The notes below the pieces were generated by a model. That model was not told the origin of the DNA. It saw only the letters and a program-made list of their open reading frames with translations, and ran no database searches. From contig NZ_NXIF01000002.1 in the NCBI RefSeq assembly GCF_002837275.1, positions 1 through 64,000 on the forward strand: a stretch of 64,000 nucleotides of DNA, given 5' to 3'. The translations under genes were made by a program, and so were the position numbers. This document shows, in pieces, positions 1 through 64,000 of this stretch. This DNA comes from Malaciobacter halophilus. Its GTDB lineage: Bacteria; Campylobacterota; Campylobacteria; Campylobacterales; Arcobacteraceae. Numbering within the stretch: position 1 is the stretch's first letter; the number at the start of each line of letters is the position of its first letter.

Positions 1-1570
1 GATAATCTAAATTATTTAAAACTAAGTCAAAATCAATTTTTTCATTATCATATACAAATAACTTAATACTTCCATCTTTTATATTTAGATTTTTTAATAA
101 TTTTGAGTGTTCATATATTTTATTTAAATCTTTTATATTGATATCTAAACTCTGCTTTTTAATATCTAAACTTGTGTCTAATGTATTAAAATTTAATATT
201 GTGTTTTCTTTAAAATCTATATTAAGTGTTGTATTAATATCTTTTGCATTAATTATTTCATCATCTGCATTTTTTATAATCAATGAGTCTAATTTTACAC
301 TACCTTTTGCTAAAGATTTAGATGTATCTATATTTAGATTTACTTTTCCTTCAAACATCTGTTTATGTCTTATATGAGACTCTTTTATTATTACATTTGA
401 GCCTTTTAACTCTACTTTTGCATCTTTAGTAAAAAACTCAAAATCTTTAAGTTTAAAAGTTGAATTTTTAGCTTGAAAATAGCCTGTGGTTTTCATCTGT
501 TTTTCAAGTAAATAAGGAACGACTAATTTAAAAGTAGAGTTTGTAGTACCAGATGTTTGTGTTAAAGGTAAATGAATATCATAAGCTTTTAAAATACCTA
601 AAATATCATCATTTAAAGCACTTTTTGTTTTAATATTTACAACAACTTCACCTTTTGCTTCACTTGTTAAATTATTTATTACAACAGAACTACCATAAAG
701 TTTTGTATTATTATATGTAGGTTTCAACATAGAAAAAAGTAGTTTATCATCTTCATAATCAATTGTTAACTTCTTAGTATTTACTGTATTTGCATTTTTA
801 TGAAATCTTATTTTTGCATTTTCAATAGTAGCATTACCTTTAAAAGAGTCCAAAACTGGTTCAAAATTATCAGTTTTTAATTTTCCATAAAGATAATTTA
901 ATTTCATTTTCCCAGTAACATTATCATACATCCATGCTTCAGCTACACCGCTTGATAGTCGCACAAAATCTTTTATAAATTTTATATCTTCTAACTCATT
1001 TGTATTTGTATAAAAACTAAAATAGTCCTTATCAACTTGTAAATTAAGCTCACCTATTACATCTTTATATGAATAGTTTCCAAGATAAGTTACTATCTCT
1101 TTAAACATATCAACTTTAGCTTTTCCTTTAAAAAAAAGCTTTAAATCTTTCAAGTATAAAGAGTAAAGGTCCAAAACTACACTTTTTGAATATACATTAA
1201 CTTTTGATGAAAGATTAATATACTTATTATCTAAATAAAGATTCTTTTTATCAAAATAAATTGTAAAAGTATTGTCATTTACTTTTAAAGTTTCAATATT
1301 TATCTCTTTGAAGTATTTAAGTAAGGAAGGAAGCCTTCTTATGTTAGTTTTCAAATCTTCAATTGAACTACTTGAACCTTGTTTTTTTGATTTATATGTT
1401 AACTGTTCTATATTTACAATAAGTTTTTTATCAAACTTTATATACAATTTCGAAACTGAAACTTCACCAAAAGAGATTGAATCAATTTTTATGCCAAAAA
1501 ATAAGAAAAAAACAAATGCAAAAACTAAACAGACAAGTGTAAGAAAAAAAAGTTTAATTTTATTGGACAT
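1..1570 (-). CDS. AsmA/YhdP-like envelope protein (DUF3971 type), 3'-truncated by window edge
   Basis: An open minus-strand frame runs from an ATG at 1570 to the window edge without a stop, giving 523 codons of what is clearly a longer protein. The N-terminus reads MSNKIKLFFLTLVCLVFAF followed by FFLFFG, a single signal anchor (about residues 5-26). The rest is a long periplasmic region of alternating short beta-strand-like segments (for example KLIVNIEQLTYKSKK and GKVNLNIDTSKSLAKGS), as in the AsmA-like/YhdP/DUF3971 proteins thought to bridge the periplasm for phospholipid transport to the outer membrane. An AAGGA Shine-Dalgarno lies about 10 bases before the ATG. The start overlaps the divergent mltG. 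Family assignment is by overall architecture, so the exact subfamily is uncertain. The C-terminal part is outside the window. Confidence 0.72.
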   Translation of the reverse strand, partial: MSNKIKLFFLTLVCLVFAFVFFLFFGIKIDSISFGEVSVSKLYIKFDKKLIVNIEQLTYKSKKQGSSSSIEDLKTNIRRLPSLLKYFKEINIETLKVNDNTFTIYFDKKNLYLDNKYINLSSKVNVYSKSVVLDLYSLYLKDLKLFFKGKAKVDMFKEIVTYLGNYSYKDVIGELNLQVDKDYFSFYTNTNELEDIKFIKDFVRLSSGVAEAWMYDNVTGKMKLNYLYGKLKTDNFEPVLDSFKGNATIENAKIRFHKNANTVNTKKLTIDYEDDKLLFSMLKPTYNNTKLYGSSVVINNLTSEAKGEVVVNIKTKSALNDDILGILKAYDIHLPLTQTSGTTNSTFKLVVPYLLEKQMKTTGYFQAKNSTFKLKDFEFFTKDAKVELKGSNVIIKESHIRHKQMFEGKVNLNIDTSKSLAKGSVKLDSLIIKNADDEIINAKDINTTLNIDFKENTILNFNTLDTSLDIKKQSLDINIKDLNKIYEHSKLLKNLNIKDGSIKLFVYDNEKIDFDLVLNNLDY

Positions 1571-2651
1571 TATCGAGTTATTCCTTGTCTTAATTATAGT
1601 TGTTCTATTTTATTTAACATTGCCTTTAAGTACTACAAAGGTTATATTTATTCCTAAAGGTACTACAAATAGCATTATAACATATTTAAATAAATCAGGA
1701 TATGAACTAGGAATTATAGATAAAGTCTATTTAAGATTTTTAGGATACCCACAAAGTGGATGGATTGATATTAAAGAAAACTATCTTACAAAAGCAGATT
1801 TTTTATATAAAATCACTACATCAAAAGCAGCGTTAAAAGATATCACTTTAATTCCAGGGGAGACTGCACATATATTTTTAGATGATATTTCCAAAAGAAT
1901 GAATTTATCAAGAAAAACTTTACAAAAAGTTTATGATAAATATGCCTATAAACAAGATGGAAATATTTTAGCAGATACATACTCTTTACCATATGGAATG
2001 AAAGAAGACCATTTACTGTTTTATCTATTTTCAAATACCAATAAGCAGTATGAAGTTATTTCCAATAAAATATTTGGAACATATAACAAAAATAGATGGT
2101 ATTATTATATTACTCTTGCATCTGTAATTCAAAAAGAGGCAGCTAATAAAGATGAAATGCCCATTGTATCTAGTGTAATTCACAATAGATTAAAAAAGGG
2201 TATGAAACTTCAAATGGATGGAACTTTAAATTATGCACAATATTCCCATGTAAAAGTAACTGCAAAAAGAATTAGAGAAGACAATAGTTCATATAATACA
2301 TATAAAAATAGAGGTCTTCCTGACCATCCTGTATGTGCAGTGAGTGTAGATGCAATAAAAGCTGCAATATTTCCAGCTAAAACAGATTATTTATATTTCG
2401 TAAAAAGTGAAAAAACAGGGTTACACATTTTTTCAAAAAGCTATAAAGAACATGTGAATAATATTAACAAAAATAGAATTATTAAAAGAAATTTAAAGAA
2501 AAAAAGAAGTAAAAAAACAGAAGAAATACAAAAGAAAAAGAGTATAAAAAAAGCTAAAGAAAGCCCTAAAAAAGAACTCTACGTATTTCCTAAAAGCAAT
2601 TCTAAAGAAAACACAAAATCAATAAAATCTCTTTTTGAAAATGTGAAATAG
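1491..2651 (+). CDS. mltG: Endolytic murein transglycosylase MltG (YceG family)
   Basis: MltG cleaves nascent glycan strands at the inner membrane and so helps set peptidoglycan chain length. The protein has a short basic N-terminus, one membrane anchor (IIELFLVLIIVVLFYLTLPL), a LysM-like periplasmic segment, and the YceG catalytic region with ASVIQKEA (Glu at residue 216 counted from the ATG at 1491), followed by VIHNRLKKGMKLQMDGTLNYA. These are strong family signatures. The frame is open to 1272, but the upstream part is the antisense of the divergent AsmA-like gene, so that extension is rejected. ATG 1491 has only a weak AAGAGA upstream, and a TTG at 1563 just before the anchor is an alternative. 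The last 60 or so residues are an unusually Lys-rich tail beyond the catalytic domain. Confidence 0.9.
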   Translation: MPKNKKKTNAKTKQTSVRKKSLILLDIIELFLVLIIVVLFYLTLPLSTTKVIFIPKGTTNSIITYLNKSGYELGIIDKVYLRFLGYPQSGWIDIKENYLTKADFLYKITTSKAALKDITLIPGETAHIFLDDISKRMNLSRKTLQKVYDKYAYKQDGNILADTYSLPYGMKEDHLLFYLFSNTNKQYEVISNKIFGTYNKNRWYYYITLASVIQKEAANKDEMPIVSSVIHNRLKKGMKLQMDGTLNYAQYSHVKVTAKRIREDNSSYNTYKNRGLPDHPVCAVSVDAIKAAIFPAKTDYLYFVKSEKTGLHIFSKSYKEHVNNINKNRIIKRNLKKKRSKKTEEIQKKKSIKKAKESPKKELYVFPKSNSKENTKSIKSLFENVK

Positions 2652-2710
2652 TTTATGTGAATTTATGAAACAAACATAGTATTAAATTATATTCCTCTTA
2701 GAATTTCAAA

Positions 2711-2721
2711 TGCTATAAAAT
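2711..2721 (+). promoter_or_regulatory. Predicted extended -10 promoter for icd
   Basis: The sequence TGCTATAAAAT lies about 80 bases before the icd start in the 149-base gap after mltG. It has an extended -10 form (TGn-TATAAA). No good -35 hexamer is visible, which is usual for housekeeping promoters of Campylobacterota. The prediction rests on motif and position only. Confidence 0.4.
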
Positions 2722-2791
2722 AAACACATGTTATTATTGTGTACATTTGAATTTGGTTGATTTAACCTAAATTAATTGAACTAAAACTTGA

Positions 2792-5011
<2,220 letters not shown>

Positions 5012-5027
5012 ACATTTAATAAAACAA

Positions 5028-5062
5028 AAAAAAGGGGAAAGTTTTTAACTTTCCCCTTTTTT
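5028..5062. terminator. Bidirectional intrinsic terminator between icd and the convergent gene
   Basis: A perfect 16-bp inverted repeat (5028-5043 with 5047-5062) has a 3-base TTT loop and a GGGGAAAG/CTTTCCCC core. A-rich and T-rich flanks give a U-tract on both strands. It lies 17 bases after the icd stop and 19 bases from the stop of the convergent minus-strand gene, so it can end both transcripts. Confidence 0.92.
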
Positions 5063-5080
5063 ATTTAAATTGATTTATAA

Positions 5081-5665
5081 CTATTTTAAATAGTTTGCTA
5101 AAGGCTCAAGAGCTTTTTTCATTTCATCTTGAGTCATAGAACCATCTAGTGCTCCTTCTTTAACATTTCCTTTTAAAATTTTTGATATAGAACCATTTTC
5201 ATTTACTAGATAAGCAACATATGTAGTTTTTGCATTATCTGTAACTCCTAATGCTTTTACCATATCCCCATCAAAATCATAAATCATTGGAGTATCTCTT
5301 TTTTCTACTAACTCTTCAAGTTTACCTGGAATAAACATTTTTTTAACAAACCAAGGTGCACTTGAAATATTTGCAACCATAACATAAGGAATAGTCATTT
5401 CATAAAATTTTGGTAGTTCTCTTACTACTGCTAAAGAGTCATGATTTCCTACTACAATTAAACTTTTCGCACCTTTTTCAAATAAATCAGCTTTTAAAAC
5501 TTCGTCATCTTTACCTACAATTTCAAATTTTTCTGGTAAATCTGATAGTTTTAAAGAGCTTTGTTCAAGCACTTGCTTAACTTGTGCTGGCTTTTCTGCT
5601 GTTGCATAAACTAAAAAACCAAAACCGATTACACCTAAAATAACAATTTTCAAAACGTTTTTCAT
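5081..5665 (-). CDS. Exported thioredoxin-fold-like protein of unknown function
   Basis: The 194-residue product starts with a signal peptide or anchor (MKNVLKIVILGVIGFGFLVYATA) and is otherwise soluble. Its order of segments (an ...EKFEIVGKDDEVLKADLF strand pair, GAKSLIVVGNHDSLAVVRELPKF, then PYVMVANIS, a late TYVAYLVNENGSISKILKG and a terminal helix) is like peroxiredoxin or thioredoxin-fold proteins such as YtfJ. It has no cysteine at all, so it cannot be a thiol oxidoreductase. An AGGAAG Shine-Dalgarno precedes the ATG. It lies 42 bases downstream of the FAD oxidoreductase on the same strand. I do not recognise a characterised homologue; the fold call is an inference. Confidence 0.7.
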   Translation of the reverse strand: MKNVLKIVILGVIGFGFLVYATAEKPAQVKQVLEQSSLKLSDLPEKFEIVGKDDEVLKADLFEKGAKSLIVVGNHDSLAVVRELPKFYEMTIPYVMVANISSAPWFVKKMFIPGKLEELVEKRDTPMIYDFDGDMVKALGVTDNAKTTYVAYLVNENGSISKILKGNVKEGALDGSMTQDEMKKALEPLANYLK

Positions 5666-5707
5666 TTAATCTTCCTATCTTTTTTAAAAAATTCTATCTT
5701 ATTAATA

Positions 5708-6844
5708 TTAACAGTTATTTAACTTTATTTTTTTAACCCATCTTTTAAAGAGTCTATTAGCTAAAACCTCATATTGAATAGGTTTATTATTTACTAGATA
5801 ATCTACTAAACAATTGGCTAAATAAGGAGATAAAACAAAACCTCTTCCTCCTATACCATTTAATACATAAATACCCTTTTTTTTGATTAGTTTGTCATCA
5901 GTTACAAAACTTCCATTAACTAAATGAGGATATTTTTCAATTGTCTTTTTACTATCTATTAACTCACCTACAATAGGAAAATAATCTACACTACATGCTC
6001 TTGCACCAATTTTTGTATTAACTACTTCAATATCATCTAATTTTATAATATCTTCAGCTAAAGATAAAAGTTTTTCTGTATTTTGTTTTTGAGTCTGTTT
6101 TAAAAACTCTTTTGCTTCTAAATTAGTATAATTATCTAGTCTATGATGAGTTGCTCCAATACAAATAAGATTTTTATTATTATATTTTTTTGAAGAGCTT
6201 ACAGAGCACTCTTTATGATAATTAATACTATTTTGCATTGAAGTTAAGATATCAATTCTTTGGCCCCAAACAGCTCTAATTTGAAAATAGCTTTCATCAA
6301 TTAAATCAGTCTTATAGCCAGTTGTAAGTATTACTTTTGAAGCTTCAATTTCATTATTTATAATCCATTTTTCATCTTTATTTTGTTTTATATTTTTAAC
6401 TTTATACTCTAAAGCTATTTCAAAATCATTACAAAGAGCATTTGCTACATCTTTAGCAGATACTTTAGAGCCAATATCAAAGAAAAATCCATCTTCATAC
6501 TCTTTATAATCAAAATCCATAAAAGGTTTATAACTATCAAATTTTAGCCTATCTTCTTCATTTTTAGCAAGCCTATAAACTCCTTTATTTTCAAAATCAT
6601 CTTTTAAAATATTTTTATAAAAATCTACGGAAAATTTTAAAGCATTATTAACTAATGATTTAAAAGTATTATCTTTACCTAAAAGTGGAGACAAAAACCC
6701 ACCTGCAGCTTTACTTGCTTGATTTAATACTGCTTTATCTTCTTCTACTAATAAAACACTATTACTATGTTTACATAAAAAATATGCAGTACAAATACCT
6801 GCAATTCCACCTCCAATTACTACATACTCATACTTTTTATACAT
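5708..6844 (-). CDS. FAD-dependent oxidoreductase, DAO family, MnmC C-terminal-domain-like
   Basis: The N-terminus YEYVVIGGGIAGICTAYFL is a Rossmann GxGxxG dinucleotide motif, followed by VLLVEEDK at the end of strand 2. The segment QASKAAGGFLSPLLG matches the GASGN..GALYPLL region of the FAD domain of MnmC. The C-terminal VLNGIGGRGFVLSPYLA is the usual late FAD-binding block. In MnmC this domain oxidises cmnm5s2U to nm5s2U at the tRNA wobble base; here it stands alone, without the methyltransferase half. Other DAO enzymes, such as glycine oxidase or D-amino-acid dehydrogenase, remain possible. Its 5' end overlaps the rhodanese-like gene by 8 bases, so the two are probably co-translated. Confidence 0.8.
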   Translation of the reverse strand: MYKKYEYVVIGGGIAGICTAYFLCKHSNSVLLVEEDKAVLNQASKAAGGFLSPLLGKDNTFKSLVNNALKFSVDFYKNILKDDFENKGVYRLAKNEEDRLKFDSYKPFMDFDYKEYEDGFFFDIGSKVSAKDVANALCNDFEIALEYKVKNIKQNKDEKWIINNEIEASKVILTTGYKTDLIDESYFQIRAVWGQRIDILTSMQNSINYHKECSVSSSKKYNNKNLICIGATHHRLDNYTNLEAKEFLKQTQKQNTEKLLSLAEDIIKLDDIEVVNTKIGARACSVDYFPIVGELIDSKKTIEKYPHLVNGSFVTDDKLIKKKGIYVLNGIGGRGFVLSPYLANCLVDYLVNNKPIQYEVLANRLFKRWVKKIKLNNC

Positions 6845-7163
6845 TCTTTTTTAACTCCTGCAATAACTGAAAATTAGGTCTCCAATACCCTTTTCCTCCT
6901 CTTAAACTAACACAAACATACTCAGGAAACTTTTTTCTATAAAAATTCAATCTCTCTTTAGTAGTTTTTCCAGTATCACAATAAAAAACAAAAACTGTTC
7001 CATGAGGATAGTCTTTCATTTCAAAAGGATTGTAAGTAATAGTTTCAATATTATCTAATGGCTTTAAAATAGTGTCAATAACAACTACTTTTTTACCTTG
7101 CTTTTTCAACTCTTTTGAGTATTTAAATAACTCTTCTTGTGTCCATTCATCTTTTTCTAACAT
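6837..7163 (-). CDS. Rhodanese-like sulfurtransferase domain protein
   Basis: This 108-residue protein has the layout of a single rhodanese domain: VVVIDTIL (early strand), PHGTVFVFYCDTGKTTKERL with Cys62 at the active-site loop position, and a closing VCVSLRGGKGYW that matches the GG..W end of rhodaneses. It probably carries sulfur as a persulfide on Cys62. The gene overlaps the downstream MnmC-like oxidoreductase by 8 bases. MnmC acts on a 2-thiolated wobble base, so a shared tRNA-thiolation role is an attractive inference but is not shown by the sequence. The domain call is based on the loop and the GG..W motif. Confidence 0.7.
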   Translation of the reverse strand: MLEKDEWTQEELFKYSKELKKQGKKVVVIDTILKPLDNIETITYNPFEMKDYPHGTVFVFYCDTGKTTKERLNFYRKKFPEYVCVSLRGGKGYWRPNFQLLQELKKNV

Positions 7164-7237
7164 TTTTCATACCTATTTAACTATTTTTTGGATAAAATTT
7201 ATTGGATAACGAATGATTACAAAATAAGGCTTAATAT

Positions 7238-7600
7238 ATGAATATACTTGTTGCAGATGACTCTAGAATGGCTAGAAAAATCGTAATGAAATCAATAAAT
7301 GAGACACTAAGTAATATAGATATAAATATTATTGAAGCGTGCAATGGAGTAGAAGCACTAGATGCTTATAAACAAAATCAAATTGATTTTGTTTTTTTAG
7401 ATTTAACAATGCCTGTTATGGATGGTTTTCAAGCACTACAAGAAATAAAAAAATTTGATAAAAATGCGAAAGTTATAGTAGTATCAGCAGATATTCAAAA
7501 AACATCAATGGATAAAGTAAGAGAGTTTGGAGCAATTGATTTTGTTAAAAAACCTATTAGTTTAGAGAAAATGGATAAAATAGTAGAAAAGATATTATAG
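7238..7600 (+). CDS. Single-domain (CheY-like) response regulator
   Basis: The whole 120-residue protein is one receiver domain. The acidic pocket is Asp7-Asp8 (VADDSR), the phospho-acceptor is Asp55 (VFLDLTMP), the switch residue is Ser83 (VVSAD) and the conserved Lys105 sits in KKP. There is no output domain, so it must act through protein contact or phosphotransfer, as CheY does. It begins a three-gene run: the next gene, 11 bases downstream, is a CheC-type phosphatase, and the third is a histidine kinase. This suggests one dedicated kinase, regulator and phosphatase set. It is divergent from the rhodanese-like gene. Confidence 0.92.
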   Translation: MNILVADDSRMARKIVMKSINETLSNIDINIIEACNGVEALDAYKQNQIDFVFLDLTMPVMDGFQALQEIKKFDKNAKVIVVSADIQKTSMDKVREFGAIDFVKKPISLEKMDKIVEKIL

Positions 7601-7611
7601 GGTAATAAAAT

Positions 7612-8229
7612 ATGACTAATAACATAATACTAAATGAAGATGAAAAAGATTGTTTACAAGAACTTATGAATATAGCATATGGTTCAGCAACTGCTGCAAT
7701 CACTGAAATACTTGATGCATTTGCAACATTAAGTATTCCTAAAATTGAAGTTATAAAAACAACAGATTTAAAAAAACATCTAAATAAAGAGCTAAACTTA
7801 GAATCTACTCATTTTGTATGTATGCAACAAATAAATGGCCCAATTGCTGGAGAAAACCTTTTCGTAATTGACAATAATTCTGCTAGAAATATTGCTATTA
7901 AATTTGGCTTAGATAATGAAGAGATTACAAATGAAGAGCTTTGTGATATTATATTAGAGATTACAAATATTCTTTCTTCTTCTACTATTAGTAAACTTGC
8001 TGAAGATATGGAAGCAAAAGTATCTTTTTCTCCACCAGATGTAAAAATACTTGATAATATAAATAAACTTGATAATCAATTTATTGAAAAATACCAAAAT
8101 GTAATTATTATCTCTACAAAACTAAAATTTGAAGATTTGGATATTGATGGACAACTAATGATTTTAACAACAGATAAATCTATTGACTACATAAAAACAG
8201 TAATAAATAGACTTCTTGAAGAGATTTAA
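7612..8229 (+). CDS. CheC-type phosphatase of a response regulator
   Basis: CheC-family proteins remove phosphate from CheY-like receivers. Both copies of the active-helix signature D/S-x3-E-x2-N are intact: Asp13-Glu17-Asn20 in DCLQELMNIAYGS and Asp112-Glu116-Asn119 in DIILEITNILSSS. The two-fold repeat and the 205-residue length fit the CheC class. It is sandwiched between a single-domain response regulator and a histidine kinase, so the neighbour regulator is its likely substrate. No cheA, cheW or receptor gene is nearby. The stop lies 1 base before the kinase ATG, so translation is probably coupled. Confidence 0.85.
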   Translation: MTNNIILNEDEKDCLQELMNIAYGSATAAITEILDAFATLSIPKIEVIKTTDLKKHLNKELNLESTHFVCMQQINGPIAGENLFVIDNNSARNIAIKFGLDNEEITNEELCDIILEITNILSSSTISKLAEDMEAKVSFSPPDVKILDNINKLDNQFIEKYQNVIIISTKLKFEDLDIDGQLMILTTDKSIDYIKTVINRLLEEI

Positions 8230-8230
8230 A

Positions 8231-9721
8231 ATGAAATTTGAAAAATTTGATTTTATATGTAATACAGTCGATAATGGTGTAATTATATTAGATGATACGT
8301 TAAAAGTTTACTTTTGGAATAGTTGGCTAGAAACAAGAACCAATATAAAAGCAGATGATATAGTATCAAAAAACTTAATAGACTATTTTAAAGATATAAA
8401 TGAAAAAACTTTAAAAAGAAAAATAAAAGCATCTTTAGCTTTAAATTCAGCGACTTTTTATCATACAGGTATAAATAAGTATTTACTAAATATTGAGCTA
8501 AATAAAGTTGCAAATAAAGTTTTTGATAATATGCAACAAGGTGTCACAATTACACCATATGATAAAACAAATAAACTTGTAGTTTTATATATTTATGATA
8601 ATACAATACTTTGTGAAACAAATCATGAATTAGAACAAACTAAAAATCATCTTGAGGACTCATTAGAAGAGATTAGTCTTCTTTTAAACACTACTTTAGA
8701 AGCTATTTTCTTATTTGAAAATGATAAGTGTGTAAATGCAAATAAAATTGCTTTAGAACTATTTAATTATTCAAATAAAGAAGAAGTATTAAATAAAGAG
8801 ATTTATGATTTTATTGATTCAAAATCACTAGAAAAAATAATTCAAATTGATGAAAAACCAATTGAATTAAAAATGACAAAAAAAGATAATTCAACTTTTC
8901 CTGCACTAACAAGAATAAAAGACACTAAACTTAAAAATAAAATGTTTAAAATCCTAACAGTAATGGATTTAAGTGAACTAAAACAAAAAGATAAACTTTT
9001 AGTAGAACAAACAAAAATGGCTGCACTAGGAGAAATGATAGGAAATATTGCCCATCAATGGAGACAACCTTTAAGTACAATTAGTACAGCAGCAAGTGGT
9101 CTTAAAATGCATAAAGAGTTAGATATTATTACAGAAGAGATTTTTGAAGAATCAATTCATGCAATTATTAGAAACTCGAAACATCTTTCTCAAACGATTG
9201 ATGATTTTAGAGATTTTTTAAAAAGTGACAAAAAGAAAGTTGAATTTGATATAAAAGAGAATATTCAAAGAAATATAACTATTTTAGAAGGAACTTTGAA
9301 AAATCAATCTATTCAACTAATACTAAATTGCAAAGAAAGTTATATTATAAAAAGCTATCCAAATGAGTTCACACAAGCTTTCTTAAATATAATCAATAAT
9401 GCAAAAGATGCTTTTTTAGATAAAAATATTGATTTAGATAAAAGAGTAATAGTAATTGATATTTATAAAAAACATGAAAATATAATTTTAAAAATACAAG
9501 ATAGTGCTGGTGGAATTGAACCACAAATAATAGATAAAATCTTTGAACCATACTTTACAACTAAACATAAAGATGTAGGAACAGGTCTTGGTTTATATAT
9601 GACTCATCAACTAATTGATGTCAGTATGAATGGTAAAATTGAAGCTTTTAACAAAAAGTTTAGCTACAATGACTTAACTTATTATGGTGCTTGTTTTAAA
9701 CTAACTCTTCCTATAATATAA
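8231..9721 (+). CDS. PAS-domain sensor histidine kinase
   Basis: The product is 496 residues from ATG 8231. The open frame extends to a TTG at 8216, but GAAGAG sits correctly for the ATG, which directly follows the stop of the phosphatase gene. Two PAS-like regions (about residues 1-130 and 148-250) precede the kinase core. The phospho-acceptor is His275 in IAHQWRQPLS. The ATPase boxes are NIINNAKDAF (N), DSAGGIEP (G1), IFEPYFTT (F) and GTGLGLYM (G2). No transmembrane segment is visible, so it is probably cytoplasmic. It completes the module with the response regulator and CheC-type phosphatase. Confidence 0.92.
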   Translation: MKFEKFDFICNTVDNGVIILDDTLKVYFWNSWLETRTNIKADDIVSKNLIDYFKDINEKTLKRKIKASLALNSATFYHTGINKYLLNIELNKVANKVFDNMQQGVTITPYDKTNKLVVLYIYDNTILCETNHELEQTKNHLEDSLEEISLLLNTTLEAIFLFENDKCVNANKIALELFNYSNKEEVLNKEIYDFIDSKSLEKIIQIDEKPIELKMTKKDNSTFPALTRIKDTKLKNKMFKILTVMDLSELKQKDKLLVEQTKMAALGEMIGNIAHQWRQPLSTISTAASGLKMHKELDIITEEIFEESIHAIIRNSKHLSQTIDDFRDFLKSDKKKVEFDIKENIQRNITILEGTLKNQSIQLILNCKESYIIKSYPNEFTQAFLNIINNAKDAFLDKNIDLDKRVIVIDIYKKHENIILKIQDSAGGIEPQIIDKIFEPYFTTKHKDVGTGLGLYMTHQLIDVSMNGKIEAFNKKFSYNDLTYYGACFKLTLPII

Positions 9722-9758
9722 GCATTTTTGAGTCTATTATGCCAAATACTTTTTTTAA

Positions 9759-9779
9759 GTTGATTGACATAGACTCAAC
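9759..9779 (+). promoter_or_regulatory. HAIR-like HspR operator overlapping the -35 box
   Basis: GTTGATT-N7-ACTCAAC matches the HspR-associated inverted repeat CTTGAGT-N7-ACTCAAG at 5 of 7 and 6 of 7 positions with the exact 7-base spacing. It covers the TTGACA box of the cbpA-hspR promoter, so bound HspR would block RNA polymerase. A second TTGAGT half-site lies at 9728-9733; the ten bases from 9728 pair perfectly with 9769-9778. hspR is the second gene of the operon, which implies autoregulation. Confidence 0.65.
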
Positions 9780-9793
9780 TTTTTTGATATAAT
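9764..9793 (+). promoter_or_regulatory. Sigma-70-type promoter of cbpA-hspR
   Basis: TTGACA (9764-9769) and TATAAT (9788-9793) are both perfect consensus hexamers separated by 18 bases, ending 36 bases before the cbpA start. A full consensus -35 is rare in this AT-rich genome, which suggests a strong promoter that needs repression. Confidence 0.85.
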
Positions 9794-9829
9794 ATTATTT
9801 AAATACAAACAATTATAAATGGAGTATAA

Positions 9830-10720
9830 ATGGCAAAAAGTTTATATGAAACACTAGAAATTAATGAACATGCATCTGTAGATGAGATAAAAAAAGCATA
9901 TAGAAAATTAGCAAGAAAATACCATCCAGATGTTAATAAAGACCCAAAAGCAGAAGAAAAATTTAAAGAGATTAATGCTGCATATGAAGTTCTTAGTGAT
10001 CCTGAGAAAAAACAGCAATATGATCAATTTGGAGACTCTATGTTTGGTGGTCAAAACTTCCATGACTTTGCAAGAGGACAGGCAGGTTCTGGAATAGACT
10101 TAGATGATATTCTAAGACAGATGTTTGGTCAACAAGGTGGTTTTGGAGGTGGTGGCTTCTCAAGCGCTTTTAACCAAGGAGGCTTTGGAAGCAGTGGCTT
10201 TGGTGGATATGAAGAGCCCGATTTAGATATGAATGCACAAATTACTATTGCATTTGACACATCTATTTTAGGTGGCAAACAACATATCTCATTAAATAAT
10301 GATTCTTTTGACATTAAAATACCAGAAGGTATTAAAGATGGTCAAAAGATTAGAGCAAAAGGTAAAGGAAAAGCTTTAGGTTCACAAAGAGGTGATTTAA
10401 TTATTAAAGTTAATGTAGCACCTAGTCCTGAATATGAAAGAGATGAATCTACGCTTATCAAATCTTTTGATATTCCACTAATTACTGCTTTATTTGGTGG
10501 TAAAGTTGAAATCAAAACTATTCATAAAACAATTACTTTAAAGATTCCTGAAAATACAAAACAGAATCAAAAGTTTAGAGTAAGAGAACTTGGTGTTTAT
10601 GATAGGAAAACAGGTAAAAAAGGTGATCTTTATCTAAAAGCAAATATCAAACTTCCAAAAGTTGAACAATTAGATGAAGATTTAGTACAATTACTTAAAG
10701 AGAAGTTACCAAAGGAGTAA
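9830..10720 (+). CDS. cbpA: DnaJ-family co-chaperone CbpA
   Basis: This is a class-B J-protein that stimulates DnaK ATPase and delivers unfolded clients. The J-domain (residues 1-70) carries the HPD motif in [10 protein letters not shown] Gly/Phe-rich linker follows (about residues 75-128, many GGFG repeats), then the two beta-barrel client-binding domains. The four CxxCxGxG zinc repeats of DnaJ proper are absent, which makes it CbpA-like. It ends 3 bases before hspR, an arrangement widely conserved in Campylobacterota, and sits behind a promoter with a HAIR-like site. Confidence 0.93.
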
Positions 10721-10723
10721 CAA

Positions 10724-11104
10724 ATGGAAAATAAAGCGTATACTGAGCCTGTGTATCTTATCTCAGCTGTGGCTCAAATACTTAATATTCATCCACAAAC
10801 TTTAAGACAATATGAAAGGGAAGGCTTAATCAAGCCTTCTCGTACAAATGGTAAAATTAGACTATATTCTCAAAAAGATATTGACCATATCAAATATGTT
10901 TTAACACTAACAAGAGAACTTGGAATTAATCTAGCTGGAGTTGATTTAATATTAAGATTAAACGAAAAAATTGAGAAATTAGAAAATGATGTAAATAAAT
11001 ATAAAAATAGATTAAAAGAGATAAATAATTTTGGAGTAGTTCCTAACTCAAAAGCCTTAGTGATAAAAAAAAGTTCATACGATATAGTTATATTTGAAGA
11101 GTAA
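10724..11104 (+). CDS. hspR: HspR, MerR-family heat-shock repressor
   Basis: The 126-residue protein has a MerR winged helix-turn-helix at the N-terminus (YLISAVAQILNIHPQTLRQYEREGL, then IKPSRTNGKIRLYSQKDI) and a C-terminal coiled coil (LNEKIEKLENDVNKYKNRL). These match HspR, which represses chaperone operons by binding HAIR sites and uses DnaK as co-repressor. It is co-transcribed with cbpA, 3 bases downstream. The HAIR-like site upstream of cbpA supports negative autoregulation. Confidence 0.93.
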   Translation: MENKAYTEPVYLISAVAQILNIHPQTLRQYEREGLIKPSRTNGKIRLYSQKDIDHIKYVLTLTRELGINLAGVDLILRLNEKIEKLENDVNKYKNRLKEINNFGVVPNSKALVIKKSSYDIVIFEE

Positions 11105-11118
11105 ACTCATACTCTTCA
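11095..11118. terminator. Hairpin between convergent hspR and ftsZ
   Basis: A perfect 9-bp inverted repeat, TGAAGAGTA with TACTCTTCA, has a 6-base loop and overlaps the hspR stop. It ends 2 bases before the ftsZ stop. Neither flank has a strong U-tract, so termination is likely but not certain. Confidence 0.55.
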
Positions 11119-11119
11119 T

Positions 11120-12253
11120 CTATAATTGATATTGAACTACATACTCTCTCATCAATGGTGGAATATCTAAATAGTTTTCATCATTAACTGATAATTTAAC
11201 ATTTGCATTATCTTCTTGTTTATTTTTGTCTGAATCATCATCTATCTCATTTTTAGATTCAAACCCAGTTGCTACAATAGTAATCTTAACTTCATCTGTT
11301 TGTAAAGAACTATCAGTAGTTGTACCAAAAATTATCTCTGCATTAGAATCAATATTATCATGAATTGAGCCCATTACATTATTAATTGCAAATAGTGACA
11401 CTTGAGGATGAATATTAAAATGAATTAAAATACCCTTAGCACCACTTAAAGAGACTTTATCAAGCAATGGCGATTCAATTGCATCTTCTAATGCTCTAAG
11501 TGCAGCATCTTCCCCTTTTGCTTTTCCTATACCCATAAGAGCCATTCCCTTATGTTGCATAATTGTTTTTACATCTGCAAAGTCTGTATTAATATCTGAG
11601 TTTCCTGGATTTAATATAACTTCACTCATACCATTTACAGCTTGATACAAAATATTATCAATAATTTTAAAGGCATCTTTCATACCAACATTTTCATCAA
11701 TAATATCTAATAATCTATCATTTGGAACAACTATAATTGAATCACTTACTTTTTTAAGCTCTTCAAGTCCTAAATTTGCAAGCCCTGCTCTTTTTTTACC
11801 TTCCCAAGTAAAAGGTTTAGTTACAACAGATACAGTTAAAGCACCAACTTCTTTTGCAGCTTTTGCAATAATTGAAGCAGCTCCTGTTCCTGTTCCACCA
11901 CCAAGTCCTGCAGCAATAAATATAATATCTGTCCCTTTAAGAGCATTTTTTATATCTTCATAACTCTCAACAGCTGAGTCTCTACCTATTTCAGGTTTCA
12001 TTCCAGCCCCAAGACCTTTTGTAAGTTTTACACCCAATTGAATCTTTTTGGGTGCTTTTGATATATTTAAAACTTGCAAGTCTGTATTTGCAGCAATTAA
12101 GTCAATTTTATGAGTTCCCTCTTGAATCATGTGGTTTATCATATTACAACCACCTCCACCGACTCCAATTACTGAAATCTTAGCTATATTTTCCCCGATT
12201 GTCTGATTAGGCATTTCCACTGTAATATCATCCACATTAAATAAATTATCCAT
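11120..12253 (-). CDS. ftsZ: Cell division tubulin homologue FtsZ
   Basis: FtsZ is the GTPase that polymerises into the division ring. The tubulin signature GGGTGTGA is present (AAGLGGGTGTGAAS), with the N-terminal nucleotide loop GVGGGGCNMI and the T7 synergy region NTDFADVKTIM. The C-terminal tail ends with DIPPLMREYVVQYQL, which holds the FtsA-binding DIPP..R core. The frame extends to a GTG at 12262, but a GGAG Shine-Dalgarno is placed for the ATG at 12253. That ATG shares one base with the ftsA stop (TAATG), so the two are translationally coupled. Confidence 0.97.
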   Translation of the reverse strand: MDNLFNVDDITVEMPNQTIGENIAKISVIGVGGGGCNMINHMIQEGTHKIDLIAANTDLQVLNISKAPKKIQLGVKLTKGLGAGMKPEIGRDSAVESYEDIKNALKGTDIIFIAAGLGGGTGTGAASIIAKAAKEVGALTVSVVTKPFTWEGKKRAGLANLGLEELKKVSDSIIVVPNDRLLDIIDENVGMKDAFKIIDNILYQAVNGMSEVILNPGNSDINTDFADVKTIMQHKGMALMGIGKAKGEDAALRALEDAIESPLLDKVSLSGAKGILIHFNIHPQVSLFAINNVMGSIHDNIDSNAEIIFGTTTDSSLQTDEVKITIVATGFESKNEIDDDSDKNKQEDNANVKLSVNDENYLDIPPLMREYVVQYQL

Positions 12254-13641
12254 TAAAACCACTCCGAAACTTTACTCCAGAATCTAGACATACCTTTACC
12301 CTTATCTTTTTTTGATAATGTTGGTAGTTTAGTACTATCTTCTTTTTCTAAAGTCTCATTGATTTTTTCTTTTAATTTCTCTTCTTTAACTACTGGTTCC
12401 TCTTTTTGTACAGGAGGAATAGTTAGCTCCTCTTTCTTCACCGCTCTTTTCATTAGCTTCTTATTAGAATCTAATTCATAAGTTCTATTATCATCAAGAC
12501 CATAAAAAAGAAGCCCAACAATTGTTGACATAGTTGGGTCATCAAAATTCATATATCCATTTTTAATATTTATTGGATTTGAAATTTTTATAGGAGTATT
12601 TTCAAATACTTTTGTAGCAAGCTCTTTAATACCTGATAGTTGACTCATACCACCAGTTATAACAATACCTGCACCAATATTCTCTTGTATACCACTTTGT
12701 TTTAATTTATTTTTAACAAGTACTAAAATCTCCTCAACTCTTGCATGAATTATAGTTTGGATATGATCAAGTGAAACTTCAGAAGTACTTTGTTCATCTC
12801 CAATTCTTGGAATTTTAACTTTTTTAATCGTTAAATCTTCATTTTCATTTGATTTTAGTAAATTTCCATATTTAATTTTAAGTGTTTCTGCTGCATTTGG
12901 AGGAGTGTGTAACATTACTGATAAATCATTTGTAATATGATTTGAACCAACAGGGATAAAGCCATTGTAAACAATTGAGCTCCCCTTATAAGACACAAAC
13001 TCCGTAGTTGTACCTCCAATATTTATTACAGTTGCTCCAAATTTATTTTGCTGTTCATCTAATAAAGATATTGCACTTGCATATCCATCTAATACAAAAT
13101 TTGTAAGCTCAATTCCTACTTGCTTTAATGCTGATTTTACATTTGTTAAAGCTGTTCTTTTAGCAGTTACAATATAAACAGCTACTTCAAGTCTTGAACC
13201 ATTCATATTTAATGGATTTTCAACATCTTTTGAATCATCAACTTTAAAAAATATTGGTAATACATGAACAACTTCATACTCTGGAATAATAGTTGCATTA
13301 TATAAAGCCATTTGCATAACTTGATTTATTTCAGTCTCTGTAATAAGTCCATTTGGAACATTTACAGAGCCTAAACTTCTTAAACCTTTTGTATATGCAC
13401 CAGAAATAGATATAACAGAGGAGTCAATTACTTCTGATGTACTTCCTCTTGCTATATTAACTGCATTCTTAATAGCTTTAGAAGCCACTTCAATATTTGT
13501 AATTGACCCTTTATTTATACCTTCACTTTTACTTGTTCCCGTACCTAATATATTTATTTTACCATCTAAATTATTTTTTGCTATTACCGCTGTTATACTA
13601 GTAGAACCAACGTCTATGGCTAAAAGAGTCTTATTACTCAA
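12253..13641 (-). CDS. ftsA: Cell division protein FtsA
   Basis: FtsA is the actin-like protein that tethers FtsZ to the membrane. The ATPase fold is visible in LLAIDVGSTSITAVIAK (phosphate 1), NIGGTTTEFVSYKG (phosphate 2) and GIVITGGMSQLSGI (adenosine motif), with the SHS2/1C domain between. The C-terminus MSRFWSKVSEWF is the expected amphipathic membrane-targeting helix. Before it lies a charged linker (residues about 400-450) rich in Lys and Glu. The start is TTG with AAAGGA eight bases upstream. It lies between the ppiD-like gene and ftsZ in a conserved Campylobacterota cluster. Confidence 0.96.
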   Translation of the reverse strand: MSNKTLLAIDVGSTSITAVIAKNNLDGKINILGTGTSKSEGINKGSITNIEVASKAIKNAVNIARGSTSEVIDSSVISISGAYTKGLRSLGSVNVPNGLITETEINQVMQMALYNATIIPEYEVVHVLPIFFKVDDSKDVENPLNMNGSRLEVAVYIVTAKRTALTNVKSALKQVGIELTNFVLDGYASAISLLDEQQNKFGATVINIGGTTTEFVSYKGSSIVYNGFIPVGSNHITNDLSVMLHTPPNAAETLKIKYGNLLKSNENEDLTIKKVKIPRIGDEQSTSEVSLDHIQTIIHARVEEILVLVKNKLKQSGIQENIGAGIVITGGMSQLSGIKELATKVFENTPIKISNPINIKNGYMNFDDPTMSTIVGLLFYGLDDNRTYELDSNKKLMKRAVKKEELTIPPVQKEEPVVKEEKLKEKINETLEKEDSTKLPTLSKKDKGKGMSRFWSKVSEWF

Positions 13642-13644
13642 TGA

Positions 13645-15105
13645 CTATTCCTTTATTTCTAATGAAGACTGAATTTCATATCTATTTTCAAGTCTTTTTA
13701 TTAGGTTATTCATTAGCTCTGAATTTTGTAAGTTTTCAAGAGTTTGCTTAACACTTGCATCTCTTGATTCTTCATAGTTTGCAAATCTTGAATCATTAAT
13801 TTTAAATAGTACTACTTTATTTCCTATTCTTACTTCACCTTTTTTAGTTTCAGTATTAAATAGTTTTTCTAAAAATTGTGAAGCCTCCATTTGATTTAAA
13901 CCACTTACTTTTGAGATAGAACTTCTACTAACCCAACCTATGTTTGTACCTTTAAAATTATCTAACTCTTTCTTAGATAGCGCTTTTAGTTTTAAAGATT
14001 TTTCATTATTTATAAAATCTTGAGTTACTTTTGCCTTTGCTTGCTCAAAAGTTAACTGCTTTGGAAACATCTTTTTGTTTAATTTTACAATAATATATTT
14101 ATCACCATGTAAAAAAGGTTTTTTCAAATCACCAGCTTTTGCTTTAGTAATTATAGTATTATTTTTACCATATGGTAACTGATTTTCAAAAAGAACTATA
14201 TTTTTAGTAAACTCTTTTTGATTTTTCTTGTATTTAATATACTCTTTTAATGCATCTCTTTTCGTATCTTTTAAATCAAGGGCAAATTGAACATCATCTT
14301 TAGCTTCTTCAAAGTTCTTAATTTTGTCATTCTCTTTTCTAAAATCAGTTTTAAAATTCTCATAATATTTTTTCATATCTTCTAAAGAGTGATTAGCTTT
14401 TTTTACATCAACTACTGCATAATCAAAATCATATGAATTATCTGATAAATAGTTTGCTTTATTCTTTTCCCAATACTCTTTAATCTTATTATCATCTTCT
14501 TTAACAACAATACTATTTGCATCTAAAATCTTAATGTCAATATTATCTTCTAAAAATAGTAATTGATTTAAAAGCTTAACTTCCGTATTTGTTGCCGAAA
14601 CTTGAAATAAACCTTCAATTTTTTGAAGAAGAATACTTCTTTTTAATGAATCTTCAAACTCAGTTGCAGTTGTTCCATTTCTATTTAAAACTTTAATATA
14701 TGTGTCTTTGTCAAATTTTCCATTTTTTATAAATGCATCATATTTTAAAAGCTCTTTTGCTATATCTTCATCAGTTACTTGCAGTCCCAATTCATCAGCA
14801 TAAGATAAAATAAGATTTTTTTCAATTGACATTTTATATGCTAAATCTTTTAATTTTAGTTTATCTGCCATTTCTTGGTTGAAATCTTTTCCAAAAATTC
14901 TTGAGTATTGTTCATATAAAGTTGAGTACTCTCTTTGATATTCACTTACTGAAATTTCTCTATCCCCAACTACAGCAACTGCTCCACCTTGTTTACCAAA
15001 GTCATAGCTTCCCCAACCTACAAATCCAGCACCAACAAAAGCTATCGTACTAATCCAAATAGTACTTACTAGCCACTTCTTATGTCTTTGCATCCAAGTT
15101 ATCAT
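13645..15105 (-). CDS. PpiD/SurA-N-like periplasmic peptidyl-prolyl isomerase
   Basis: The protein has one N-terminal anchor (KWLVSTIWISTIAFVGAGFVGW) followed by GGAVAVVGDREISVSEYQRE, the start of a SurA-N type chaperone domain. A degenerate parvulin domain follows (about residues 310-360; KPFLHGDKYIIVKLNKKMFP), then a helical C-terminal arm. It probably folds outer-membrane proteins from the inner-membrane face. The isomerase active site looks weak, so it may be mainly a chaperone. It ends 3 bases before the ftsA start. The gene order ppiD-like, ftsA, ftsZ is shared with Campylobacter and relatives. Confidence 0.85.
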   Translation of the reverse strand: MITWMQRHKKWLVSTIWISTIAFVGAGFVGWGSYDFGKQGGAVAVVGDREISVSEYQREYSTLYEQYSRIFGKDFNQEMADKLKLKDLAYKMSIEKNLILSYADELGLQVTDEDIAKELLKYDAFIKNGKFDKDTYIKVLNRNGTTATEFEDSLKRSILLQKIEGLFQVSATNTEVKLLNQLLFLEDNIDIKILDANSIVVKEDDNKIKEYWEKNKANYLSDNSYDFDYAVVDVKKANHSLEDMKKYYENFKTDFRKENDKIKNFEEAKDDVQFALDLKDTKRDALKEYIKYKKNQKEFTKNIVLFENQLPYGKNNTIITKAKAGDLKKPFLHGDKYIIVKLNKKMFPKQLTFEQAKAKVTQDFINNEKSLKLKALSKKELDNFKGTNIGWVSRSSISKVSGLNQMEASQFLEKLFNTETKKGEVRIGNKVVLFKINDSRFANYEESRDASVKQTLENLQNSELMNNLIKRLENRYEIQSSLEIKE

Positions 15106-15164
15106 ATAATATATTCCTCTAAAAATTTTCTAAATATATTACAGAAAAGTTGCTTTTAGTTACG

Positions 15165-17453
15165 TTAAATTGTAGTTTGCATCAAATCATTTATTACTGA
15201 TTCTCTTTTTGTAGTTTCAATTCTTTTACAAGCACTTTTAAAAGCATCATCTTCTCCTACAATATAACACATACTTTTTGCTCTTGTTATTGCTGTGTAT
15301 AAAAGCTTTGTATTGTGCATAATATAGTGAGAAAAACTCATAGGAATCAAAGCACTATCATACTCCATTCCTTGTGTTTTATGAATAGTTAAACAGTAAG
15401 CTAAAGATAATAATGAATTTAAATCATCCATATCATAAAAAACTACCATATCATCATTTGGATATAAAACAATACATTTTTTGTCATCAAAATCAAGTTT
15501 AATAATCAAACCTAGTTGACCATTAAAAACTCTTCTTTCTAAAAAATCTTGTGAGTTTGATTTGTACATATTCATTGTTTGACACTTCATATTTTCATTT
15601 TTTATATGAATAACTTTATCACTCAATTTATATTCATACAATCTAGTTTTTACTGATTGTTCTCTTGAACTATTATATAATTTTTGAAGTTGCATATTTA
15701 AATTTTCTACACCTAAAAGACCACCTTTCATAGGGGTTATAACTTGAAAAAGTGTTAAAGCTTTTGAAATATCTTTATTTTTTATTAAAGTATAAAATTT
15801 TTTTATATAACTAGCTGAGATATTTAGAATATTATTTAATATCATATCAGAGTTTTTAACTCTTATTGAAGCAAAATCATTGGATGATACAGAATTTTTA
15901 ATTGCATAATAGTTATCAATAGATACATCAATAAATTTAAAATCTTCATAGTTTTGTTTATACTCAGGAACTTTACCTTGCCTAATATCATTTGCAATAA
16001 CTGCAATTGCTTGATTCTCATTTTGTCTATATATTTTTGTAAGTTTACAAACAGATGCAAGGTCATATTTAATTGCATCAGAAAGAATATTTCCAGCTCC
16101 AATTGCAGGTAACTGTCCATCATCTCCAACTATTATAAAAATTGAATCATCAGAAATTTTTGAAACTATTTGATAAAAAGTAACTGAGTTAACCATAGAT
16201 GCTTCATCTAATAAAACTACCTTATAAGGAAAAAAATCTTTCTCTTTATGTTTTACTAATAAAGATTGGATTGTTGAACTTTCATAGCCTGTTGTATCGG
16301 CAATTCTTTGACTTGCAATACCACTTAAAGCAATTGTTATAATATCATCATAACCTACTATTTCTTCAAGAAGTTCCAAAATAGCTCTACTTGATGTAGA
16401 TTTACCAGTTCCTGCATAACCGATTAAAAATAGTGTATTTTGACCTTCATTTATAAGTTTTACTGCCTTTTTTTGCTCAACACTTAATTTAAACCCTAAA
16501 GTTTGTTCTTTTTTCTGTAAATAATCATCTATATTTGAAACAATATTTTTTAAGTGTCTTTCATCTTTTCTTCTTTTAAAAAACTCTAAAATATTTTTTT
16601 CTGCTCTATAAAGCATAGATAAAGCAACTCTATTTTCACTAGTTGTAAAAAGCTCTTCATTTGCAAGCATTTGAACTATACAGTTTTCATATAAAATCTC
16701 TTCATTACAAAATCCTAATGACTCATCTAAAAGCCTATATAAATGATACTTATCAATAGAAGAGTTCCCATTATTATCACAAAACTCTTTTAAAGTATAA
16801 TTTAAACAAGCCATTATTCTAAACTCTGAACGTTCATCAATTCCTAAAGATTTAGCAATTTCATCAGCTTTTTTAAATCCTATTCCTTTTATATTAATTA
16901 AAATATATGGATTTTGTTTTATTTTCTCAATTAAGTCTTCAATCTCTCCAAAATTTGAATAGATTTTTGTAATTAGATTTGAGCTAACTCCATATTTTGA
17001 TAGAAAACTACCAAGCTCTCTTAGGTGTTGAAACTTTTGCCATGAAGAGACAATCTTTTCAAGTTTTTTTTCTTTTATTCCTTTAAATTTAAGTAACTCT
17101 TCTGGATTTTCATTTAAAACTTTTATTAACTCTTCTTCACTATATTTTTCTAATAACTCTTTAGCAAACTTTTGCCCTATTCCTTTGACGATTTTAGTTA
17201 AAAAAAAGTATAACTCAGCCTCTTTTATCTCTAATGTATCAAAAACAAACTGTACTCCATACTTTTTATGAGTAACCCAATTACCTGTAAGTATAATCTC
17301 TTCACCAACAATCTTTTCTATATCAGTATCAAAATATACTCCACAAATTCTTTGATTATTTTCTAAAACTGCAGAAATAAATTTTGTCTCTTCATTTTTA
17401 TAAAATACTTTTTTTAATACTCCTGATAGTTTATAACTTTTTTGCTCTTCCAT
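15165..17453 (-). CDS. recD2: RecD2-type 5'-3' DNA helicase
   Basis: RecD2 is the stand-alone RecD-like superfamily 1B helicase. The N-terminal OB-like region is followed by tandem helix-hairpin-helix segments (about residues 83-205, for example KFKGIKEKKLEKI and NIKGIGFKKADEIA). Walker A is LIGYAGTGKST (Lys351), Walker B is VVLLDEASMV, and a C-terminal SH3-like and UvrD-C-like part ends with LAYCLTIHKTQGMEYDSALIPM and LLYTAITRAKSM. The 762-residue length fits the family. The ATG shares one base with the stop of the preceding gene (TAATG). No recB or recC is nearby. Confidence 0.93.
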   Translation of the reverse strand: MEEQKSYKLSGVLKKVFYKNEETKFISAVLENNQRICGVYFDTDIEKIVGEEIILTGNWVTHKKYGVQFVFDTLEIKEAELYFFLTKIVKGIGQKFAKELLEKYSEEELIKVLNENPEELLKFKGIKEKKLEKIVSSWQKFQHLRELGSFLSKYGVSSNLITKIYSNFGEIEDLIEKIKQNPYILINIKGIGFKKADEIAKSLGIDERSEFRIMACLNYTLKEFCDNNGNSSIDKYHLYRLLDESLGFCNEEILYENCIVQMLANEELFTTSENRVALSMLYRAEKNILEFFKRRKDERHLKNIVSNIDDYLQKKEQTLGFKLSVEQKKAVKLINEGQNTLFLIGYAGTGKSTSSRAILELLEEIVGYDDIITIALSGIASQRIADTTGYESSTIQSLLVKHKEKDFFPYKVVLLDEASMVNSVTFYQIVSKISDDSIFIIVGDDGQLPAIGAGNILSDAIKYDLASVCKLTKIYRQNENQAIAVIANDIRQGKVPEYKQNYEDFKFIDVSIDNYYAIKNSVSSNDFASIRVKNSDMILNNILNISASYIKKFYTLIKNKDISKALTLFQVITPMKGGLLGVENLNMQLQKLYNSSREQSVKTRLYEYKLSDKVIHIKNENMKCQTMNMYKSNSQDFLERRVFNGQLGLIIKLDFDDKKCIVLYPNDDMVVFYDMDDLNSLLSLAYCLTIHKTQGMEYDSALIPMSFSHYIMHNTKLLYTAITRAKSMCYIVGEDDAFKSACKRIETTKRESVINDLMQTTI

Positions 17454-17806
17454 TAATATCCATCATTGAATTTTGATTTTTTGTGCTTCTCTTTTTTGTA
17501 AGTTTTTTTCTTCTTCTCTTTTTGAAGTAGATTTGCATCTTTTAAAAGTATTGCTCTTTCTTCTTCAAAACTATCAGTAGAGTTTTGTATATAAGACATG
17601 GTTTTATTTATAAACTCTTTTAATTGAGTTAAATAGTTTGAATGAAGTTCAACTGCTTTTACTCTATGTAAATCTTCATAATTTTTTTTAGTTCTTATTA
17701 TAAAAAGCTCTTTATCAAACTCTTCAAGTTTAAGTAAAGATAGAGTTCTTGTAAAAAACTTCTCTAAGACTCTTATGTATCTAATTCTTTGTTGTTTTTC
17801 GTGCAT
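17453..17806 (-). CDS. Small basic helical protein of unknown function
   Basis: The 117-residue product is predicted almost wholly helical, and its last 25 residues are dominated by lysine (KEKKKKTYKKEKHKKSKF). I do not recognise a family. It lies between arsC-like and recD2 and shares single-base TAATG junctions with both, so all three are translated as a coupled set. The Lys-rich tail could bind nucleic acid, and linkage to recD2 fits that, but this is a guess. Codon use matches its neighbours. Confidence 0.7.
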   Translation of the reverse strand: MHEKQQRIRYIRVLEKFFTRTLSLLKLEEFDKELFIIRTKKNYEDLHRVKAVELHSNYLTQLKEFINKTMSYIQNSTDSFEEERAILLKDANLLQKEKKKKTYKKEKHKKSKFNDGY

Positions 17807-18156
17807 TACATAAATAACTTTAAAATATTCTCTTTTGGCCTTGCAATTACTGCATTACCATCTTTTATAACAACTGGTCTTTGTATTAATTTAGGATTAT
17901 TTACCATTGCTTTTATAAGTTCTTCATCTGAAGTAACATCTTTTAGTTTTAACTCTTTATATATAGATTCTTTAGTTCTTATTAAATCTCTTGCACCAAT
18001 GCCTAACATTAAAAGTACATCTTTTATCTCTTGTTCATTTGGTGTATCTTGTAAATATTTAACAATTTTTATATCTAAATCTTTCTCTTCTAAAAGCTTT
18101 AAAGCATCTCTTGATTTTCCACATCTTGGATTGTGCCAAATAGTTACATCTTGCAT
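17806..18156 (-). CDS. arsC: ArsC-family reductase (glutaredoxin-coupled arsenate reductase type)
   Basis: The N-terminus TIWHNPRCGKSRDALKLLEE matches the HN-x-x-C-x-x-SR active-site loop of ArsC, with Cys at residue 12. LIQRPVVIKDGNAVIARPKE supplies the downstream arginines that hold the oxyanion. This is the thioredoxin-fold ArsC/Spx/YffB group. Arsenate reduction is the best reading, because the HNPxC motif is kept, but no arsenite exporter or ArsR gene is nearby, so a YffB-like role is possible. It is the first gene of a minus-strand set with the basic small protein and recD2, behind its own promoter. Confidence 0.82.
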   Translation of the reverse strand: MQDVTIWHNPRCGKSRDALKLLEEKDLDIKIVKYLQDTPNEQEIKDVLLMLGIGARDLIRTKESIYKELKLKDVTSDEELIKAMVNNPKLIQRPVVIKDGNAVIARPKENILKLFM

Positions 18157-18186
18157 TATAATCCTTTATTCCTTCATTTTTAAAAG

Positions 18187-18192
18187 ATTATA
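18187..18192 (-). promoter_or_regulatory. -10 box of the arsC-like operon
   Basis: Read on the minus strand, TGGTATAAT gives a perfect TATAAT hexamer with the extended TG element, 30 bases before the arsC-like ATG. No clear -35 is visible at 17 bases. It would drive arsC-like, the basic protein and recD2. Confidence 0.5.
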
Positions 18193-18238
18193 CCAAAAAA
18201 AATTTTATCCAATATAAATTATTACAAACTGCAAGATT

Positions 18239-18613
18239 TCAAAAATTTGGAAGTAAGTCATTTAATCCTTCTAATCCTAACTCTTTTAAATCTAAATGTA
18301 TCTGTCCCATTTTTTTTGTTTTATTATTTACAATTATTGGAGCAAAAGTATTTAGACTATTATCACTATTATGAGATTGAAGTACAAAAATATAATAAAT
18401 TGATATTTCATCAATACTAGATATTTGTAGTTTATCTTTAAACTCATCGGGTAACTGGAAATTTAAAGATTTTAAAGCTCCAAAACTCATAAGTCTTAAT
18501 GTAGCATCTGTATCTACACCTTTTATAATTGAGAAAAAATCATCAATCTTTTCTAAAGTAAATCCTTTTTCACTTTCAAAACCATCAATACTTACTACTA
18601 CATCATACTGCAT
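18239..18613 (-). CDS. fliW: Flagellar assembly factor FliW
   Basis: FliW binds flagellin and antagonises CsrA, which couples flagellin translation to secretion. The 124-residue protein keeps the family pattern: VSIDGFESEKGFTLEKIDDFF at the N-terminus, SSIDEISIYYIFVLQ in the middle, and NTFAPIIVNNKTKKMGQIHLDL in the C-terminal barrel. No csrA gene is next to it; it is instead divergent from a fliK-like gene, which keeps it in a flagellar setting. FliW paralogues exist in this phylum, and this could be FliW1 or FliW2. Confidence 0.85.
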   Translation of the reverse strand: MQYDVVVSIDGFESEKGFTLEKIDDFFSIIKGVDTDATLRLMSFGALKSLNFQLPDEFKDKLQISSIDEISIYYIFVLQSHNSDNSLNTFAPIIVNNKTKKMGQIHLDLKELGLEGLNDLLPNF

Positions 18614-18673
18614 AAGTTATAGCCTTTGTAATATAGATAAAATATTTTACAAAAACAAATTGTATAAGTCAAT

Positions 18674-18703
18674 TTGAGAAAAACTTCTATTTTATGCTAT
18701 ACT
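18674..18703 (+). promoter_or_regulatory. Sigma-70-like promoter directly abutting the fliK-like start
   Basis: TTGAGA (18674-18679) and TATACT (18698-18703) are 18 bases apart, and the -10 has an extended TGC element. The ATG of the downstream gene begins only 7 bases after the -10 box, so the predicted transcript would have almost no 5' leader. No FliA or sigma-54 motif was seen here. Confidence 0.5.
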
Positions 18704-18710
18704 TTATTTT

Positions 18711-20945
18711 ATGTTAGTTGGAAATAGTAATTCACTTTTAAATATTCTTTTACCAAACCAAGATAATAAGGTACTAAAAGATGTGCTTAAAGAAGCAGAT
18801 GCAAAAGCACTAAATAGTATGATGAAAAATAATGCATCAATTCAAGATGTCTTAAAAAATCTATTTGATGATATTAAAAGTGGTAATAAAAGTAATGAAA
18901 CTATTCAAAATATATTAAAAAACTCTTCTTTATTTAAAGATTTAGGTAGCTTTACAAATAGTTTAAAATCTTTATTATCTCAAATATCAACAGAACCCTC
19001 TTTAAATAAATATAAACCTTTATTAGAATCATTTTTAACACAAATAGATAATTTAGATGAAAATAGCTTAAAACAACTTCTTTCAAAATCAGGAATATTT
19101 TTAGAATCTAAAATTTTAGAAAAAGCAAATAGCTCTAACCTTCCTACAAAACTACAAGATTTATTAAATCAAGTAAAAAATCTTCTAAAAGATATTGATA
19201 CACCACAAACAAAACAAATAAATGAACTAATATCTAAAGTAACAACATCATCAAATCAAACAGCTACTTCTATGCAAACAGATATTAAATCAATTATTAA
19301 TTTGTTACAAGATTTATCTAAAAGTTTAAATGATAAAAATATACAAAATCTAAATAATCTTACAAACCAATTAAAATCACTAGACTTAGATGCTCAATTA
19401 ATTGAATCAAAACTTCAAAATAGTTCAAATACACAAAATATTAAAGATTTAATCACAAATTTAAAACTTGAACTAACACAAACTAAAAGCTTAGAAGCTG
19501 CAACTGTACTAAAAAATCTAACTAGCTTAAGTATGATGGATTTAGAACAACCACAAATAAAAAATGCTTTGCTTAATACTTTACAATCTTTTGAGTTTCA
19601 AAGTAGTAGTATAAAAAATCCAAATCTTCAAGAACTAGCAAATAAATTAACACAAGCATTACAAAGCTCAAATTTAACAAACTTAAATACAGAAGCATTA
19701 AATGAGCAAAAACAACAAATAACTACTCAGTTAAAAGATATTTTATCACAATTAAAAAATGAAGTATTAATAAATAAAAATATCGAGCCACAAAAGTTAC
19801 TAACTCAAATAGACAATATATTAAATCAAAAAGATATTTTTTCAAATAATAATAGCTTAGAGCCAAAAACTTTACTAAATCAGCTTTTAAATAGTACAGA
19901 AATGAAAAACAGCTCTTTATTAAATAGTAATATATCAAATTTAGTAAATCAATTAAAAAATTTAAATGATGATATTATTTCAATTGAAAATAAAATTTCA
20001 AATAACCAACTTGTAACAAATGAAAAAACAACAGTTTTAAATCAAATAAAAGAGACCTTAAATCTATTAAAAAATGAGCTCTTACAAGCAAATACTATTC
20101 AATCAAAAGTTTTAATTCAAACAATAGACAAACTTTTAAATATGCAAACTCTTTTTGATAAATTAGAGATTCCAAATGATTTTAAACTACTTCAAACACA
20201 AAATAATAGTCTATCTACATTTCAAAGTAATTTCTCATCAAATATAAATGCTCTTTTATTAAATCTAAAACAAAGCATAACTAATATTTCATCAAATCCA
20301 AATTCATCTTTTTTACAAAATGAAATTTTAAAAACAGTAGATATGATTGAAAGTGCTTTAAAACAAGGTATTTTAACAACATCAAATCTACAAAATATTA
20401 AAAGTGATAATAGTGCAATCCAAAATGATATGAAAACTATACTTTTACAAATGCAAGAACAATTAGCTTCAAAAACTTCTGATTCAAACAGCTTAACAGA
20501 AGCCTCAAAAAATATTGACAAACTACTTTTCCAAGTGGATTATTATCAACTACTATCTTTAAGTTCAAATGCAAACTATGTATATTTACCTTTTTTATGG
20601 GATATGCTAGAAGATGGCTCAATTGGTATGAAAAAAATAAATGAAAAAAAATTTTATTGTGAAATAAATTTAACATTAAAAGATTTTGGACAAGTTCAAT
20701 TACTTCTTGCTTTGTATGAAAAAAACAAATTAGATTTAACAATTTTTGCTTCAAGAGATAATTTTAAAAAACTTTTAAAAGAACATCTTACAACTTTAAA
20801 ACAGTCTTTAAATGGTGCGGGTTTAATACCTATGGATATAAAATTAATTGATTTAGAAAAAAGAATAAAACAACAAGAAAATACACAAAATATTTACTCA
20901 CAAAAAAATGATGACTTTAAAATGGGACTTGATATAAGAGCTTAA
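18711..20945 (+). CDS. FliK-like flagellar hook-length control protein
   Basis: The 744-residue protein is mostly a long, low-complexity, Asn/Gln/Leu/Ser-rich helical region (residues about 1-600), as expected of a molecular ruler. The C-terminal 130 residues form a compact domain (LPFLWDMLEDGSIGMKKI, then FYCEINLTLKDFGQVQLLLA, LDLTIFASRDNFKKLLKEHL and LNGAGLIPMDIKLIDLE) that follows the Flg_hook (FliK C-terminal) pattern, which acts on FlhB to switch export specificity. The next gene, 1 base away, is a FlhB C-terminal-like protein, which supports the call. No Shine-Dalgarno precedes the ATG. Function is inferred from architecture and context. Confidence 0.75.
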   Translation: MLVGNSNSLLNILLPNQDNKVLKDVLKEADAKALNSMMKNNASIQDVLKNLFDDIKSGNKSNETIQNILKNSSLFKDLGSFTNSLKSLLSQISTEPSLNKYKPLLESFLTQIDNLDENSLKQLLSKSGIFLESKILEKANSSNLPTKLQDLLNQVKNLLKDIDTPQTKQINELISKVTTSSNQTATSMQTDIKSIINLLQDLSKSLNDKNIQNLNNLTNQLKSLDLDAQLIESKLQNSSNTQNIKDLITNLKLELTQTKSLEAATVLKNLTSLSMMDLEQPQIKNALLNTLQSFEFQSSSIKNPNLQELANKLTQALQSSNLTNLNTEALNEQKQQITTQLKDILSQLKNEVLINKNIEPQKLLTQIDNILNQKDIFSNNNSLEPKTLLNQLLNSTEMKNSSLLNSNISNLVNQLKNLNDDIISIENKISNNQLVTNEKTTVLNQIKETLNLLKNELLQANTIQSKVLIQTIDKLLNMQTLFDKLEIPNDFKLLQTQNNSLSTFQSNFSSNINALLLNLKQSITNISSNPNSSFLQNEILKTVDMIESALKQGILTTSNLQNIKSDNSAIQNDMKTILLQMQEQLASKTSDSNSLTEASKNIDKLLFQVDYYQLLSLSSNANYVYLPFLWDMLEDGSIGMKKINEKKFYCEINLTLKDFGQVQLLLALYEKNKLDLTIFASRDNFKKLLKEHLTTLKQSLNGAGLIPMDIKLIDLEKRIKQQENTQNIYSQKNDDFKMGLDIRA

Positions 20946-20946
20946 A

Positions 20947-21231
20947 ATGGAAAAACAACAAATTCAAAAAGCAGCAGCACTAAAATATGATTTAGAAAAA
21001 GACAATGCACCTAAACTTGTTGCAAAGGGTCAAGAACAAGTTGCAAAAAATATAATAAAAATTGCAAAAGAGAATGACCTTCCAATAAGAAAAGATGAAG
21101 ACTTAATAGAGTTATTATCAAAACTTGATATAGATAAAGAGATTCCTTCAAGTATGTATAAAGCAGTAGCAGAGATATTTAGCTTTATTTATGACTTAAC
21201 AAAAAAAAATAAAGAGCCTTATAAAAAATAA
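20947..21231 (+). CDS. FlhB C-terminal-domain-like protein (YlqH/FhlB type)
   Basis: The 94-residue protein aligns with the cytoplasmic domain of FlhB just after its NPTH autocleavage site: AALKYDLEKDNAPKLVAKGQ, then IIKIAKENDLPIRKDEDL and PSSMYKAVAEIFSFIYDLTK. The NPTH motif itself is missing, so it resembles the naturally cleaved C-terminal fragment made as a separate protein. Such FhlB/YlqH proteins are usually encoded beside a FliK-like gene, as here with a 1-base gap. It probably contributes to or modulates export-specificity switching. Full-length flhB is not in this window. Confidence 0.87.
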   Translation: MEKQQIQKAAALKYDLEKDNAPKLVAKGQEQVAKNIIKIAKENDLPIRKDEDLIELLSKLDIDKEIPSSMYKAVAEIFSFIYDLTKKNKEPYKK

Positions 21232-21240
21232 GATATGGTT

Positions 21241-21268
21241 TTGATACAAGTATAAGAGTTATTATAAT
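21241..21268 (+). promoter_or_regulatory. Promoter of the mreD-like/mrdA operon
   Basis: TTGATA (21241-21246) and TATAAT (21263-21268) are 16 bases apart, and a second overlapping TATAAT follows at 21268-21273. The start of the mreD-like gene is 35 bases downstream. Confidence 0.6.
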
Positions 21269-21303
21269 ATAATCGCCCATTAATAAAAGAAGTAAATGGG
21301 CTA

Positions 21304-21744
21304 ATGAAAAGAAACGTTTTTGATAATATTTTAACAACTGTTTTTGTATTTTTTTTTACAATATTTGTAAACTTTATATCATCAATCTATTTTAACCCTA
21401 TATTTTTAGCTGGTGTACTGTTTTTAACATTTATGCATATTTTAAAAAGAGAGTATTATTATAGTGCATTTTTCTTAATGCTTGCTATGCTATTTTTAGA
21501 GTTAAATAATGGATTTAAACCCTTTAGTTTACTATTGTTAAGCTTTTTTATATATGCCTTTATTGCACCTTATATAAAAAGAGTTGTATCCTTTTCACAC
21601 TTAAATAATTATATTTATATGTTAGTGTTTTATTTTGGATTTACTATTTTATATATTACAAATAATACATATTCATATGACCTTCTTTTTACTATTTTTA
21701 TAAATATTGTAATTGATTTTATAATTGTTGGACTAATGATATGA
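21304..21744 (+). CDS. MreD-like integral membrane protein
   Basis: The 146-residue product is nearly all membrane: about five hydrophobic segments, starting with ILTTVFVFFFTIFVNFIS and ending FINIVIDFIIVGLMI. Its small size, topology and position, with the last 4 bases overlapping the start of mrdA, fit MreD of the rod-shape complex (MreBCD, RodA, PBP2). Sequence identity of MreD is always weak, so this rests mainly on context. No clear Shine-Dalgarno is seen beyond AAAAGAAG 14 bases upstream. Confidence 0.7.
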   Translation: MKRNVFDNILTTVFVFFFTIFVNFISSIYFNPIFLAGVLFLTFMHILKREYYYSAFFLMLAMLFLELNNGFKPFSLLLLSFFIYAFIAPYIKRVVSFSHLNNYIYMLVFYFGFTILYITNNTYSYDLLFTIFINIVIDFIIVGLMI

Positions 21745-23510
21745 AAAGATTAAATTTTATTTTACTATTTATTGCTGTTTTAATGGTTATATTACTTGCA
21801 AGAGTCTATTTTCTAAGTATTAAATCAAATACATATTATGAAGAACTTTCAAAACAAAACTACATAAAAAGAGTTTATGAAGCACCATCAAGAGGTCTTA
21901 TTGAAGATAGAAATGGAATTCCTTTAGCTATTAATAATCTAGGTTTTTCTATTACTGTAAGACCACATTTAAGGTCATACAAAAATAAACAAAAGCTATT
22001 AGATGTTGTAGAAATTATTTCAAAACATTTTCCTGAATATGACAAAGAAGAATTAATAAAAAAATATAAAAGATTAGATTCAGCATATAAACATGATTTT
22101 GTAAATCTTATTGATTATATTGCATATGATGATTTTTTCTCAAAATTTACTCTATTTAATTCACTTGAAGATATAAAAGTTGAACCATCGGTTAAAAGAT
22201 ATTATCCTTACCATAATGTTGCTTCTCATATTATTGGTTATGTAGGAAAAGCTTCAAGAAAAGATATTCAAAATAATGAATTATCAAAATATAGTGGAAT
22301 AATTGGTAAAAATGGTTTAGAAAAATACTACAATAAAAAACTTCAAGGAACACTTGGTTATAAAGATGTGAAAGTAAATGCTTTAAATAAAGAGTTAGAG
22401 ATACTTGAAGAGAAAAAACCAAATGAAAATAATAATCTAAAAATTACCATTGATGTTGAGTTACAAAAATATATTCAAAAAGTATTTACTCATGAAAGTG
22501 GTGCTGTTATTGTAATGAATGCAAAAAATGGAGAGCTTTTAGCAGCGGCATCTTTTCCTGAGTTTGATAATAATATCTTTGTTGGAGGTATTTCTCAAAA
22601 AGAGTGGGACGAGATGAGAAATAGTTTTGACCATCCATTTACAAATAAGCTTGTAAATGGTTTATATCCTCCAGGTTCAGTTCATAAAATGGGTGTAGCT
22701 TTAGCTTTATTAGAGCATGGTATTAAACCAAATTATACTGTATATTGTAATGGTGAGTTAAAAATAGGAAATAGAAAATTTAGATGCTGGAAACAAACAG
22801 GACATGGAAGAACAGGCTTTACAAAGGCATTAAGAGAGAGTTGTGATGACTTTTTTTATAAAGCAAGTTTAAAAGTAGGAATTAGCAATATATCTAAAAC
22901 ATTAGAAAAATATGGCTTTGGACAACAAACAGGAGTTGATCAAATTAATGAATTTTTTGGGGTTAACCCAAATAAAAAATGGAAAAGAAAAAGATATGAC
23001 CAACCTTGGTATATAGGAGAAACAGTTATTAGTTCAATTGGGCAAGGATATACTTTAGTAACTCCTATGCAAGTTGCTAGATATACTGCATTTTTAGCAA
23101 CAGGGAAACTTCCAAGACCACACTTTTATAAAGACAATTATGAAGAACCTATTGAAGTTCCAACTGACCCTAAACATCTAAAAATTATAAGAGAAGGTAT
23201 GTATGAAGTAGCAAACAAAAGATTTGGTACAGCACAAAGACATATAAGATCAAAAGTAAAAATTGCAGCAAAAACAGGAACAGCTCAAGTTATTTCTATT
23301 CCACAATCAGAGAAAAAAAGAATGAAAGAGAGTGAATTAGAGTATTATCATCGTTCACACGCTTGGTTAAATACATATGGACCTTATGATGATCCACAAT
23401 ATGTAGTAGTTGCACTTGTTGAGCATGGTGGACATGGAGGTTCAGCTGCTGGACCTATGGTTAGTAAAATCTATGATAAATTATATCATTTAGGCTATAT
23501 TAAAAAATAG
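21741..23510 (+). CDS. mrdA: Penicillin-binding protein 2, elongasome transpeptidase
   Basis: PBP2 cross-links peptidoglycan for side-wall growth with RodA. One N-terminal anchor (NFILLFIAVLMVILLARVYF) is followed by the pedestal domain with GLIEDRNGIPLAINN, and the transpeptidase domain with SVHK in PPGSVHKMG (SxxK), SCD in RESCDDFFYKA (SxN) and KTG in AAKTGTAQV. The 589-residue length is normal for the family. It overlaps the mreD-like gene by 4 bases (ATGA), a typical rod-complex arrangement. A Cys-containing CNGELKIGNRKFRCWK segment is usual for PBP2 of Gram-negatives. Confidence 0.95.
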   Translation: MKRLNFILLFIAVLMVILLARVYFLSIKSNTYYEELSKQNYIKRVYEAPSRGLIEDRNGIPLAINNLGFSITVRPHLRSYKNKQKLLDVVEIISKHFPEYDKEELIKKYKRLDSAYKHDFVNLIDYIAYDDFFSKFTLFNSLEDIKVEPSVKRYYPYHNVASHIIGYVGKASRKDIQNNELSKYSGIIGKNGLEKYYNKKLQGTLGYKDVKVNALNKELEILEEKKPNENNNLKITIDVELQKYIQKVFTHESGAVIVMNAKNGELLAAASFPEFDNNIFVGGISQKEWDEMRNSFDHPFTNKLVNGLYPPGSVHKMGVALALLEHGIKPNYTVYCNGELKIGNRKFRCWKQTGHGRTGFTKALRESCDDFFYKASLKVGISNISKTLEKYGFGQQTGVDQINEFFGVNPNKKWKRKRYDQPWYIGETVISSIGQGYTLVTPMQVARYTAFLATGKLPRPHFYKDNYEEPIEVPTDPKHLKIIREGMYEVANKRFGTAQRHIRSKVKIAAKTGTAQVISIPQSEKKRMKESELEYYHRSHAWLNTYGPYDDPQYVVVALVEHGGHGGSAAGPMVSKIYDKLYHLGYIKK

Positions 23511-23563
23511 GCATTTAATAGTTTTTTAGTTATTATTTTGCACAGAAAAAAAGAGGATTTATT

Positions 23564-24292
23564 TTGAGAATTTTAATTAGTTTATTACTTTTTACATCAC
23601 TAATTTTTGCAGCAGACACACCTCCTATTGTAAATCTATCTGTTGCTGCACTTGAAGAACCAGCACAATTTGTAAGAACAATAAACATAGCAATTATTCT
23701 AGGACTTTTAGTTCTTGCACCAAGTTTACTATTAATGGTGACAAGTTTTACTAGATTTTTAATTGTATTCTCACTTTTAAAACAAGCTTTAGGTTTACAA
23801 CAAACGCCACCTTCTCAAGTAATTGTATCAATGGCTTTAATTTTAACTTTTTTTATTATGGAACCTTATGCTAAAAAATCTTGGGATGATGCTATTGTTC
23901 CATACATGGATGAAAAAATTGGTTATGAAGTTGCTTTTGAAAGAGGAACTAAACCTTTTAAAGAGTTTATGATAAAAAATACAAGAGAGACTGATTTAGC
24001 TTTATTTTATAGAATAAAAAAAGAAGAGAATCCTAAAAATATTGATGAAGTACCTTTAACTTTACTTATGCCTGCATTTATTGTAAGTGAACTTAGAACT
24101 GCTTTTGAAATAGGCTTTTTAGTATTTCTGCCCTTTTTAGTTATTGATATTATTGTATCTTCTATTCTTATGAGTTTAGGTATGATGATGCTACCACCTG
24201 TAATGATATCCTTACCTATTAAGCTTATTTTCTTTATTGTAATTGATGGATGGTTTTTAATAATAGGAAATCTTGCCCAATCCTTTAAATAA
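23564..24292 (+). CDS. fliP: Flagellar export apparatus membrane protein FliP
   Basis: FliP forms the core export gate with FliQ and FliR. The protein has a signal sequence (MRILISLLLFTSLIFA), then the conserved LLVLAPSLLLMVTSFTRFLIV block, LGLQQTPPSQVIVSMALILT, and the C-terminal MMLPPVMISLPIKLIFFI. All are FliP signatures, and the 242-residue length fits. The start is TTG with AGAGGA upstream. It lies 53 bases after mrdA, away from other fli genes, which is common in Campylobacterota. Confidence 0.96.
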   Translation: MRILISLLLFTSLIFAADTPPIVNLSVAALEEPAQFVRTINIAIILGLLVLAPSLLLMVTSFTRFLIVFSLLKQALGLQQTPPSQVIVSMALILTFFIMEPYAKKSWDDAIVPYMDEKIGYEVAFERGTKPFKEFMIKNTRETDLALFYRIKKEENPKNIDEVPLTLLMPAFIVSELRTAFEIGFLVFLPFLVIDIIVSSILMSLGMMMLPPVMISLPIKLIFFIVIDGWFLIIGNLAQSFK

Positions 24293-24317
24293 TGCCATTT
24301 TATTATAAGTATAAGCC

Positions 24318-24348
24318 CTAGTAATATAACTAATTTTTATATTATTAG
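24318..24348. terminator. AT-rich hairpin after fliP
   Basis: An 11-bp stem with one G-U pair (24318-24328 with 24338-24348) has a 9-base loop and is followed by TTTGTATTTTT. It lies 26 bases after the fliP stop in the 127-base gap before the efflux operon. The stem is AT-rich, so its strength as a terminator is uncertain. Confidence 0.45.
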
Positions 24349-24384
24349 TTTGTATTTTTAACAAATATTTTTATATTAATGCAC

Positions 24385-24390
24385 TATAAT
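24385..24390 (+). promoter_or_regulatory. -10 box of the RND efflux operon
   Basis: A perfect TATAAT sits 30 bases before the tolC-like start codon. No convincing -35 element is visible. AAAGG lies 6-10 bases before the ATG. No divergent regulator gene accompanies the operon. Confidence 0.5.
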
Positions 24391-24419
24391 AGTCCTTATT
24401 TTAGATATAAAGGCTATAA

Positions 24420-25766
24420 ATGCATAAAATATACTTATACTTTTTAATTATTACTTTCTGTTTTGGACAAACAGTTACTTTTAATGAAGTATTAAACTAT
24501 ACTCTTCAAAATAATAAAGATTTAAAAAACTCAAAACTAAATATAACTCTTAGTGATTTAAATATAAAAGAAGCAGACTCATTAAACTTTGGAAAACTAT
24601 CTATTATAAATAAAACAAATAGAACAAATCATGCAGGATATGTTTTTAACTCAAAACTATCTTCAAGAGAAGCTACATTTAAAGATTTTGGTTTTGCTCA
24701 AATGAATGAACCTATAAATACTAAACCAAAGGATTTAAACTATCCTTCAAGTAGAACAAATATAAATACTAAACTTACATATGATTTAGCACTATTTACT
24801 GGATTTAGGATTAAAACAAAAAAAGATATTTTAAAACTTGAAAAAAAAGTCAATAAACTAAAACATAGTATGAATAAAACCGAACTGACTTTTGAAGTTT
24901 TTAAAGCATATAATGCAGTAGTTGTAGCAAAACAGTTTATTCAAGCATTAAAAGAGTCTAAAAACAGTGTACAAAAAGTATTAAACTCTTCACGCTCTTT
25001 TTATAAAGAAGGACTAATTACTTCAATTGATGTAAAACAAGCAAAAGCTTATGAACTTCAAATTGAAGCTAGTTTAGCAGAAGCTAAAAAAAACTTCTTA
25101 TTTGCCCTTGAATACTTAAGATTTTTAAGTTCAAATAAAAATATAACAGATGTAAACTCTTTTGAATATTTAAACTTAGATTTAACTCAAAAAAACAATC
25201 TTTACTCAAAAGCATTGACTCAAAAAGATAAGCTAAAAGTAATGCAACTTTATAAGAGTATTACTAAAAAAAGTATTGATATAGCAAAAAGTACATACTA
25301 TCCTCAAATATACTCTCATTTAGAATATGGATATAATGATAATAACATAGATTTTTCTAATCAAAATGATTATTATAATGCAGTTATAGCTATAAAATAT
25401 ACACTATTTGACAATACAAGAGATACCCAGTATCAAAAAAGTAGAATACTTTACCATAAGGCATCTATAAATTATGAGAAACAAAAAGATTATTTAAAGC
25501 TTGAACTCTCAAACGCATTTGAAGAGTTAAGTGCAAAACAAATTGTTCTTTCTCAAAAAAAGCAGTTTTTAAAATTAGCAAAAGCTATTTTTATTCAATC
25601 TGAAAAGATGTATAAAAATCACCTAATTTCAATGACAGATTTACTTAAACAAAAAGCAAACTTCCAAAAAGCAAAAGCTGAACTAATTGAAGCAAAATAT
25701 AATAAAGAGATTGCAAAAGCAAAAATTGCAAAAATTGTTAATTTAGATTTTAAAGGATTAAAATGA
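24420..25766 (+). CDS. TolC-family outer-membrane efflux channel
   Basis: The protein has a signal peptide (MHKIYLYFLIITFCFG) followed by QTVTFNEVLNYTLQNNKDLK, the usual TolC-family opening. Two long helical-hairpin repeats follow; the second ends with LISMTDLLKQKANFQKAKAEL, the standard late motif. At 448 residues it is a normal outer-membrane factor. It provides the exit duct for the RND pump encoded downstream. Its stop overlaps the adaptor ATG by 4 bases, so all components are in one operon. Confidence 0.92.
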   Translation: MHKIYLYFLIITFCFGQTVTFNEVLNYTLQNNKDLKNSKLNITLSDLNIKEADSLNFGKLSIINKTNRTNHAGYVFNSKLSSREATFKDFGFAQMNEPINTKPKDLNYPSSRTNINTKLTYDLALFTGFRIKTKKDILKLEKKVNKLKHSMNKTELTFEVFKAYNAVVVAKQFIQALKESKNSVQKVLNSSRSFYKEGLITSIDVKQAKAYELQIEASLAEAKKNFLFALEYLRFLSSNKNITDVNSFEYLNLDLTQKNNLYSKALTQKDKLKVMQLYKSITKKSIDIAKSTYYPQIYSHLEYGYNDNNIDFSNQNDYYNAVIAIKYTLFDNTRDTQYQKSRILYHKASINYEKQKDYLKLELSNAFEELSAKQIVLSQKKQFLKLAKAIFIQSEKMYKNHLISMTDLLKQKANFQKAKAELIEAKYNKEIAKAKIAKIVNLDFKGLK

Positions 25767-26524
25767 TAAGAAGCCTCTTACTAATCGTACTATTTATATC
25801 ATCTTATGCACAAGAGATACAAACATCAGGAACAGTTATTTCAGATAATGAAAAAGTTATTACAAGCAGACACTTTGGTTATATCAAAAAAGTATTTGTA
25901 AATGAAGGTTCTTATGTAAAAAAAGGTCAACTTTTATATCAAATAGACTCTAGTACCTTAGATTCTCAAAAAAAAGAGGCTTTATTAAACCTAAAGATTT
26001 TAGAAAATAAATTAGAAGATATAAAATTAAATTATGAAAGATATAAAAGACTATATAAACAAGATTTAATTGCTAAATATGATTTAGAACAATTACAATT
26101 AAATCTTTTAAATCTAAAAAATCAAGTGTTTATTGCAAAAACAAAATTAAAACAGATTCAAAATGAATATAAATATTTAAATATAAAAGCCTCTAATGAC
26201 TCTATGGTAATAAAAAAATCAATTAAACAAGGAGAAATGGCAATACCAGGAACTCCTAGTTTAATACTTACTGATTTACAAAGTTTAAAAATCAAAAGTT
26301 CAATAAATGAAAGTGATTTAAAGCTTATAAGTAAGAATCAAATAGTATCAATATTTTTTCCTTCAATAAAATTTAAAACAAAAGGAAAAATTGAAGCAAT
26401 AATTCCAAATATAGATACAACTTCACACTCATTTATAATAAAAATATCTTTTGATAAAAAGCAAGAAGCAATCTATCCAGGAATGTATGTAAAACTTAAT
26501 ATCAACCTAAAACAGGATAAATAA
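25763..26524 (+). CDS. Short RND periplasmic adaptor (membrane fusion protein)
   Basis: After a signal peptide (MIRSLLLIVLFISSYA) comes TSGTVISDNEKVITSRHFGY, then KKVFVNEGSYVKKGQLLYQID, the half-motif of the lipoyl domain. A coiled-coil hairpin spans roughly residues 70-135, the second lipoyl half follows, and a beta-barrel ends with YPGMYVKLNI. At 253 residues it is short for an HlyD/AcrA-type adaptor and lacks most of the membrane-proximal domain. It overlaps the outer-membrane gene by 4 bases and the pump gene by 1 base. Confidence 0.9.
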   Translation: MIRSLLLIVLFISSYAQEIQTSGTVISDNEKVITSRHFGYIKKVFVNEGSYVKKGQLLYQIDSSTLDSQKKEALLNLKILENKLEDIKLNYERYKRLYKQDLIAKYDLEQLQLNLLNLKNQVFIAKTKLKQIQNEYKYLNIKASNDSMVIKKSIKQGEMAIPGTPSLILTDLQSLKIKSSINESDLKLISKNQIVSIFFPSIKFKTKGKIEAIIPNIDTTSHSFIIKISFDKKQEAIYPGMYVKLNINLKQDK

Positions 26525-28098
26525 TGCAAGAAAAAGAGTTTTCAAAAAAAATTAATCCTAATTTAAATATAGCAGGAAAAATATCTTTAAATTTTATAAA
26601 TCATCCTTTAACTGCAGTTGCAATTTTTTTAATACTTGCTTTAGGTTATATATCTTTAATTGTAATGCCAAGAGAAGAAAACCCTCAAATAAAAGTAAGT
26701 GGGGGTGCTGTTATTGTAGCACTACCTGGAGCAAAGCCAAGTCAAATACAAAAAGTAATTATTGACCCTTTAGAAAAGAAACTAAGAGAAATAAAAGGAA
26801 TTGAACATATTTACTCATTTGCAAAAGATTCTGTTGGAATAGTACAAGTTCAATACTATATTGGTCAAGACAAACAAAGCTCAAACTTGAAACTATATGA
26901 CCAAGTTATGAGAAATATGGATATGATGCCCAAAGAAGCCCTACCACCAATAGTTAAGACTATGGATATAGATACAGATATTCCTATTGCAACTATTGCA
27001 TTTTATTCAAAAAAAAGTAATAACAAAGATTTAATTTCTCAAACTAAACTATTTAAAGAAATTGATAAGTTATCTAAAAAAATCAATAGAATAGATAATG
27101 TAGCTTTAATAGAGTTAAAAGGTGAAAAGAAAGAACAATATAATATTTTGATTGATTCAAATAAAATCTCTGAATATAAACTATCTTTAAATGAAGTAGT
27201 AAAAAGTGTACAAGCTTTAGCATATGAAACTCCAAATATAAAAGGAAAAACAAAAGATAATAAGCTTGTAGTATTTGGAATAAAACAAGCAATTGAATCA
27301 AAAGAAGATATTCAAAATCTTATAATCTCATATAAAAATAACTCTGCTATATATTTAAAAGATATTGCAAAAGTAGAAAAGTCATATGATATACAAAATA
27401 ATAAAGAAGCCTATTTATATACAAAAAATGAAAAGAGCAATATCAATAAAACTGCTCAAGTTACTATGATGATTTCAAAACTTAAAGGTACAAACTCTGT
27501 TGATATAAATAAAGAGATATTTTCTTATATGGAAAACATAAAACAAGAGTTATTAGATAAAAATATTAAATTTACAATCACAAGAGATGATGGATATACA
27601 GCAAATAATGCAGTTAACTCACTTGTAAAAAATCTTTTAATATCTATTGTTATTATTGCAATTTTACTTATTTTTACATTAGGCTTTAAAGAGGCTATGA
27701 TTGTATCACTTACAGTTCCTATGATTCTATCATTGACTTTATTTATTGGATTTTTATTAGATGAAACAATAAATAGAATTACACTTTTTGCACTTATTGT
27801 ATCTCTTGGTATGTTAGTAGATGCTGCTATTATTGTTATTGAAAATATTCATAGGCATAGAAAAAGTAATTTAAATGCAGATATTACAGTTATATCAATT
27901 AATGCAACCAATGAGATAGGAAATGCTACAAATATAGCAACAATAGCTATTATAATGACTTTTTTACCTATGTTTTTTGTAGGAGGTATGATGGGACAAT
28001 TTATGCACCCTCTTCCTGTTTTTGTCCCTATAGCTCTTATTGTATCTCTTGTTGTTGCTTATGCATTTACACCATATTTAATAAAAAAATTTTTATAG
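26524..28098 (+). CDS. RND efflux permease, N-terminal half (split pump)
   Basis: This 524-residue protein equals the first repeat of an RND permease: TM1 (PLTAVAIFLILALGYISLIV), a porter loop opening with PREENPQIKVSGGAVIVALPGAKPS shortened to the family pattern, then TM2-TM6. TM4 holds GMLVDAAIIVIENIHRHR, where one proton-relay Asp is kept (DA, as in metal-type and several other RND pumps, instead of DD). It ends after TM6 at PYLIKKFL and the second half starts 8 bases later. The substrate is not clear from sequence. Confidence 0.88.
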   Translation: MQEKEFSKKINPNLNIAGKISLNFINHPLTAVAIFLILALGYISLIVMPREENPQIKVSGGAVIVALPGAKPSQIQKVIIDPLEKKLREIKGIEHIYSFAKDSVGIVQVQYYIGQDKQSSNLKLYDQVMRNMDMMPKEALPPIVKTMDIDTDIPIATIAFYSKKSNNKDLISQTKLFKEIDKLSKKINRIDNVALIELKGEKKEQYNILIDSNKISEYKLSLNEVVKSVQALAYETPNIKGKTKDNKLVVFGIKQAIESKEDIQNLIISYKNNSAIYLKDIAKVEKSYDIQNNKEAYLYTKNEKSNINKTAQVTMMISKLKGTNSVDINKEIFSYMENIKQELLDKNIKFTITRDDGYTANNAVNSLVKNLLISIVIIAILLIFTLGFKEAMIVSLTVPMILSLTLFIGFLLDETINRITLFALIVSLGMLVDAAIIVIENIHRHRKSNLNADITVISINATNEIGNATNIATIAIIMTFLPMFFVGGMMGQFMHPLPVFVPIALIVSLVVAYAFTPYLIKKFL

Positions 28099-28106
28099 GA
28101 TTATAG

Positions 28107-29765
28107 ATGAATAGACTAGAAAACTTTATATATAAAATCTTACAATCAAAATCTAAATCAGTTTTAGTATATTTAATAACACTAATTCTATTTTTATTAA
28201 GTATAGCTACATTTCCAACACAAATAACAAAAGTAAAAATGCTTCCTAGTAAAGATTCAGATACTTTTTCTGTATATGTTGATTTAAAAGATGGATACAG
28301 TAAAGAACATACAAAAGAAGTAACAAATTGTATTTCAAAAAAATTACTTGAAAATGATACTATTACAAACATCTCTGTTTTTATAAGTGAAGGTCAACCT
28401 TTAGATTTTGCAGCATTAGTAAAGCAAAGTGCCTTAAAAGATAAGCAATGGCAAGCAGAAATGATGGTAAACATTAAAAGAGAAGCAAATAGAGATATTT
28501 CAAGCTACAACTTAGTCTCAAAATTAAGAGATGAAGTAAAAAAAAGATGCAGTATGTATGATTCTACTATAAAATTTATTGAACTACCTGCGGGGCCTCC
28601 TGTTTTAGCCTCAATAGTAGCAGAAATTTATGGAGGAAAAGATTTTTATAGTAAAAGAGATTTTGCATACAAAATTGCAGATATTTTTAAAAATCAACAA
28701 ACTTTAGTAGATGTAGATGTAATGGCAAGTAAAGATTTTATAAAATATGAACTGATTTTAGATAATGAAAAAATCAAAAAAAGTGCCATAAGTTTAGAAC
28801 AAATAAAACAGATAATCTATCTTGCATATGAAGGTATGCCAATCTCAATAGTAAATGATAAAAAAGCCCAAAACCAAATACCTATTTTTCTAAGATTAGA
28901 TAATACTAGAGTTATAAATGAAAAGACAAAACAATCATTAAATGATAGATTAAAAAATTTAAAACTTAAAAACCAATACAACCAAATGGTAAGTGTTTCT
29001 GAACTTGTTAATGTAAAAGAAAGTATTAAAGAGCCAGAATTAAGTTCAAAAAATTTAAGACAGATGATAAATGTAATTGCCGAAACAAATAAAGATAGTC
29101 AAATCTACCCTTTACTTGATGCAAGAAGTGAAATGATTGATAAACTAAGTAAAGACTATGAAATTATAAAAACAGATATGCTAAATCTTTCTTTTATAGA
29201 TAAAAAGAGTAAAGAAAGATTTGATTTGATTTTTGATGGAGAATTAAAAGTTACACTTGATACTTTTAGAGATTTAGGTGGAGCTTTTATTATAGCTTTA
29301 GTTTTGATTTTTTTCTTAATGGTAATGTATTATAAAAGTTATGCTATTTCAGGAGGAATTGTACTTGCAAGTTTTATTTCTATTATTGGAGTTATTCTAG
29401 CACACATAATAATGGATTTAATAACAGAAGATACATTTTATTTAACAGCAACATCTTTAATTGGTTTTATTGGTCTTATTGGAATAAATTCAAGAAATTC
29501 AACACTAATCATTGATTTCTCAAAACAGCTTATTATAGAAGAGAATATGCCTATTAATAAAGCTATTGCCAAAGCAACGGCAACAAGGTCAAAACCTATT
29601 ATACTTACTGTTTTAACTATGGTTTTTGCTTCATCTCTTCTTGCAACAGATGCAGTTTTTGGAGGCTTAGGAGTTGCTCTTATTGGTGGTACTCTTATTT
29701 CATATGTCGTATCAATGTTTTTTGTTCCTGTAATTATAAAAAATCATATAAAAAAACTACTTTAA
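28107..29765 (+). CDS. RND efflux permease, C-terminal half (split pump)
   Basis: This 552-residue protein equals the second RND repeat: TM7 (SVLVYLITLILFLLSIATF), a second porter loop (with ELPAGPPVLASIVAEIYGG), then TM8-TM12, with IGFIGLIGINSRNSTLIIDF at the TM10 relay position. It has its own ATG and an AGGA six bases upstream. In its frame a TAG stands directly before the ATG, and the frame differs from the first half, so the split is not a single-base sequencing error. The two halves probably associate to form the protomer. Confidence 0.88.
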   Translation: MNRLENFIYKILQSKSKSVLVYLITLILFLLSIATFPTQITKVKMLPSKDSDTFSVYVDLKDGYSKEHTKEVTNCISKKLLENDTITNISVFISEGQPLDFAALVKQSALKDKQWQAEMMVNIKREANRDISSYNLVSKLRDEVKKRCSMYDSTIKFIELPAGPPVLASIVAEIYGGKDFYSKRDFAYKIADIFKNQQTLVDVDVMASKDFIKYELILDNEKIKKSAISLEQIKQIIYLAYEGMPISIVNDKKAQNQIPIFLRLDNTRVINEKTKQSLNDRLKNLKLKNQYNQMVSVSELVNVKESIKEPELSSKNLRQMINVIAETNKDSQIYPLLDARSEMIDKLSKDYEIIKTDMLNLSFIDKKSKERFDLIFDGELKVTLDTFRDLGGAFIIALVLIFFLMVMYYKSYAISGGIVLASFISIIGVILAHIIMDLITEDTFYLTATSLIGFIGLIGINSRNSTLIIDFSKQLIIEENMPINKAIAKATATRSKPIILTVLTMVFASSLLATDAVFGGLGVALIGGTLISYVVSMFFVPVIIKNHIKKLL

Positions 29766-29797
29766 TAAACACTAACTTTACAATAAGTTGATAAAAT

Positions 29798-29820
29798 CTA
29801 GTAATTAAAATTATTACTAG
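29798..29820. repeat. Palindrome in the leader of the ScsD-like gene
   Basis: CTAGTAAT (29798-29805) pairs perfectly with ATTACTAG (29813-29820) around a 7-base centre, just upstream of the Shine-Dalgarno AAAGGA of the thioredoxin gene. A GATAAAAT sequence just before it could be a -10 box. It could be an operator, or a weak attenuator or terminator (it is followed by GTTTT). Confidence 0.5.
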
Positions 29821-29836
29821 GTTTTAAAGGAATTAA

Positions 29837-30340
29837 ATGAAAAACAAAATAAAAAAATATATAAAAGAAATTCTATTTTTTATTATTACTTTAACAGTTA
29901 TACTAAACATCATAAGTTATTACAAATCACTTAATTTAAATAAAAATAATTTACAAATATTTAGTTTTAAATTATTAAATGAGAAAAAATATAACATACC
30001 TAAAGATAAACCAGTTATAATTCATTTTTGGGCTACTTGGTGTCCAACATGTAAACTTGAAGCTTCTAATATAGAAAAATTGTCAAAAGATTATGAAGTT
30101 ATAACTATTGCAGTACAATCAAAAAATAAAGAAAATATTAAAAAGTATTTAGAAAATAATAAACTAAGTTTTAAAGTAGTTGACGATACAAAGGGATATT
30201 ATTCTAAAAAGTTTAATATAAAAGCTTTTCCTACAACACTAATTTATGATAATCAAAAAAATCTAAAATTTAGTGAAGTAGGATATACTTCAACACTTGG
30301 CTTATATGCAAGAATGTGGTGGATACAAGCTCAATTATAA
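29837..30340 (+). CDS. Membrane-anchored TlpA/ScsD-like thioredoxin
   Basis: One N-terminal anchor (EILFFIITLTVILNIISYY) leads to a periplasmic thioredoxin domain with HFWATWCPTCKLEASN (CPTC active site) and a cis-Pro loop KAFPTTLIYD. The late tryptophan-rich YARMWWIQAQL end resembles ScsD, which is linked to copper and oxidative stress tolerance. It follows the split RND operon by 71 bases with its own palindromic leader. Whether it shares a role with the pump is not known. Its last 6 bases overlap the convergent acetyltransferase gene. Confidence 0.85.
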   Translation: MKNKIKKYIKEILFFIITLTVILNIISYYKSLNLNKNNLQIFSFKLLNEKKYNIPKDKPVIIHFWATWCPTCKLEASNIEKLSKDYEVITIAVQSKNKENIKKYLENNKLSFKVVDDTKGYYSKKFNIKAFPTTLIYDNQKNLKFSEVGYTSTLGLYARMWWIQAQL

Positions 30341-30796
30341 ATCATAAACCATTGCAATTTCATCACATATAGGAAAATGTTTACAACGAATACAATCTGC
30401 CCATATTTTATGCTCTGGAATATTCTCTTTTTCTATTTTTCTAAAACCAACACTTTCAAAAAAACCTTGCTCATAAGTTAAAGATAAAATCTGTTCTAAC
30501 TCATATTTTTTACCCTCTTCTATGCAAGCTTCTACAAGTTTTTTACCTAATTTTAAACCTCTAAACTCTTTTGAAATAATTAAACTTCTAACTTCGGCTA
30601 ATCTACATGAATGAATATGTAAAGCTGTAAAGCCTGCAAGTTTATTATCTACTGTTACAACAGTATATGACCTAATTGTATTAGCCATTTCATCTTCAGT
30701 TCTTAATAATATATTACCATTGTCAACTTCTGGTTTTACAAGCTCTTGCATCTGCTTAATATGTTTTACTGTGGGTTTAAAAAATTTGATTTCCAA
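30335..30796 (-). CDS. GNAT acetyltransferase, short ArgA-like
   Basis: The 153-residue GNAT protein has EVRSLIISKEFRGLKLGKKL, where the R/Q-x-x-G-x-G/A acetyl-CoA loop appears as RGLKLG, and LTYEQGFFESVGFRKIEKE. This pattern, with the C-terminal IWADCIRCKHFPIC segment, is typical of short stand-alone N-acetylglutamate synthases (ArgA domain without the kinase part), used for arginine synthesis. Other GNAT roles cannot be excluded. The start is TTG, 20 bases inside the end of engB, preceded by GGAG. Confidence 0.75.
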   Translation of the reverse strand: MEIKFFKPTVKHIKQMQELVKPEVDNGNILLRTEDEMANTIRSYTVVTVDNKLAGFTALHIHSCRLAEVRSLIISKEFRGLKLGKKLVEACIEEGKKYELEQILSLTYEQGFFESVGFRKIEKENIPEHKIWADCIRCKHFPICDEIAMVYDL

Positions 30797-31388
30797 AAAG
30801 GTGCTCCGTTATAGCATTTTGAAGATCTATCATACCTCTTTTTTTTAGATTTGAGATAAAAATACCTTCAGGGTATGCTCTTTTTAATTTTGCTAAATCA
30901 TTCTGTTTTAATTTATCTATTTTTGTAAAGGCATGAATAATCTTTTGGTCACCTCTTTTTATAACTTCTAAAAATTCATCAACATTTTTATCAATCTCTA
31001 AGTGAGGATGTCTTGCATCAAGTAGATGCACAAAAACTTGTAAACAAGGTCTTTGTTCTAAATAGCCAGTTAAGTTTTTATTCCAATCTTTTTTTAGACC
31101 TTTTGATACTTTTGCATACCCAAAACCAGGTAAATCAACAAATCTTGCAAATAAATATGGTAACTCTTCACTTTTTGTTTTAAACTTAATATCAAAATAG
31201 TTAATAAGTTGAGTCTTTCCAGGAGTAGAAGATGATTTAGCTAAACCTTTTCTATTTGTTAAAGTATTTAACAAAGATGACTTACCAACATTACTTCTTC
31301 CAAGAAAAGCAACTTCTGCCATATCTGGACTTGGTGAATCATTTATACTTTGTGCTGAAGTTAAAAATGATGCTTCAACTATTTTCAT
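30777..31388 (-). CDS. engB: Ribosome-assembly GTPase EngB (YsxC/YihA)
   Basis: EngB assists maturation of the large ribosomal subunit. GTPase motifs are in order: G1 GRSNVGKSS, G2 SSTPGKTQ, G3 DLPGFGYAK, G4 TKID and G5-like ISNLKK. The ADSPSPDMAEVAFLG-type start (here NDSPSPDMAEVAFLGRSN) is diagnostic. The 203-residue length fits. It begins at the same base where lptA ends, and it overlaps the acetyltransferase gene by 20 bases. Confidence 0.96.
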   Translation of the reverse strand: MKIVEASFLTSAQSINDSPSPDMAEVAFLGRSNVGKSSLLNTLTNRKGLAKSSSTPGKTQLINYFDIKFKTKSEELPYLFARFVDLPGFGYAKVSKGLKKDWNKNLTGYLEQRPCLQVFVHLLDARHPHLEIDKNVDEFLEVIKRGDQKIIHAFTKIDKLKQNDLAKLKRAYPEGIFISNLKKRGMIDLQNAITEHLFGNQIF

Positions 31389-31885
31389 TATTTATTAGCC
31401 TTTTTTTCATTTTTATCTTCAATATTAATAATAAATCTAACTGGTTTATTATCAGTTCCACTAACTTTTGCTTCACCTGTTACTTGATTAATATAGATTT
31501 TATCACCATATATTTTTCTATCTTCAACTTTTTCTTTAATAAATCCATTTCCTATAATCTCATATTGTTGCTTATTTGGATAATAAATAACTTTATTTCC
31601 TTTACCTTCATAAAATTTATCTTGTGAAACTATTTCAAAATAAACATTTCCCGTTGCAATATATTTAAGAGGAACTCTTTTTTTATTTGCTGCTTTTGCA
31701 GACATATATACTTCTAATCTATCTGAATCAAGTTTATCTTTTGCTTTTTTTAATTTTACATTTCCTGTAAAAATAGATACACCCTTAGCATCATTTGCTT
31801 CAAATTTTTTTGCATCGATTATTAGTTTACCTTCATTTGCCATAAGAGTTAAAGAGGCTAAAAAAGTTAAAAGTAAATATCTCAT
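31388..31885 (-). CDS. lptA: LPS transport periplasmic bridge protein LptA
   Basis: LptA forms the beta-jellyroll bridge that carries LPS across the periplasm. A signal peptide (MRYLLLTFLASLTLMA) is followed by the OstA-like domain: KLIIDAKKFEANDAKGVSIF, TGNVKLKKAKDKLDSDRLEVY, then GNVYFEI and KIYINQVTGEAKVSG. It lies next to lptC and kdsC, which is the standard LPS cluster arrangement. The C-terminus is Lys-rich (KNEKKANK). Confidence 0.92.
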   Translation of the reverse strand: MRYLLLTFLASLTLMANEGKLIIDAKKFEANDAKGVSIFTGNVKLKKAKDKLDSDRLEVYMSAKAANKKRVPLKYIATGNVYFEIVSQDKFYEGKGNKVIYYPNKQQYEIIGNGFIKEKVEDRKIYGDKIYINQVTGEAKVSGTDNKPVRFIINIEDKNEKKANK

Positions 31886-31904
31886 TGTTATTGTCCTATC
31901 CTTA

Positions 31905-32432
31905 TTATCTTGTTGTTTCTATTTCAAAATGAGAACTTTTAGCTCTCATGATTTCATTTTTCATATCTAAATATAGATTTTTACCATCTATTTTGTGTTT
32001 ATAGTAATAACCTTTAAAAGCCACACTATTTTTTGCAACTTGCGTATTTTCATTATAGTAAAGTTCTTCAGTATCTAAAGATATAAAATCATTTCTTCTA
32101 AACTTTACATCATCTAAAAAAGTAAAATTTGCATCTCTTTTAATTATAACATTTGCACTAATATAATCAGTTGCATTTTCAACTTTTTTATCATTTGCTT
32201 TTAAAATAAAATCTCCCTCATACATAATATCTTTTGTTTTAAACCTTGATACTTTTTTTGAGTTAACTATTTTTGTTGTTGTTTCTTCATTTAAAGTGTA
32301 CATAGTAGAGTCATTAAAACTTACAAGAGCAATATCTTTTTTGTCATCTTTACTATTAGCATTATCAATAGGAACAAAATAAAATCCCACTGCTATAACT
32401 AAAAGAGAATAAATAAACGATTTTATAACCAT
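31905..32432 (-). CDS. lptC: LPS export protein LptC
   Basis: LptC is the bitopic inner-membrane component that passes LPS from LptBFG to LptA. It has one N-terminal anchor (SFIYSLLVIAVGFYFVPI) and a periplasmic jellyroll domain (ESKDIMYEGDF-like MYEGDFILKANDKKVENAT, then NVIIKRDANFTFLDDVKFRR). The 175-residue size is typical. It starts 10 bases inside the end of kdsC and ends 20 bases before lptA, so kdsC, lptC and lptA are one unit. Confidence 0.87.
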   Translation of the reverse strand: MVIKSFIYSLLVIAVGFYFVPIDNANSKDDKKDIALVSFNDSTMYTLNEETTTKIVNSKKVSRFKTKDIMYEGDFILKANDKKVENATDYISANVIIKRDANFTFLDDVKFRRNDFISLDTEELYYNENTQVAKNSVAFKGYYYKHKIDGKNLYLDMKNEIMRAKSSHFEIETTR

Positions 32433-32920
32433 GCTTTTAAGAACTCCTGTTCAATACCCTCTTTTTTAACTATATACTCAACCATCTCTCTTACAGCACC
32501 ATTTCCACCACTATTTTTACAAACTACATCTACAAACTCTTTTAAATATCTTGTACCATTTGCAGGAGTAAATGAAAGTCCAACTTTTTTTAGCATTTTA
32601 TAATCATTTAAATCATCACCAATTGCAGCAACTTGCTCCCATGAAAGTTTCTCTTTTTGCAAGATTGCTTCTAAAACTTCATCTTTATTATCAACTTTTT
32701 GATACAGATACTCTATTTGCAAATCTAAAGCTCTTCTTTGAACTATTTTAGAAGTTCTACCTGTAATTATTGCAACTTTTTTACCAAGTTTTTTAGTCCA
32801 TGTTGCAATAGCAAGACCATCAGCAACATCAAAAGATTTTAATTCGTCTGCATTATTTGTATAAGTAATTTTTCCATCTGTTAAAGTACCATCAACATCT
32901 AGCACAAGAAGTTCAATCAT
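32423..32920 (-). CDS. kdsC: 3-deoxy-D-manno-octulosonate-8-phosphate phosphatase KdsC
   Basis: KdsC removes phosphate from Kdo-8-P in Kdo synthesis for LPS. It is a small C0-class HAD phosphatase: motif I LLVLDVDGTLTDG, motif II AIITGRTS, Lys in VDNKDE, and motif III AAIGDDLNDYKML. The cap-less 165-residue size and the GNGAVREMVEYIV C-terminus are typical of KdsC. It overlaps hisB by 4 bases upstream and lptC by 10 bases downstream. Confidence 0.95.
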   Translation of the reverse strand: MIELLVLDVDGTLTDGKITYTNNADELKSFDVADGLAIATWTKKLGKKVAIITGRTSKIVQRRALDLQIEYLYQKVDNKDEVLEAILQKEKLSWEQVAAIGDDLNDYKMLKKVGLSFTPANGTRYLKEFVDVVCKNSGGNGAVREMVEYIVKKEGIEQEFLKAWL

Positions 32921-33489
32921 AAAATACCTTTTGTACTAGGAATCCCTAAGTTTTCATTTTTTACCATTGCTCGTCTAAGTGAAACTGCTAAAGATTTAAA
33001 AGCCGCCTCAAGAATATGATGTTTATTTTTTCCTCTTTCATAAATTATATGACATGTTAAACCTGCATTCATAGTAAAAGCATGAAAAAACTCTTCTGCT
33101 AATTCAACATCAAACTCTCCTACTTTCCCAGAAAGATTAATATCATAAACTAAAAAAGGTCTATTACTTAAATCAAGAGCACAAGTAACGGCTGCTTCAT
33201 CCATTACTACAGTTGCATTCCCATATCTTTCAACAGCTTGAATAGGAAAAACTGCTTCTTTAAAAGCTTTACCCAATACTATTCCACAATCTTCTACACT
33301 ATGATGATAATCAATATGCAAATCACCTATACAAGATAACTCTATAGCAATACCACTATGCTTACTAAGAGCTTCTAACATATGGTCAAAAAAACCTATT
33401 TTTGTATCTATTTTTGTTTTTAAACTATTTGTAATATCAAGTTTACATTTAATATCTGTTTCTTTTGTTTTTCTACTTAATTCAACCAT
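32917..33489 (-). CDS. hisB: Imidazoleglycerol-phosphate dehydratase HisB
   Basis: HisB catalyses the sixth step of histidine synthesis and needs manganese. The protein is the monofunctional dehydratase (190 residues): TKIGFFDHMLEALSKHSG, DLHIDYHHSVEDCGIVLG and the second His cluster in EEFFHAFTMNAG and KNKHHILEAAFKSLAV. No other his biosynthetic gene is adjacent. It overlaps kdsC by 4 bases and follows rlpA by about 10 bases. Confidence 0.97.
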   Translation of the reverse strand: MVELSRKTKETDIKCKLDITNSLKTKIDTKIGFFDHMLEALSKHSGIAIELSCIGDLHIDYHHSVEDCGIVLGKAFKEAVFPIQAVERYGNATVVMDEAAVTCALDLSNRPFLVYDINLSGKVGEFDVELAEEFFHAFTMNAGLTCHIIYERGKNKHHILEAAFKSLAVSLRRAMVKNENLGIPSTKGIL

Positions 33490-33498
33490 TTTTTCTCC

Positions 33499-34323
33499 CT
33501 ATTGAGCAATAATCATTGCACCACTAATACCTAGTCTAGTTTTAAAGTCAACTGCTTCTTCTTCACTTCTAAAGCCACTTACCCAAACTCTATTAATTGG
33601 TTTGCCATCATAATAGCCTTTTTTAATAACTACGCTATAATTATTTTCAATAATATTCTCAAATTTTCTTTTTGTAATTTTCGCACCTGCATATCTTCTA
33701 AATGCCCCAACTTGAACATAATATCTTCCAACAGACATAATTTCATTTTTCTCTGATGTTGATTGGGCAATTTTTCCATGGAAACCTAAAACAGTAACCT
33801 TTACATTAGCTGTCCCTTTTTTAACCATATCTATTTTATGTGCTGCTTTATTTGATAAATCAATAATCCTTCCACTTACAAAAGGTCCTCTATCATTAAT
33901 TCTAACCACTGTTGACTTTCCATTTTCTAGATTATCAACTTTTACCATAGTATTCATAGGTAAAGTTTTATGTGCAGCTGTCATAGCATACATATTATAT
34001 GTTTCCCCATTAGAAGTTTTTCTAGCATGAAAATTTGGTCCATACCAAGAAGCAATTCCTTTTTGTTCATCACCTACTTTTGCAAGTGTAGGATAATACC
34101 ACTTTCCTGATATTTTATAAGGTCTCATAGTAGCTCTGTGCATAGCTTTTGAATTTTTCATTTTCTCTTTTGGAATATGCTTAAACCCACCGCTATTTCC
34201 ATAACCATTATATGAATATCCTTGATTACTAAAAGAAGAGAAACACCCTGTAAATAAAAGTGTTGAACTTACAATTACTGCACTTTTTAAACAAGTTTTT
34301 GAAAAACTACTTTTTAATAACAA
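33499..34323 (-). CDS. rlpA: Septal-ring lytic transglycosylase RlpA (lipoprotein, SPOR domain)
   Basis: RlpA cleaves denuded glycan strands and helps daughter-cell separation. A lipobox (LLFTGC) follows a signal peptide. The double-psi beta-barrel domain has GIASWYGPNFHARKTSNGE, YAMTAAHKTLPMNTMVKV, then RINDRGPFVSGRIIDLS. A C-terminal SPOR domain (RYYVQVGAFRRYAGA onwards) binds septal peptidoglycan. The longest frame begins at TTG 34335, but the GGAG Shine-Dalgarno fits a TTG at 34323, giving 274 residues. It overlaps the mltD-like stop by 17 bases. Confidence 0.93.
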   Translation of the reverse strand: MLLKSSFSKTCLKSAVIVSSTLLFTGCFSSFSNQGYSYNGYGNSGGFKHIPKEKMKNSKAMHRATMRPYKISGKWYYPTLAKVGDEQKGIASWYGPNFHARKTSNGETYNMYAMTAAHKTLPMNTMVKVDNLENGKSTVVRINDRGPFVSGRIIDLSNKAAHKIDMVKKGTANVKVTVLGFHGKIAQSTSEKNEIMSVGRYYVQVGAFRRYAGAKITKRKFENIIENNYSVVIKKGYYDGKPINRVWVSGFRSEEEAVDFKTRLGISGAMIIAQ

Positions 34324-35731
34324 TTTTATCTCCAATATTAATAAAGTTTGATTCTAAGCCATTATCACTCATTAGTTTTTTTAAGTCAACTTTATATTTT
34401 CTTGCAATTGAGTATAAAGTATCTCCATTTTTAACTTTATAAACTAATGTTGAACTACTTTTATTAGATGAGTCTGCAAGTCTTATGTTTTTTCTACTTG
34501 CTCTTTTTTCTGATGATATTGGGATAATTAATTTTTGTTTTAAAGACAAAAGATTTGTTTTTAATCTATTAAAATCTTTTATTACTTTATATGAAACATT
34601 ATATTTATTTCCAATTTTATGTAAAGAGTCACCTCTTTTTACTACATACACTAAATATTTACTATCTTTAATTAAATCTTTATTTGCTTGGTATCTAGCA
34701 AGCCTACTATAAGGAATATAAATATCATATTTTTTTTCATAAGGAGGTACAATTTGAAGTTTTAAGTGTTTATTTAAATTCTTAATCTCTTCATAATCAA
34801 TTCCAACTGCATTTGAGATTGATCTAAGATGTAAGCCACCTTTTACACTAATAGTAGCAACAGATGAAGTTGCACCAATATTTAAAAGATGTGCATTATC
34901 ATTTTCAGTAATAAAGCTTTGATTATTCATCATTCCAAGGGCAATTATTTTTCTAATATACATTCTACTTTCACTTGGTATATACTGTCTTGATACATTT
35001 TTTTGCACTCTTAAAAAATCATCAATATCTAAAGGAATATTCCAATTTTTTACCTCTTTATAAATATTATTTAATTTATAAAATGGCTCGCTTCCTCTTT
35101 GGTAATAGTAAATAATTCTTCTAAACTCTTTAATCTTATTACTATTCTTTTTACTTGGATTTTCTTGAATATATTTATCTATTGTAGCTCTAGTAATTGC
35201 TTCAATTACTCTTCCCTCTCCACAATTATAAGCAAGAGCTGCTAAATACCATTTATCAAATCTTTTATGTAAATACTTTAAATATTTTGTTGCAGCTTTA
35301 GTTGATTTAACTAAATCCATTCTTTCATCAACATAAAGATTAATATCTAAGTCAAAATGTTTTCCTGTTTCTGACATAAACTGCCAAATTCCAGTAGCTT
35401 TTACATTTGATTTTGCATCAATTGTAAAATCAGATTCCGCCATTGCCATATACAAAAAAACCGAAGGAACGCTCTCTTCTCTTAAGATTTTTTTGATTTT
35501 TGGAACAAACAATGAAGCATCACTAAGCTTTTTTACATAGTTAGTTTGATTATGTTCTCTTAGTAAATTATTGTAAGTTTTTTGTAGCTTATAATCTGTG
35601 ATAAAAGAGGATTTAATTTGTAAATCCTCTAAAATCTGCATATCTCTTTGATTGTAATTAGCCCCTATTAAAGAAGCCCATGAGTAGTTTACTATTATAA
35701 ATAAAAATACGACTAGCTTATACAAATACAT
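34307..35731 (-). CDS. MltD-like lytic transglycosylase with two LysM domains
   Basis: The protein has a signal peptide, then an SLT domain (about residues 80-230) with AMAESDFTIDAKSNVKATGIWQ, where Glu in AESDF is the catalytic acid, LAYNCGEGRV, and two LysM repeats near the C-terminus (VKRGDSLHKIGNKYNVSYKV and VKNGDTLYSIARKYKVDLKK). This is the MltD layout and it acts on periplasmic peptidoglycan. It precedes rlpA, so two glycan-strand hydrolases are co-expressed. The 474-residue length fits. Confidence 0.92.
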   Translation of the reverse strand: MYLYKLVVFLFIIVNYSWASLIGANYNQRDMQILEDLQIKSSFITDYKLQKTYNNLLREHNQTNYVKKLSDASLFVPKIKKILREESVPSVFLYMAMAESDFTIDAKSNVKATGIWQFMSETGKHFDLDINLYVDERMDLVKSTKAATKYLKYLHKRFDKWYLAALAYNCGEGRVIEAITRATIDKYIQENPSKKNSNKIKEFRRIIYYYQRGSEPFYKLNNIYKEVKNWNIPLDIDDFLRVQKNVSRQYIPSESRMYIRKIIALGMMNNQSFITENDNAHLLNIGATSSVATISVKGGLHLRSISNAVGIDYEEIKNLNKHLKLQIVPPYEKKYDIYIPYSRLARYQANKDLIKDSKYLVYVVKRGDSLHKIGNKYNVSYKVIKDFNRLKTNLLSLKQKLIIPISSEKRASRKNIRLADSSNKSSSTLVYKVKNGDTLYSIARKYKVDLKKLMSDNGLESNFINIGDKIVIKK

Positions 35732-35761
35732 TCCTAATTGTTAAAATAGCCTATATTTTAT

Positions 35762-36550
35762 CTAATTTATATTAGAGAACTCCTTAAATAAAGTTTTAGC
35801 ATTTTTAGTAGTTAAAGTTTTCACTTCATCAACTTCCATTTCTAAAAGTTCTGCAATTTTTTCAACAACATAGTTTGTATATGACGGTTCATTTCTTTTA
35901 CCTCTAAAAGGATGAGGAGTAAGATAAGGACCATCTGTTTCTACTACAATTTTCTCTTTTGGAATTTTACTTAAAACTTGTACTAATTTTCTTGCATTTT
36001 TAAAAGTTAAAACTCCACCTATTCCAAAGTAAAAGTTTTCATTTGCTAAGCTTAGGAGTTGCTCATCTGCATTAAAACAGTGTAAAACACCTCCTACTTC
36101 ACCAGCTTTATTATCTAAAAGTATTTTTTTAGAATCATTAGAAGCATTTCTTACATGAATAATAAGAGGTTTGTTTACTTCTCTTGCAAAATTGACTTGC
36201 TTTATAAAAACCTCTTTTTGTCTTTTTATCTCTTCTTCTTTTTCACTTTCATCTTCAGGAAGCCTAAAATAATCTAGACCACATTCTCCAATTGCTATAC
36301 ATTTTGGGTGAGAAACATATTTTCTTAATACCTCTTCATCATATGCTTGTGCATCATAAGGATGAACTCCCACAGAAAAATACACCTCATCATATTGTTG
36401 CGCTAATTCAACAGCTTTTGGTAAATCTTTTGGATCTGCACCAGGTATTAAAAAACCTTTTACGTTTGATTTTAATGCATTTGAAATTACTTCATGCACA
36501 TCTTGACTATATTGCTCATGGTCAAGATGACAATGTGTATCTATTATTAT
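35762..36550 (-). CDS. tatD: TatD-family metal-dependent hydrolase with non-canonical start
   Basis: TatD is a TIM-barrel nuclease/hydrolase. Metal ligands are visible in DTHCHLD (N-terminus), GECGLDYF, PLIIHVRNA, GVLHCFN and VETDGPYLTP. The longest ordinary start is GTG 36499, but that would remove the DTHCHLD motif. The same frame is open upstream and reads I-I-I-D-T-H-C-H-L-D from 36550 with no ATG, GTG or TTG. The ATA at 36550, which overlaps the stop of the upstream gene (ATAA), gives the normal M-I-I-D-T-H family start. An ATC at 36553 is an alternative. Confidence 0.85.
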   Translation of the reverse strand: MIIDTHCHLDHEQYSQDVHEVISNALKSNVKGFLIPGADPKDLPKAVELAQQYDEVYFSVGVHPYDAQAYDEEVLRKYVSHPKCIAIGECGLDYFRLPEDESEKEEEIKRQKEVFIKQVNFAREVNKPLIIHVRNASNDSKKILLDNKAGEVGGVLHCFNADEQLLSLANENFYFGIGGVLTFKNARKLVQVLSKIPKEKIVVETDGPYLTPHPFRGKRNEPSYTNYVVEKIAELLEMEVDEVKTLTTKNAKTLFKEFSNIN

Positions 36551-36852
36551 GATAAGAATCTCTTTTCTACAAGATTTATAATTCCGTTAATATCTTGAAT
36601 ATCCTCACCCTTTATCCAAGCATCAATTCCAAAATTTTTAAATGCATCATAATCACTATCATCATCAATAACTGCAATAGATACAAACTTTTCATTACAA
36701 GCATCATGCTTATTCTCTTCAAAATCGAAAATTGAATTAATATCTAAAATTGCAATATCAGCTTTTTTTGTAATTCCACTATCAAAATGTTCAACACTAT
36801 GCCTACTATCAATTAACGACTCATCTACATTGCAAAATGTTACTATATTCAT
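36547..36852 (-). CDS. Receiver-like (pseudo-receiver) small protein
   Basis: The 101-residue protein follows the alternating pattern of a response-regulator receiver: NIVTFCN, ADIAILDINSIFDFEEN with an Asp at the phospho-acceptor position, VSIAVIDDDSDYDAFKNFG, and DAWIKGEDI where the Lys would stand. The early acidic pair is not present as DD, so phosphorylation is doubtful. I do not recognise a family. It sits between hslU and tatD, and its stop overlaps the presumed tatD start. It may be a degenerate receiver with a protein-binding role. Confidence 0.6.
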   Translation of the reverse strand: MNIVTFCNVDESLIDSRHSVEHFDSGITKKADIAILDINSIFDFEENKHDACNEKFVSIAVIDDDSDYDAFKNFGIDAWIKGEDIQDINGIINLVEKRFLS

Positions 36853-36909
36853 AATTGCTCCCTGTTTTCTATACTTTTACTTAATTTTATCAAATAAAAA
36901 ATTAAAATA

Positions 36910-38238
36910 TTACAAGATATACCTTGCAGTATCTTCATTTTCAACAATATCTTCAAGCTTTTGTTCAACTAACTCTTTATTAACTACAACTGTTTCACCT
37001 TTTTTCTCATCAGCACTAAAACTAATATCTTCAATAACTTTTTCAATTACAGTATGAAGTCTTCTAGCCCCAATATCTTCAGTTTTTTCATTTGCAGTAA
37101 CTGAGTATTTTGCAAAAGCATGAATTGCATCATCACTAAACTCTAATGTTACATCTTCAACTTTTAATAATGCCTCATATTGTCTTAAAAGAGAATTTTT
37201 TGTATTAGTTAATATTCTATATAATGCATCTTCATCTAAAGAGTCTAATTCTACTCTAAGAGGAAATCTTCCTTGAAGTTCAGGAAGTAAATCACTTGGT
37301 TTAGATACATGAAATGCACCAGCAGCAATAAATAAAATATGGTCTGTTTTTACTTGACCAAATTTTGTTTGAACAGAACTTCCTTCAACGATTGGAAGTA
37401 AATCCCTTTGAACTCCCTCTTTTGATGGGTCTTGATTTTGAGATTTAGTTCCAGTTGCAATTTTATCAATTTCATCTAAAAAGATAATTCCACCATTTTC
37501 AGCTCTTTTTATTGCTTCAATTTTGATAGCTTCATGGTCAAGTAAATTTTCACTTGCTTCATCTCTTAATAACACTTTTGCATCTTTAATTGAAACTTCT
37601 TTTTTAATTTTCTCTTTATTTAAGCCACCTAACATTTTTGAAAGACTCTCTTGCATTGAACTCATATCCATTGGCATTGAAGAATCAACAATCTCAACAT
37701 GAGTCTTTTTTGGAAGCTCTATTTCAATCTTTTTATCATCTAAATCACCATTTAGTAACTTCTCTTCCATCTTATTGTAAGTTTTAATAAATGACTCTTT
37801 TGCTGTTTCAGTTGCTGTTTCTGGTAAAGGTGGTACTAATTTTTCAATAATTTTTCTATTTACTTCATCATCAATTTTATCAGCAATTTTAGATTCATAC
37901 TCTTTTGTAACTAACGAAATTGATTCATAAACCAAATCTCTTACCATTGATTCAACATCTCTTCCAACAAAACCAACTTCAGTATATTTACTTGCTTCAA
38001 CTTTGACAAAAGGAAGTCCCATCATTTTTGCTAATCTTCTAGCAATTTCAGTTTTACCTACACCTGTGCTTCCTATCATTAAAATATTTTTAGGCATTAT
38101 CTCTTCTTGTAAAGTAGGTTCTACTCTCATTCTTCTAAATCTATTTCTTAAAGCTAAGGCAATTGTTTTCTTTGCTTCATCTTGACCAATAATATAATCA
38201 TCAAGATACTCAACAATTTGTTTAGGAGTTAAATCCAT
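36910..38238 (-). CDS. hslU: HslU ATPase subunit of the HslUV protease
   Basis: HslU unfolds substrates and feeds them to HslV. It is an AAA+ protein with TPKQIVEYLDDYIIGQDEAK at the N-terminus, Walker A GSTGVGKTEIA, pore loop GYVGxD-type region as GFVGRDVES, Walker B IIFLDEIDKIA, the sensor and arginine-finger parts, and the C-terminal VENEDTARYIL that docks to HslV. The inserted I-domain lies between. It follows hslV by 6 bases. Confidence 0.97.
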   Translation of the reverse strand: MDLTPKQIVEYLDDYIIGQDEAKKTIALALRNRFRRMRVEPTLQEEIMPKNILMIGSTGVGKTEIARRLAKMMGLPFVKVEASKYTEVGFVGRDVESMVRDLVYESISLVTKEYESKIADKIDDEVNRKIIEKLVPPLPETATETAKESFIKTYNKMEEKLLNGDLDDKKIEIELPKKTHVEIVDSSMPMDMSSMQESLSKMLGGLNKEKIKKEVSIKDAKVLLRDEASENLLDHEAIKIEAIKRAENGGIIFLDEIDKIATGTKSQNQDPSKEGVQRDLLPIVEGSSVQTKFGQVKTDHILFIAAGAFHVSKPSDLLPELQGRFPLRVELDSLDEDALYRILTNTKNSLLRQYEALLKVEDVTLEFSDDAIHAFAKYSVTANEKTEDIGARRLHTVIEKVIEDISFSADEKKGETVVVNKELVEQKLEDIVENEDTARYIL

Positions 38239-38244
38239 ATTACA

Positions 38245-38781
38245 CTATTCCTCTATTTTTAAAATTTTAATATTTTGATTTGTATAAATACATAACTCAC
38301 CAGCAATCATTAATGACTCTTTTACTAACTCTTCTGCTGACAAATTTGCATGTTTATCTAAAGCTCTTGCAGCAGAAATAGCAAAATTTCCACCACTTCC
38401 TATTGAAGCTATTTTTCCATCTTCAGGTTCTACTACATCCCCATTTCCACTTAAAATAAAAATATGCTCTTTATTCAAAACAATCATCATTGCTTCTAAT
38501 CTTCTTAAAACTTTATCTTTTCTCCATGCTTTAGAAAAAGCAACAACTGCTTTTAATAAATCTCCTTTTGTAGTTTGTAAATGTTCTTCAAACATATCAA
38601 AAAGATTAAAAGCATCAGCAGTGCTACCTGCAAAACCTGCTAGAATTTTTCCATTATATAAAGTTCTTATTTTTGTAGCATTACCTTTTAATACAGAATT
38701 ACCAAAAGTAACTTGTCCATCTCCACCAATTACTGCTTTATCTTCACCTTTATAGGCTAATATTGTAGTTGCTTCAAACAT
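38245..38781 (-). CDS. hslV: HslV protease subunit
   Basis: HslV is the N-terminal threonine protease that forms the proteasome-like core with Hsl[21 protein letters not shown] and [20 protein letters not shown] are family signatures. The N-terminus is [12 protein letters not shown]: the catalytic threonine pair TT is preceded by four residues and not by Met alone. Helicobacter HslV has a similar start, so this may be a lineage trait that needs processing. It lies 6 bases before hslU and 4 bases after rplI. Confidence 0.96.
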
Positions 38782-38785
38782 TCAA

Positions 38786-39232
38786 CTACTCTCCAATAAT
38801 ATCAACTTTTAAATTTGCATTAACTGCATGACCTAACTTACAAGTAACTTCATAAATTCCTGGAGCTTTAATTTTCTTTTCTAAAGAGATATTTTTCTTA
38901 TCTAATTCAATTTTAAACTCACTACTTAAAGCTTCACTTATCTCTTTATTTGTAACTGAACCAATTAAATGTCCATTTGCACCAACTTTGTGTTTAATAG
39001 TTAATTTCGTAGAGTTTAAAGTTTCAGCTAATTTTTCAGCTTCTGCAATCTCTTTTGCTTCTTGCTCTTTTTCTCTTTTCTTTTGAGCTTCATATTTTCT
39101 TAATACATCATTAGTAGCATGTAAAGCAAGACCTTTTCCAATTAAGAAGTTTTTTCCATATCCATCTTTTACCTCTTTTACTTCACCTGCTTTTCCTAAG
39201 CTTTTTACATCTTTTATTAATAATACTTTCAT
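38786..39232 (-). CDS. rplI: 50S ribosomal protein L9
   Basis: L9 has an N-terminal RNA-binding domain (MKVLLIKDVKSLGKAGEVKE then VKDGYGKNFLIGKGLALHAT), a long connecting helix rich in Glu, Lys and Ala, and a C-terminal domain. The 148-residue length is normal. It is the first gene of the minus-strand run rplI-hslV-hslU and downstream genes. Confidence 0.97.
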   Translation of the reverse strand: MKVLLIKDVKSLGKAGEVKEVKDGYGKNFLIGKGLALHATNDVLRKYEAQKKREKEQEAKEIAEAEKLAETLNSTKLTIKHKVGANGHLIGSVTNKEISEALSSEFKIELDKKNISLEKKIKAPGIYEVTCKLGHAVNANLKVDIIGE

Positions 39233-39264
39233 AAATATATCTCCACATAAATTAAATAGACATT

Positions 39265-39270
39265 ATTCTA
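39265..39270 (-). promoter_or_regulatory. -10 box of the rplI-hslVU run
   Basis: Minus-strand TGTAGAAT gives TAGAAT with an extended TG, 33 bases before the rplI ATG, and TGGAG is the Shine-Dalgarno. The remaining 190 bases up to the recombinase-like gene hold no gene. Confidence 0.4.
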
Positions 39271-39450
39271 CAATAACTTTGATGAAGTGAATATAAATGA
39301 TAATGATAAATATTTTAGTTATAGATTTTTTACAATAATTTTGTAGTTAAATTTATATTAGCTAGTAAAAATAACTCTACTACTTTATGGAGTTTTTACA
39401 GATTTTCTGACACTATTAAAACAACTAAAATAGTAGAATTATTTAAAATT

Positions 39451-39486
39451 ATACTCTTGATATTTAGCTAGCAATATCAAGAGTAT
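39451..39486. terminator. 14-bp perfect hairpin at the end of the recombinase-like gene
   Basis: The arms (39451-39464 and 39473-39486) are perfect 14-bp complements around an 8-base loop. The structure overlaps the last codons and stop of the recombinase-like gene. The U-tract is better on the plus strand (ATTTTT) than on the minus strand (AATTTTA), so its role as a terminator for the minus gene is plausible but not certain. Confidence 0.6.
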
Positions 39487-40105
39487 TTTTCAAATTTTCT
39501 CTGATATTTCTCTTTTTTACATAGTTATTTAATCCAATATGATTACTGTAACCTAAAAGCTTTGCAATTTTTCTAACTGATAAACCAACAGATAATAACT
39601 CTTCTATTTTTTCTCTTTGTGCATCAAATTTTGATTTTTGTATTGTACCTTTTGGTTTTCCAAGATGAGCACCCTCTAATTTTTTTGCAGTTAGTGCTTC
39701 TTTTGTTCTAATACTCATTAACTCTTTTTCCAATTTTAAAGTCATAGAAATAACACCTAAAATCATTTGAGTTAACATATCATTATCATCAATTAAATCT
39801 AAATTTTGTCTTATTACAATAATTCTTATTTTATTGCTTAATAAAAATTTTATAATCTCTAAAATAGTTTCAACTGTTCTTCCAAAAACATTTAAGTCAG
39901 CAACTAATAAAGTTGATTTACTTTGTGAATTTTTTAGAAAATCTAACATGTTTTTTTCATCATTTGGAGTATTGATTTCTATTTCAATATTTTGATAAAT
40001 TTTAATATTTTGCTTATTTATATACTCGCTTAAAATCTCATTTTGCTGCTTCGTATACGCCTCATTGTTTTTATTTATTCGAACAAAACTAAATATTTTA
40101 GACAC
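39464..40105 (-). CDS. Catalytically degenerate serine recombinase-like protein
   Basis: The 213-residue protein has the fold order of resolvases/invertases: N-terminal KIFSFVRINKNNEAYTKQQ, LLVADLNVFGRTVETILEII, the long helix KLEKELMSIRTKEALTAKK, then EGAHLGKPKG and a C-terminal helix-turn-helix (GLSVRKIAKLLGYSNHI). The active site is lost: the nucleophile position (RVS in the family) is RIN, and the DRxGR motif is NVFGR, so the Ser and the Asp-Arg pair are replaced. Start GTG 40105 has AAAGGA six bases upstream; the frame's hydrophobic extension to 40225 is rejected. It probably binds DNA without recombining it. Confidence 0.82.
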   Translation of the reverse strand: MSKIFSFVRINKNNEAYTKQQNEILSEYINKQNIKIYQNIEIEINTPNDEKNMLDFLKNSQSKSTLLVADLNVFGRTVETILEIIKFLLSNKIRIIVIRQNLDLIDDNDMLTQMILGVISMTLKLEKELMSIRTKEALTAKKLEGAHLGKPKGTIQKSKFDAQREKIEELLSVGLSVRKIAKLLGYSNHIGLNNYVKKRNIRENLKNTLDIAS

Positions 40106-40156
40106 TTTAAATCCTTTTACAATAAGTATTATTATAAATATAAATATATAACATAG

Positions 40157-40288
40157 TGTTATACTTATAATAATTTTTGTTATACTAAATGTTATTACTA
40201 TTTTCATAAAAGTTCTCTTAAACAATCTTTTTTCAAAAGCCTATTTTTGATGTTTTGACAAATTAGTTATACAGACTTAATGTTATAC
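40157..40288. repeat. Four GTTATAC repeats upstream of the recombinase-like gene
   Basis: GTTATAC occurs at 40158-40164, 40179-40185, 40266-40272 and 40282-40288, all in the same orientation, and three copies extend to TGTTATAC. They form two pairs (21 and 16 bases apart). The first pair lies near the -35 region of a candidate TATAAT (40131-40136, minus strand) for the recombinase-like gene. The second pair lies near a TTGACA at 40255-40260. They are candidate binding sites. Confidence 0.55.
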
Positions 40289-40301
40289 ATTTTGAAAAAA
40301 G
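40227..40301. repeat. 12-bp inverted repeat in the recombinase-like/ubiX gap
   Basis: CTTTTTTCAAAA (40227-40238) and TTTTGAAAAAAG (40290-40301) are perfect inverted copies around a 51-base centre that holds two of the GTTATAC repeats and a TTGACA. The arms are AT-rich, so chance pairing is possible. The gap 40106-40422 holds no other gene that I can support. Confidence 0.45.
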
Positions 40302-40359
40302 GAAAATGTGAAATCTTTAGACCTCCTTTGATAATCTAGTTTTTTAATTTTTTTTGATT

Positions 40360-40368
40360 TGCTATAAA
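40360..40368 (+). promoter_or_regulatory. Extended -10 promoter of the ubiX operon
   Basis: TGCTATAAA gives TATAAA at 40363-40368 with the extended TG, 55 bases before the TTG start of ubiX. No clear -35 is visible. It would drive the tightly spaced run from ubiX to the TauE-like gene. Confidence 0.45.
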
Positions 40369-40422
40369 GTAAAAATTAGATAAACTCTGCTTTTTATAAG
40401 ATAATTCTTTAAAGGATTTGTA

Positions 40423-40977
40423 TTGAAATTAACTGTTGCAATTACAGGTGCTAGTGGAGCAAGTTTAGCTCTAAAATTTGTAGATAATATTCCTAAAGAA
40501 GTAGAGGTATTTTTAGTAGCTTCTAAAAGTGCAAAAACTGCTTTAAAATTAGAAGAGAATATATCAATTTCTAACTATTTTCAAAATAAAGAAAATATTA
40601 CAATTTTTAACGATTCAGATATTTCTGCTTCTATTGCTTCTGGTTCATTTGGTGTAAATAAAATGATTATTTTACCTTGCTCAATGAATACACTTGCTAA
40701 GTGTTCTGTTGGAATATCAGATAGCTTAATTACTAGAGCATTTACTGTAATGTTAAAACAAAAAAAAGATATTATTCTTGCACCAAGAGAGATGCCTTAC
40801 AATACAATCATCTTAGAAAATATGCTTAAATTGTCTCAACTAGGAGTAACTATTGCTCCTCCAAATTTAGGCTATTACTCTAGTCAACAAACTTTAGAAG
40901 ATATGGAAAATTTCCTAATTGGTAAATGGTTTGATTTACTAGGTATTGAAAATAATTTATACAAAAGATGGGAATAA
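40423..40977 (+). CDS. ubiX: Flavin prenyltransferase UbiX
   Basis: UbiX makes prenylated FMN, the cofactor of UbiD-type decarboxylases, from FMN and dimethylallyl phosphate. Family motifs are AITGASGASLALKFV at the N-terminus, the SGSFGVNKMIILPCSMNTLAKCSVGI block (residues about 70-95), and LAPREMPYNTIILENMLKLS. The 184-residue length fits. The start is TTG with AAAGGA six bases upstream. No ubiD is nearby. It opens the plus-strand operon. Confidence 0.95.
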   Translation: MKLTVAITGASGASLALKFVDNIPKEVEVFLVASKSAKTALKLEENISISNYFQNKENITIFNDSDISASIASGSFGVNKMIILPCSMNTLAKCSVGISDSLITRAFTVMLKQKKDIILAPREMPYNTIILENMLKLSQLGVTIAPPNLGYYSSQQTLEDMENFLIGKWFDLLGIENNLYKRWE

Positions 40978-40979
40978 AT

Positions 40980-41477
40980 ATGCAAAATAGTGAAAAAACA
41001 AGTAACGGTGGCACATATAAAAAGGCTATTTACAGTGGAACTTTTGACCCCATAACAAATGGACATATGGACATTGTAAGAAGAGCTTCAAGTATTTTCG
41101 AAGAGGTAGTTATTGCAGTAGCAAAAAGTGAAAGAAAAAAACCTATGTTTTCTCACGAACAAAGAGTAGAGTTTGCCAAACAAGCAACTAAAGATTTGAA
41201 AAAAGTTAGAGTTATTGGTTTTGATACTTTACTAGTTGACCTTGCAACACAAATGAAAATAAATACAATTATTAGAGGGTTAAGAGCTGTTAGTGATTTT
41301 GAATATGAATTACAAATGGGATATGCAAACTCTTCTATAAATAAAAATTTAGAGACTCTTTATCTTATGCCCACATTAGAAAATGCTTTCGTTAGTTCTA
41401 CAATTGTTAGAGAATTAATTAGATTTAACGGAAGTTTTTGTCATCTTATACCAAAAGAAGTATTAAAATGTATGTAG
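40980..41477 (+). CDS. coaD: Phosphopantetheine adenylyltransferase CoaD
   Basis: CoaD makes dephospho-CoA from phosphopantetheine and ATP. The nucleotidyltransferase motif is AIYSGTFDPITNGHMDIVRR (TxGH), followed by IIRGLRAVSDFEYELQMG and the ISSTxIR-like VSSTIVREL. The frame opens at ATG 40968, inside ubiX, but GGGA is well placed for the ATG at 40980, giving 165 residues. A short Asn/Ser/Lys segment precedes the first strand. It overlaps tmk by 10 bases. Confidence 0.95.
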   Translation: MQNSEKTSNGGTYKKAIYSGTFDPITNGHMDIVRRASSIFEEVVIAVAKSERKKPMFSHEQRVEFAKQATKDLKKVRVIGFDTLLVDLATQMKINTIIRGLRAVSDFEYELQMGYANSSINKNLETLYLMPTLENAFVSSTIVRELIRFNGSFCHLIPKEVLKCM

Positions 41478-42034
41478 TAATAGAAGGAATTGATACAGCA
41501 GGAAAATCTACACAACTAGATATTCTTGCTAAAAAATATAGTAATGCAATATTTACAAAAGAGCCTGGTGGAACACAAATTGGTTCAAAACTAAGACAAA
41601 TGGTTTTAAGTGCAGAAGCAAACTCAAAACTAGCAGAAATGTTTTTATTTTTAGCAGATAGAGCAGAACATATGCAAGAAGTTGTTTTAAAAAATAAAGA
41701 CAAAATAGTAATTTCAGATAGATCAATGATATCAGGAATTGCATATGCACAAAACTTACCATTACAGACAGTAATTGATTTAAATTTAATAGCAACAAAA
41801 AGTGTCTTACCAACACATGTTATTTTATTAAAATTATCAAAGCAAGAGTTAGAAAAAAGGCTCTCTTCAAAAGAGCATGACTCAATAGAAGCTAGAGGAG
41901 TTGATTACTTAATGAGTATTCAAAATAGAATGGAAGAGACAATAAAAAAACTAAATTTAAATTATAAATTTATAGATGCAAGTTTAAGCATCGATGAAAC
42001 TTCAAAAGATATAGAGGATTTTTTAAATGAGTAA
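41468..42034 (+). CDS. tmk: Thymidylate kinase
   Basis: Tmk phosphorylates dTMP to dTDP. Motifs are the P-loop MYVVIEGIDTAGKSTQ, where Ala-Gly replaces the more common Gly-Ala order, FTKEPGGTQIG (DR/EPGG), and ISDRSMISGIAYA (lid region). The frame opens upstream at 41438, but ATG 41468 directly precedes YVVIEG and has AAAGAAG upstream, giving 188 residues. It overlaps coaD by 10 bases and hisS by 8 bases. Confidence 0.95.
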   Translation: MYVVIEGIDTAGKSTQLDILAKKYSNAIFTKEPGGTQIGSKLRQMVLSAEANSKLAEMFLFLADRAEHMQEVVLKNKDKIVISDRSMISGIAYAQNLPLQTVIDLNLIATKSVLPTHVILLKLSKQELEKRLSSKEHDSIEARGVDYLMSIQNRMEETIKKLNLNYKFIDASLSIDETSKDIEDFLNE

Positions 42035-43253
42035 ACAAGATGTTATACAAAGCCTAAGAGGTATGAAAGATATTTTAGATAATGACAGCAAACTATTTAC
42101 TTACTTTTGTGAAAATGCTGCAAAAATTGCAAGAAATTATGGCTTTGAATATATTGAAACACCTATATTAGAAGAGACTGCACTTTTTAAAAGAAGTGTT
42201 GGAGAAAGCTCTGATATTGTAAATAAAGAGATGTACCAATTTATAGATAAGGGTGAAAATGATGTTTGTTTAAGACCAGAAGGAACAGCAGGAGTTGTAA
42301 GAAGTTTTATTCAAAATAAACTTGATAGGGCTGGTGGAGTAAAAAGATGGTATTACCACGGTCCAATGTTTAGATATGAAAGACCACAAAAAGGTAGATT
42401 AAGAGAGTTTCACCAATTTGGAGCAGAAGTATTTGGTGTTAATTCTGTTTATGAAGATGCAAATATAATTATGATGTTAAAAGATATTTTAGAGTTCTTT
42501 GGTATCTCTTATAAACTACAATTAAACTCTTTAGGCTGTAAAGAGTGTATGCCAACTTATAAAGAAAAACTAGTTGAACACTTAAATAGCTTTAAAAGTG
42601 AGCTTTGTGAAGATTGTAATAGAAGAATAAAAACCAATCCAATAAGAGTACTTGATTGCAAAATAGAAAAGTGTCAAAATCTACTTACTAATGCTCCAAA
42701 AATTACAAATAACTTATGCGATTCTTGTGATACAGACTTTGAAAAGTTAAAAGAGATATTAGATTTTAATGATATTTCATATGAAGTAGATACTAATTTA
42801 GTTAGAGGTTTAGACTACTACTCTAAAACAGCTTTTGAGTTTGTAAGTGATGAAATCGGAGCACAAAGTGCCATTGCAGGTGGTGGAAGATATGATAGAC
42901 TTGTTGAGTTTTTAGGTGGTAGAGAAACTGCTGGTATAGGTTTTGCAATTGGTATTGAAAGACTTTTAGAGTTAGTAAAAATCAAAGAGTCAAAAGAGGA
43001 TATTTACTATATTGGAGCATTAAGCCAAAATGCTTTAAATCAAGTTACAAAACTTGCAAATATAAAAAGAAAATCAAATCAAACTTTCATGGAATATACA
43101 CCAAGAGGTTTTGGTAAACATTTTAAATTGGCAGAGAAATTAAATGCAAATGTTGTTGTATTAGTAGGTGAAGATGAACTAGAAAATGGTACAGTTTATA
43201 CTAAAAACATAGATACAAAAGAAGAAAAAACAATTAAACTTGAGGAATTTTAA
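42027..43253 (+). CDS. hisS: Histidyl-tRNA synthetase
   Basis: This class II synthetase charges tRNA-His. Motif 1 (FEYIETPILEETALFKRS), motif 2 (RPEGTAGVVRSF with WYYHGPMFRYERPQKGRLREFHQFG), the HisA signature LVRGLDYYSKTAFEF and motif 3 (GIGFAIGIERLLEL) are all present, followed by the anticodon-binding domain. The 408-residue length is normal. It overlaps the end of tmk by 8 bases and ends 2 bases before speA. Confidence 0.97.
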   Translation: MSKQDVIQSLRGMKDILDNDSKLFTYFCENAAKIARNYGFEYIETPILEETALFKRSVGESSDIVNKEMYQFIDKGENDVCLRPEGTAGVVRSFIQNKLDRAGGVKRWYYHGPMFRYERPQKGRLREFHQFGAEVFGVNSVYEDANIIMMLKDILEFFGISYKLQLNSLGCKECMPTYKEKLVEHLNSFKSELCEDCNRRIKTNPIRVLDCKIEKCQNLLTNAPKITNNLCDSCDTDFEKLKEILDFNDISYEVDTNLVRGLDYYSKTAFEFVSDEIGAQSAIAGGGRYDRLVEFLGGRETAGIGFAIGIERLLELVKIKESKEDIYYIGALSQNALNQVTKLANIKRKSNQTFMEYTPRGFGKHFKLAEKLNANVVVLVGEDELENGTVYTKNIDTKEEKTIKLEEF

Positions 43254-43255
43254 TA

Positions 43256-45052
43256 TTGAAAAATTTTGGAATTGATATATGGAGTAATAACAATTTTATT
43301 ATTGAAGAGGGAAAATTAAAACTTAACTATAAAAGTAAGCCTTCTTTAATTTCACTTGTAAAAAGTATTAGGGATAAAAACTATAAAGGGCCTTTGCTTT
43401 TTAGATTTCCACACTTAATAGAAAAACAGATAAATAGACTTTATGATACATACAATAGTGCAATAAAAGAGTACTCTTATAAAGGCTCTTTTAATGCAGT
43501 ATTTCCATTAAAAGTAAATCAATACCCTACTTTTATTAAACCTTTAATAAAAGCTGGAGAAAAACATAATTATGGTTTAGAAGCTGGAAGTAAAGCTGAA
43601 CTATTTATTGCTATGACATATAATAAAAATGCACCAATAACTGTTAATGGTTTTAAAGATAAAGAGATGATTCATCTTGGTTTTATAGCAAAAAAAATGG
43701 GTCATAATATAACTTTAATAATCGAAGGATTAAATGAGTTAGAAACAATTATTGAAGTTGCAAAAGAGACTAAACTTGAATCTCCTAATATTGGTATTAG
43801 AGTTAGACTTTTTAATAGTGGAAGTGGAGCATGGGCAAAATCAGGAGGAATTGATTCAAAATTTGGATTAAGTTCAACTGAGATTCTTGAAGCTTATGAC
43901 CAGTTAGAAAAAAACAATCTTTGTGAGTATTTGACAATGATTCACTTTCATATTGGCTCTTCTATGAATAGTATTAAGCCTTTAAAAAATGCTCTTAAAG
44001 AGTCTGGTCACATTTACGCCGAACTTAAAAATTTAGGAGCTACAAATTTAAGTGCAATTAATATTGGAGGTGGACTTGCCGTTGAATATTCACAATTTAA
44101 CAGAACTATAAACTACTCTTTACAAGAGTTTGCAAGTGATGTTATCTTCACACTTAAAAATATTGCAAAACAAAAAGGTGTTGAAGAACCAAATATTTTC
44201 ACAGAGTCAGGAAGATTTATCTCAGCTTCTAGTGCTGTTTTAATAACTCCTGTATTAGAACTTTTTTCAGCAGAATATGAAGCAGCACATTTAAGACTTA
44301 AAAAGAAAAATCCTCCATTAATTGAAGAGCTAAATGAACTATTTAAAGATATGAAAAAAAGAAATGCCTTAGAATATATGCACGATAGTATTGACCATTT
44401 AGACTCTTTATTAAAACTATTTGATTTAGGATATATTGATTTAGAAGATAGGTCAAATGCAGAGATTTTAACAAATCTAATTATAAAAAAAGCCATATCA
44501 TTCTTAGAAGTTGATGATTATGAAGAGCTTAAAAGAATTGATAATAAAATTCAAGAAAAATATCTATTAAACTTCTCAATTTTTCAATCTTTACCAGATT
44601 TTTGGGGAATTAAACAAGAGTTTCCAATTATGCCAATTACACACTTAGATAAAAAACCCACAAGAAGCGCTTCTATTTGGGATATTACTTGTGATAGTGA
44701 TGGAGAAATTGAGTTTAATCCTAATAAACCATTATATTTACATGATGTAGACTTAGATAAAGAAGAGTATTTTATAGGTTTTTTTCAAGTTGGAGCATAT
44801 CAAGATGTTCTTGGAATGAAACATAATCTTTTCTCTCACCCAACAGAAGTTAATGTAATTTTTAATAAAAATGGAGAAGTAGAGTTAGAAGATGTTGTAG
44901 AATCTCAAAAAATTATTGATATATTAGATGATATTGACTATGATACAAATGAAATAAAATCTATATTAAATGAAAAATTAGATAAAAATATATATTCAAT
45001 ATTAGAAAATTATTTATACGATAATTCGTATTTAAAGACAACTTGGAGCTGA
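43256..45052 (+). CDS. speA: Biosynthetic arginine decarboxylase SpeA
   Basis: SpeA makes agmatine from arginine for polyamine synthesis. It is a fold III PLP enzyme: FNAVFPLKVNQYP holds the PLP Lys, LEAGSKAELFIAM, MIHFHIGSSMNSIKPL, AINIGGGLAVEY (the glycine-rich phosphate site) and FTESGRFISASSAVLI follow, with WDITCDSDGEI near the C-terminus. The 598-residue length is a little short for SpeA (about 630 in Enterobacteria). The start is TTG, 2 bases after hisS. Agmatine deiminase genes are not nearby. Confidence 0.95.
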   Translation: MKNFGIDIWSNNNFIIEEGKLKLNYKSKPSLISLVKSIRDKNYKGPLLFRFPHLIEKQINRLYDTYNSAIKEYSYKGSFNAVFPLKVNQYPTFIKPLIKAGEKHNYGLEAGSKAELFIAMTYNKNAPITVNGFKDKEMIHLGFIAKKMGHNITLIIEGLNELETIIEVAKETKLESPNIGIRVRLFNSGSGAWAKSGGIDSKFGLSSTEILEAYDQLEKNNLCEYLTMIHFHIGSSMNSIKPLKNALKESGHIYAELKNLGATNLSAINIGGGLAVEYSQFNRTINYSLQEFASDVIFTLKNIAKQKGVEEPNIFTESGRFISASSAVLITPVLELFSAEYEAAHLRLKKKNPPLIEELNELFKDMKKRNALEYMHDSIDHLDSLLKLFDLGYIDLEDRSNAEILTNLIIKKAISFLEVDDYEELKRIDNKIQEKYLLNFSIFQSLPDFWGIKQEFPIMPITHLDKKPTRSASIWDITCDSDGEIEFNPNKPLYLHDVDLDKEEYFIGFFQVGAYQDVLGMKHNLFSHPTEVNVIFNKNGEVELEDVVESQKIIDILDDIDYDTNEIKSILNEKLDKNIYSILENYLYDNSYLKTTWS

Positions 45053-45054
45053 CG

Positions 45055-45792
45055 ATGACAGAAAAAACAGAAGAAGAGTTAACCCTTTGGCAACTAATCA
45101 AAGAGGATTTCTCTGTTCCTAAACAAAATGACCCTGCCCTACACTCAAACTTAGAACTTTTTTTTAATTATCCAGGAGTTTGGGCTATAATTAATTATAG
45201 AGTTGCAAATGCTTTACATAAAAAAGGTTTTAAAAGACTTTCAAGAATAATTAGTGGTATTTCAACTTTTCTTACAAAAACAGATATTCATCCTGGTTGC
45301 CAAATAGGAAGAAGAGTATTCATAGACCATGCAATTGGCGTAGTAATAGGTGAAACTACTATTGTAGAAAACGATGTACTTATTTATCAAGGAGTAACAC
45401 TTGGTGGTGTATCTTTAAATAAAGGGAAAAGACATCCAACTATAAAATCTAACTCAGTAATTGGCAGTGGAGCTAAAGTTTTAGGAAATATTACAATAGG
45501 AAAAAACTCAAGAATTGGAGCAAACTCAGTTGTTATTTGTGATGTACCTAAAAACTCAACAGCTGTGGGAGTACCCGCAAAAGTTATAAAAAGAGATGAC
45601 AAAAAATGCAAACTATCTCATAATGACTTACCAGATATTAATAAAGAGATGTTTGATTACTTATTAAAAAGAGTTGGTATTCTTGAAAATGCAGTCAAAA
45701 GATATGAGGGTATAGATTTAACTAGTGAAGATAAAGAGCTTGAAGATATTTATGAAAGATTTATTCAAGCAATGAACTCTATAAAACAATAA
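45055..45792 (+). CDS. cysE: Serine O-acetyltransferase CysE
   Basis: CysE makes O-acetylserine for cysteine synthesis. It has a helical N-terminal part with DPALHSNLELFFNYPGVWAI, then left-handed hexapeptide repeats including DIHPGCQIGRRVFIDHAIGV with catalytic His and VVIGETTIVENDVLIYQGVT, and GVPAKVIKRDD at the end. A C-terminal helical extension follows. The frame opens at TTG 45043, but the GGAG Shine-Dalgarno fits ATG 45055, two bases after the speA stop. cysK is not nearby. Confidence 0.95.
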   Translation: MTEKTEEELTLWQLIKEDFSVPKQNDPALHSNLELFFNYPGVWAIINYRVANALHKKGFKRLSRIISGISTFLTKTDIHPGCQIGRRVFIDHAIGVVIGETTIVENDVLIYQGVTLGGVSLNKGKRHPTIKSNSVIGSGAKVLGNITIGKNSRIGANSVVICDVPKNSTAVGVPAKVIKRDDKKCKLSHNDLPDINKEMFDYLLKRVGILENAVKRYEGIDLTSEDKELEDIYERFIQAMNSIKQ

Positions 45793-45793
45793 A

Positions 45794-46525
45794 ATGTTTG
45801 AATTACTTCTTTTAGGAACTATGACTGGATTTACTTCTGGTTTTTTTGGTGTTGGTGGAGGAATGTTACTTGTTCCTTTACTAATTTACGTAGGTTTTGA
45901 TATGAAAGAAGCTATCTCTATTTCTATTGTACAAATGGTATTTAGCTCAGTTTTTGGAAGTTTCTTAAATATAAAAAAGAGTGCTCAAGTTTTTAAAGAT
46001 GGTATTTTCATAGGTTTAGGTGGTATGATTGGAGGCCTTTTTAGTGGATATATTGTCTCAAATTTTACAAACACTTCATTACAATATATTTTTATACTAA
46101 TTGTAATTTTATCAATATTAAGAATCTTTTTCTCTCCTGCTGAACCAATAAAAGAGCAAAAAAAGCAAAATAAAATATTACTTATTTTAATTGGTTTTTT
46201 TATTGGTTTAATTGCAATGAGTATAGGAATAGGTGGTTCTATTATGTTAACACCAATATTAGTAGGATTTATGCATTATAGTTTAAAAAGAGCAACTTCA
46301 TTAGGACTATTTTTTGTAGTTTTTTCATCAATTGCTGGATTTATTTCATTATCTCTTCATGGGCATATGCTTTTAGTAGAAGGAGTTACAGTAGGGATTG
46401 CTTCTCTTTTGGGTGTTTATATTGGTATAAAAGTAAAAGGATTAATACACTCAAACTCTTATAAAAAATATATACTTTTATTAAATACAACTGTATTATT
46501 TATGATGATTTACAAAACTATATAA
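45794..46525 (+). CDS. TauE/SafE-family membrane permease
   Basis: The 243-residue protein has about eight membrane segments in two repeats. Each repeat opens with a glycine-rich motif: TGFTSGFFGVGGGMLLVPLL in the first and LIAMSIGIGGSIMLTPIL in the second, which are the TauE/SafE (DUF81) signature. Members export or import sulfur-containing or other small anions. The gene follows cysE by 1 base, which makes a sulfur-related role plausible, though sequence alone does not show the substrate. Confidence 0.9.
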   Translation: MFELLLLGTMTGFTSGFFGVGGGMLLVPLLIYVGFDMKEAISISIVQMVFSSVFGSFLNIKKSAQVFKDGIFIGLGGMIGGLFSGYIVSNFTNTSLQYIFILIVILSILRIFFSPAEPIKEQKKQNKILLILIGFFIGLIAMSIGIGGSIMLTPILVGFMHYSLKRATSLGLFFVVFSSIAGFISLSLHGHMLLVEGVTVGIASLLGVYIGIKVKGLIHSNSYKKYILLLNTTVLFMMIYKTI

Positions 46526-46556
46526 AACTTAACAACTCAATGTAAAATTAAATTAG

Positions 46557-46577
46557 ATAACTTATTTAATAAGTTAT
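46557..46577. terminator. AT-rich palindrome after the ubiX-tauE run
   Basis: A 10-bp perfect palindrome (46557-46566 with 46568-46577) lies 31 bases after the stop of the TauE-like gene and is followed by CTCTTTTTG. It may end the operon; the stem has only one G-C pair per arm, so it is weak. Confidence 0.4.
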
Positions 46578-46633
46578 TTAATCTCTTTTTGTGTATGATA
46601 ATAATTAAAGTAGCTATTTTTTAGAGGTGAATT

Positions 46634-48817
46634 ATGATAAATAATTATATTAAACTACTATTAAAAAGTACAAATGATTTAGTATATGAGTTTAATTCCT
46701 CTACAAAAACTTTAAAATGGCACAATAATATAAATAAATATTTCAATTTAAAAAATAGTAATGATTGCTTTGAAGAGTTTTATTCATTAATAACAGATGA
46801 TTCTCAAAATGAATTTTTAGATAAAAAAAATAGCAATAAAGATTTTATAGAAATAGTTTTTTTTATAAAAGACAAAAATAAAAAAATAAGAACTTTTAGT
46901 GATTCTTCTTTTAAATTTATACATAACAAACAATCAATCTATATTGGTACATGTAAAGATATAACTGAAAATCTAAACTATAAACTTGATACAAAAAATA
47001 TTACTAATATAATTGATTCAATAGATGATTTTATATTTTATAAAGATTTGAACTTTAGATATATAGAGTGTAATAAAGCATTTTGTAACTATGTTAATAG
47101 AAAAAAAGAGCAAATTATAGGTAAAAAAGACTCCGAAATATTTACTAAAGATACAGCAAATTTTGTAAATTGGTATGATAATGAACTTTTAAATAAAAAA
47201 GAGTCTATACTTTCTGAAAAGTGGATAACTGATGGTAATAATAATCAAAGATTCATACAAACTAAAAAAACTTTAGTAAAAGATAAACAAAATAAACCCT
47301 TTGCAATACTTGGTATTTCAAGGGATTTAACTTCAAAAAAACAGAAAGAAAAAGAGCTTGAAGAGAGTAAAAAAACATATATACGGCTTTTTGAAGCAAA
47401 TAAAGTTCCTGTTTTATTTATAGATCCACAAACTTACTATATTATAGATGCAAATAAAGCAGCCTTAAAATTTTATGGATACACACTTGAAGAGATTAGA
47501 GCTGAAAAGATTTCTAATATTAACACATTGACTAAAGAAGAAGTTCATCATGAAATGCACTTAGCTAATGAAGAAAAAAGAGATAGTTTTATTTTTAAAC
47601 ATCGATTAAAATCTGGAATAATAAAAGATGTAGAAGTTTTTTCAGGACCTTTAAAATATAAAAATAGAAAAGTTTTATACTCATTAATACATGATATTAC
47701 AAATAAAGTTAAAGTACAAAAAGCTTTAAGACAAGCAAATACAATATATCAAAATACAAAAGAAGGAATTTTTATAACCGATTTAGAAGGAAATATACTC
47801 TCTTCAAATAAAGCATTTACAAATATTACTGGCTATAAAAAAGAAGAAGTAATTGGTAAAAATCCTAGATTTTTAAAATCACATAAACACCCAAACTCTT
47901 TATATTCAAATCTTTGGGAGGAGATAAAATCTAAAGGCTTTTGGGAGGGTGAAATAATAAATAAAAATAAAGAAGGGAAAAACTATCCTCAGTGGCTTAC
48001 AATAAATACAGTTTATGATTTAAAAAACAATCCAATTAATTATATAGCTGTTTTTAATGATTTTAGTAAAATAAAAGAGCAAGAACAACTATTAAGAGAA
48101 AAAGACCATATTATGTTTCAACAATCAAAAATGGCAAGTATGGGAGAGATGTTAAGAAATATTGCTCATCAATGGAGGCAACCTTTAAGTGTTATTAGTT
48201 CATCAGCATCTGGATTAAAACTAAAACAGGAGTTAAAACTTCTTGAACCTAAAGAGATACCAGAGTTTTGTGATGGAATTCTTAAATCTGCTAAATACTT
48301 ATCTGAAACAATCGATGATTTTACAAACTTCTTTAAAAATCAAAATAAGAAAAAAGAGTTTTCAATAAAAGATGCAATTAATAAAGCTGTTCAATTATCT
48401 AGTGCTTCACTTAAAAATAATGAAATAGATATTATCACACACATAAATGATTGTAAATTATATGGTGTTGAAAATGAGTTTGTACAAGTAATGTTAAATA
48501 TAATAAATAACTCAAAAGATGCTTTTCATGAAAAAAACATAGAGAATAAAAAAGTTATTATTTCAAATACTTTAGGTAAAGAGCTAACACATTTAAGTAT
48601 AAAAGATAACGCAGGTGGCATTGCAAATAATATTATGGAAAAAATATTTGAGCCATACTTCACAACAAAAGATAAACTTCAAGGTACTGGAATTGGACTT
48701 TATATGTCACAAGAAATAATAAGAAGTCATTTAAAAGGAGAAATAAGAGTAGAAAATTATCAAGAGAATCAAGATAAAGGTGCTAATTTTACACTAGATA
48801 TTCCTTATACAATATAA
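46634..48817 (+). CDS. Multi-PAS sensor histidine kinase
   Basis: The 727-residue protein has about four PAS-type regions (residues roughly 1-115, 120-235, 248-360 and 370-480; for example IDSIDDFIFYKDLNFRYIEC and TIYQNTKEGIFITDLEGNIL) followed by a kinase core. The phospho-acceptor His is in RNIAHQWRQPLSVIS. ATPase boxes are NIINNSKDAF, DNAGGI, IFEPYFTTK and GTGIGLYM. There is no membrane segment. It has no response-regulator neighbour, so it is an orphan. AGAGGTG precedes the ATG. It lies just upstream of the ectoine operon. Confidence 0.92.
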   Translation: MINNYIKLLLKSTNDLVYEFNSSTKTLKWHNNINKYFNLKNSNDCFEEFYSLITDDSQNEFLDKKNSNKDFIEIVFFIKDKNKKIRTFSDSSFKFIHNKQSIYIGTCKDITENLNYKLDTKNITNIIDSIDDFIFYKDLNFRYIECNKAFCNYVNRKKEQIIGKKDSEIFTKDTANFVNWYDNELLNKKESILSEKWITDGNNNQRFIQTKKTLVKDKQNKPFAILGISRDLTSKKQKEKELEESKKTYIRLFEANKVPVLFIDPQTYYIIDANKAALKFYGYTLEEIRAEKISNINTLTKEEVHHEMHLANEEKRDSFIFKHRLKSGIIKDVEVFSGPLKYKNRKVLYSLIHDITNKVKVQKALRQANTIYQNTKEGIFITDLEGNILSSNKAFTNITGYKKEEVIGKNPRFLKSHKHPNSLYSNLWEEIKSKGFWEGEIINKNKEGKNYPQWLTINTVYDLKNNPINYIAVFNDFSKIKEQEQLLREKDHIMFQQSKMASMGEMLRNIAHQWRQPLSVISSSASGLKLKQELKLLEPKEIPEFCDGILKSAKYLSETIDDFTNFFKNQNKKKEFSIKDAINKAVQLSSASLKNNEIDIITHINDCKLYGVENEFVQVMLNIINNSKDAFHEKNIENKKVIISNTLGKELTHLSIKDNAGGIANNIMEKIFEPYFTTKDKLQGTGIGLYMSQEIIRSHLKGEIRVENYQENQDKGANFTLDIPYTI

Positions 48818-48955
48818 TATTACTTTTTACATATACTCCTGTTTATTTAAGTTCAAAATAAAACTTGCAAATAATACTATCACATAAATACATTCTAAAG
48901 TGATTTACAGAAGTTACATTCTTGCACACTCTAAGCTAATATAAAACTGTAAACA

Positions 48956-48968
48956 CCCCATGTTGGGG
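48956..48968. other. G+C-rich mini-hairpin in the gap before the ectoine operon
   Basis: CCCCA-TGT-TGGGG is a 5-bp stem with a 3-base loop. It is the only strongly G+C-rich element in the 293-base gap 48818-49110. No U-tract follows it on either strand, so a terminator role is not supported. Apart from this and the promoter nearer the operon, I see no gene in the gap. Confidence 0.35.
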
Positions 48969-49049
48969 AGTAATAAATATTGTTCAATTTTAAATAATAG
49001 TTAAAATAGAATTAAAATAAGACAAATTTTGACTTTAATTAAAAAAGTG

Positions 49050-49078
49050 TTGTAAATTGCATTTTTATATGATACAAT
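49050..49078 (+). promoter_or_regulatory. Sigma-70-like promoter of the ectoine operon with an inverted repeat
   Basis: TTGTAA (49050-49055) and TACAAT (49073-49078) are 17 bases apart, ending 32 bases before the first gene. AAATTG (49054-49059) and CAATTT (49075-49080) form an inverted repeat that spans the promoter, and it extends imperfectly outward (TTGTAAATTG against CAATTTTTCAA). This is a plausible operator. Confidence 0.6.
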
Positions 49079-49110
49079 TTTTCAATCTAGGTAATATTTA
49101 AGGATGTATT

Positions 49111-50274
49111 ATGAAACTTAAATGGATAGAAATAATAGAGTTTGCAAAAAATTTTAGAAGAGAGTTACATAAAAATCCTGAGCTAACTTGGGAAGAAATA
49201 GATACTGCTAAAGCCATAAGAGCAGCACTTAAAGCCCACTATACCCCCTATAAAGAGTTTGCCAATACAGGAACTGTTGTTACGCTTGCACCAAATGCAA
49301 AAGGTACTCATATCGCACTAAGAGGTGATATTGATGCTTTACAAATAGATGAACAAACAACAGTTCCTTATAAATCACAAAAACCAAATTGTATGCATGC
49401 CTGTGGCCATGATGGTCACACAGCTACTCTTTTAGCAACTGCTATTTGGTTAAAACAACATGAAAATAAACTTCCAGGTCCTGTTTCTTTAGTTTTTCAG
49501 CCTGCTGAAGAAGGTGGACATGGAGCAAAAAAAATGCTTGAAGAAGAAGCATTAAAAGGTGTTGAGTTCATCTATGGATGGCATAACTGGCCAGCAATAG
49601 AATTTGGAAAAGCAGTATGCCCCGATGGAGTAGTTATGGCAGGTAATGGGACTTTTCATATTGATATAAATGGACAAGGAGGACACTCTTCTCAGCCAGA
49701 AATATCAAAAGATCCTGTACTTGCTGCTAGTGCTATAACAATGGCACTACAACAAATAGTAAGTAGAAGAATAGCTCCTCAAAAAGCAGGAGTTGTTTCT
49801 GTTACTTCAATTGATGCAAGAAGTGGTTTAACAACAATACCTTCTCATGCAAAAATTGAAGGAAGTATTAGAATACCTGATTTAAAAACAAGAGATGAAG
49901 TAGCACAATCAATAAAGCAAATTGCACAAAATACTGCAAAAGCTTATAATGTGGAAGCTATTGTAGAGTTTAGAAATAGATATTCTCCTACAATAAATCA
50001 TGAAAATGCAGCTTCTAAAATGAGAGAAAAATTAGAAGAAGTATTAGGTAAAGATTATAAAAGCGATATTGCCACTCCAATTATGGCATCTGAAGATTTT
50101 AGTTACTATTTACAAGAAATACCAGGTGCATTTGCATTAATAGGAAGCAATGATGGTCAAGAAAAACATGGTAAACCTTGTCATAATGCATATTATGATT
50201 TTAATGATGAGTTAATAGAACCTGTTTGCAAAGTTTTTACAAAACTTGTAAATCTTGAATGTGAATTTATATAA
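49111..50274 (+). CDS. doeB2: M20-family amidohydrolase, likely N-acetyl-diaminobutyrate deacetylase (DoeB2 type)
   Basis: The 387-residue protein is an M20D metallopeptidase-fold amidohydrolase. LRGDIDALQI, MHACGHDGHTATLL (metal ligands), QPAEEGGHGAKKML with the catalytic Glu pair, and GQGGHSSQPE of the lid domain are all present. It begins an operon with doeD, doeC and doeA, so it most likely removes acetate from N2-acetyl-2,4-diaminobutyrate, the product of ectoine hydrolysis. The classical DoeB is an AstE/aspartoacylase-like enzyme; the M20 type is a non-orthologous replacement. Function rests on operon context. Confidence 0.85.
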   Translation: MKLKWIEIIEFAKNFRRELHKNPELTWEEIDTAKAIRAALKAHYTPYKEFANTGTVVTLAPNAKGTHIALRGDIDALQIDEQTTVPYKSQKPNCMHACGHDGHTATLLATAIWLKQHENKLPGPVSLVFQPAEEGGHGAKKMLEEEALKGVEFIYGWHNWPAIEFGKAVCPDGVVMAGNGTFHIDINGQGGHSSQPEISKDPVLAASAITMALQQIVSRRIAPQKAGVVSVTSIDARSGLTTIPSHAKIEGSIRIPDLKTRDEVAQSIKQIAQNTAKAYNVEAIVEFRNRYSPTINHENAASKMREKLEEVLGKDYKSDIATPIMASEDFSYYLQEIPGAFALIGSNDGQEKHGKPCHNAYYDFNDELIEPVCKVFTKLVNLECEFI

Positions 50275-50288
50275 ATAAGGAGTCTAAA

Positions 50289-51536
50289 ATGGTAGCTAAC
50301 AATACTGAAATTTTTGAAACATATGAATCTGAAATTAGAGCTTATTGTAGAGCGGTACCTACTGTATTTAAGGCTTCATCAAATGCAACAATGATTGATG
50401 AAAATAATAAAGAGTTTATAGATTTTTTTGGAGGTGCAGGAGTTTTAAACTTTGGTCACAATAATCCAAAAATGAAACAAGCACTAATAGAGTTTATACA
50501 AAGAGATGGTGTTGCTCACTCTCTTGATATGTTTACAGATGTAAAAAGAGATTTTATTGAAACATTTGCAAATACAATATTAAAACCAAGAGGATGGGAA
50601 GATAGAAAGCTTCAATTTACAGGACCTACAGGAACAAATGCTGTAGAGGCTGCATTAAAACTTGCTAGAAAAGTTACAGGAAGAACAGAAGTAGTAGCAT
50701 TTAATAGAGGTTTTCATGGAATGACTTTAGCAGCATTAGCTTGCACAGCAAATAATGCTTTTAGAAGTAGTGCTGGAGTACCTTTAACACATGTAATTAG
50801 AGATACATTTAATGATATGGATGCTTTAGAAAATTTAAGACAAAAAATGTTTGATTTAGCATCAGGTATGCTTCCTCCTGCCGCATTTTTAGTTGAACCT
50901 GTACAAGCAGAAGGTGGTGTTAGAGTTGCTACTAAACAGTGGCTTCAAGGAGTACAACAACTTGCAAAAGACACAGGTGCACTTTTTATTTTAGATAGTA
51001 TTCAGTGTGGTTGTGGAAGATGTGGAAGTTACTTTAGTTTTGATGATTTAGATGTTGACCCTGATATTATCATTCTTGCAAAAGGTTTAGGTGGATTTGG
51101 TACTCCTATTGGGATGTTAGTAAACAAACCAGAAATTGATAAACAATGGAATCCAGGACAACATACAGGTACATTTAGAGGACAAGGACTCTCATTTGTT
51201 GCAGGTAAAATAGGATTAGAGTATTTTAATGATGAAGAGTTTAATAATGAAACAATAAGAAAAGGAAATATAATAAGAGAAGTTTTAGATAATTTAAACT
51301 CAAAATACGAAAAAGTAGTTGATGTTAGACAAAAAGGTATGATGCTAGCAATTGAGTTTGATAGTGCAGATACTGTTAAAAAGATAACTACTAAAACATA
51401 TGAAAATGGTTTAATTATAGGTGCTTGTTCTACGGGTGAGATTATTAAGTTTATTCCACCATTAACAATTACTGATGAAGAGTTAAATAAAGGATTAGAA
51501 AGATTTACTGCTTCTGTTGAAGCTGTTTTATCTTAA
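50289..51536 (+). CDS. doeD: Diaminobutyrate aminotransferase (DoeD) of ectoine catabolism
   Basis: This is a class III (ornithine/GABA type) PLP aminotransferase of 415 residues. Motifs are FFGGAGVLNFGHNNP, the FTGPTGTNAVEAALKLARKV phosphate-binding region, FHGMTLAALA, ILDSIQCGCGRCGSYF and the PLP Lys in IIILAKGLGGFGTPIG. It resembles EctB-like diaminobutyrate transaminases. In the pathway it converts L-2,4-diaminobutyrate to aspartate semialdehyde with 2-oxoglutarate as acceptor. AAGGAGT is the Shine-Dalgarno. It lies 14 bases after the deacetylase and 12 bases before doeC. Confidence 0.9.
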   Translation: MVANNTEIFETYESEIRAYCRAVPTVFKASSNATMIDENNKEFIDFFGGAGVLNFGHNNPKMKQALIEFIQRDGVAHSLDMFTDVKRDFIETFANTILKPRGWEDRKLQFTGPTGTNAVEAALKLARKVTGRTEVVAFNRGFHGMTLAALACTANNAFRSSAGVPLTHVIRDTFNDMDALENLRQKMFDLASGMLPPAAFLVEPVQAEGGVRVATKQWLQGVQQLAKDTGALFILDSIQCGCGRCGSYFSFDDLDVDPDIIILAKGLGGFGTPIGMLVNKPEIDKQWNPGQHTGTFRGQGLSFVAGKIGLEYFNDEEFNNETIRKGNIIREVLDNLNSKYEKVVDVRQKGMMLAIEFDSADTVKKITTKTYENGLIIGACSTGEIIKFIPPLTITDEELNKGLERFTASVEAVLS

Positions 51537-51548
51537 AAGGAGAAGATT

Positions 51549-52946
51549 ATGGGATACAGCACAACACACTTTAAATCAATAAATCCATATACAGAAGAAG
51601 TTGTATATGAAATACCTATGCATACATTAGAACAAACAAGAGAGATTTTACAAAATGCTCAAGAAGCATTTTGTAATGAATGGATAAATACAACTTTTGA
51701 ACAAAGAGCATCACTTTTAAATGCTGTTGCAAAACAAATGAAAGACAATCTTGACTATTATGCTTTACCAATGACAGAAGAGATGGGAAAACCTATAAAT
51801 GAAGCAAGAGGAGAAGTAAATAAGGCAGCTTGGGCAGCAGAACATTATGCAAAATTTGCACAAGAGTATTTAAAAACTGAATATTTAGAATCAGATGCTA
51901 CTGAAAGTTATGTTCAACACTTACCTTTAGGTGTAACATTAGGTATTTTACCTTGGAATGCTCCTTTTTGGTTAGCATTTAGATATTTAGCACCTGCACT
52001 TATGTCTGGAAATACTTGTGTTATGAAACATGATTCTCATACACCTTTATGTGCAGTAAGAATCATTGAGGCTTTCCAAAAGGCTGGTTTTCCAAAAAAT
52101 GTTGTTCAAAATGTTGTTGTAGGACACTCTAATTTAGAATCAATGATAAGAAATCCTATTGTTAAAGGTGTCTCTTTAACAGGTTCTTCAAAAGCGGGTG
52201 CAGCTGTTGGAGCAATAGCAGGAAATGAAATTAAACCTGTAGTTTTAGAGTTAGGAGGAAGTGACCCAGCTATAATTTTAAAAGATACACAAGATTTAGA
52301 AAAAGCCGCAGATGTAGTAGTTCTATCAAGATATATAAATGCAGGTCAATCGTGTATAGCTGCTAAAAGAATTATTGTTGAAGAACCAATATATGAAGAA
52401 TTCATCGCTCTTTTAAAACAGAGATTTGAAAAACTTAAACTTGGTGACCCAAAAGATGAAACAACAGTAATTGGTCCAATTGCAAGAAAAGAGTTAGTAG
52501 AACAAATGCATGAACAAGTTAATAAATCTATCGCGGCTGGAGCAAGATTAATTTTAGGAGGAGAGAAACATCAAGGGAAAGGATTTTTCTTCCCTGTTAC
52601 TCTTCTTGCTGATGTTGAACCAGGTATGGTTGTATCTTGTCAAGAAACCTTTGGCCCAATTGCAGCAGTAATAAAAGCAAAAGATGAAGAAGAAGCAATA
52701 AAAATTGCAAATGATACAGAATATGGTTTAGGTGGCTCTATTTGGACAAAAGATATAGAAAAAGCAAAAAAACTTGCTGGAAAAATTATTACAGGACAAG
52801 TATCTATAAATGGTATAGTAAAATCAGATCCTAGACTTCCAAGTGGAGGAGTTAAAAAATCAGGACTTGGTAAAGAATTAGGGCCACATGGTATAAAAAT
52901 GTTTGTAAACACACAACAAGTTTGGATAGGTCCAGCTAAAGGGTAG
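51549..52946 (+). CDS. doeC: Aldehyde dehydrogenase DoeC (aspartate-semialdehyde oxidising)
   Basis: The 465-residue protein is an NAD(P)-dependent aldehyde dehydrogenase of the succinate-semialdehyde type. ILPWNAPFWLAFRYLAPAL is the cofactor-binding start, SLTGSSKAGAAVG the nucleotide loop, VLELGGSDPAIIL holds the general-base Glu, and NAGQSCIAAKRI the nucleophilic Cys. In the doe cluster its substrate is expected to be aspartate semialdehyde, giving aspartate. This specificity is assigned by context. It has an AAGGAGA Shine-Dalgarno and follows doeD by 12 bases. Confidence 0.9.
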   Translation: MGYSTTHFKSINPYTEEVVYEIPMHTLEQTREILQNAQEAFCNEWINTTFEQRASLLNAVAKQMKDNLDYYALPMTEEMGKPINEARGEVNKAAWAAEHYAKFAQEYLKTEYLESDATESYVQHLPLGVTLGILPWNAPFWLAFRYLAPALMSGNTCVMKHDSHTPLCAVRIIEAFQKAGFPKNVVQNVVVGHSNLESMIRNPIVKGVSLTGSSKAGAAVGAIAGNEIKPVVLELGGSDPAIILKDTQDLEKAADVVVLSRYINAGQSCIAAKRIIVEEPIYEEFIALLKQRFEKLKLGDPKDETTVIGPIARKELVEQMHEQVNKSIAAGARLILGGEKHQGKGFFFPVTLLADVEPGMVVSCQETFGPIAAVIKAKDEEEAIKIANDTEYGLGGSIWTKDIEKAKKLAGKIITGQVSINGIVKSDPRLPSGGVKKSGLGKELGPHGIKMFVNTQQVWIGPAKG

Positions 52947-52973
52947 TTTACTTCTTCTAGTAAGGAGAGAAAA

Positions 52974-54152
52974 ATGAAATTAGCTTTTCCTAAAGCAGAG
53001 TATGTAAAAAGAGTAAAAAAAGTACAAAGAGAGATGCGAAGAAAAGGCATTGATGTACTTATTGCAACTGACCCTGGAAATATGAATTGGCTAACTGGTT
53101 ATGATGGTTGGTCTTTTTATGTACACCAAGGAGTAATTGTATCTTTAGATGAAGAAGAGCCTATTTGGTTTGGAAGACATATGGATAAAAGTGCAGCACT
53201 ACTTAGATGTTATATGAAAGATGATAAATTAATTGCATATCCAGAAGAGTATGTTCAAAATCTTGATAAGCATCCAATGGAGTGGTTAGCAAAAAATATC
53301 TTTTTTGCTAGAGGATGGCATGATGCAACTATTGCTACAGAGATGGATAATTATTACTACTCTGCACAAGCACATTTAAGTTTAGTATCTAATCTTTGGA
53401 AAGCAAGATTCGTAGATAGCCAAAATCTAGTAAATTGGGCTAGATGTATTAAATCTGATAAAGAGATAGAGTATATGAAGATTGCAGGTAGAATAACTTC
53501 CAAAATTCATCAAAGAATACTTGATGTTGCAAGGGTTGGAATTCCTAAAAGTTTTGTTGTTGCACAAATTTATGAAACTGCAATTGAAGGAGTTGATGGA
53601 TATAGTGGAGATTATCCTTCTATTGTCCCTTTACTTCCTTCAGGGAAAGAGGCATCTGCTTCACATATTACTTGGGATAATAAACCTTTTAAAGCAAATG
53701 AAGGTACATTTTTTGAGGTTTCAGGATGTTATAAAAGATACCACTGCCCAATGTCAAGAACTTTATACATGGGGAAACCTTCCCAAAGGTTTCTAAATGC
53801 AGAAAAAGCTCTTCTTGAGGCTATTGATGCAGGACTTGAACAAGCAAAACCTGGTAATAAGACAAGTGATATTGCAAAAGCACTTGATAAAGTAATGCTT
53901 AAATATGGCATTGATAGACATGGTGCAAGATGTGGTTATCCAATAGGAGTTAGTTATCCTCCTGATTGGGGAGAAAGAACTTTTAGTATAAGAGCTTCTG
54001 ATGATACAATTTTAAAATCAGGAATGACCTTTCACTTTATGCCAGGCATTTGGCAAGATGATTGGGGAATTGAAATAACTGAAAGTATCTTAATAAATGA
54101 CGATGGATGTGAATCACTTTGTGATTATCCAAGAAAACTATTTATTAAGTAA
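52974..54152 (+). CDS. doeA: Ectoine hydrolase DoeA (M24 peptidase fold)
   Basis: DoeA opens the ectoine ring to N-acetyl-diaminobutyrate. The 392-residue sequence follows the known DoeA/EutD pattern closely: IATDPGNMNWLTGYDGWSFY, VHQGVIV, ATEMDNYYYSAQAH, GVDGYSGDYPSIVPLLPSGK, EVSGCYKRYHCPMSRTLYMG and GYPIGVSYPPDWGERTFSIR, ending FHFMPGIWQDDWGIEITESI. This is the pita-bread fold of creatinase/Xaa-Pro enzymes, with the YHCPMSR metal-site change typical of DoeA. It is last in the operon, 27 bases after doeC, with AAGGAG upstream of the ATG. Confidence 0.95.
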   Translation: MKLAFPKAEYVKRVKKVQREMRRKGIDVLIATDPGNMNWLTGYDGWSFYVHQGVIVSLDEEEPIWFGRHMDKSAALLRCYMKDDKLIAYPEEYVQNLDKHPMEWLAKNIFFARGWHDATIATEMDNYYYSAQAHLSLVSNLWKARFVDSQNLVNWARCIKSDKEIEYMKIAGRITSKIHQRILDVARVGIPKSFVVAQIYETAIEGVDGYSGDYPSIVPLLPSGKEASASHITWDNKPFKANEGTFFEVSGCYKRYHCPMSRTLYMGKPSQRFLNAEKALLEAIDAGLEQAKPGNKTSDIAKALDKVMLKYGIDRHGARCGYPIGVSYPPDWGERTFSIRASDDTILKSGMTFHFMPGIWQDDWGIEITESILINDDGCESLCDYPRKLFIK

Positions 54153-54156
54153 ATTT

Positions 54157-54282
54157 CTATTTAAAAACCTCTTGCCAAGAGTAAATATTCTTAATTGCTC
54201 TTGGCTCTACTACAAAAGATAGTAAAGAAAGAATCAAAAATAAAGCAATAAAAAAAGCGATTATTTTAATTAGTTTATTCAT
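54157..54282 (-). CDS. 41-residue predicted single-pass membrane protein
   Basis: A short minus-strand ORF reads MNKLIKIIAFFIALFLILSL and then LSFVVEPRAI, KNIYSWQEVFK. It has one clear membrane segment (residues 5-25), a basic start, and a good AAAGG Shine-Dalgarno six bases before the ATG. It is convergent with doeA, ending 4 bases from the doeA stop, and divergent from uvrA. No family is recognised. The strong RBS and typical small-membrane-protein composition support that it is translated. Confidence 0.6.
   Translation of the reverse strand: MNKLIKIIAFFIALFLILSLLSFVVEPRAIKNIYSWQEVFK
54174..54205. repeat. 8-bp inverted repeat downstream of doeA
   Basis: GCCAAGAG (54174-54181) and CTCTTGGC (54198-54205) are perfect inverted copies with a 16-base loop. 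They lie 22 bases after the doeA stop, inside the small minus-strand ORF. No U-tract follows, so it may stabilise the 3' end of the ectoine transcript rather than terminate it. Confidence 0.45.
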
Positions 54283-54386
54283 TTATTACCTTTAATTATT
54301 TTTTATATTAAACAATAAAGATTCTTAGAATAAACACAAATTTATAAACTTACATTTTTTATATATTTAGTTTCATCTTTCTTTGG

Positions 54387-54392
54387 TATAAT
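54387..54392 (+). promoter_or_regulatory. -10 box of uvrA
   Basis: TGGTATAAT gives a perfect TATAAT with the extended TG, 47 bases before the uvrA ATG. No LexA-type box is recognisable near it. Confidence 0.5.
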
Positions 54393-54438
54393 ATGAGCTT
54401 TATTTTTTACAAAACCTATTTAAAATGGACTATTATTT

Positions 54439-57255
54439 ATGAAAGATGCAATTAAAATTTATAACGCAAAAGAGAATAACTTAAAGAATATTAATTTAGA
54501 AATACCTAAAAATAAACTTATTGTTTTTACAGGGCTATCAGGTTCTGGAAAATCTACATTAGCATTTGATACACTTTATGCTGAAGGACAAAGAAGATAT
54601 ATAGAATCACTTTCTGCATATGCAAGACAATTTTTAGATAAAGTTGGAAAACCTGATGTGGAAAGAATTGAGGGATTAACACCAGCAATTGCAATTGACC
54701 AAAAAACTACATCTAAAAATCCTCGTTCAACAGTAGGAACTATTACAGAAGTTTATGATTATTTTAGACTTTTATATGCAAGAGTTGGAAAACAACACTG
54801 TCATAAATGTGGAAAACCAATATCACAAATGAGTTCTTCAGATGTAATTGAACAAGTTCTTTCACTTCCAGATGGAGCAAAAATTGTAATACTAGCACCA
54901 CTAATTAATAGAAAAAAAGGAACTTTTGCAGACCTTTTAGAAGGGCTTCGAAATAAAGGCTATGTAAGAGCAATGATTGATGGTGTGATGGTTAGACTTG
55001 ATGAAGAGATTGAACTTGAAAAAAATAAAATGCATACTATTAAAATAGTAATAGATAGAGTTGTAGTAAAAGAAGAGAACAGAGATAGAATCGCACAAGA
55101 TGTGGAAAAAGGTTTAAAAGAGAGTTTTGGAGAGTTAGAAGTAGAAATTATTAATCACAAAGAGTTAGACTGTGATAAGCATGTGCACTATTCTGAGCAT
55201 ATGGCTTGTTTTGATTGTAAAATCTCTTTTGAACCATTAGAGCCTTTAAGTTTTTCATTTAACTCACCCAAAGGTGCTTGTTCTTCATGTGATGGTTTAG
55301 GAATTAGATATTCACTTGATATGAAAAAAATTATAAATGAAGACTTATGTCTAAAAGATGGTGCTATTAAGATTATTTATGGTTTCAATAAGGGTTACTA
55401 CTTTAAAATGCTAACTGCTTTTTGTGAAGCAGCAAATATTGATATGAATAAAACTTTTAGAGAACTTGAAGAGCATGAAAAAAAAGCCATATTACATGGT
55501 GGAGTAGAAGAAGCTGTATTTACTTGGAAAAGACATAAATTAAGAAGAAAATGGGAAGGTATTGTAACAATTGCATATAACATGGTAAAAGATGAAAAAG
55601 ACATGGCAGAATATATGACTGAAAAAACATGTGATTCATGTAATGGAAATAGATTAAAGCCCTCTTCTCAAAGTGTTTATGTAGCAAAAAAAACAATATC
55701 AGACATTATAAATCTTCCAATTGAAGATGCACATAAATTTTTTCAAGATGAAAAAAACTTTGATTATTTGAATGCACAAAATAAAATGATTTCAGCTCCT
55801 ATTTTAAAAGAGATTAGAGAAAGAATCTTCTTCTTAAATGATGTAGGACTTGGATATATTACTTTAGGAAGAGATGCAAGGACAATCTCAGGAGGAGAAG
55901 CACAAAGAATTAGAGTTGCTAGTCAAATTGGTTCTGGACTTACAGGAGTTATGTATGTACTAGACGAACCTTCAATTGGTCTTCATGAAAGAGATACAAA
56001 TAAACTAATAAAAACACTTAAAGCTTTACAAGAAAAAGGCAATACTGTAATTGTTGTAGAACATGACAAAGAAACAATTAAAGAAGCAGACTTTATAGTA
56101 GATATTGGACCTAATGCTGGAAAATATGGTGGAGAAATTGTTTTTGCAGGAACATTAAAACAGATGCTAAAGGCAAACACTTTAACAGCTCAATATGTGT
56201 CAGGTAAAAAACAAATAGCCTATTCTCACAATAGACCTCAAGAAAAATATATTGAAATAAAAAATGTAAATATCAATAATATTAAAAATTTAGATGTACA
56301 AATTCCACTTAAAAATCTTGTATCAATCACAGGAGTTAGTGGAAGTGGTAAATCATCACTTATTTTACAAACTTTATTACCAGTAGCAAAAGAGTTATTA
56401 AATCATGCAAAAAGAGTAAAAAAAGTTGATGGAGTTGAAATATCAGGACTAGAAAACTTAGATAAAGTAATCTATCTTGACCAAAGTCCTATTGGAAGAA
56501 CACCAAGAAGTAATCCAGCAACTTATACTGGTCTAATGGATGAAATTAGAACACTATTTTCAAAAACAAAAGAGGCTAGTTTAAGAGGTTATAAAGTAGG
56601 AAGATTCTCTTTTAATGTAAAAGGAGGAAGATGTGAGAAATGTCAAGGTGAAGGTGAAATAAAAATTGAAATGCACTTCTTACCAGATATTATGGTTAAA
56701 TGTGATGAATGTGATGGACAAAGATATAATAGACAAACTTTAGAAATTTTATACAAAGGTAAAAGTATTGCTGATGTATTAAATATGAGTGTTGATGAAG
56801 CTTTAGAGTTTTTTGCAAAAGTTCCAAAAATATATGCAAAATTAAAAACATTAAGTGATGTAGGATTAGGATATATTACTTTAGGACAAAATGCTGTTAC
56901 TTTAAGTGGTGGAGAAGCACAAAGAATTAAATTAAGTAAAGAGTTAAGTAAAAAAGATACAGGAAATACATTATATATCTTAGATGAACCAACAACTGGT
57001 CTTCACTTTGCAGATGTAGATAGACTTACAAAAGTTTTACACCACTTAGTAGAAGTTGGAAACTCTGTACTTGTAATTGAACATAATCTTGATATTATCA
57101 AAAACTCTGACTGGGTTATAGATATTGGACCAGAAGGCGGAAATAAAGGTGGTAAAGTTGTTGCAGAGGGTACACCTGAAGAGTTAGCAAAAACTCATAA
57201 AAAAACAAACTCATATACAGGATATTATTTAAATAAAGAGTTAAATGAAAAATAA
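54439..57255 (+). CDS. uvrA: Excinuclease ABC subunit A
   Basis: UvrA recognises bulky DNA lesions and loads UvrB. The 938-residue protein has two ABC modules: Walker A GLSGSGKSTLAFDTLYAEGQ and GVSGSGKSSLILQTL, signature segments TISGGEAQRIRVASQ and TLSGGEAQRIKLSKE, and the zinc-finger cysteines in CHKCGKPI, CFDCK/CSSCDG and CEKCQGEGEIKIEMHFLPD with CDECDGQRY. It starts at ATG 54439 and ends inside the start of the DUF309 gene (11-base overlap). Confidence 0.97.
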   Translation: MKDAIKIYNAKENNLKNINLEIPKNKLIVFTGLSGSGKSTLAFDTLYAEGQRRYIESLSAYARQFLDKVGKPDVERIEGLTPAIAIDQKTTSKNPRSTVGTITEVYDYFRLLYARVGKQHCHKCGKPISQMSSSDVIEQVLSLPDGAKIVILAPLINRKKGTFADLLEGLRNKGYVRAMIDGVMVRLDEEIELEKNKMHTIKIVIDRVVVKEENRDRIAQDVEKGLKESFGELEVEIINHKELDCDKHVHYSEHMACFDCKISFEPLEPLSFSFNSPKGACSSCDGLGIRYSLDMKKIINEDLCLKDGAIKIIYGFNKGYYFKMLTAFCEAANIDMNKTFRELEEHEKKAILHGGVEEAVFTWKRHKLRRKWEGIVTIAYNMVKDEKDMAEYMTEKTCDSCNGNRLKPSSQSVYVAKKTISDIINLPIEDAHKFFQDEKNFDYLNAQNKMISAPILKEIRERIFFLNDVGLGYITLGRDARTISGGEAQRIRVASQIGSGLTGVMYVLDEPSIGLHERDTNKLIKTLKALQEKGNTVIVVEHDKETIKEADFIVDIGPNAGKYGGEIVFAGTLKQMLKANTLTAQYVSGKKQIAYSHNRPQEKYIEIKNVNINNIKNLDVQIPLKNLVSITGVSGSGKSSLILQTLLPVAKELLNHAKRVKKVDGVEISGLENLDKVIYLDQSPIGRTPRSNPATYTGLMDEIRTLFSKTKEASLRGYKVGRFSFNVKGGRCEKCQGEGEIKIEMHFLPDIMVKCDECDGQRYNRQTLEILYKGKSIADVLNMSVDEALEFFAKVPKIYAKLKTLSDVGLGYITLGQNAVTLSGGEAQRIKLSKELSKKDTGNTLYILDEPTTGLHFADVDRLTKVLHHLVEVGNSVLVIEHNLDIIKNSDWVIDIGPEGGNKGGKVVAEGTPEELAKTHKKTNSYTGYYLNKELNEK

Positions 57256-57577
57256 TAGAGCAATTGATAACTTTATTAAAGCACTAGAAGAGCATGAGTT
57301 TATAAAAGCTCATGAACTTTTAGAAGATGATTGGAAAGCTTTTAAAAGACAAAAACAGACTACTGAAGCAAAAGCTTTACAAGGACTTATAAATGGTGCG
57401 ACTGCTCTTGCTTTATATCATATAAAAAAAAGGCCATCAGGTTTTATAAAAGTTTGGCCTGTTTATATAAAATATAAACCTTTATTACAAAATGCCAAAT
57501 TAAAAGATAAAAATAGATTTTATGATGCTTGTAATATTCTTGAAAAAAAAAGAGATGAACTTATCAAAGACCTTTAG
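57245..57577 (+). CDS. DUF309-like small helical protein
   Basis: The 110-residue protein has the DUF309 pattern: NFIKALEEHEFIKAHELLED followed by DWKAF, then EAKALQGLINGATALALYHI with RPSG. The HE..E.W and QGLI elements are the hallmark of this family, whose function is not established. It overlaps the 3' end of uvrA by 11 bases and is presumably co-expressed. Confidence 0.8.
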   Translation: MKNNRAIDNFIKALEEHEFIKAHELLEDDWKAFKRQKQTTEAKALQGLINGATALALYHIKKRPSGFIKVWPVYIKYKPLLQNAKLKDKNRFYDACNILEKKRDELIKDL

Positions 57578-57687
57578 TTTAACTTAAATTTTATACTTAA
57601 TTTAAAAATAGTGCTTCATATAAGTTTATACTAAAAACAATCGCTATATAATTCTTCATAATTTATTGAAATAAAGGAAACACTATT

Positions 57688-58923
57688 ATGTCACTAACCA
57701 AAAAGAGTATCTTCTCTAATATAGGTATTCAAATTATTATCGCGATGGTTTTAGGTACTATTGTAGGAATCATAATGAAACATGATGCTGCAATGTTTGC
57801 ACCGCTAGGAACTATATTTATCCACTTGATTAAAATGCTTGTTATCCCGTTAATTGCAATCTCAATCATTAGTGGTGCTGCAAGTATTGGAGGAACAAAG
57901 TCTGCTGGAAAGATTGGAGCGTTAACTTTTGCATTCTTTTTAATTACTTCAGGATTTGCTGTATCTTTAGCTTTAGCAATGGGTGAATATTTTACTCCAG
58001 GTGTTGGTGTAGATTTAAGTAGCGTAGAAGGGATGTTCTCGGATAAATATGCAAGTAAAGGTGCTCTTCCAGGATTTTTCGAAACAATTACTGGAATTAT
58101 ACCAACAAATATTTTTCAATCACTAACAGATGCAAATATCTTGCAAATTCTTTTCTTCTGTCTTTTTTTAGGTATTGCTATATCTAAACTTGAAAAAGAA
58201 AAATCTCAACCTCTTTTAAATGGAATAAATGCTTTAGTTGATGCGTTTATTTGGATGATTCATGTAGTTATGAAATTTGCACCAATTGGTGTATTTGGAT
58301 TAATGGCTGATGCTATTGGTACTTTTGGATTTGATGTATTACAACTTGTAACGAACTTAGTATTAGTATTTATTGCTGCAATACTTATTTTTGGTTTTAT
58401 TTTCTTTCCTATATTAATTAAACTATTCTCAACTATGAGTGTTAGAAAATTTATTAGTGCAATGAAAAAACCACAAAGTGTTGCTTTATCAACAGCTTCT
58501 TCAATGGGAACACTTCCTGTTACTATGGAAGTTTGTGAAGAAGAGTTAAAGGTTTCTAAATCTACTTCTTCATTTGTTTTACCATTAGGAGCCACTATTA
58601 ATATGAGTGGAAATGCAATCTATTATGGATTAGTAGCAATTTTCTTTGCACAAATCTTTAATGTACAATTAGGATTTGCAGAGTACGCAGCAATTGTATT
58701 AACTGCAACAATTGGTGCAATAGGACAAGCAGGGGTTCCAGGACCTTCATTTTTAGTTGTTGCAGTATTAATTGCTGCTGGAATTCCAATTGAAGGACTT
58801 CCTTTACTTTTTGCACTTGATAGAATATTTGATATGATTAGAACAGCATTAAATATTACAGGTGATGCAGCTTGTGCAGTAATTATTGATGAATATGCAC
58901 AAAATCAACCTAGCAAATGCTAA
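57688..58923 (+). CDS. Dicarboxylate/amino-acid:cation symporter (DAACS family)
   Basis: The 411-residue membrane protein has the DAACS layout of eight transmembrane helices and two re-entrant loops. HP1 is STASSMGTLPVTMEV, TM7 carries GATINMSGNAIYYG, HP2 is IGQAGVPGPSFLVV, and TM8 has DRIFDMIRTALNITGDAACA. The NMSGNA sequence replaces the NMDGTA of glutamate transporters. Likely substrates are C4-dicarboxylates or acidic or neutral amino acids, with sodium or protons. It has its own 110-base upstream gap and an AAAGGAAA Shine-Dalgarno. Confidence 0.92.
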   Translation: MSLTKKSIFSNIGIQIIIAMVLGTIVGIIMKHDAAMFAPLGTIFIHLIKMLVIPLIAISIISGAASIGGTKSAGKIGALTFAFFLITSGFAVSLALAMGEYFTPGVGVDLSSVEGMFSDKYASKGALPGFFETITGIIPTNIFQSLTDANILQILFFCLFLGIAISKLEKEKSQPLLNGINALVDAFIWMIHVVMKFAPIGVFGLMADAIGTFGFDVLQLVTNLVLVFIAAILIFGFIFFPILIKLFSTMSVRKFISAMKKPQSVALSTASSMGTLPVTMEVCEEELKVSKSTSSFVLPLGATINMSGNAIYYGLVAIFFAQIFNVQLGFAEYAAIVLTATIGAIGQAGVPGPSFLVVAVLIAAGIPIEGLPLLFALDRIFDMIRTALNITGDAACAVIIDEYAQNQPSKC

Positions 58924-58927
58924 ATTT

Positions 58928-59293
58928 CTAAAAAGCTTCAGCAGCTTCTTGCTGTTGAACTTTTAGAAAATAAGCTTTAAGCCTCATCATCTCATCTGTA
59001 GGGTATTGACTTTCAAAATCACCCCTATTTACCTTAACATAAAAATCTTTTGAATTACTGTTATAACCAAAATCTAAATTTGTTAATTTATACTCTACAA
59101 AACTTGAAATATTAGCATCTGATACTTTTTTTGTCTCTTTTGTTTCTTCTAATTTAGTAAACTCTTCTTTTACTTTTGAAGACTCTTTGCCTTCGATTAC
59201 TTGTGAAGTAGCATTCGAAGGTTGTACTTTTTGAATTTGAACAGATTGCTCGTTACTGTAAGATTCAAGTTTTGGGATCAAACCATACTCCAT
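58928..59293 (-). CDS. FlaG-like small protein
   Basis: The 121-residue product has a charged, disordered-looking N-terminal half (many Glu, Lys, Ser) and a compact C-terminal part, VEYKLTNLDFGYNSNSKDF and YVKVNRGDFESQYPTDEMMR, that resembles the FlaG domain (strand-turn-strand, then a P-x-E/D-x-x-x-x-L helix). FlaG influences filament length. The match is weak and this is a tentative call. The frame opens 9 codons earlier, but AAGGAGG sits five bases before ATG 59293, which decides the start. It is convergent with the symporter gene. Confidence 0.55.
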   Translation of the reverse strand: MEYGLIPKLESYSNEQSVQIQKVQPSNATSQVIEGKESSKVKEEFTKLEETKETKKVSDANISSFVEYKLTNLDFGYNSNSKDFYVKVNRGDFESQYPTDEMMRLKAYFLKVQQQEAAEAF

Positions 59294-59403
59294 AACAACC
59301 TCCTTATCAAAAGTTATCACTTCAATTACCTATTTAATTATATAAAAAAAACTTAAGTTTTGTCAAATATTCTTAAAATAAAGTAAATTTCTGTTAATAT
59401 ACG

Positions 59404-59431
59404 TTGTATTTTTTTCAAAATAGTATATAAT
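59404..59431 (+). promoter_or_regulatory. Promoter of the CNNM/CBS membrane protein gene
   Basis: TTGTAT (59404-59409) and TATAAT (59426-59431) are 16 bases apart. Transcription from here would include the leader ORF at 59466 and reach the CNNM/CBS start at 59513 after about 75 bases. Confidence 0.5.
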
Positions 59432-59465
59432 ACAATGTTTACTATTTAATCTAAGGAGAAATTAA

Positions 59466-59525
59466 TTGGAAGACAGTTCCCAGAGGTGCAATACAATTAC
59501 AGGTGACAAAAAATGGAAATATTAA
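59466..59525 (+). CDS. Possible 19-codon leader peptide overlapping the CNNM/CBS start
   Basis: A strong AAGGAG Shine-Dalgarno, seven bases before a TTG at 59466, opens a frame of 19 codons (MEDSSQRCNTITGDKKWKY) that ends at 59525, 12 bases inside the downstream gene, in another frame. The downstream gene has its own weaker AGGTGA. Translation of the leader could control access to the second start. This is an inference; no homologue is known to me. Confidence 0.35.
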   Translation: MEDSSQRCNTITGDKKWKY

Positions 59526-60559
59526 TACTTCTGTTTTTTATTGTAATTGGTACATCATTTTTATGTTCAGTTTTAGAATCAGTAATTCTATCAACAACAG
59601 TCTCATATATTTCAGTAATAGAAGAGAAGAATCCTAGTGCTGGAAAATTACTAAAAAAATTAAAATCAGAAATAGACATTTCAATTGCTTCAATTTTAAT
59701 TATCAACACAATTGCAAACACTTTAGGTGCAACTGCTATTGGGGTTCAAGCACAAAATGTTTTTAGTGGTGACAAAACACTAGTGATGATTATTTCTATT
59801 ATATTGACGTTTATGATTCTGTTTTTTGCAGAGATTATTCCAAAAACAATTGGTGCAGTTTATTGGAAAGAGTTAGCATCTGTTGCTGCAAGAATAATCA
59901 ATGTTTTTGTTTTTATTACTTATCCAATAATATTAATAACACAATTTGTAACAAAAAAGATTTCTAAAAATTCAGTAAATAACGACTCTTTTTCAAGAGA
60001 AGAGTTAATTCATTCTACACTTTTAAGTGAAGAAGAAGGTGTTATTGGTGATTTAGAGTCAGATATCATCGAAAATACATTAACTTTAAATGGAGTTAAA
60101 ATTAAAGATATTTTAACTCCAAGATCAGTTATGTATGCAGTTCAAAAAAATACTGCAATAAAAGATATTTTAGATGATAAAAGAACATATAAGTTTTCAA
60201 GGGTTCCTGTATATGACGAATCAATTGATAATATAGTTGGTGTTGTATTAACAAAAAAACTTTTCAAACAAGCCATTAAAGATAAAAATGTGCCTATTGA
60301 AAATATAATGACACCAGTTTTTACTCTAAATGAGAATATTCCTGTTGCAAAAGCAATGAATAAATTTATTCAGAAAAAAGAGCATATGTTTATTGTTTTA
60401 GATAATTATGATCAAACTGAAGGATTAGTAACTTTAGAAGATTGTATTGAAACATTATTAGGGCTTGAAATCATGGATGAACTTGATACAACGGCGGATA
60501 TGAGAAGACTTGCATTAAATAAAATGAAAGCTAAAAGAAAAGAGAGAGAAGGAAATTAG
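59513..60559 (+). CDS. CNNM/DUF21 membrane protein with CBS pair
   Basis: The N-terminal DUF21 domain has four hydrophobic segments, beginning MEILILLFFIVIGTSFLCSV and including SIASILIINTIANTLGATAI and ILFFAEIIPKTIGAVYW. A CBS pair follows (about residues 200-315; DILTPRSVMYAVQKNTAIKD, then YKFSRVPVYDESIDNIVGVV). Such CNNM/HlyC-CorC proteins are linked to Mg2+ or Co2+ homeostasis. The usual C-terminal CorC_HlyC domain is absent; the protein ends after the CBS pair with a basic tail. 348 residues. Confidence 0.9.
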   Translation: MEILILLFFIVIGTSFLCSVLESVILSTTVSYISVIEEKNPSAGKLLKKLKSEIDISIASILIINTIANTLGATAIGVQAQNVFSGDKTLVMIISIILTFMILFFAEIIPKTIGAVYWKELASVAARIINVFVFITYPIILITQFVTKKISKNSVNNDSFSREELIHSTLLSEEEGVIGDLESDIIENTLTLNGVKIKDILTPRSVMYAVQKNTAIKDILDDKRTYKFSRVPVYDESIDNIVGVVLTKKLFKQAIKDKNVPIENIMTPVFTLNENIPVAKAMNKFIQKKEHMFIVLDNYDQTEGLVTLEDCIETLLGLEIMDELDTTADMRRLALNKMKAKRKEREGN

Positions 60560-60664
60560 TAATCCTTCTCTTTAAATAAACTTATACTAACAATAAACTA
60601 ATAAAACAAATACCTATCTTAAATTTTTAAAGTTATAATCAAAATAAAAAGGTATTACACAATC

Positions 60665-61150
60665 ATGCTAAAAGAGTTTTTAAATCAATTTAAATCAACA
60701 ATACTTGGTACAATAGATAAAAATAACTATCCTTTCAATAGTTATTCTGTATTTATAAAGCATAATAACAACTATTATGTATATTTAAGTGATATGGCAA
60801 AGCATGCACAAAATATAAAATCCAATTGTAAAGTATCAATGTTTTTTATAGAAGATGAAAACAAGTGTGAAAATATATTTGCTAGAAAAAGAGTAGTATT
60901 TCAAGCTCAAGCTTCAATAATAAAAAGAGATTCAAATAAATTTACTGAAATATTAAATGAGTTTGAGAAAATAGATAAAAAAACTGTTCAAATCACAAGA
61001 AATATGATAGATTTTAATCTATTTGAATTAAAAGTAATTTATGGTGAAGCTGTATTTGGTTTTGGAAAAGCTTATACTATTAGTGGAGAAAAGTTTGATA
61101 AATTAATACCAAAAGATAGTTCAGCAGGTCATAAACATATAACTAAATAA
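60665..61150 (+). CDS. HugZ/HutZ-like (PPOX split-barrel) protein
   Basis: The 161-residue protein follows the PNPOx-like split-barrel pattern of HugZ/HutZ heme-degrading proteins: STILGTIDKNNYPFNSYSVF, YVYLSDMAKHAQNIKSNCKV, SMFFIEDENKCENIFARKRV (the IFARKR block is characteristic), and GEAVFGFGKAYTISGE, ending in a His-containing GHKHITK tail. HugZ frees iron from heme. It has no recognisable heme-uptake neighbours, so a related flavin-binding function remains possible. Confidence 0.78.
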   Translation: MLKEFLNQFKSTILGTIDKNNYPFNSYSVFIKHNNNYYVYLSDMAKHAQNIKSNCKVSMFFIEDENKCENIFARKRVVFQAQASIIKRDSNKFTEILNEFEKIDKKTVQITRNMIDFNLFELKVIYGEAVFGFGKAYTISGEKFDKLIPKDSSAGHKHITK

Positions 61151-61220
61151 TAGTTTTAACTTATATATAAGATACTATTATTTATAATAATTATTAATAT
61201 CTTAATTATAAGGAAAAATT

Positions 61221-61646
61221 ATGAAAAAACTACTTGCAGTTTCTGCACTTGGATTACTATTAGGAACTTCTGCTTTTGCAAACAATAGTGCAAAAGGTTT
61301 AAATGTATTAGTTACATCTGAAGATGCACAAACACAAATGATGTCTATGGTTTTATCTATGATGACTCTAAAACAAAATAAAAAAGTAAATATGGTACTT
61401 TGTTCAAAAGCAGGAGATTTAGCATTAAAAAATTCAAAAAGTGAAGTTTTAAAACCAATGGACAAGTCACCAAAAATGATGTTAAAAGCAATCATAAAAA
61501 AAGGTGCAAGTGTTAAAGTTTGTCCTTTATATTTACCAAATAAACAACTTAAAGAAAGTGACTTAATGTCTAAAATAACTGTTGCAAAACCAATGGAAGT
61601 TTCAAAAGATTTATTAAATACTGATTATAAAAATTTAAGTTATTAA
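61221..61646 (+). CDS. Exported DsrE-like protein
   Basis: A Sec signal peptide (MKKLLAVSALGLLLGTSAFA) is followed by a 120-residue domain with NVLVTSEDAQTQMMSMVLS, KVNMVLCSKAGDLALKN and a second Cys in GASVKVCPLYLPNK. The pattern of strand-helix repeats and single spaced cysteines resembles the DsrE/DsrF-like fold found in many periplasmic proteins of Campylobacterota. Function is unknown. AAGGAAAA precedes the ATG. It is monocistronic and ends in a hairpin. Confidence 0.72.
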   Translation: MKKLLAVSALGLLLGTSAFANNSAKGLNVLVTSEDAQTQMMSMVLSMMTLKQNKKVNMVLCSKAGDLALKNSKSEVLKPMDKSPKMMLKAIIKKGASVKVCPLYLPNKQLKESDLMSKITVAKPMEVSKDLLNTDYKNLSY

Positions 61647-61647
61647 A

Positions 61648-61669
61648 ACTAGCCCTTTATGGGGCTAGT
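61648..61669. terminator. Hairpin between the DsrE-like gene and convergent pdxH
   Basis: ACTAGCCC (61648-61655) and GGGCTAGT (61662-61669) form an 8-bp stem with a 6-base loop, 2 bases after the DsrE-like stop. It overlaps the last codons of pdxH. The stem is G+C-rich for this genome; no clear U-tract follows on the plus strand. Confidence 0.6.
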
Positions 61670-62295
61670 CTATCTATTTGCCAAGTTCCATCACTTTTTA
61701 TCATATATTGAAATCTATCATGAAGTCTATGCTTTGCTCCTTGCCAAAACTCTATTTTTTCTGGTTTGACAATATATCCTCCCCAAAAAGAAGGAAAAGG
61801 AATTTCACCTTTTACAAATTTACTTTTTATTTCATTAAATTTTGCTTCTAAAACTGACCTTGAACTAACAACTTGACTTTGTTGTGAGACCCAAGCTCCT
61901 ATTTGGCTACCCTTAGGTCTTGATAAAAAATATTTTAATGATTTAGATGAAGATATTTTTTCTGCTTTCCCTTCTATTTTAACTTGCCTTTCTAAACCAA
62001 GCCATGCAAAATGTAAAGCTACTTTTGAATTCTCTTGAATATTTTTAGCTTTTACACTCTCATAGTTTGAGAAAAAAACAAAACCACTCTCATCAAAAAA
62101 TTTCAATAATACAGTTCTAATTGAAGGCATCATATCATTACCAACTGTTGCTAAACTCATAGCATTTGGCTCAATTAAATCTGCTTTCATTGCTTGTTCA
62201 AACCAAGTTTCAAACTGCTTTATTGGATTATCATCTAAGTCTTTTCTTCTTAATCCATTATTTACGTACTCTTCTCTCATAGAACTTAAGTCCAT
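61657..62295 (-). CDS. pdxH: Pyridoxine/pyridoxamine 5'-phosphate oxidase
   Basis: PdxH makes pyridoxal phosphate using FMN and oxygen. The 212-residue protein has the family pattern: MREEYVNNGLRRKDLDDNPI, EPNAMSLATVGNDMMPSIRT, VALHFAWLGLERQVKIEGKA, LSRPKGSQIGAWVSQQSQVV and the C-terminal EFWQGAKHRLHDRFQY. These include the FMN and PLP contacts. It is followed 9 bases upstream by the glutathione peroxidase gene on the same strand. Confidence 0.96.
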   Translation of the reverse strand: MDLSSMREEYVNNGLRRKDLDDNPIKQFETWFEQAMKADLIEPNAMSLATVGNDMMPSIRTVLLKFFDESGFVFFSNYESVKAKNIQENSKVALHFAWLGLERQVKIEGKAEKISSSKSLKYFLSRPKGSQIGAWVSQQSQVVSSRSVLEAKFNEIKSKFVKGEIPFPSFWGGYIVKPEKIEFWQGAKHRLHDRFQYMIKSDGTWQIDRLAP

Positions 62296-62304
62296 AAGTT
62301 TCTC

Positions 62305-62838
62305 CTAAAGTAATTTTTTTATATCATCTTCAATATTTTCAGGTGTTGTAGAAGGAGAAAATCTATCTATAACTTTTCCATTTTTATCAACTAAAAATTT
62401 TGTAAAATTCCATTTTATTGCTTCTGTTCCAAGCAATCCAGAAGCTTCATTTTTCAAATATTTATAAAGAGGATGAGCTTCATCTCCATTTACATCAATT
62501 TTAGAAAACATTGGAAAACTAACATTATATGTTAGGCTACAAAACTCTTTTATCTCTTCATTTGTTCCTGGTTCTTGATTCATAAACTGATTACAAGGAA
62601 AACCTAAAACAACAAAATCTTTTGTTTTGTATTTATCATAAAGTTTTTCTAATCCTTCATACTGAGAAGTAAATCCACACTTACTTGCTACATTTACTAT
62701 TAATAAAACTTTATTCTTATAGTCACTTAAACTAACTTTTTTCCCATCTATTGTTTCAACTTCAAAATCATATATACTTTTCATATTAGCTCCTATTAGT
62801 GAAGATATAAATAAAATAGTAAGTATTAATATTCTCAT
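62305..62838 (-). CDS. Exported glutathione peroxidase-family thiol peroxidase
   Basis: A signal peptide ([17 protein letters not shown]) precedes a glutathione-peroxidase domain with [13 protein letters not shown] (peroxidatic Cys), [19 protein letters not shown] (second conserved block) and [16 protein letters not shown] (the Trp and Asn of the tetrad). It is the Cys form, which normally uses thioredoxin-like donors. An export signal is less usual for this family and suggests a periplasmic role. It overlaps the SRPBCC gene by 4 bases. Confidence 0.92.
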
Positions 62839-63284
62839 ATTTGCCCCTCTAAACTTTTTTTTGTTACTTCATGTCTAAATTCAAACATTTGCTCTAAATC
62901 TTTTTCTATAACACTATGAAGTAAAGAACCTAAAAAACCAAAAGGCAACTCATATCTTACCACATCTTTTAGTAAAACCTTATGACCATCTTGTTTAAAT
63001 ATATGATAATGTTCCCAAAATTTAAAAGGAGATTTCAATGCCTCATCTACAAACATATGAGGATAATCCATTTTTTTTATTTTTACAACCCATGTAAAAG
63101 GTATAAAGTTTTTTACAGTCTTTATTTTTAAAATTGTACCCTCTTTTGGATTATCACACTTTGTTAAAAGTTCTGCTTTTATATTTTTAGGAGTTATTTT
63201 AATAAGATTATTTGTATCAAGATGAAATTTAAATAACTCTTCTAAAGTTGTATCTATATAAGTTTGTTTTGTAAAAGTTTTCAT
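62835..63284 (-). CDS. SRPBCC (START/Bet v1-like) domain protein
   Basis: The 149-residue protein has the SRPBCC pattern: [20 protein letters not shown] at the start, [32 protein letters not shown], and [20 protein letters not shown] with a terminal helix ([16 protein letters not shown]). This matches the cyclase/dehydrase-type ligand-binding fold. The ligand is unknown. It is translated ahead of the glutathione peroxidase gene with a 4-base ATGA overlap, so they form one unit with pdxH downstream. Confidence 0.8.
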
Positions 63285-63342
63285 AAATACTCCTTTATTT
63301 TTATTATAACTATAAAAGAAGTATTTATATATAGTTTTTTTG

Positions 63343-63906
63343 TTAATTAGTTATCTTATCAAATTTTTTAAGTAAATTTTGCATTTGTAATTCATAAGCT
63401 AAAGTATAAGCACTATTTCCTAAAACATCTACTTGATTTATATTTGCTCCATTTTTTATTAAGTAATCTACACAATGTGCTTTATTATATAATACTGCAT
63501 AAATTAATGCAGTTGCATTTATTTCATCTAAATAGTTTATATCAATATTTAAATTTTTTAAGCACTTTAACATCTTTACATCATCATTATAAACTGCAAA
63601 ATGTACAGCATAAAGAGTAGGAGTTACATATAAATCAATTCCTTTTGAAATTAATAGTTTCACTGCATCAAAATTTTTATATTTTATAGCCCAATAAAGT
63701 GCATTTCTTCCTTTTTTATCTCTTATATTTATATCGTCATTTAAAGAGATAATTGATTCAATATTTTCATTATATATTATTGCTTCAAAAAGTACGCACC
63801 AACCTTGCTTATCTTGATAGTTAATATCTAATCCGCTAAATAGTAATTTTTTTAGTGAAAAACTTCTATTAACTAAGTTATCATCAATGAAAATATTTGT
63901 ACTCAT
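63343..63906 (-). CDS. Ankyrin-repeat protein
   Basis: The 187-residue protein is a run of about five ankyrin repeats: DKQGWCVLFEAIIYNENIES, DKKGRNALYWAIKYKNFDAV, TLYAVHFAVYNDDVKMLKCL, INATALIYAVLYNKAHCVDY and VLGNSAYTLAYELQMQN. It has no signal peptide. Ankyrin proteins mediate protein contacts, and no partner is evident. It lies 58 bases upstream of the SRPBCC gene on the same strand. The final 94 bases of the window hold no supported feature. Confidence 0.85.
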   Translation of the reverse strand: MSTNIFIDDNLVNRSFSLKKLLFSGLDINYQDKQGWCVLFEAIIYNENIESIISLNDDINIRDKKGRNALYWAIKYKNFDAVKLLISKGIDLYVTPTLYAVHFAVYNDDVKMLKCLKNLNIDINYLDEINATALIYAVLYNKAHCVDYLIKNGANINQVDVLGNSAYTLAYELQMQNLLKKFDKITN

Positions 63907-64000
63907 GGTTTGCCTTTTTTGTTAAGTTGTAAAAATTGTATCAAATCAAAACTTAAACTATATTGATAATCGTTATTAATATTATATATTTTATAATTTT

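Follow-up and report, generated by a model that had tools for sequence, protein, structure and literature searches.

Ectoine degradation through a doeBDAC-type pathway was proven with mutants in Methylotuvimicrobium alcaliphilum, and methylotrophs use a pathway of this type to break down their own ectoine after down-shock (PMC7192451). The clusters of Halomonas elongata, Ruegeria pomeroyi, Sinorhizobium meliloti and Salinivibrio (doeABX-doeCD or eutDE-asnC-ssd-atf) differ in having an M14-type DoeB/EutE deacetylase and, usually, asnC, enuR and eutABC (PMC5924519). With respect to distribution, a 2018 review covered 539 genomes with EutD, none of them outside the Proteobacteria and none epsilonproteobacterial. 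A 2026 survey of ectoine catabolism, whose criterion was the joint presence of EutD, EutE and EutB, names Proteobacteria, Thermodesulfobacteriota, Bacillota, Actinomycetota and Archaea; Arcobacter and Campylobacter are absent from its main text. Within the openly licensed part of the ectoine literature on Arcobacter, Arcobacteraceae and Campylobacterota, we found synthesis and no report of degradation, in keeping with a first-pass annotation of the DNA analysed here, which had considered the trait apparently undescribed in these bacteria.

This DNA (the window, 64,000 nucleotides of Malaciobacter halophilus) carries four complete open reading frames on the plus strand (49111-54152) in the order doeB2-doeD-doeC-doeA. 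The gaps between them are 14, 12 and 27 bases long and an AAGGA or AAGGAG ribosome-binding sequence stands ahead of each of the four starts. Reading frames and family profile matches, the latter far above chance level, thus confirmed the initial description of four adjacent ectoine-degradation genes with small gaps; the remark that their codon use was already adapted also held, the GC3 of the four genes (0.11-0.16) being the same as in neighbouring genes. The operon is flanked by a histidine kinase gene (46634-48817, plus strand) and by uvrA (54439-57255, plus strand), and no regulator gene lies on either side. The 293-base gap upstream of doeB2 (48818-49110, plus strand) is the expected site of the operon promoter. 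Promoter-like matches occurred there at 49029-49058 and 49050-49078, but the total for the region was below that of shuffled sequences and no promoter is claimed; terminator-like matches exceeded the shuffles, but all lay inside genes and no terminator is claimed either.

The last gene, doeA (52974-54152, plus strand, 392 aa), encodes a protein of M24 fold. Its clear resemblance to DoeA, reported in the first pass, was borne out by the match to the solved DoeA of H. elongata (6twk; E 9e-169, ~57% identical), compared with E 2e-17 for the best prolidase match. On the TIGR02993 profile the protein scored 586 bits, 27 under the cut-off of 613, and the DoeA proteins of the same clade that were tested also fell under this cut-off (Nitrincola 599, the Arcobacteraceae genome G002 576). 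In the tree, it lay inside classical DoeA/EutD, in a 35-row clade (100/99) that includes gammaproteobacterial DoeA and sits among alpha- and betaproteobacterial EutD, S. meliloti included. Of 138 positions invariant across 16 classical DoeA sequences, the window protein keeps 126, compared with 102-118 for seven DoeA-like proteins that are more remote and 67 for DoeA2; Glu255, which we take to be the nucleophile of DoeA, is present in all compared proteins, distant ones included. Its assignment to DoeA thus follows from the tree and not from the TIGR02993 cut-off, and the protein is a predicted ectoine hydrolase. A grouping with Xaa-Pro peptidases, the possibility raised against this assignment at the outset, was not observed, and the peptidase reading is rejected on the profile scores, the 6twk match and the tree position.

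The three upstream genes, all on the plus strand, would supply the remaining activities. The first, doeB2 (49111-50274, 387 aa), encodes an M20-family N(2)-acetyl-L-2,4-diaminobutanoate deacetylase by its score on NF038260 (622 bits, cut-off 550), and its M20D metal-ligand motifs (C-x-H in MHACGHDGH, EE, H and a C-terminal H) align with those of the IAA-amino acid hydrolase 1xmb. For doeD (50289-51536, 415 aa), a class III diaminobutyrate--2-oxoglutarate transaminase was predicted (NF006733, 556 bits, cut-off 438). It appears to be a catabolic paralogue of EctB: on the EctB model TIGR02407 it remained below the cut-off (476 of 552 bits), while the genome's own EctB, 42% identical to DoeD, reached 650 bits. 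The doeC product (51549-52946, 465 aa) matched Pfam Aldedh with 475 bits and reached no equivalog cut-off (best NF006915, 459 of 730 bits); its role as an aspartate-semialdehyde dehydrogenase is probable from the operon context and from counterparts in other doe clusters.

Judged from gene content, homology, conserved residues, synteny and phylogeny, the operon very probably specifies a complete ectoine degradation pathway of the doeB2 (doeBDAC) type. DoeA would open the ectoine ring to give N-alpha-acetyl-diaminobutyrate, which DoeB2 would convert to acetate and diaminobutyrate; DoeD would then transfer the gamma-amino group of diaminobutyrate to 2-oxoglutarate, yielding glutamate and aspartate semialdehyde, and DoeC would oxidise the latter to aspartate. 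The proposal that four genes suffice to lead from ectoine to aspartate is consistent with this predicted set, which is complete by homology and, for DoeC, by operon context. The substrate is most likely ectoine that the cell has itself made or taken back up, broken down as salinity falls, and also environmental ectoine whenever there is any.

Turnover of self-made or re-imported ectoine appears the most likely use because the same genome holds an ectABC-ectD-ask set and a UehABC/TeaABC-like TRAP importer. One gene run contains ectA, ectB, ectC, a 100-aa reading frame, an EctD-like hydroxylase gene and an aspartokinase gene, and the three synthesis proteins exceed their profile cut-offs (EctA 189 bits over 121, EctB 650 over 552, EctC 195 over 128). 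The EctD-like protein matches a solved EctD at 1.6e-84 and the cell may thus make hydroxyectoine. No route of hydroxyectoine into the pathway is recognised, because canonical EutB is absent from the 12 relatives with doeA (no match over the cut-off of 413 bits in any of them); the best EutB match in the genome itself (258 bits) is a 404-aa frame resembling threonine dehydratase. An extra oxidoreductase/proline-racemase-like pair found in relatives showed no clean correlation with ectD. The three-gene importer is unlinked to the doe operon, with both permease genes beside the binding-protein gene, and its substrate-binding protein matches 3fxb (5e-119) and 2vpn (7e-111), which we take to be UehA and TeaA, respectively.

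The first-pass annotation had proposed that ectoine is used as a marine carbon and nitrogen source. In its strict form, in which the operon only scavenges external ectoine independently of the cell's own synthesis, we consider this proposal unlikely, even though an importer is encoded: of the 12 genomes with doeA, 11 encode a TRAP binding protein at least 48% identical to that of the window genome, and in several relatives the importer lies inside the doe operon. However, ectC, found in 32 of 120 relatives, is present in every one of the 12 with doeA (Fisher 2e-8, relatedness ignored), three genomes (G004, G005 and G030) have the TRAP genes and ectC but lack doeA, one genome (G007) has doeA and no such importer, and the methylotroph pathway of the same type acts on the cell's own ectoine. 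Since ectABC, the EctD-like gene and aspartokinase are in the genome and ectC accompanies doeA throughout, degradation of self-made or re-imported ectoine seems no less likely than pure scavenging. Import itself may serve osmoprotection instead of feeding, because the importer is unlinked and TRAP systems are found in those three ectC genomes without doeA. The co-occurrence of doeA with ectC and with ectoine-type TRAP importers also bears on the substrate of DoeA. The score below the curated TIGR02993 cut-off and the long stem branch (0.51) of the clade formed by Arcobacteraceae and gammaproteobacterial DoeA could reflect neofunctionalisation of an M24 hydrolase, with another N-acetyl cyclic compound or a dipeptide as its substrate. 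Such a change of substrate is nevertheless highly improbable given this co-occurrence, the retained invariant positions, and the position of doeA in one operon with an above-cut-off DoeB2 and a diaminobutyrate transaminase.

We also examined how the operon is distributed and where it is inserted. Among 120 relatives, doeA was found in 12 (5 of 53 genera), and among 397 genomes sampled evenly over the phylum in 5, in both cases exclusively in Arcobacteraceae. Ten further Arcobacteraceae genomes contain the same four genes in varied orders, and the gene order of the window is shared with G003 alone, where TauE, doe operon and uvrA follow each other at the same site. In four other congeners this site is empty, TauE being followed directly by uvrA in G002, G004 and G005, and by a kinase gene and uvrA in G001 (the G001 kinase is a 64% homologue of the one in the window and stands directly before uvrA, itself 92-95% identical in five congeners). 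The operon was therefore gained at this site. A separate doe operon, whose DoeA is 72% identical to that of the window, lies elsewhere in the G002 genome; there are thus two distinct doe operons in one genus.

The first-pass idea of acquisition by transfer stands as far as gain by insertion is concerned, which the empty site and the patchy distribution support, but the gene trees do not fit a straightforward import out of marine Alpha- or Gammaproteobacteria. In the DoeA tree, the window pair (window and G003) and 13 gammaproteobacterial rows form sister groups (98/95); the identity between them is 78-82%, versus 72-74% to 11 other Arcobacteraceae. DoeA is the only one of the proteins nearest to gammaproteobacterial genes: the window pair is nested inside Arcobacteraceae for DoeD (100/97) and also for DoeC, the second tree proposed as a check, and for DoeB2 it is sister to ten other Arcobacteraceae. 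A single transfer of the whole operon is hence unsupported by the DoeD, DoeC and DoeB2 trees. Somewhat more probable than not is a separate history for this lineage's DoeA, acquired from or passed on to Oceanospirillales-type Gammaproteobacteria independently of DoeD and DoeC, the mosaic having been assembled inside Arcobacteraceae, as the gene order unlike that of all relatives but G003 would also suggest. On the other hand, a tree that holds all Arcobacteraceae DoeA together was not rejected (AU p 0.074), and base composition gave no sign of recent transfer on the Arcobacteraceae or the gammaproteobacterial side; both are ameliorated, which fixes neither direction nor date. Altogether, the trees point to a likely old mosaic with exchange of DoeA between Arcobacteraceae and gammaproteobacteria, in either direction. 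More tentatively, Arcobacteraceae might possess a hybrid turnover system within a cycle of ectoine synthesis, import and degradation, gained at least twice in one genus. Their doeA would then have passed between them and Oceanospirillales, perhaps with Arcobacteraceae as donors to the Gammaproteobacteria, whose genomes have it as a lone gene in addition to a separate doeA2.

The operon adds the phylum Campylobacterota to the carriers of ectoine catabolism known from the 2018 review and the 2026 survey, and would allow marine Arcobacteraceae to recycle an osmolyte that is abundant and rich in nitrogen, or to feed on it. The function of the operon is predicted with high confidence; the kind of pathway is known from other bacteria, the gene combination is unusual, and the openly licensed papers gave no report of it from this phylum. 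DoeB2 usually comes in clusters of the order doeB2-doeD-doeA2-doeC. By gene content, the operon is a hybrid in which a classical DoeA is combined with DoeB2-type partners in place of DoeA2, an arrangement shared by the remaining Arcobacteraceae that carry the four genes. Both types of ectoine hydrolase and deacetylase are evidently recombinable, and surveys demanding EutD, EutE and EutB therefore overlook such operons.

Compared with the doeBDAC clusters of M. alcaliphilum 20Z and Tsukamurella, the window operon has the same four predicted activities, with an M20-type DoeB2, DoeD and DoeC, no EutABC, AsnC or EnuR beside the cluster, and ectoine producers as carriers. Unlike these systems, which belong to another phylum, it has the order doeB2-doeD-doeC-doeA and a DoeA of the classical type, ~28% identical to DoeA2 of gammaproteobacterial doeBDAC clusters (208 bits on the DoeA2 model NF038259, cut-off 575, versus 790 for a gammaproteobacterial cluster DoeA2). 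The Tsukamurella cluster is annotated as doeB2-doeD-doeA2-doeC type. With the Halomonas, Ruegeria, Sinorhizobium and Salinivibrio clusters, the operon has in common the net pathway and a classical DoeA/EutD, about 53-60% identical where measured. The first-pass comparison with Halomonas and Ruegeria does not hold for the deacetylase and gene set, which are of the doeB2 (doeBDAC) type: the deacetylase is M20, and neither M14-type DoeB/EutE nor AsnC, EnuR or EutABC was found among the operon genes or on either flank. The same hybrid set characterises the doe operons of ten other Arcobacteraceae (G002 and G007 among them), which differ in order (doeD-doeC-doeA-(TRAP-usp)-doeB2) and locus and often include the TRAP importer. 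Outside the genus, the closest DoeA proteins (78-82%) are encoded by the stand-alone doeA genes of Saccharospirillum, Nitrincola, Natronospirillum and Reinekea, which lie outside any doe operon, with a doeB2-doeD-doeA2-doeC-type cluster elsewhere in the genome (gene types checked for one cluster).

Within the doe operons of four Arcobacteraceae relatives, usp and doeB2 flank genes for an MDR-family oxidoreductase and a proline-racemase/trans-3-hydroxyproline-dehydratase-family enzyme (loci L069, 8832-11019; L071, 8160-10347; L072, 8634-10819; and L074, 8798-10983). Because EutB, a hydroxyectoine-degradation enzyme, is absent from all four, this pair could constitute an unrecognised route for hydroxyectoine or a side product. 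The presence of the pair is, however, not in step with that of an adjacent ectD. In the window's own genome, ectC is separated from the ectD-like gene by a 100-aa reading frame of unassigned family (locus L065, 8287-8589), and a homologue (68%) occupies the same position in the congener G003.

Beyond the family, G073, a genome from another family of the same order, has a DoeB2-like gene (55-56% identical; L076, 8-1126) at the start of a contig. Its reading frame contains a single in-frame stop, and the search reported no match to DoeA in G073. In the Gammaproteobacteria, Saccharospirillum, Nitrincola, Natronospirillum and Reinekea (L013-L022, L114-L119) carry two ectoine hydrolase types, DoeA2 as part of a doeB2-doeD-doeA2-doeC cluster and the classical-type DoeA as a stand-alone gene. 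DoeA-like proteins (~42-46% identical) also occur in Bacillota, a Desulfobacteraceae MAG and a haloarchaeon (L032, L034, L036, L041, L162), where they are placed outside the classical DoeA clade. At the bacterial loci, M20 genes (~30-32% identical) lie nearby, an arrangement that resembles the putative clusters of PMC13188858.
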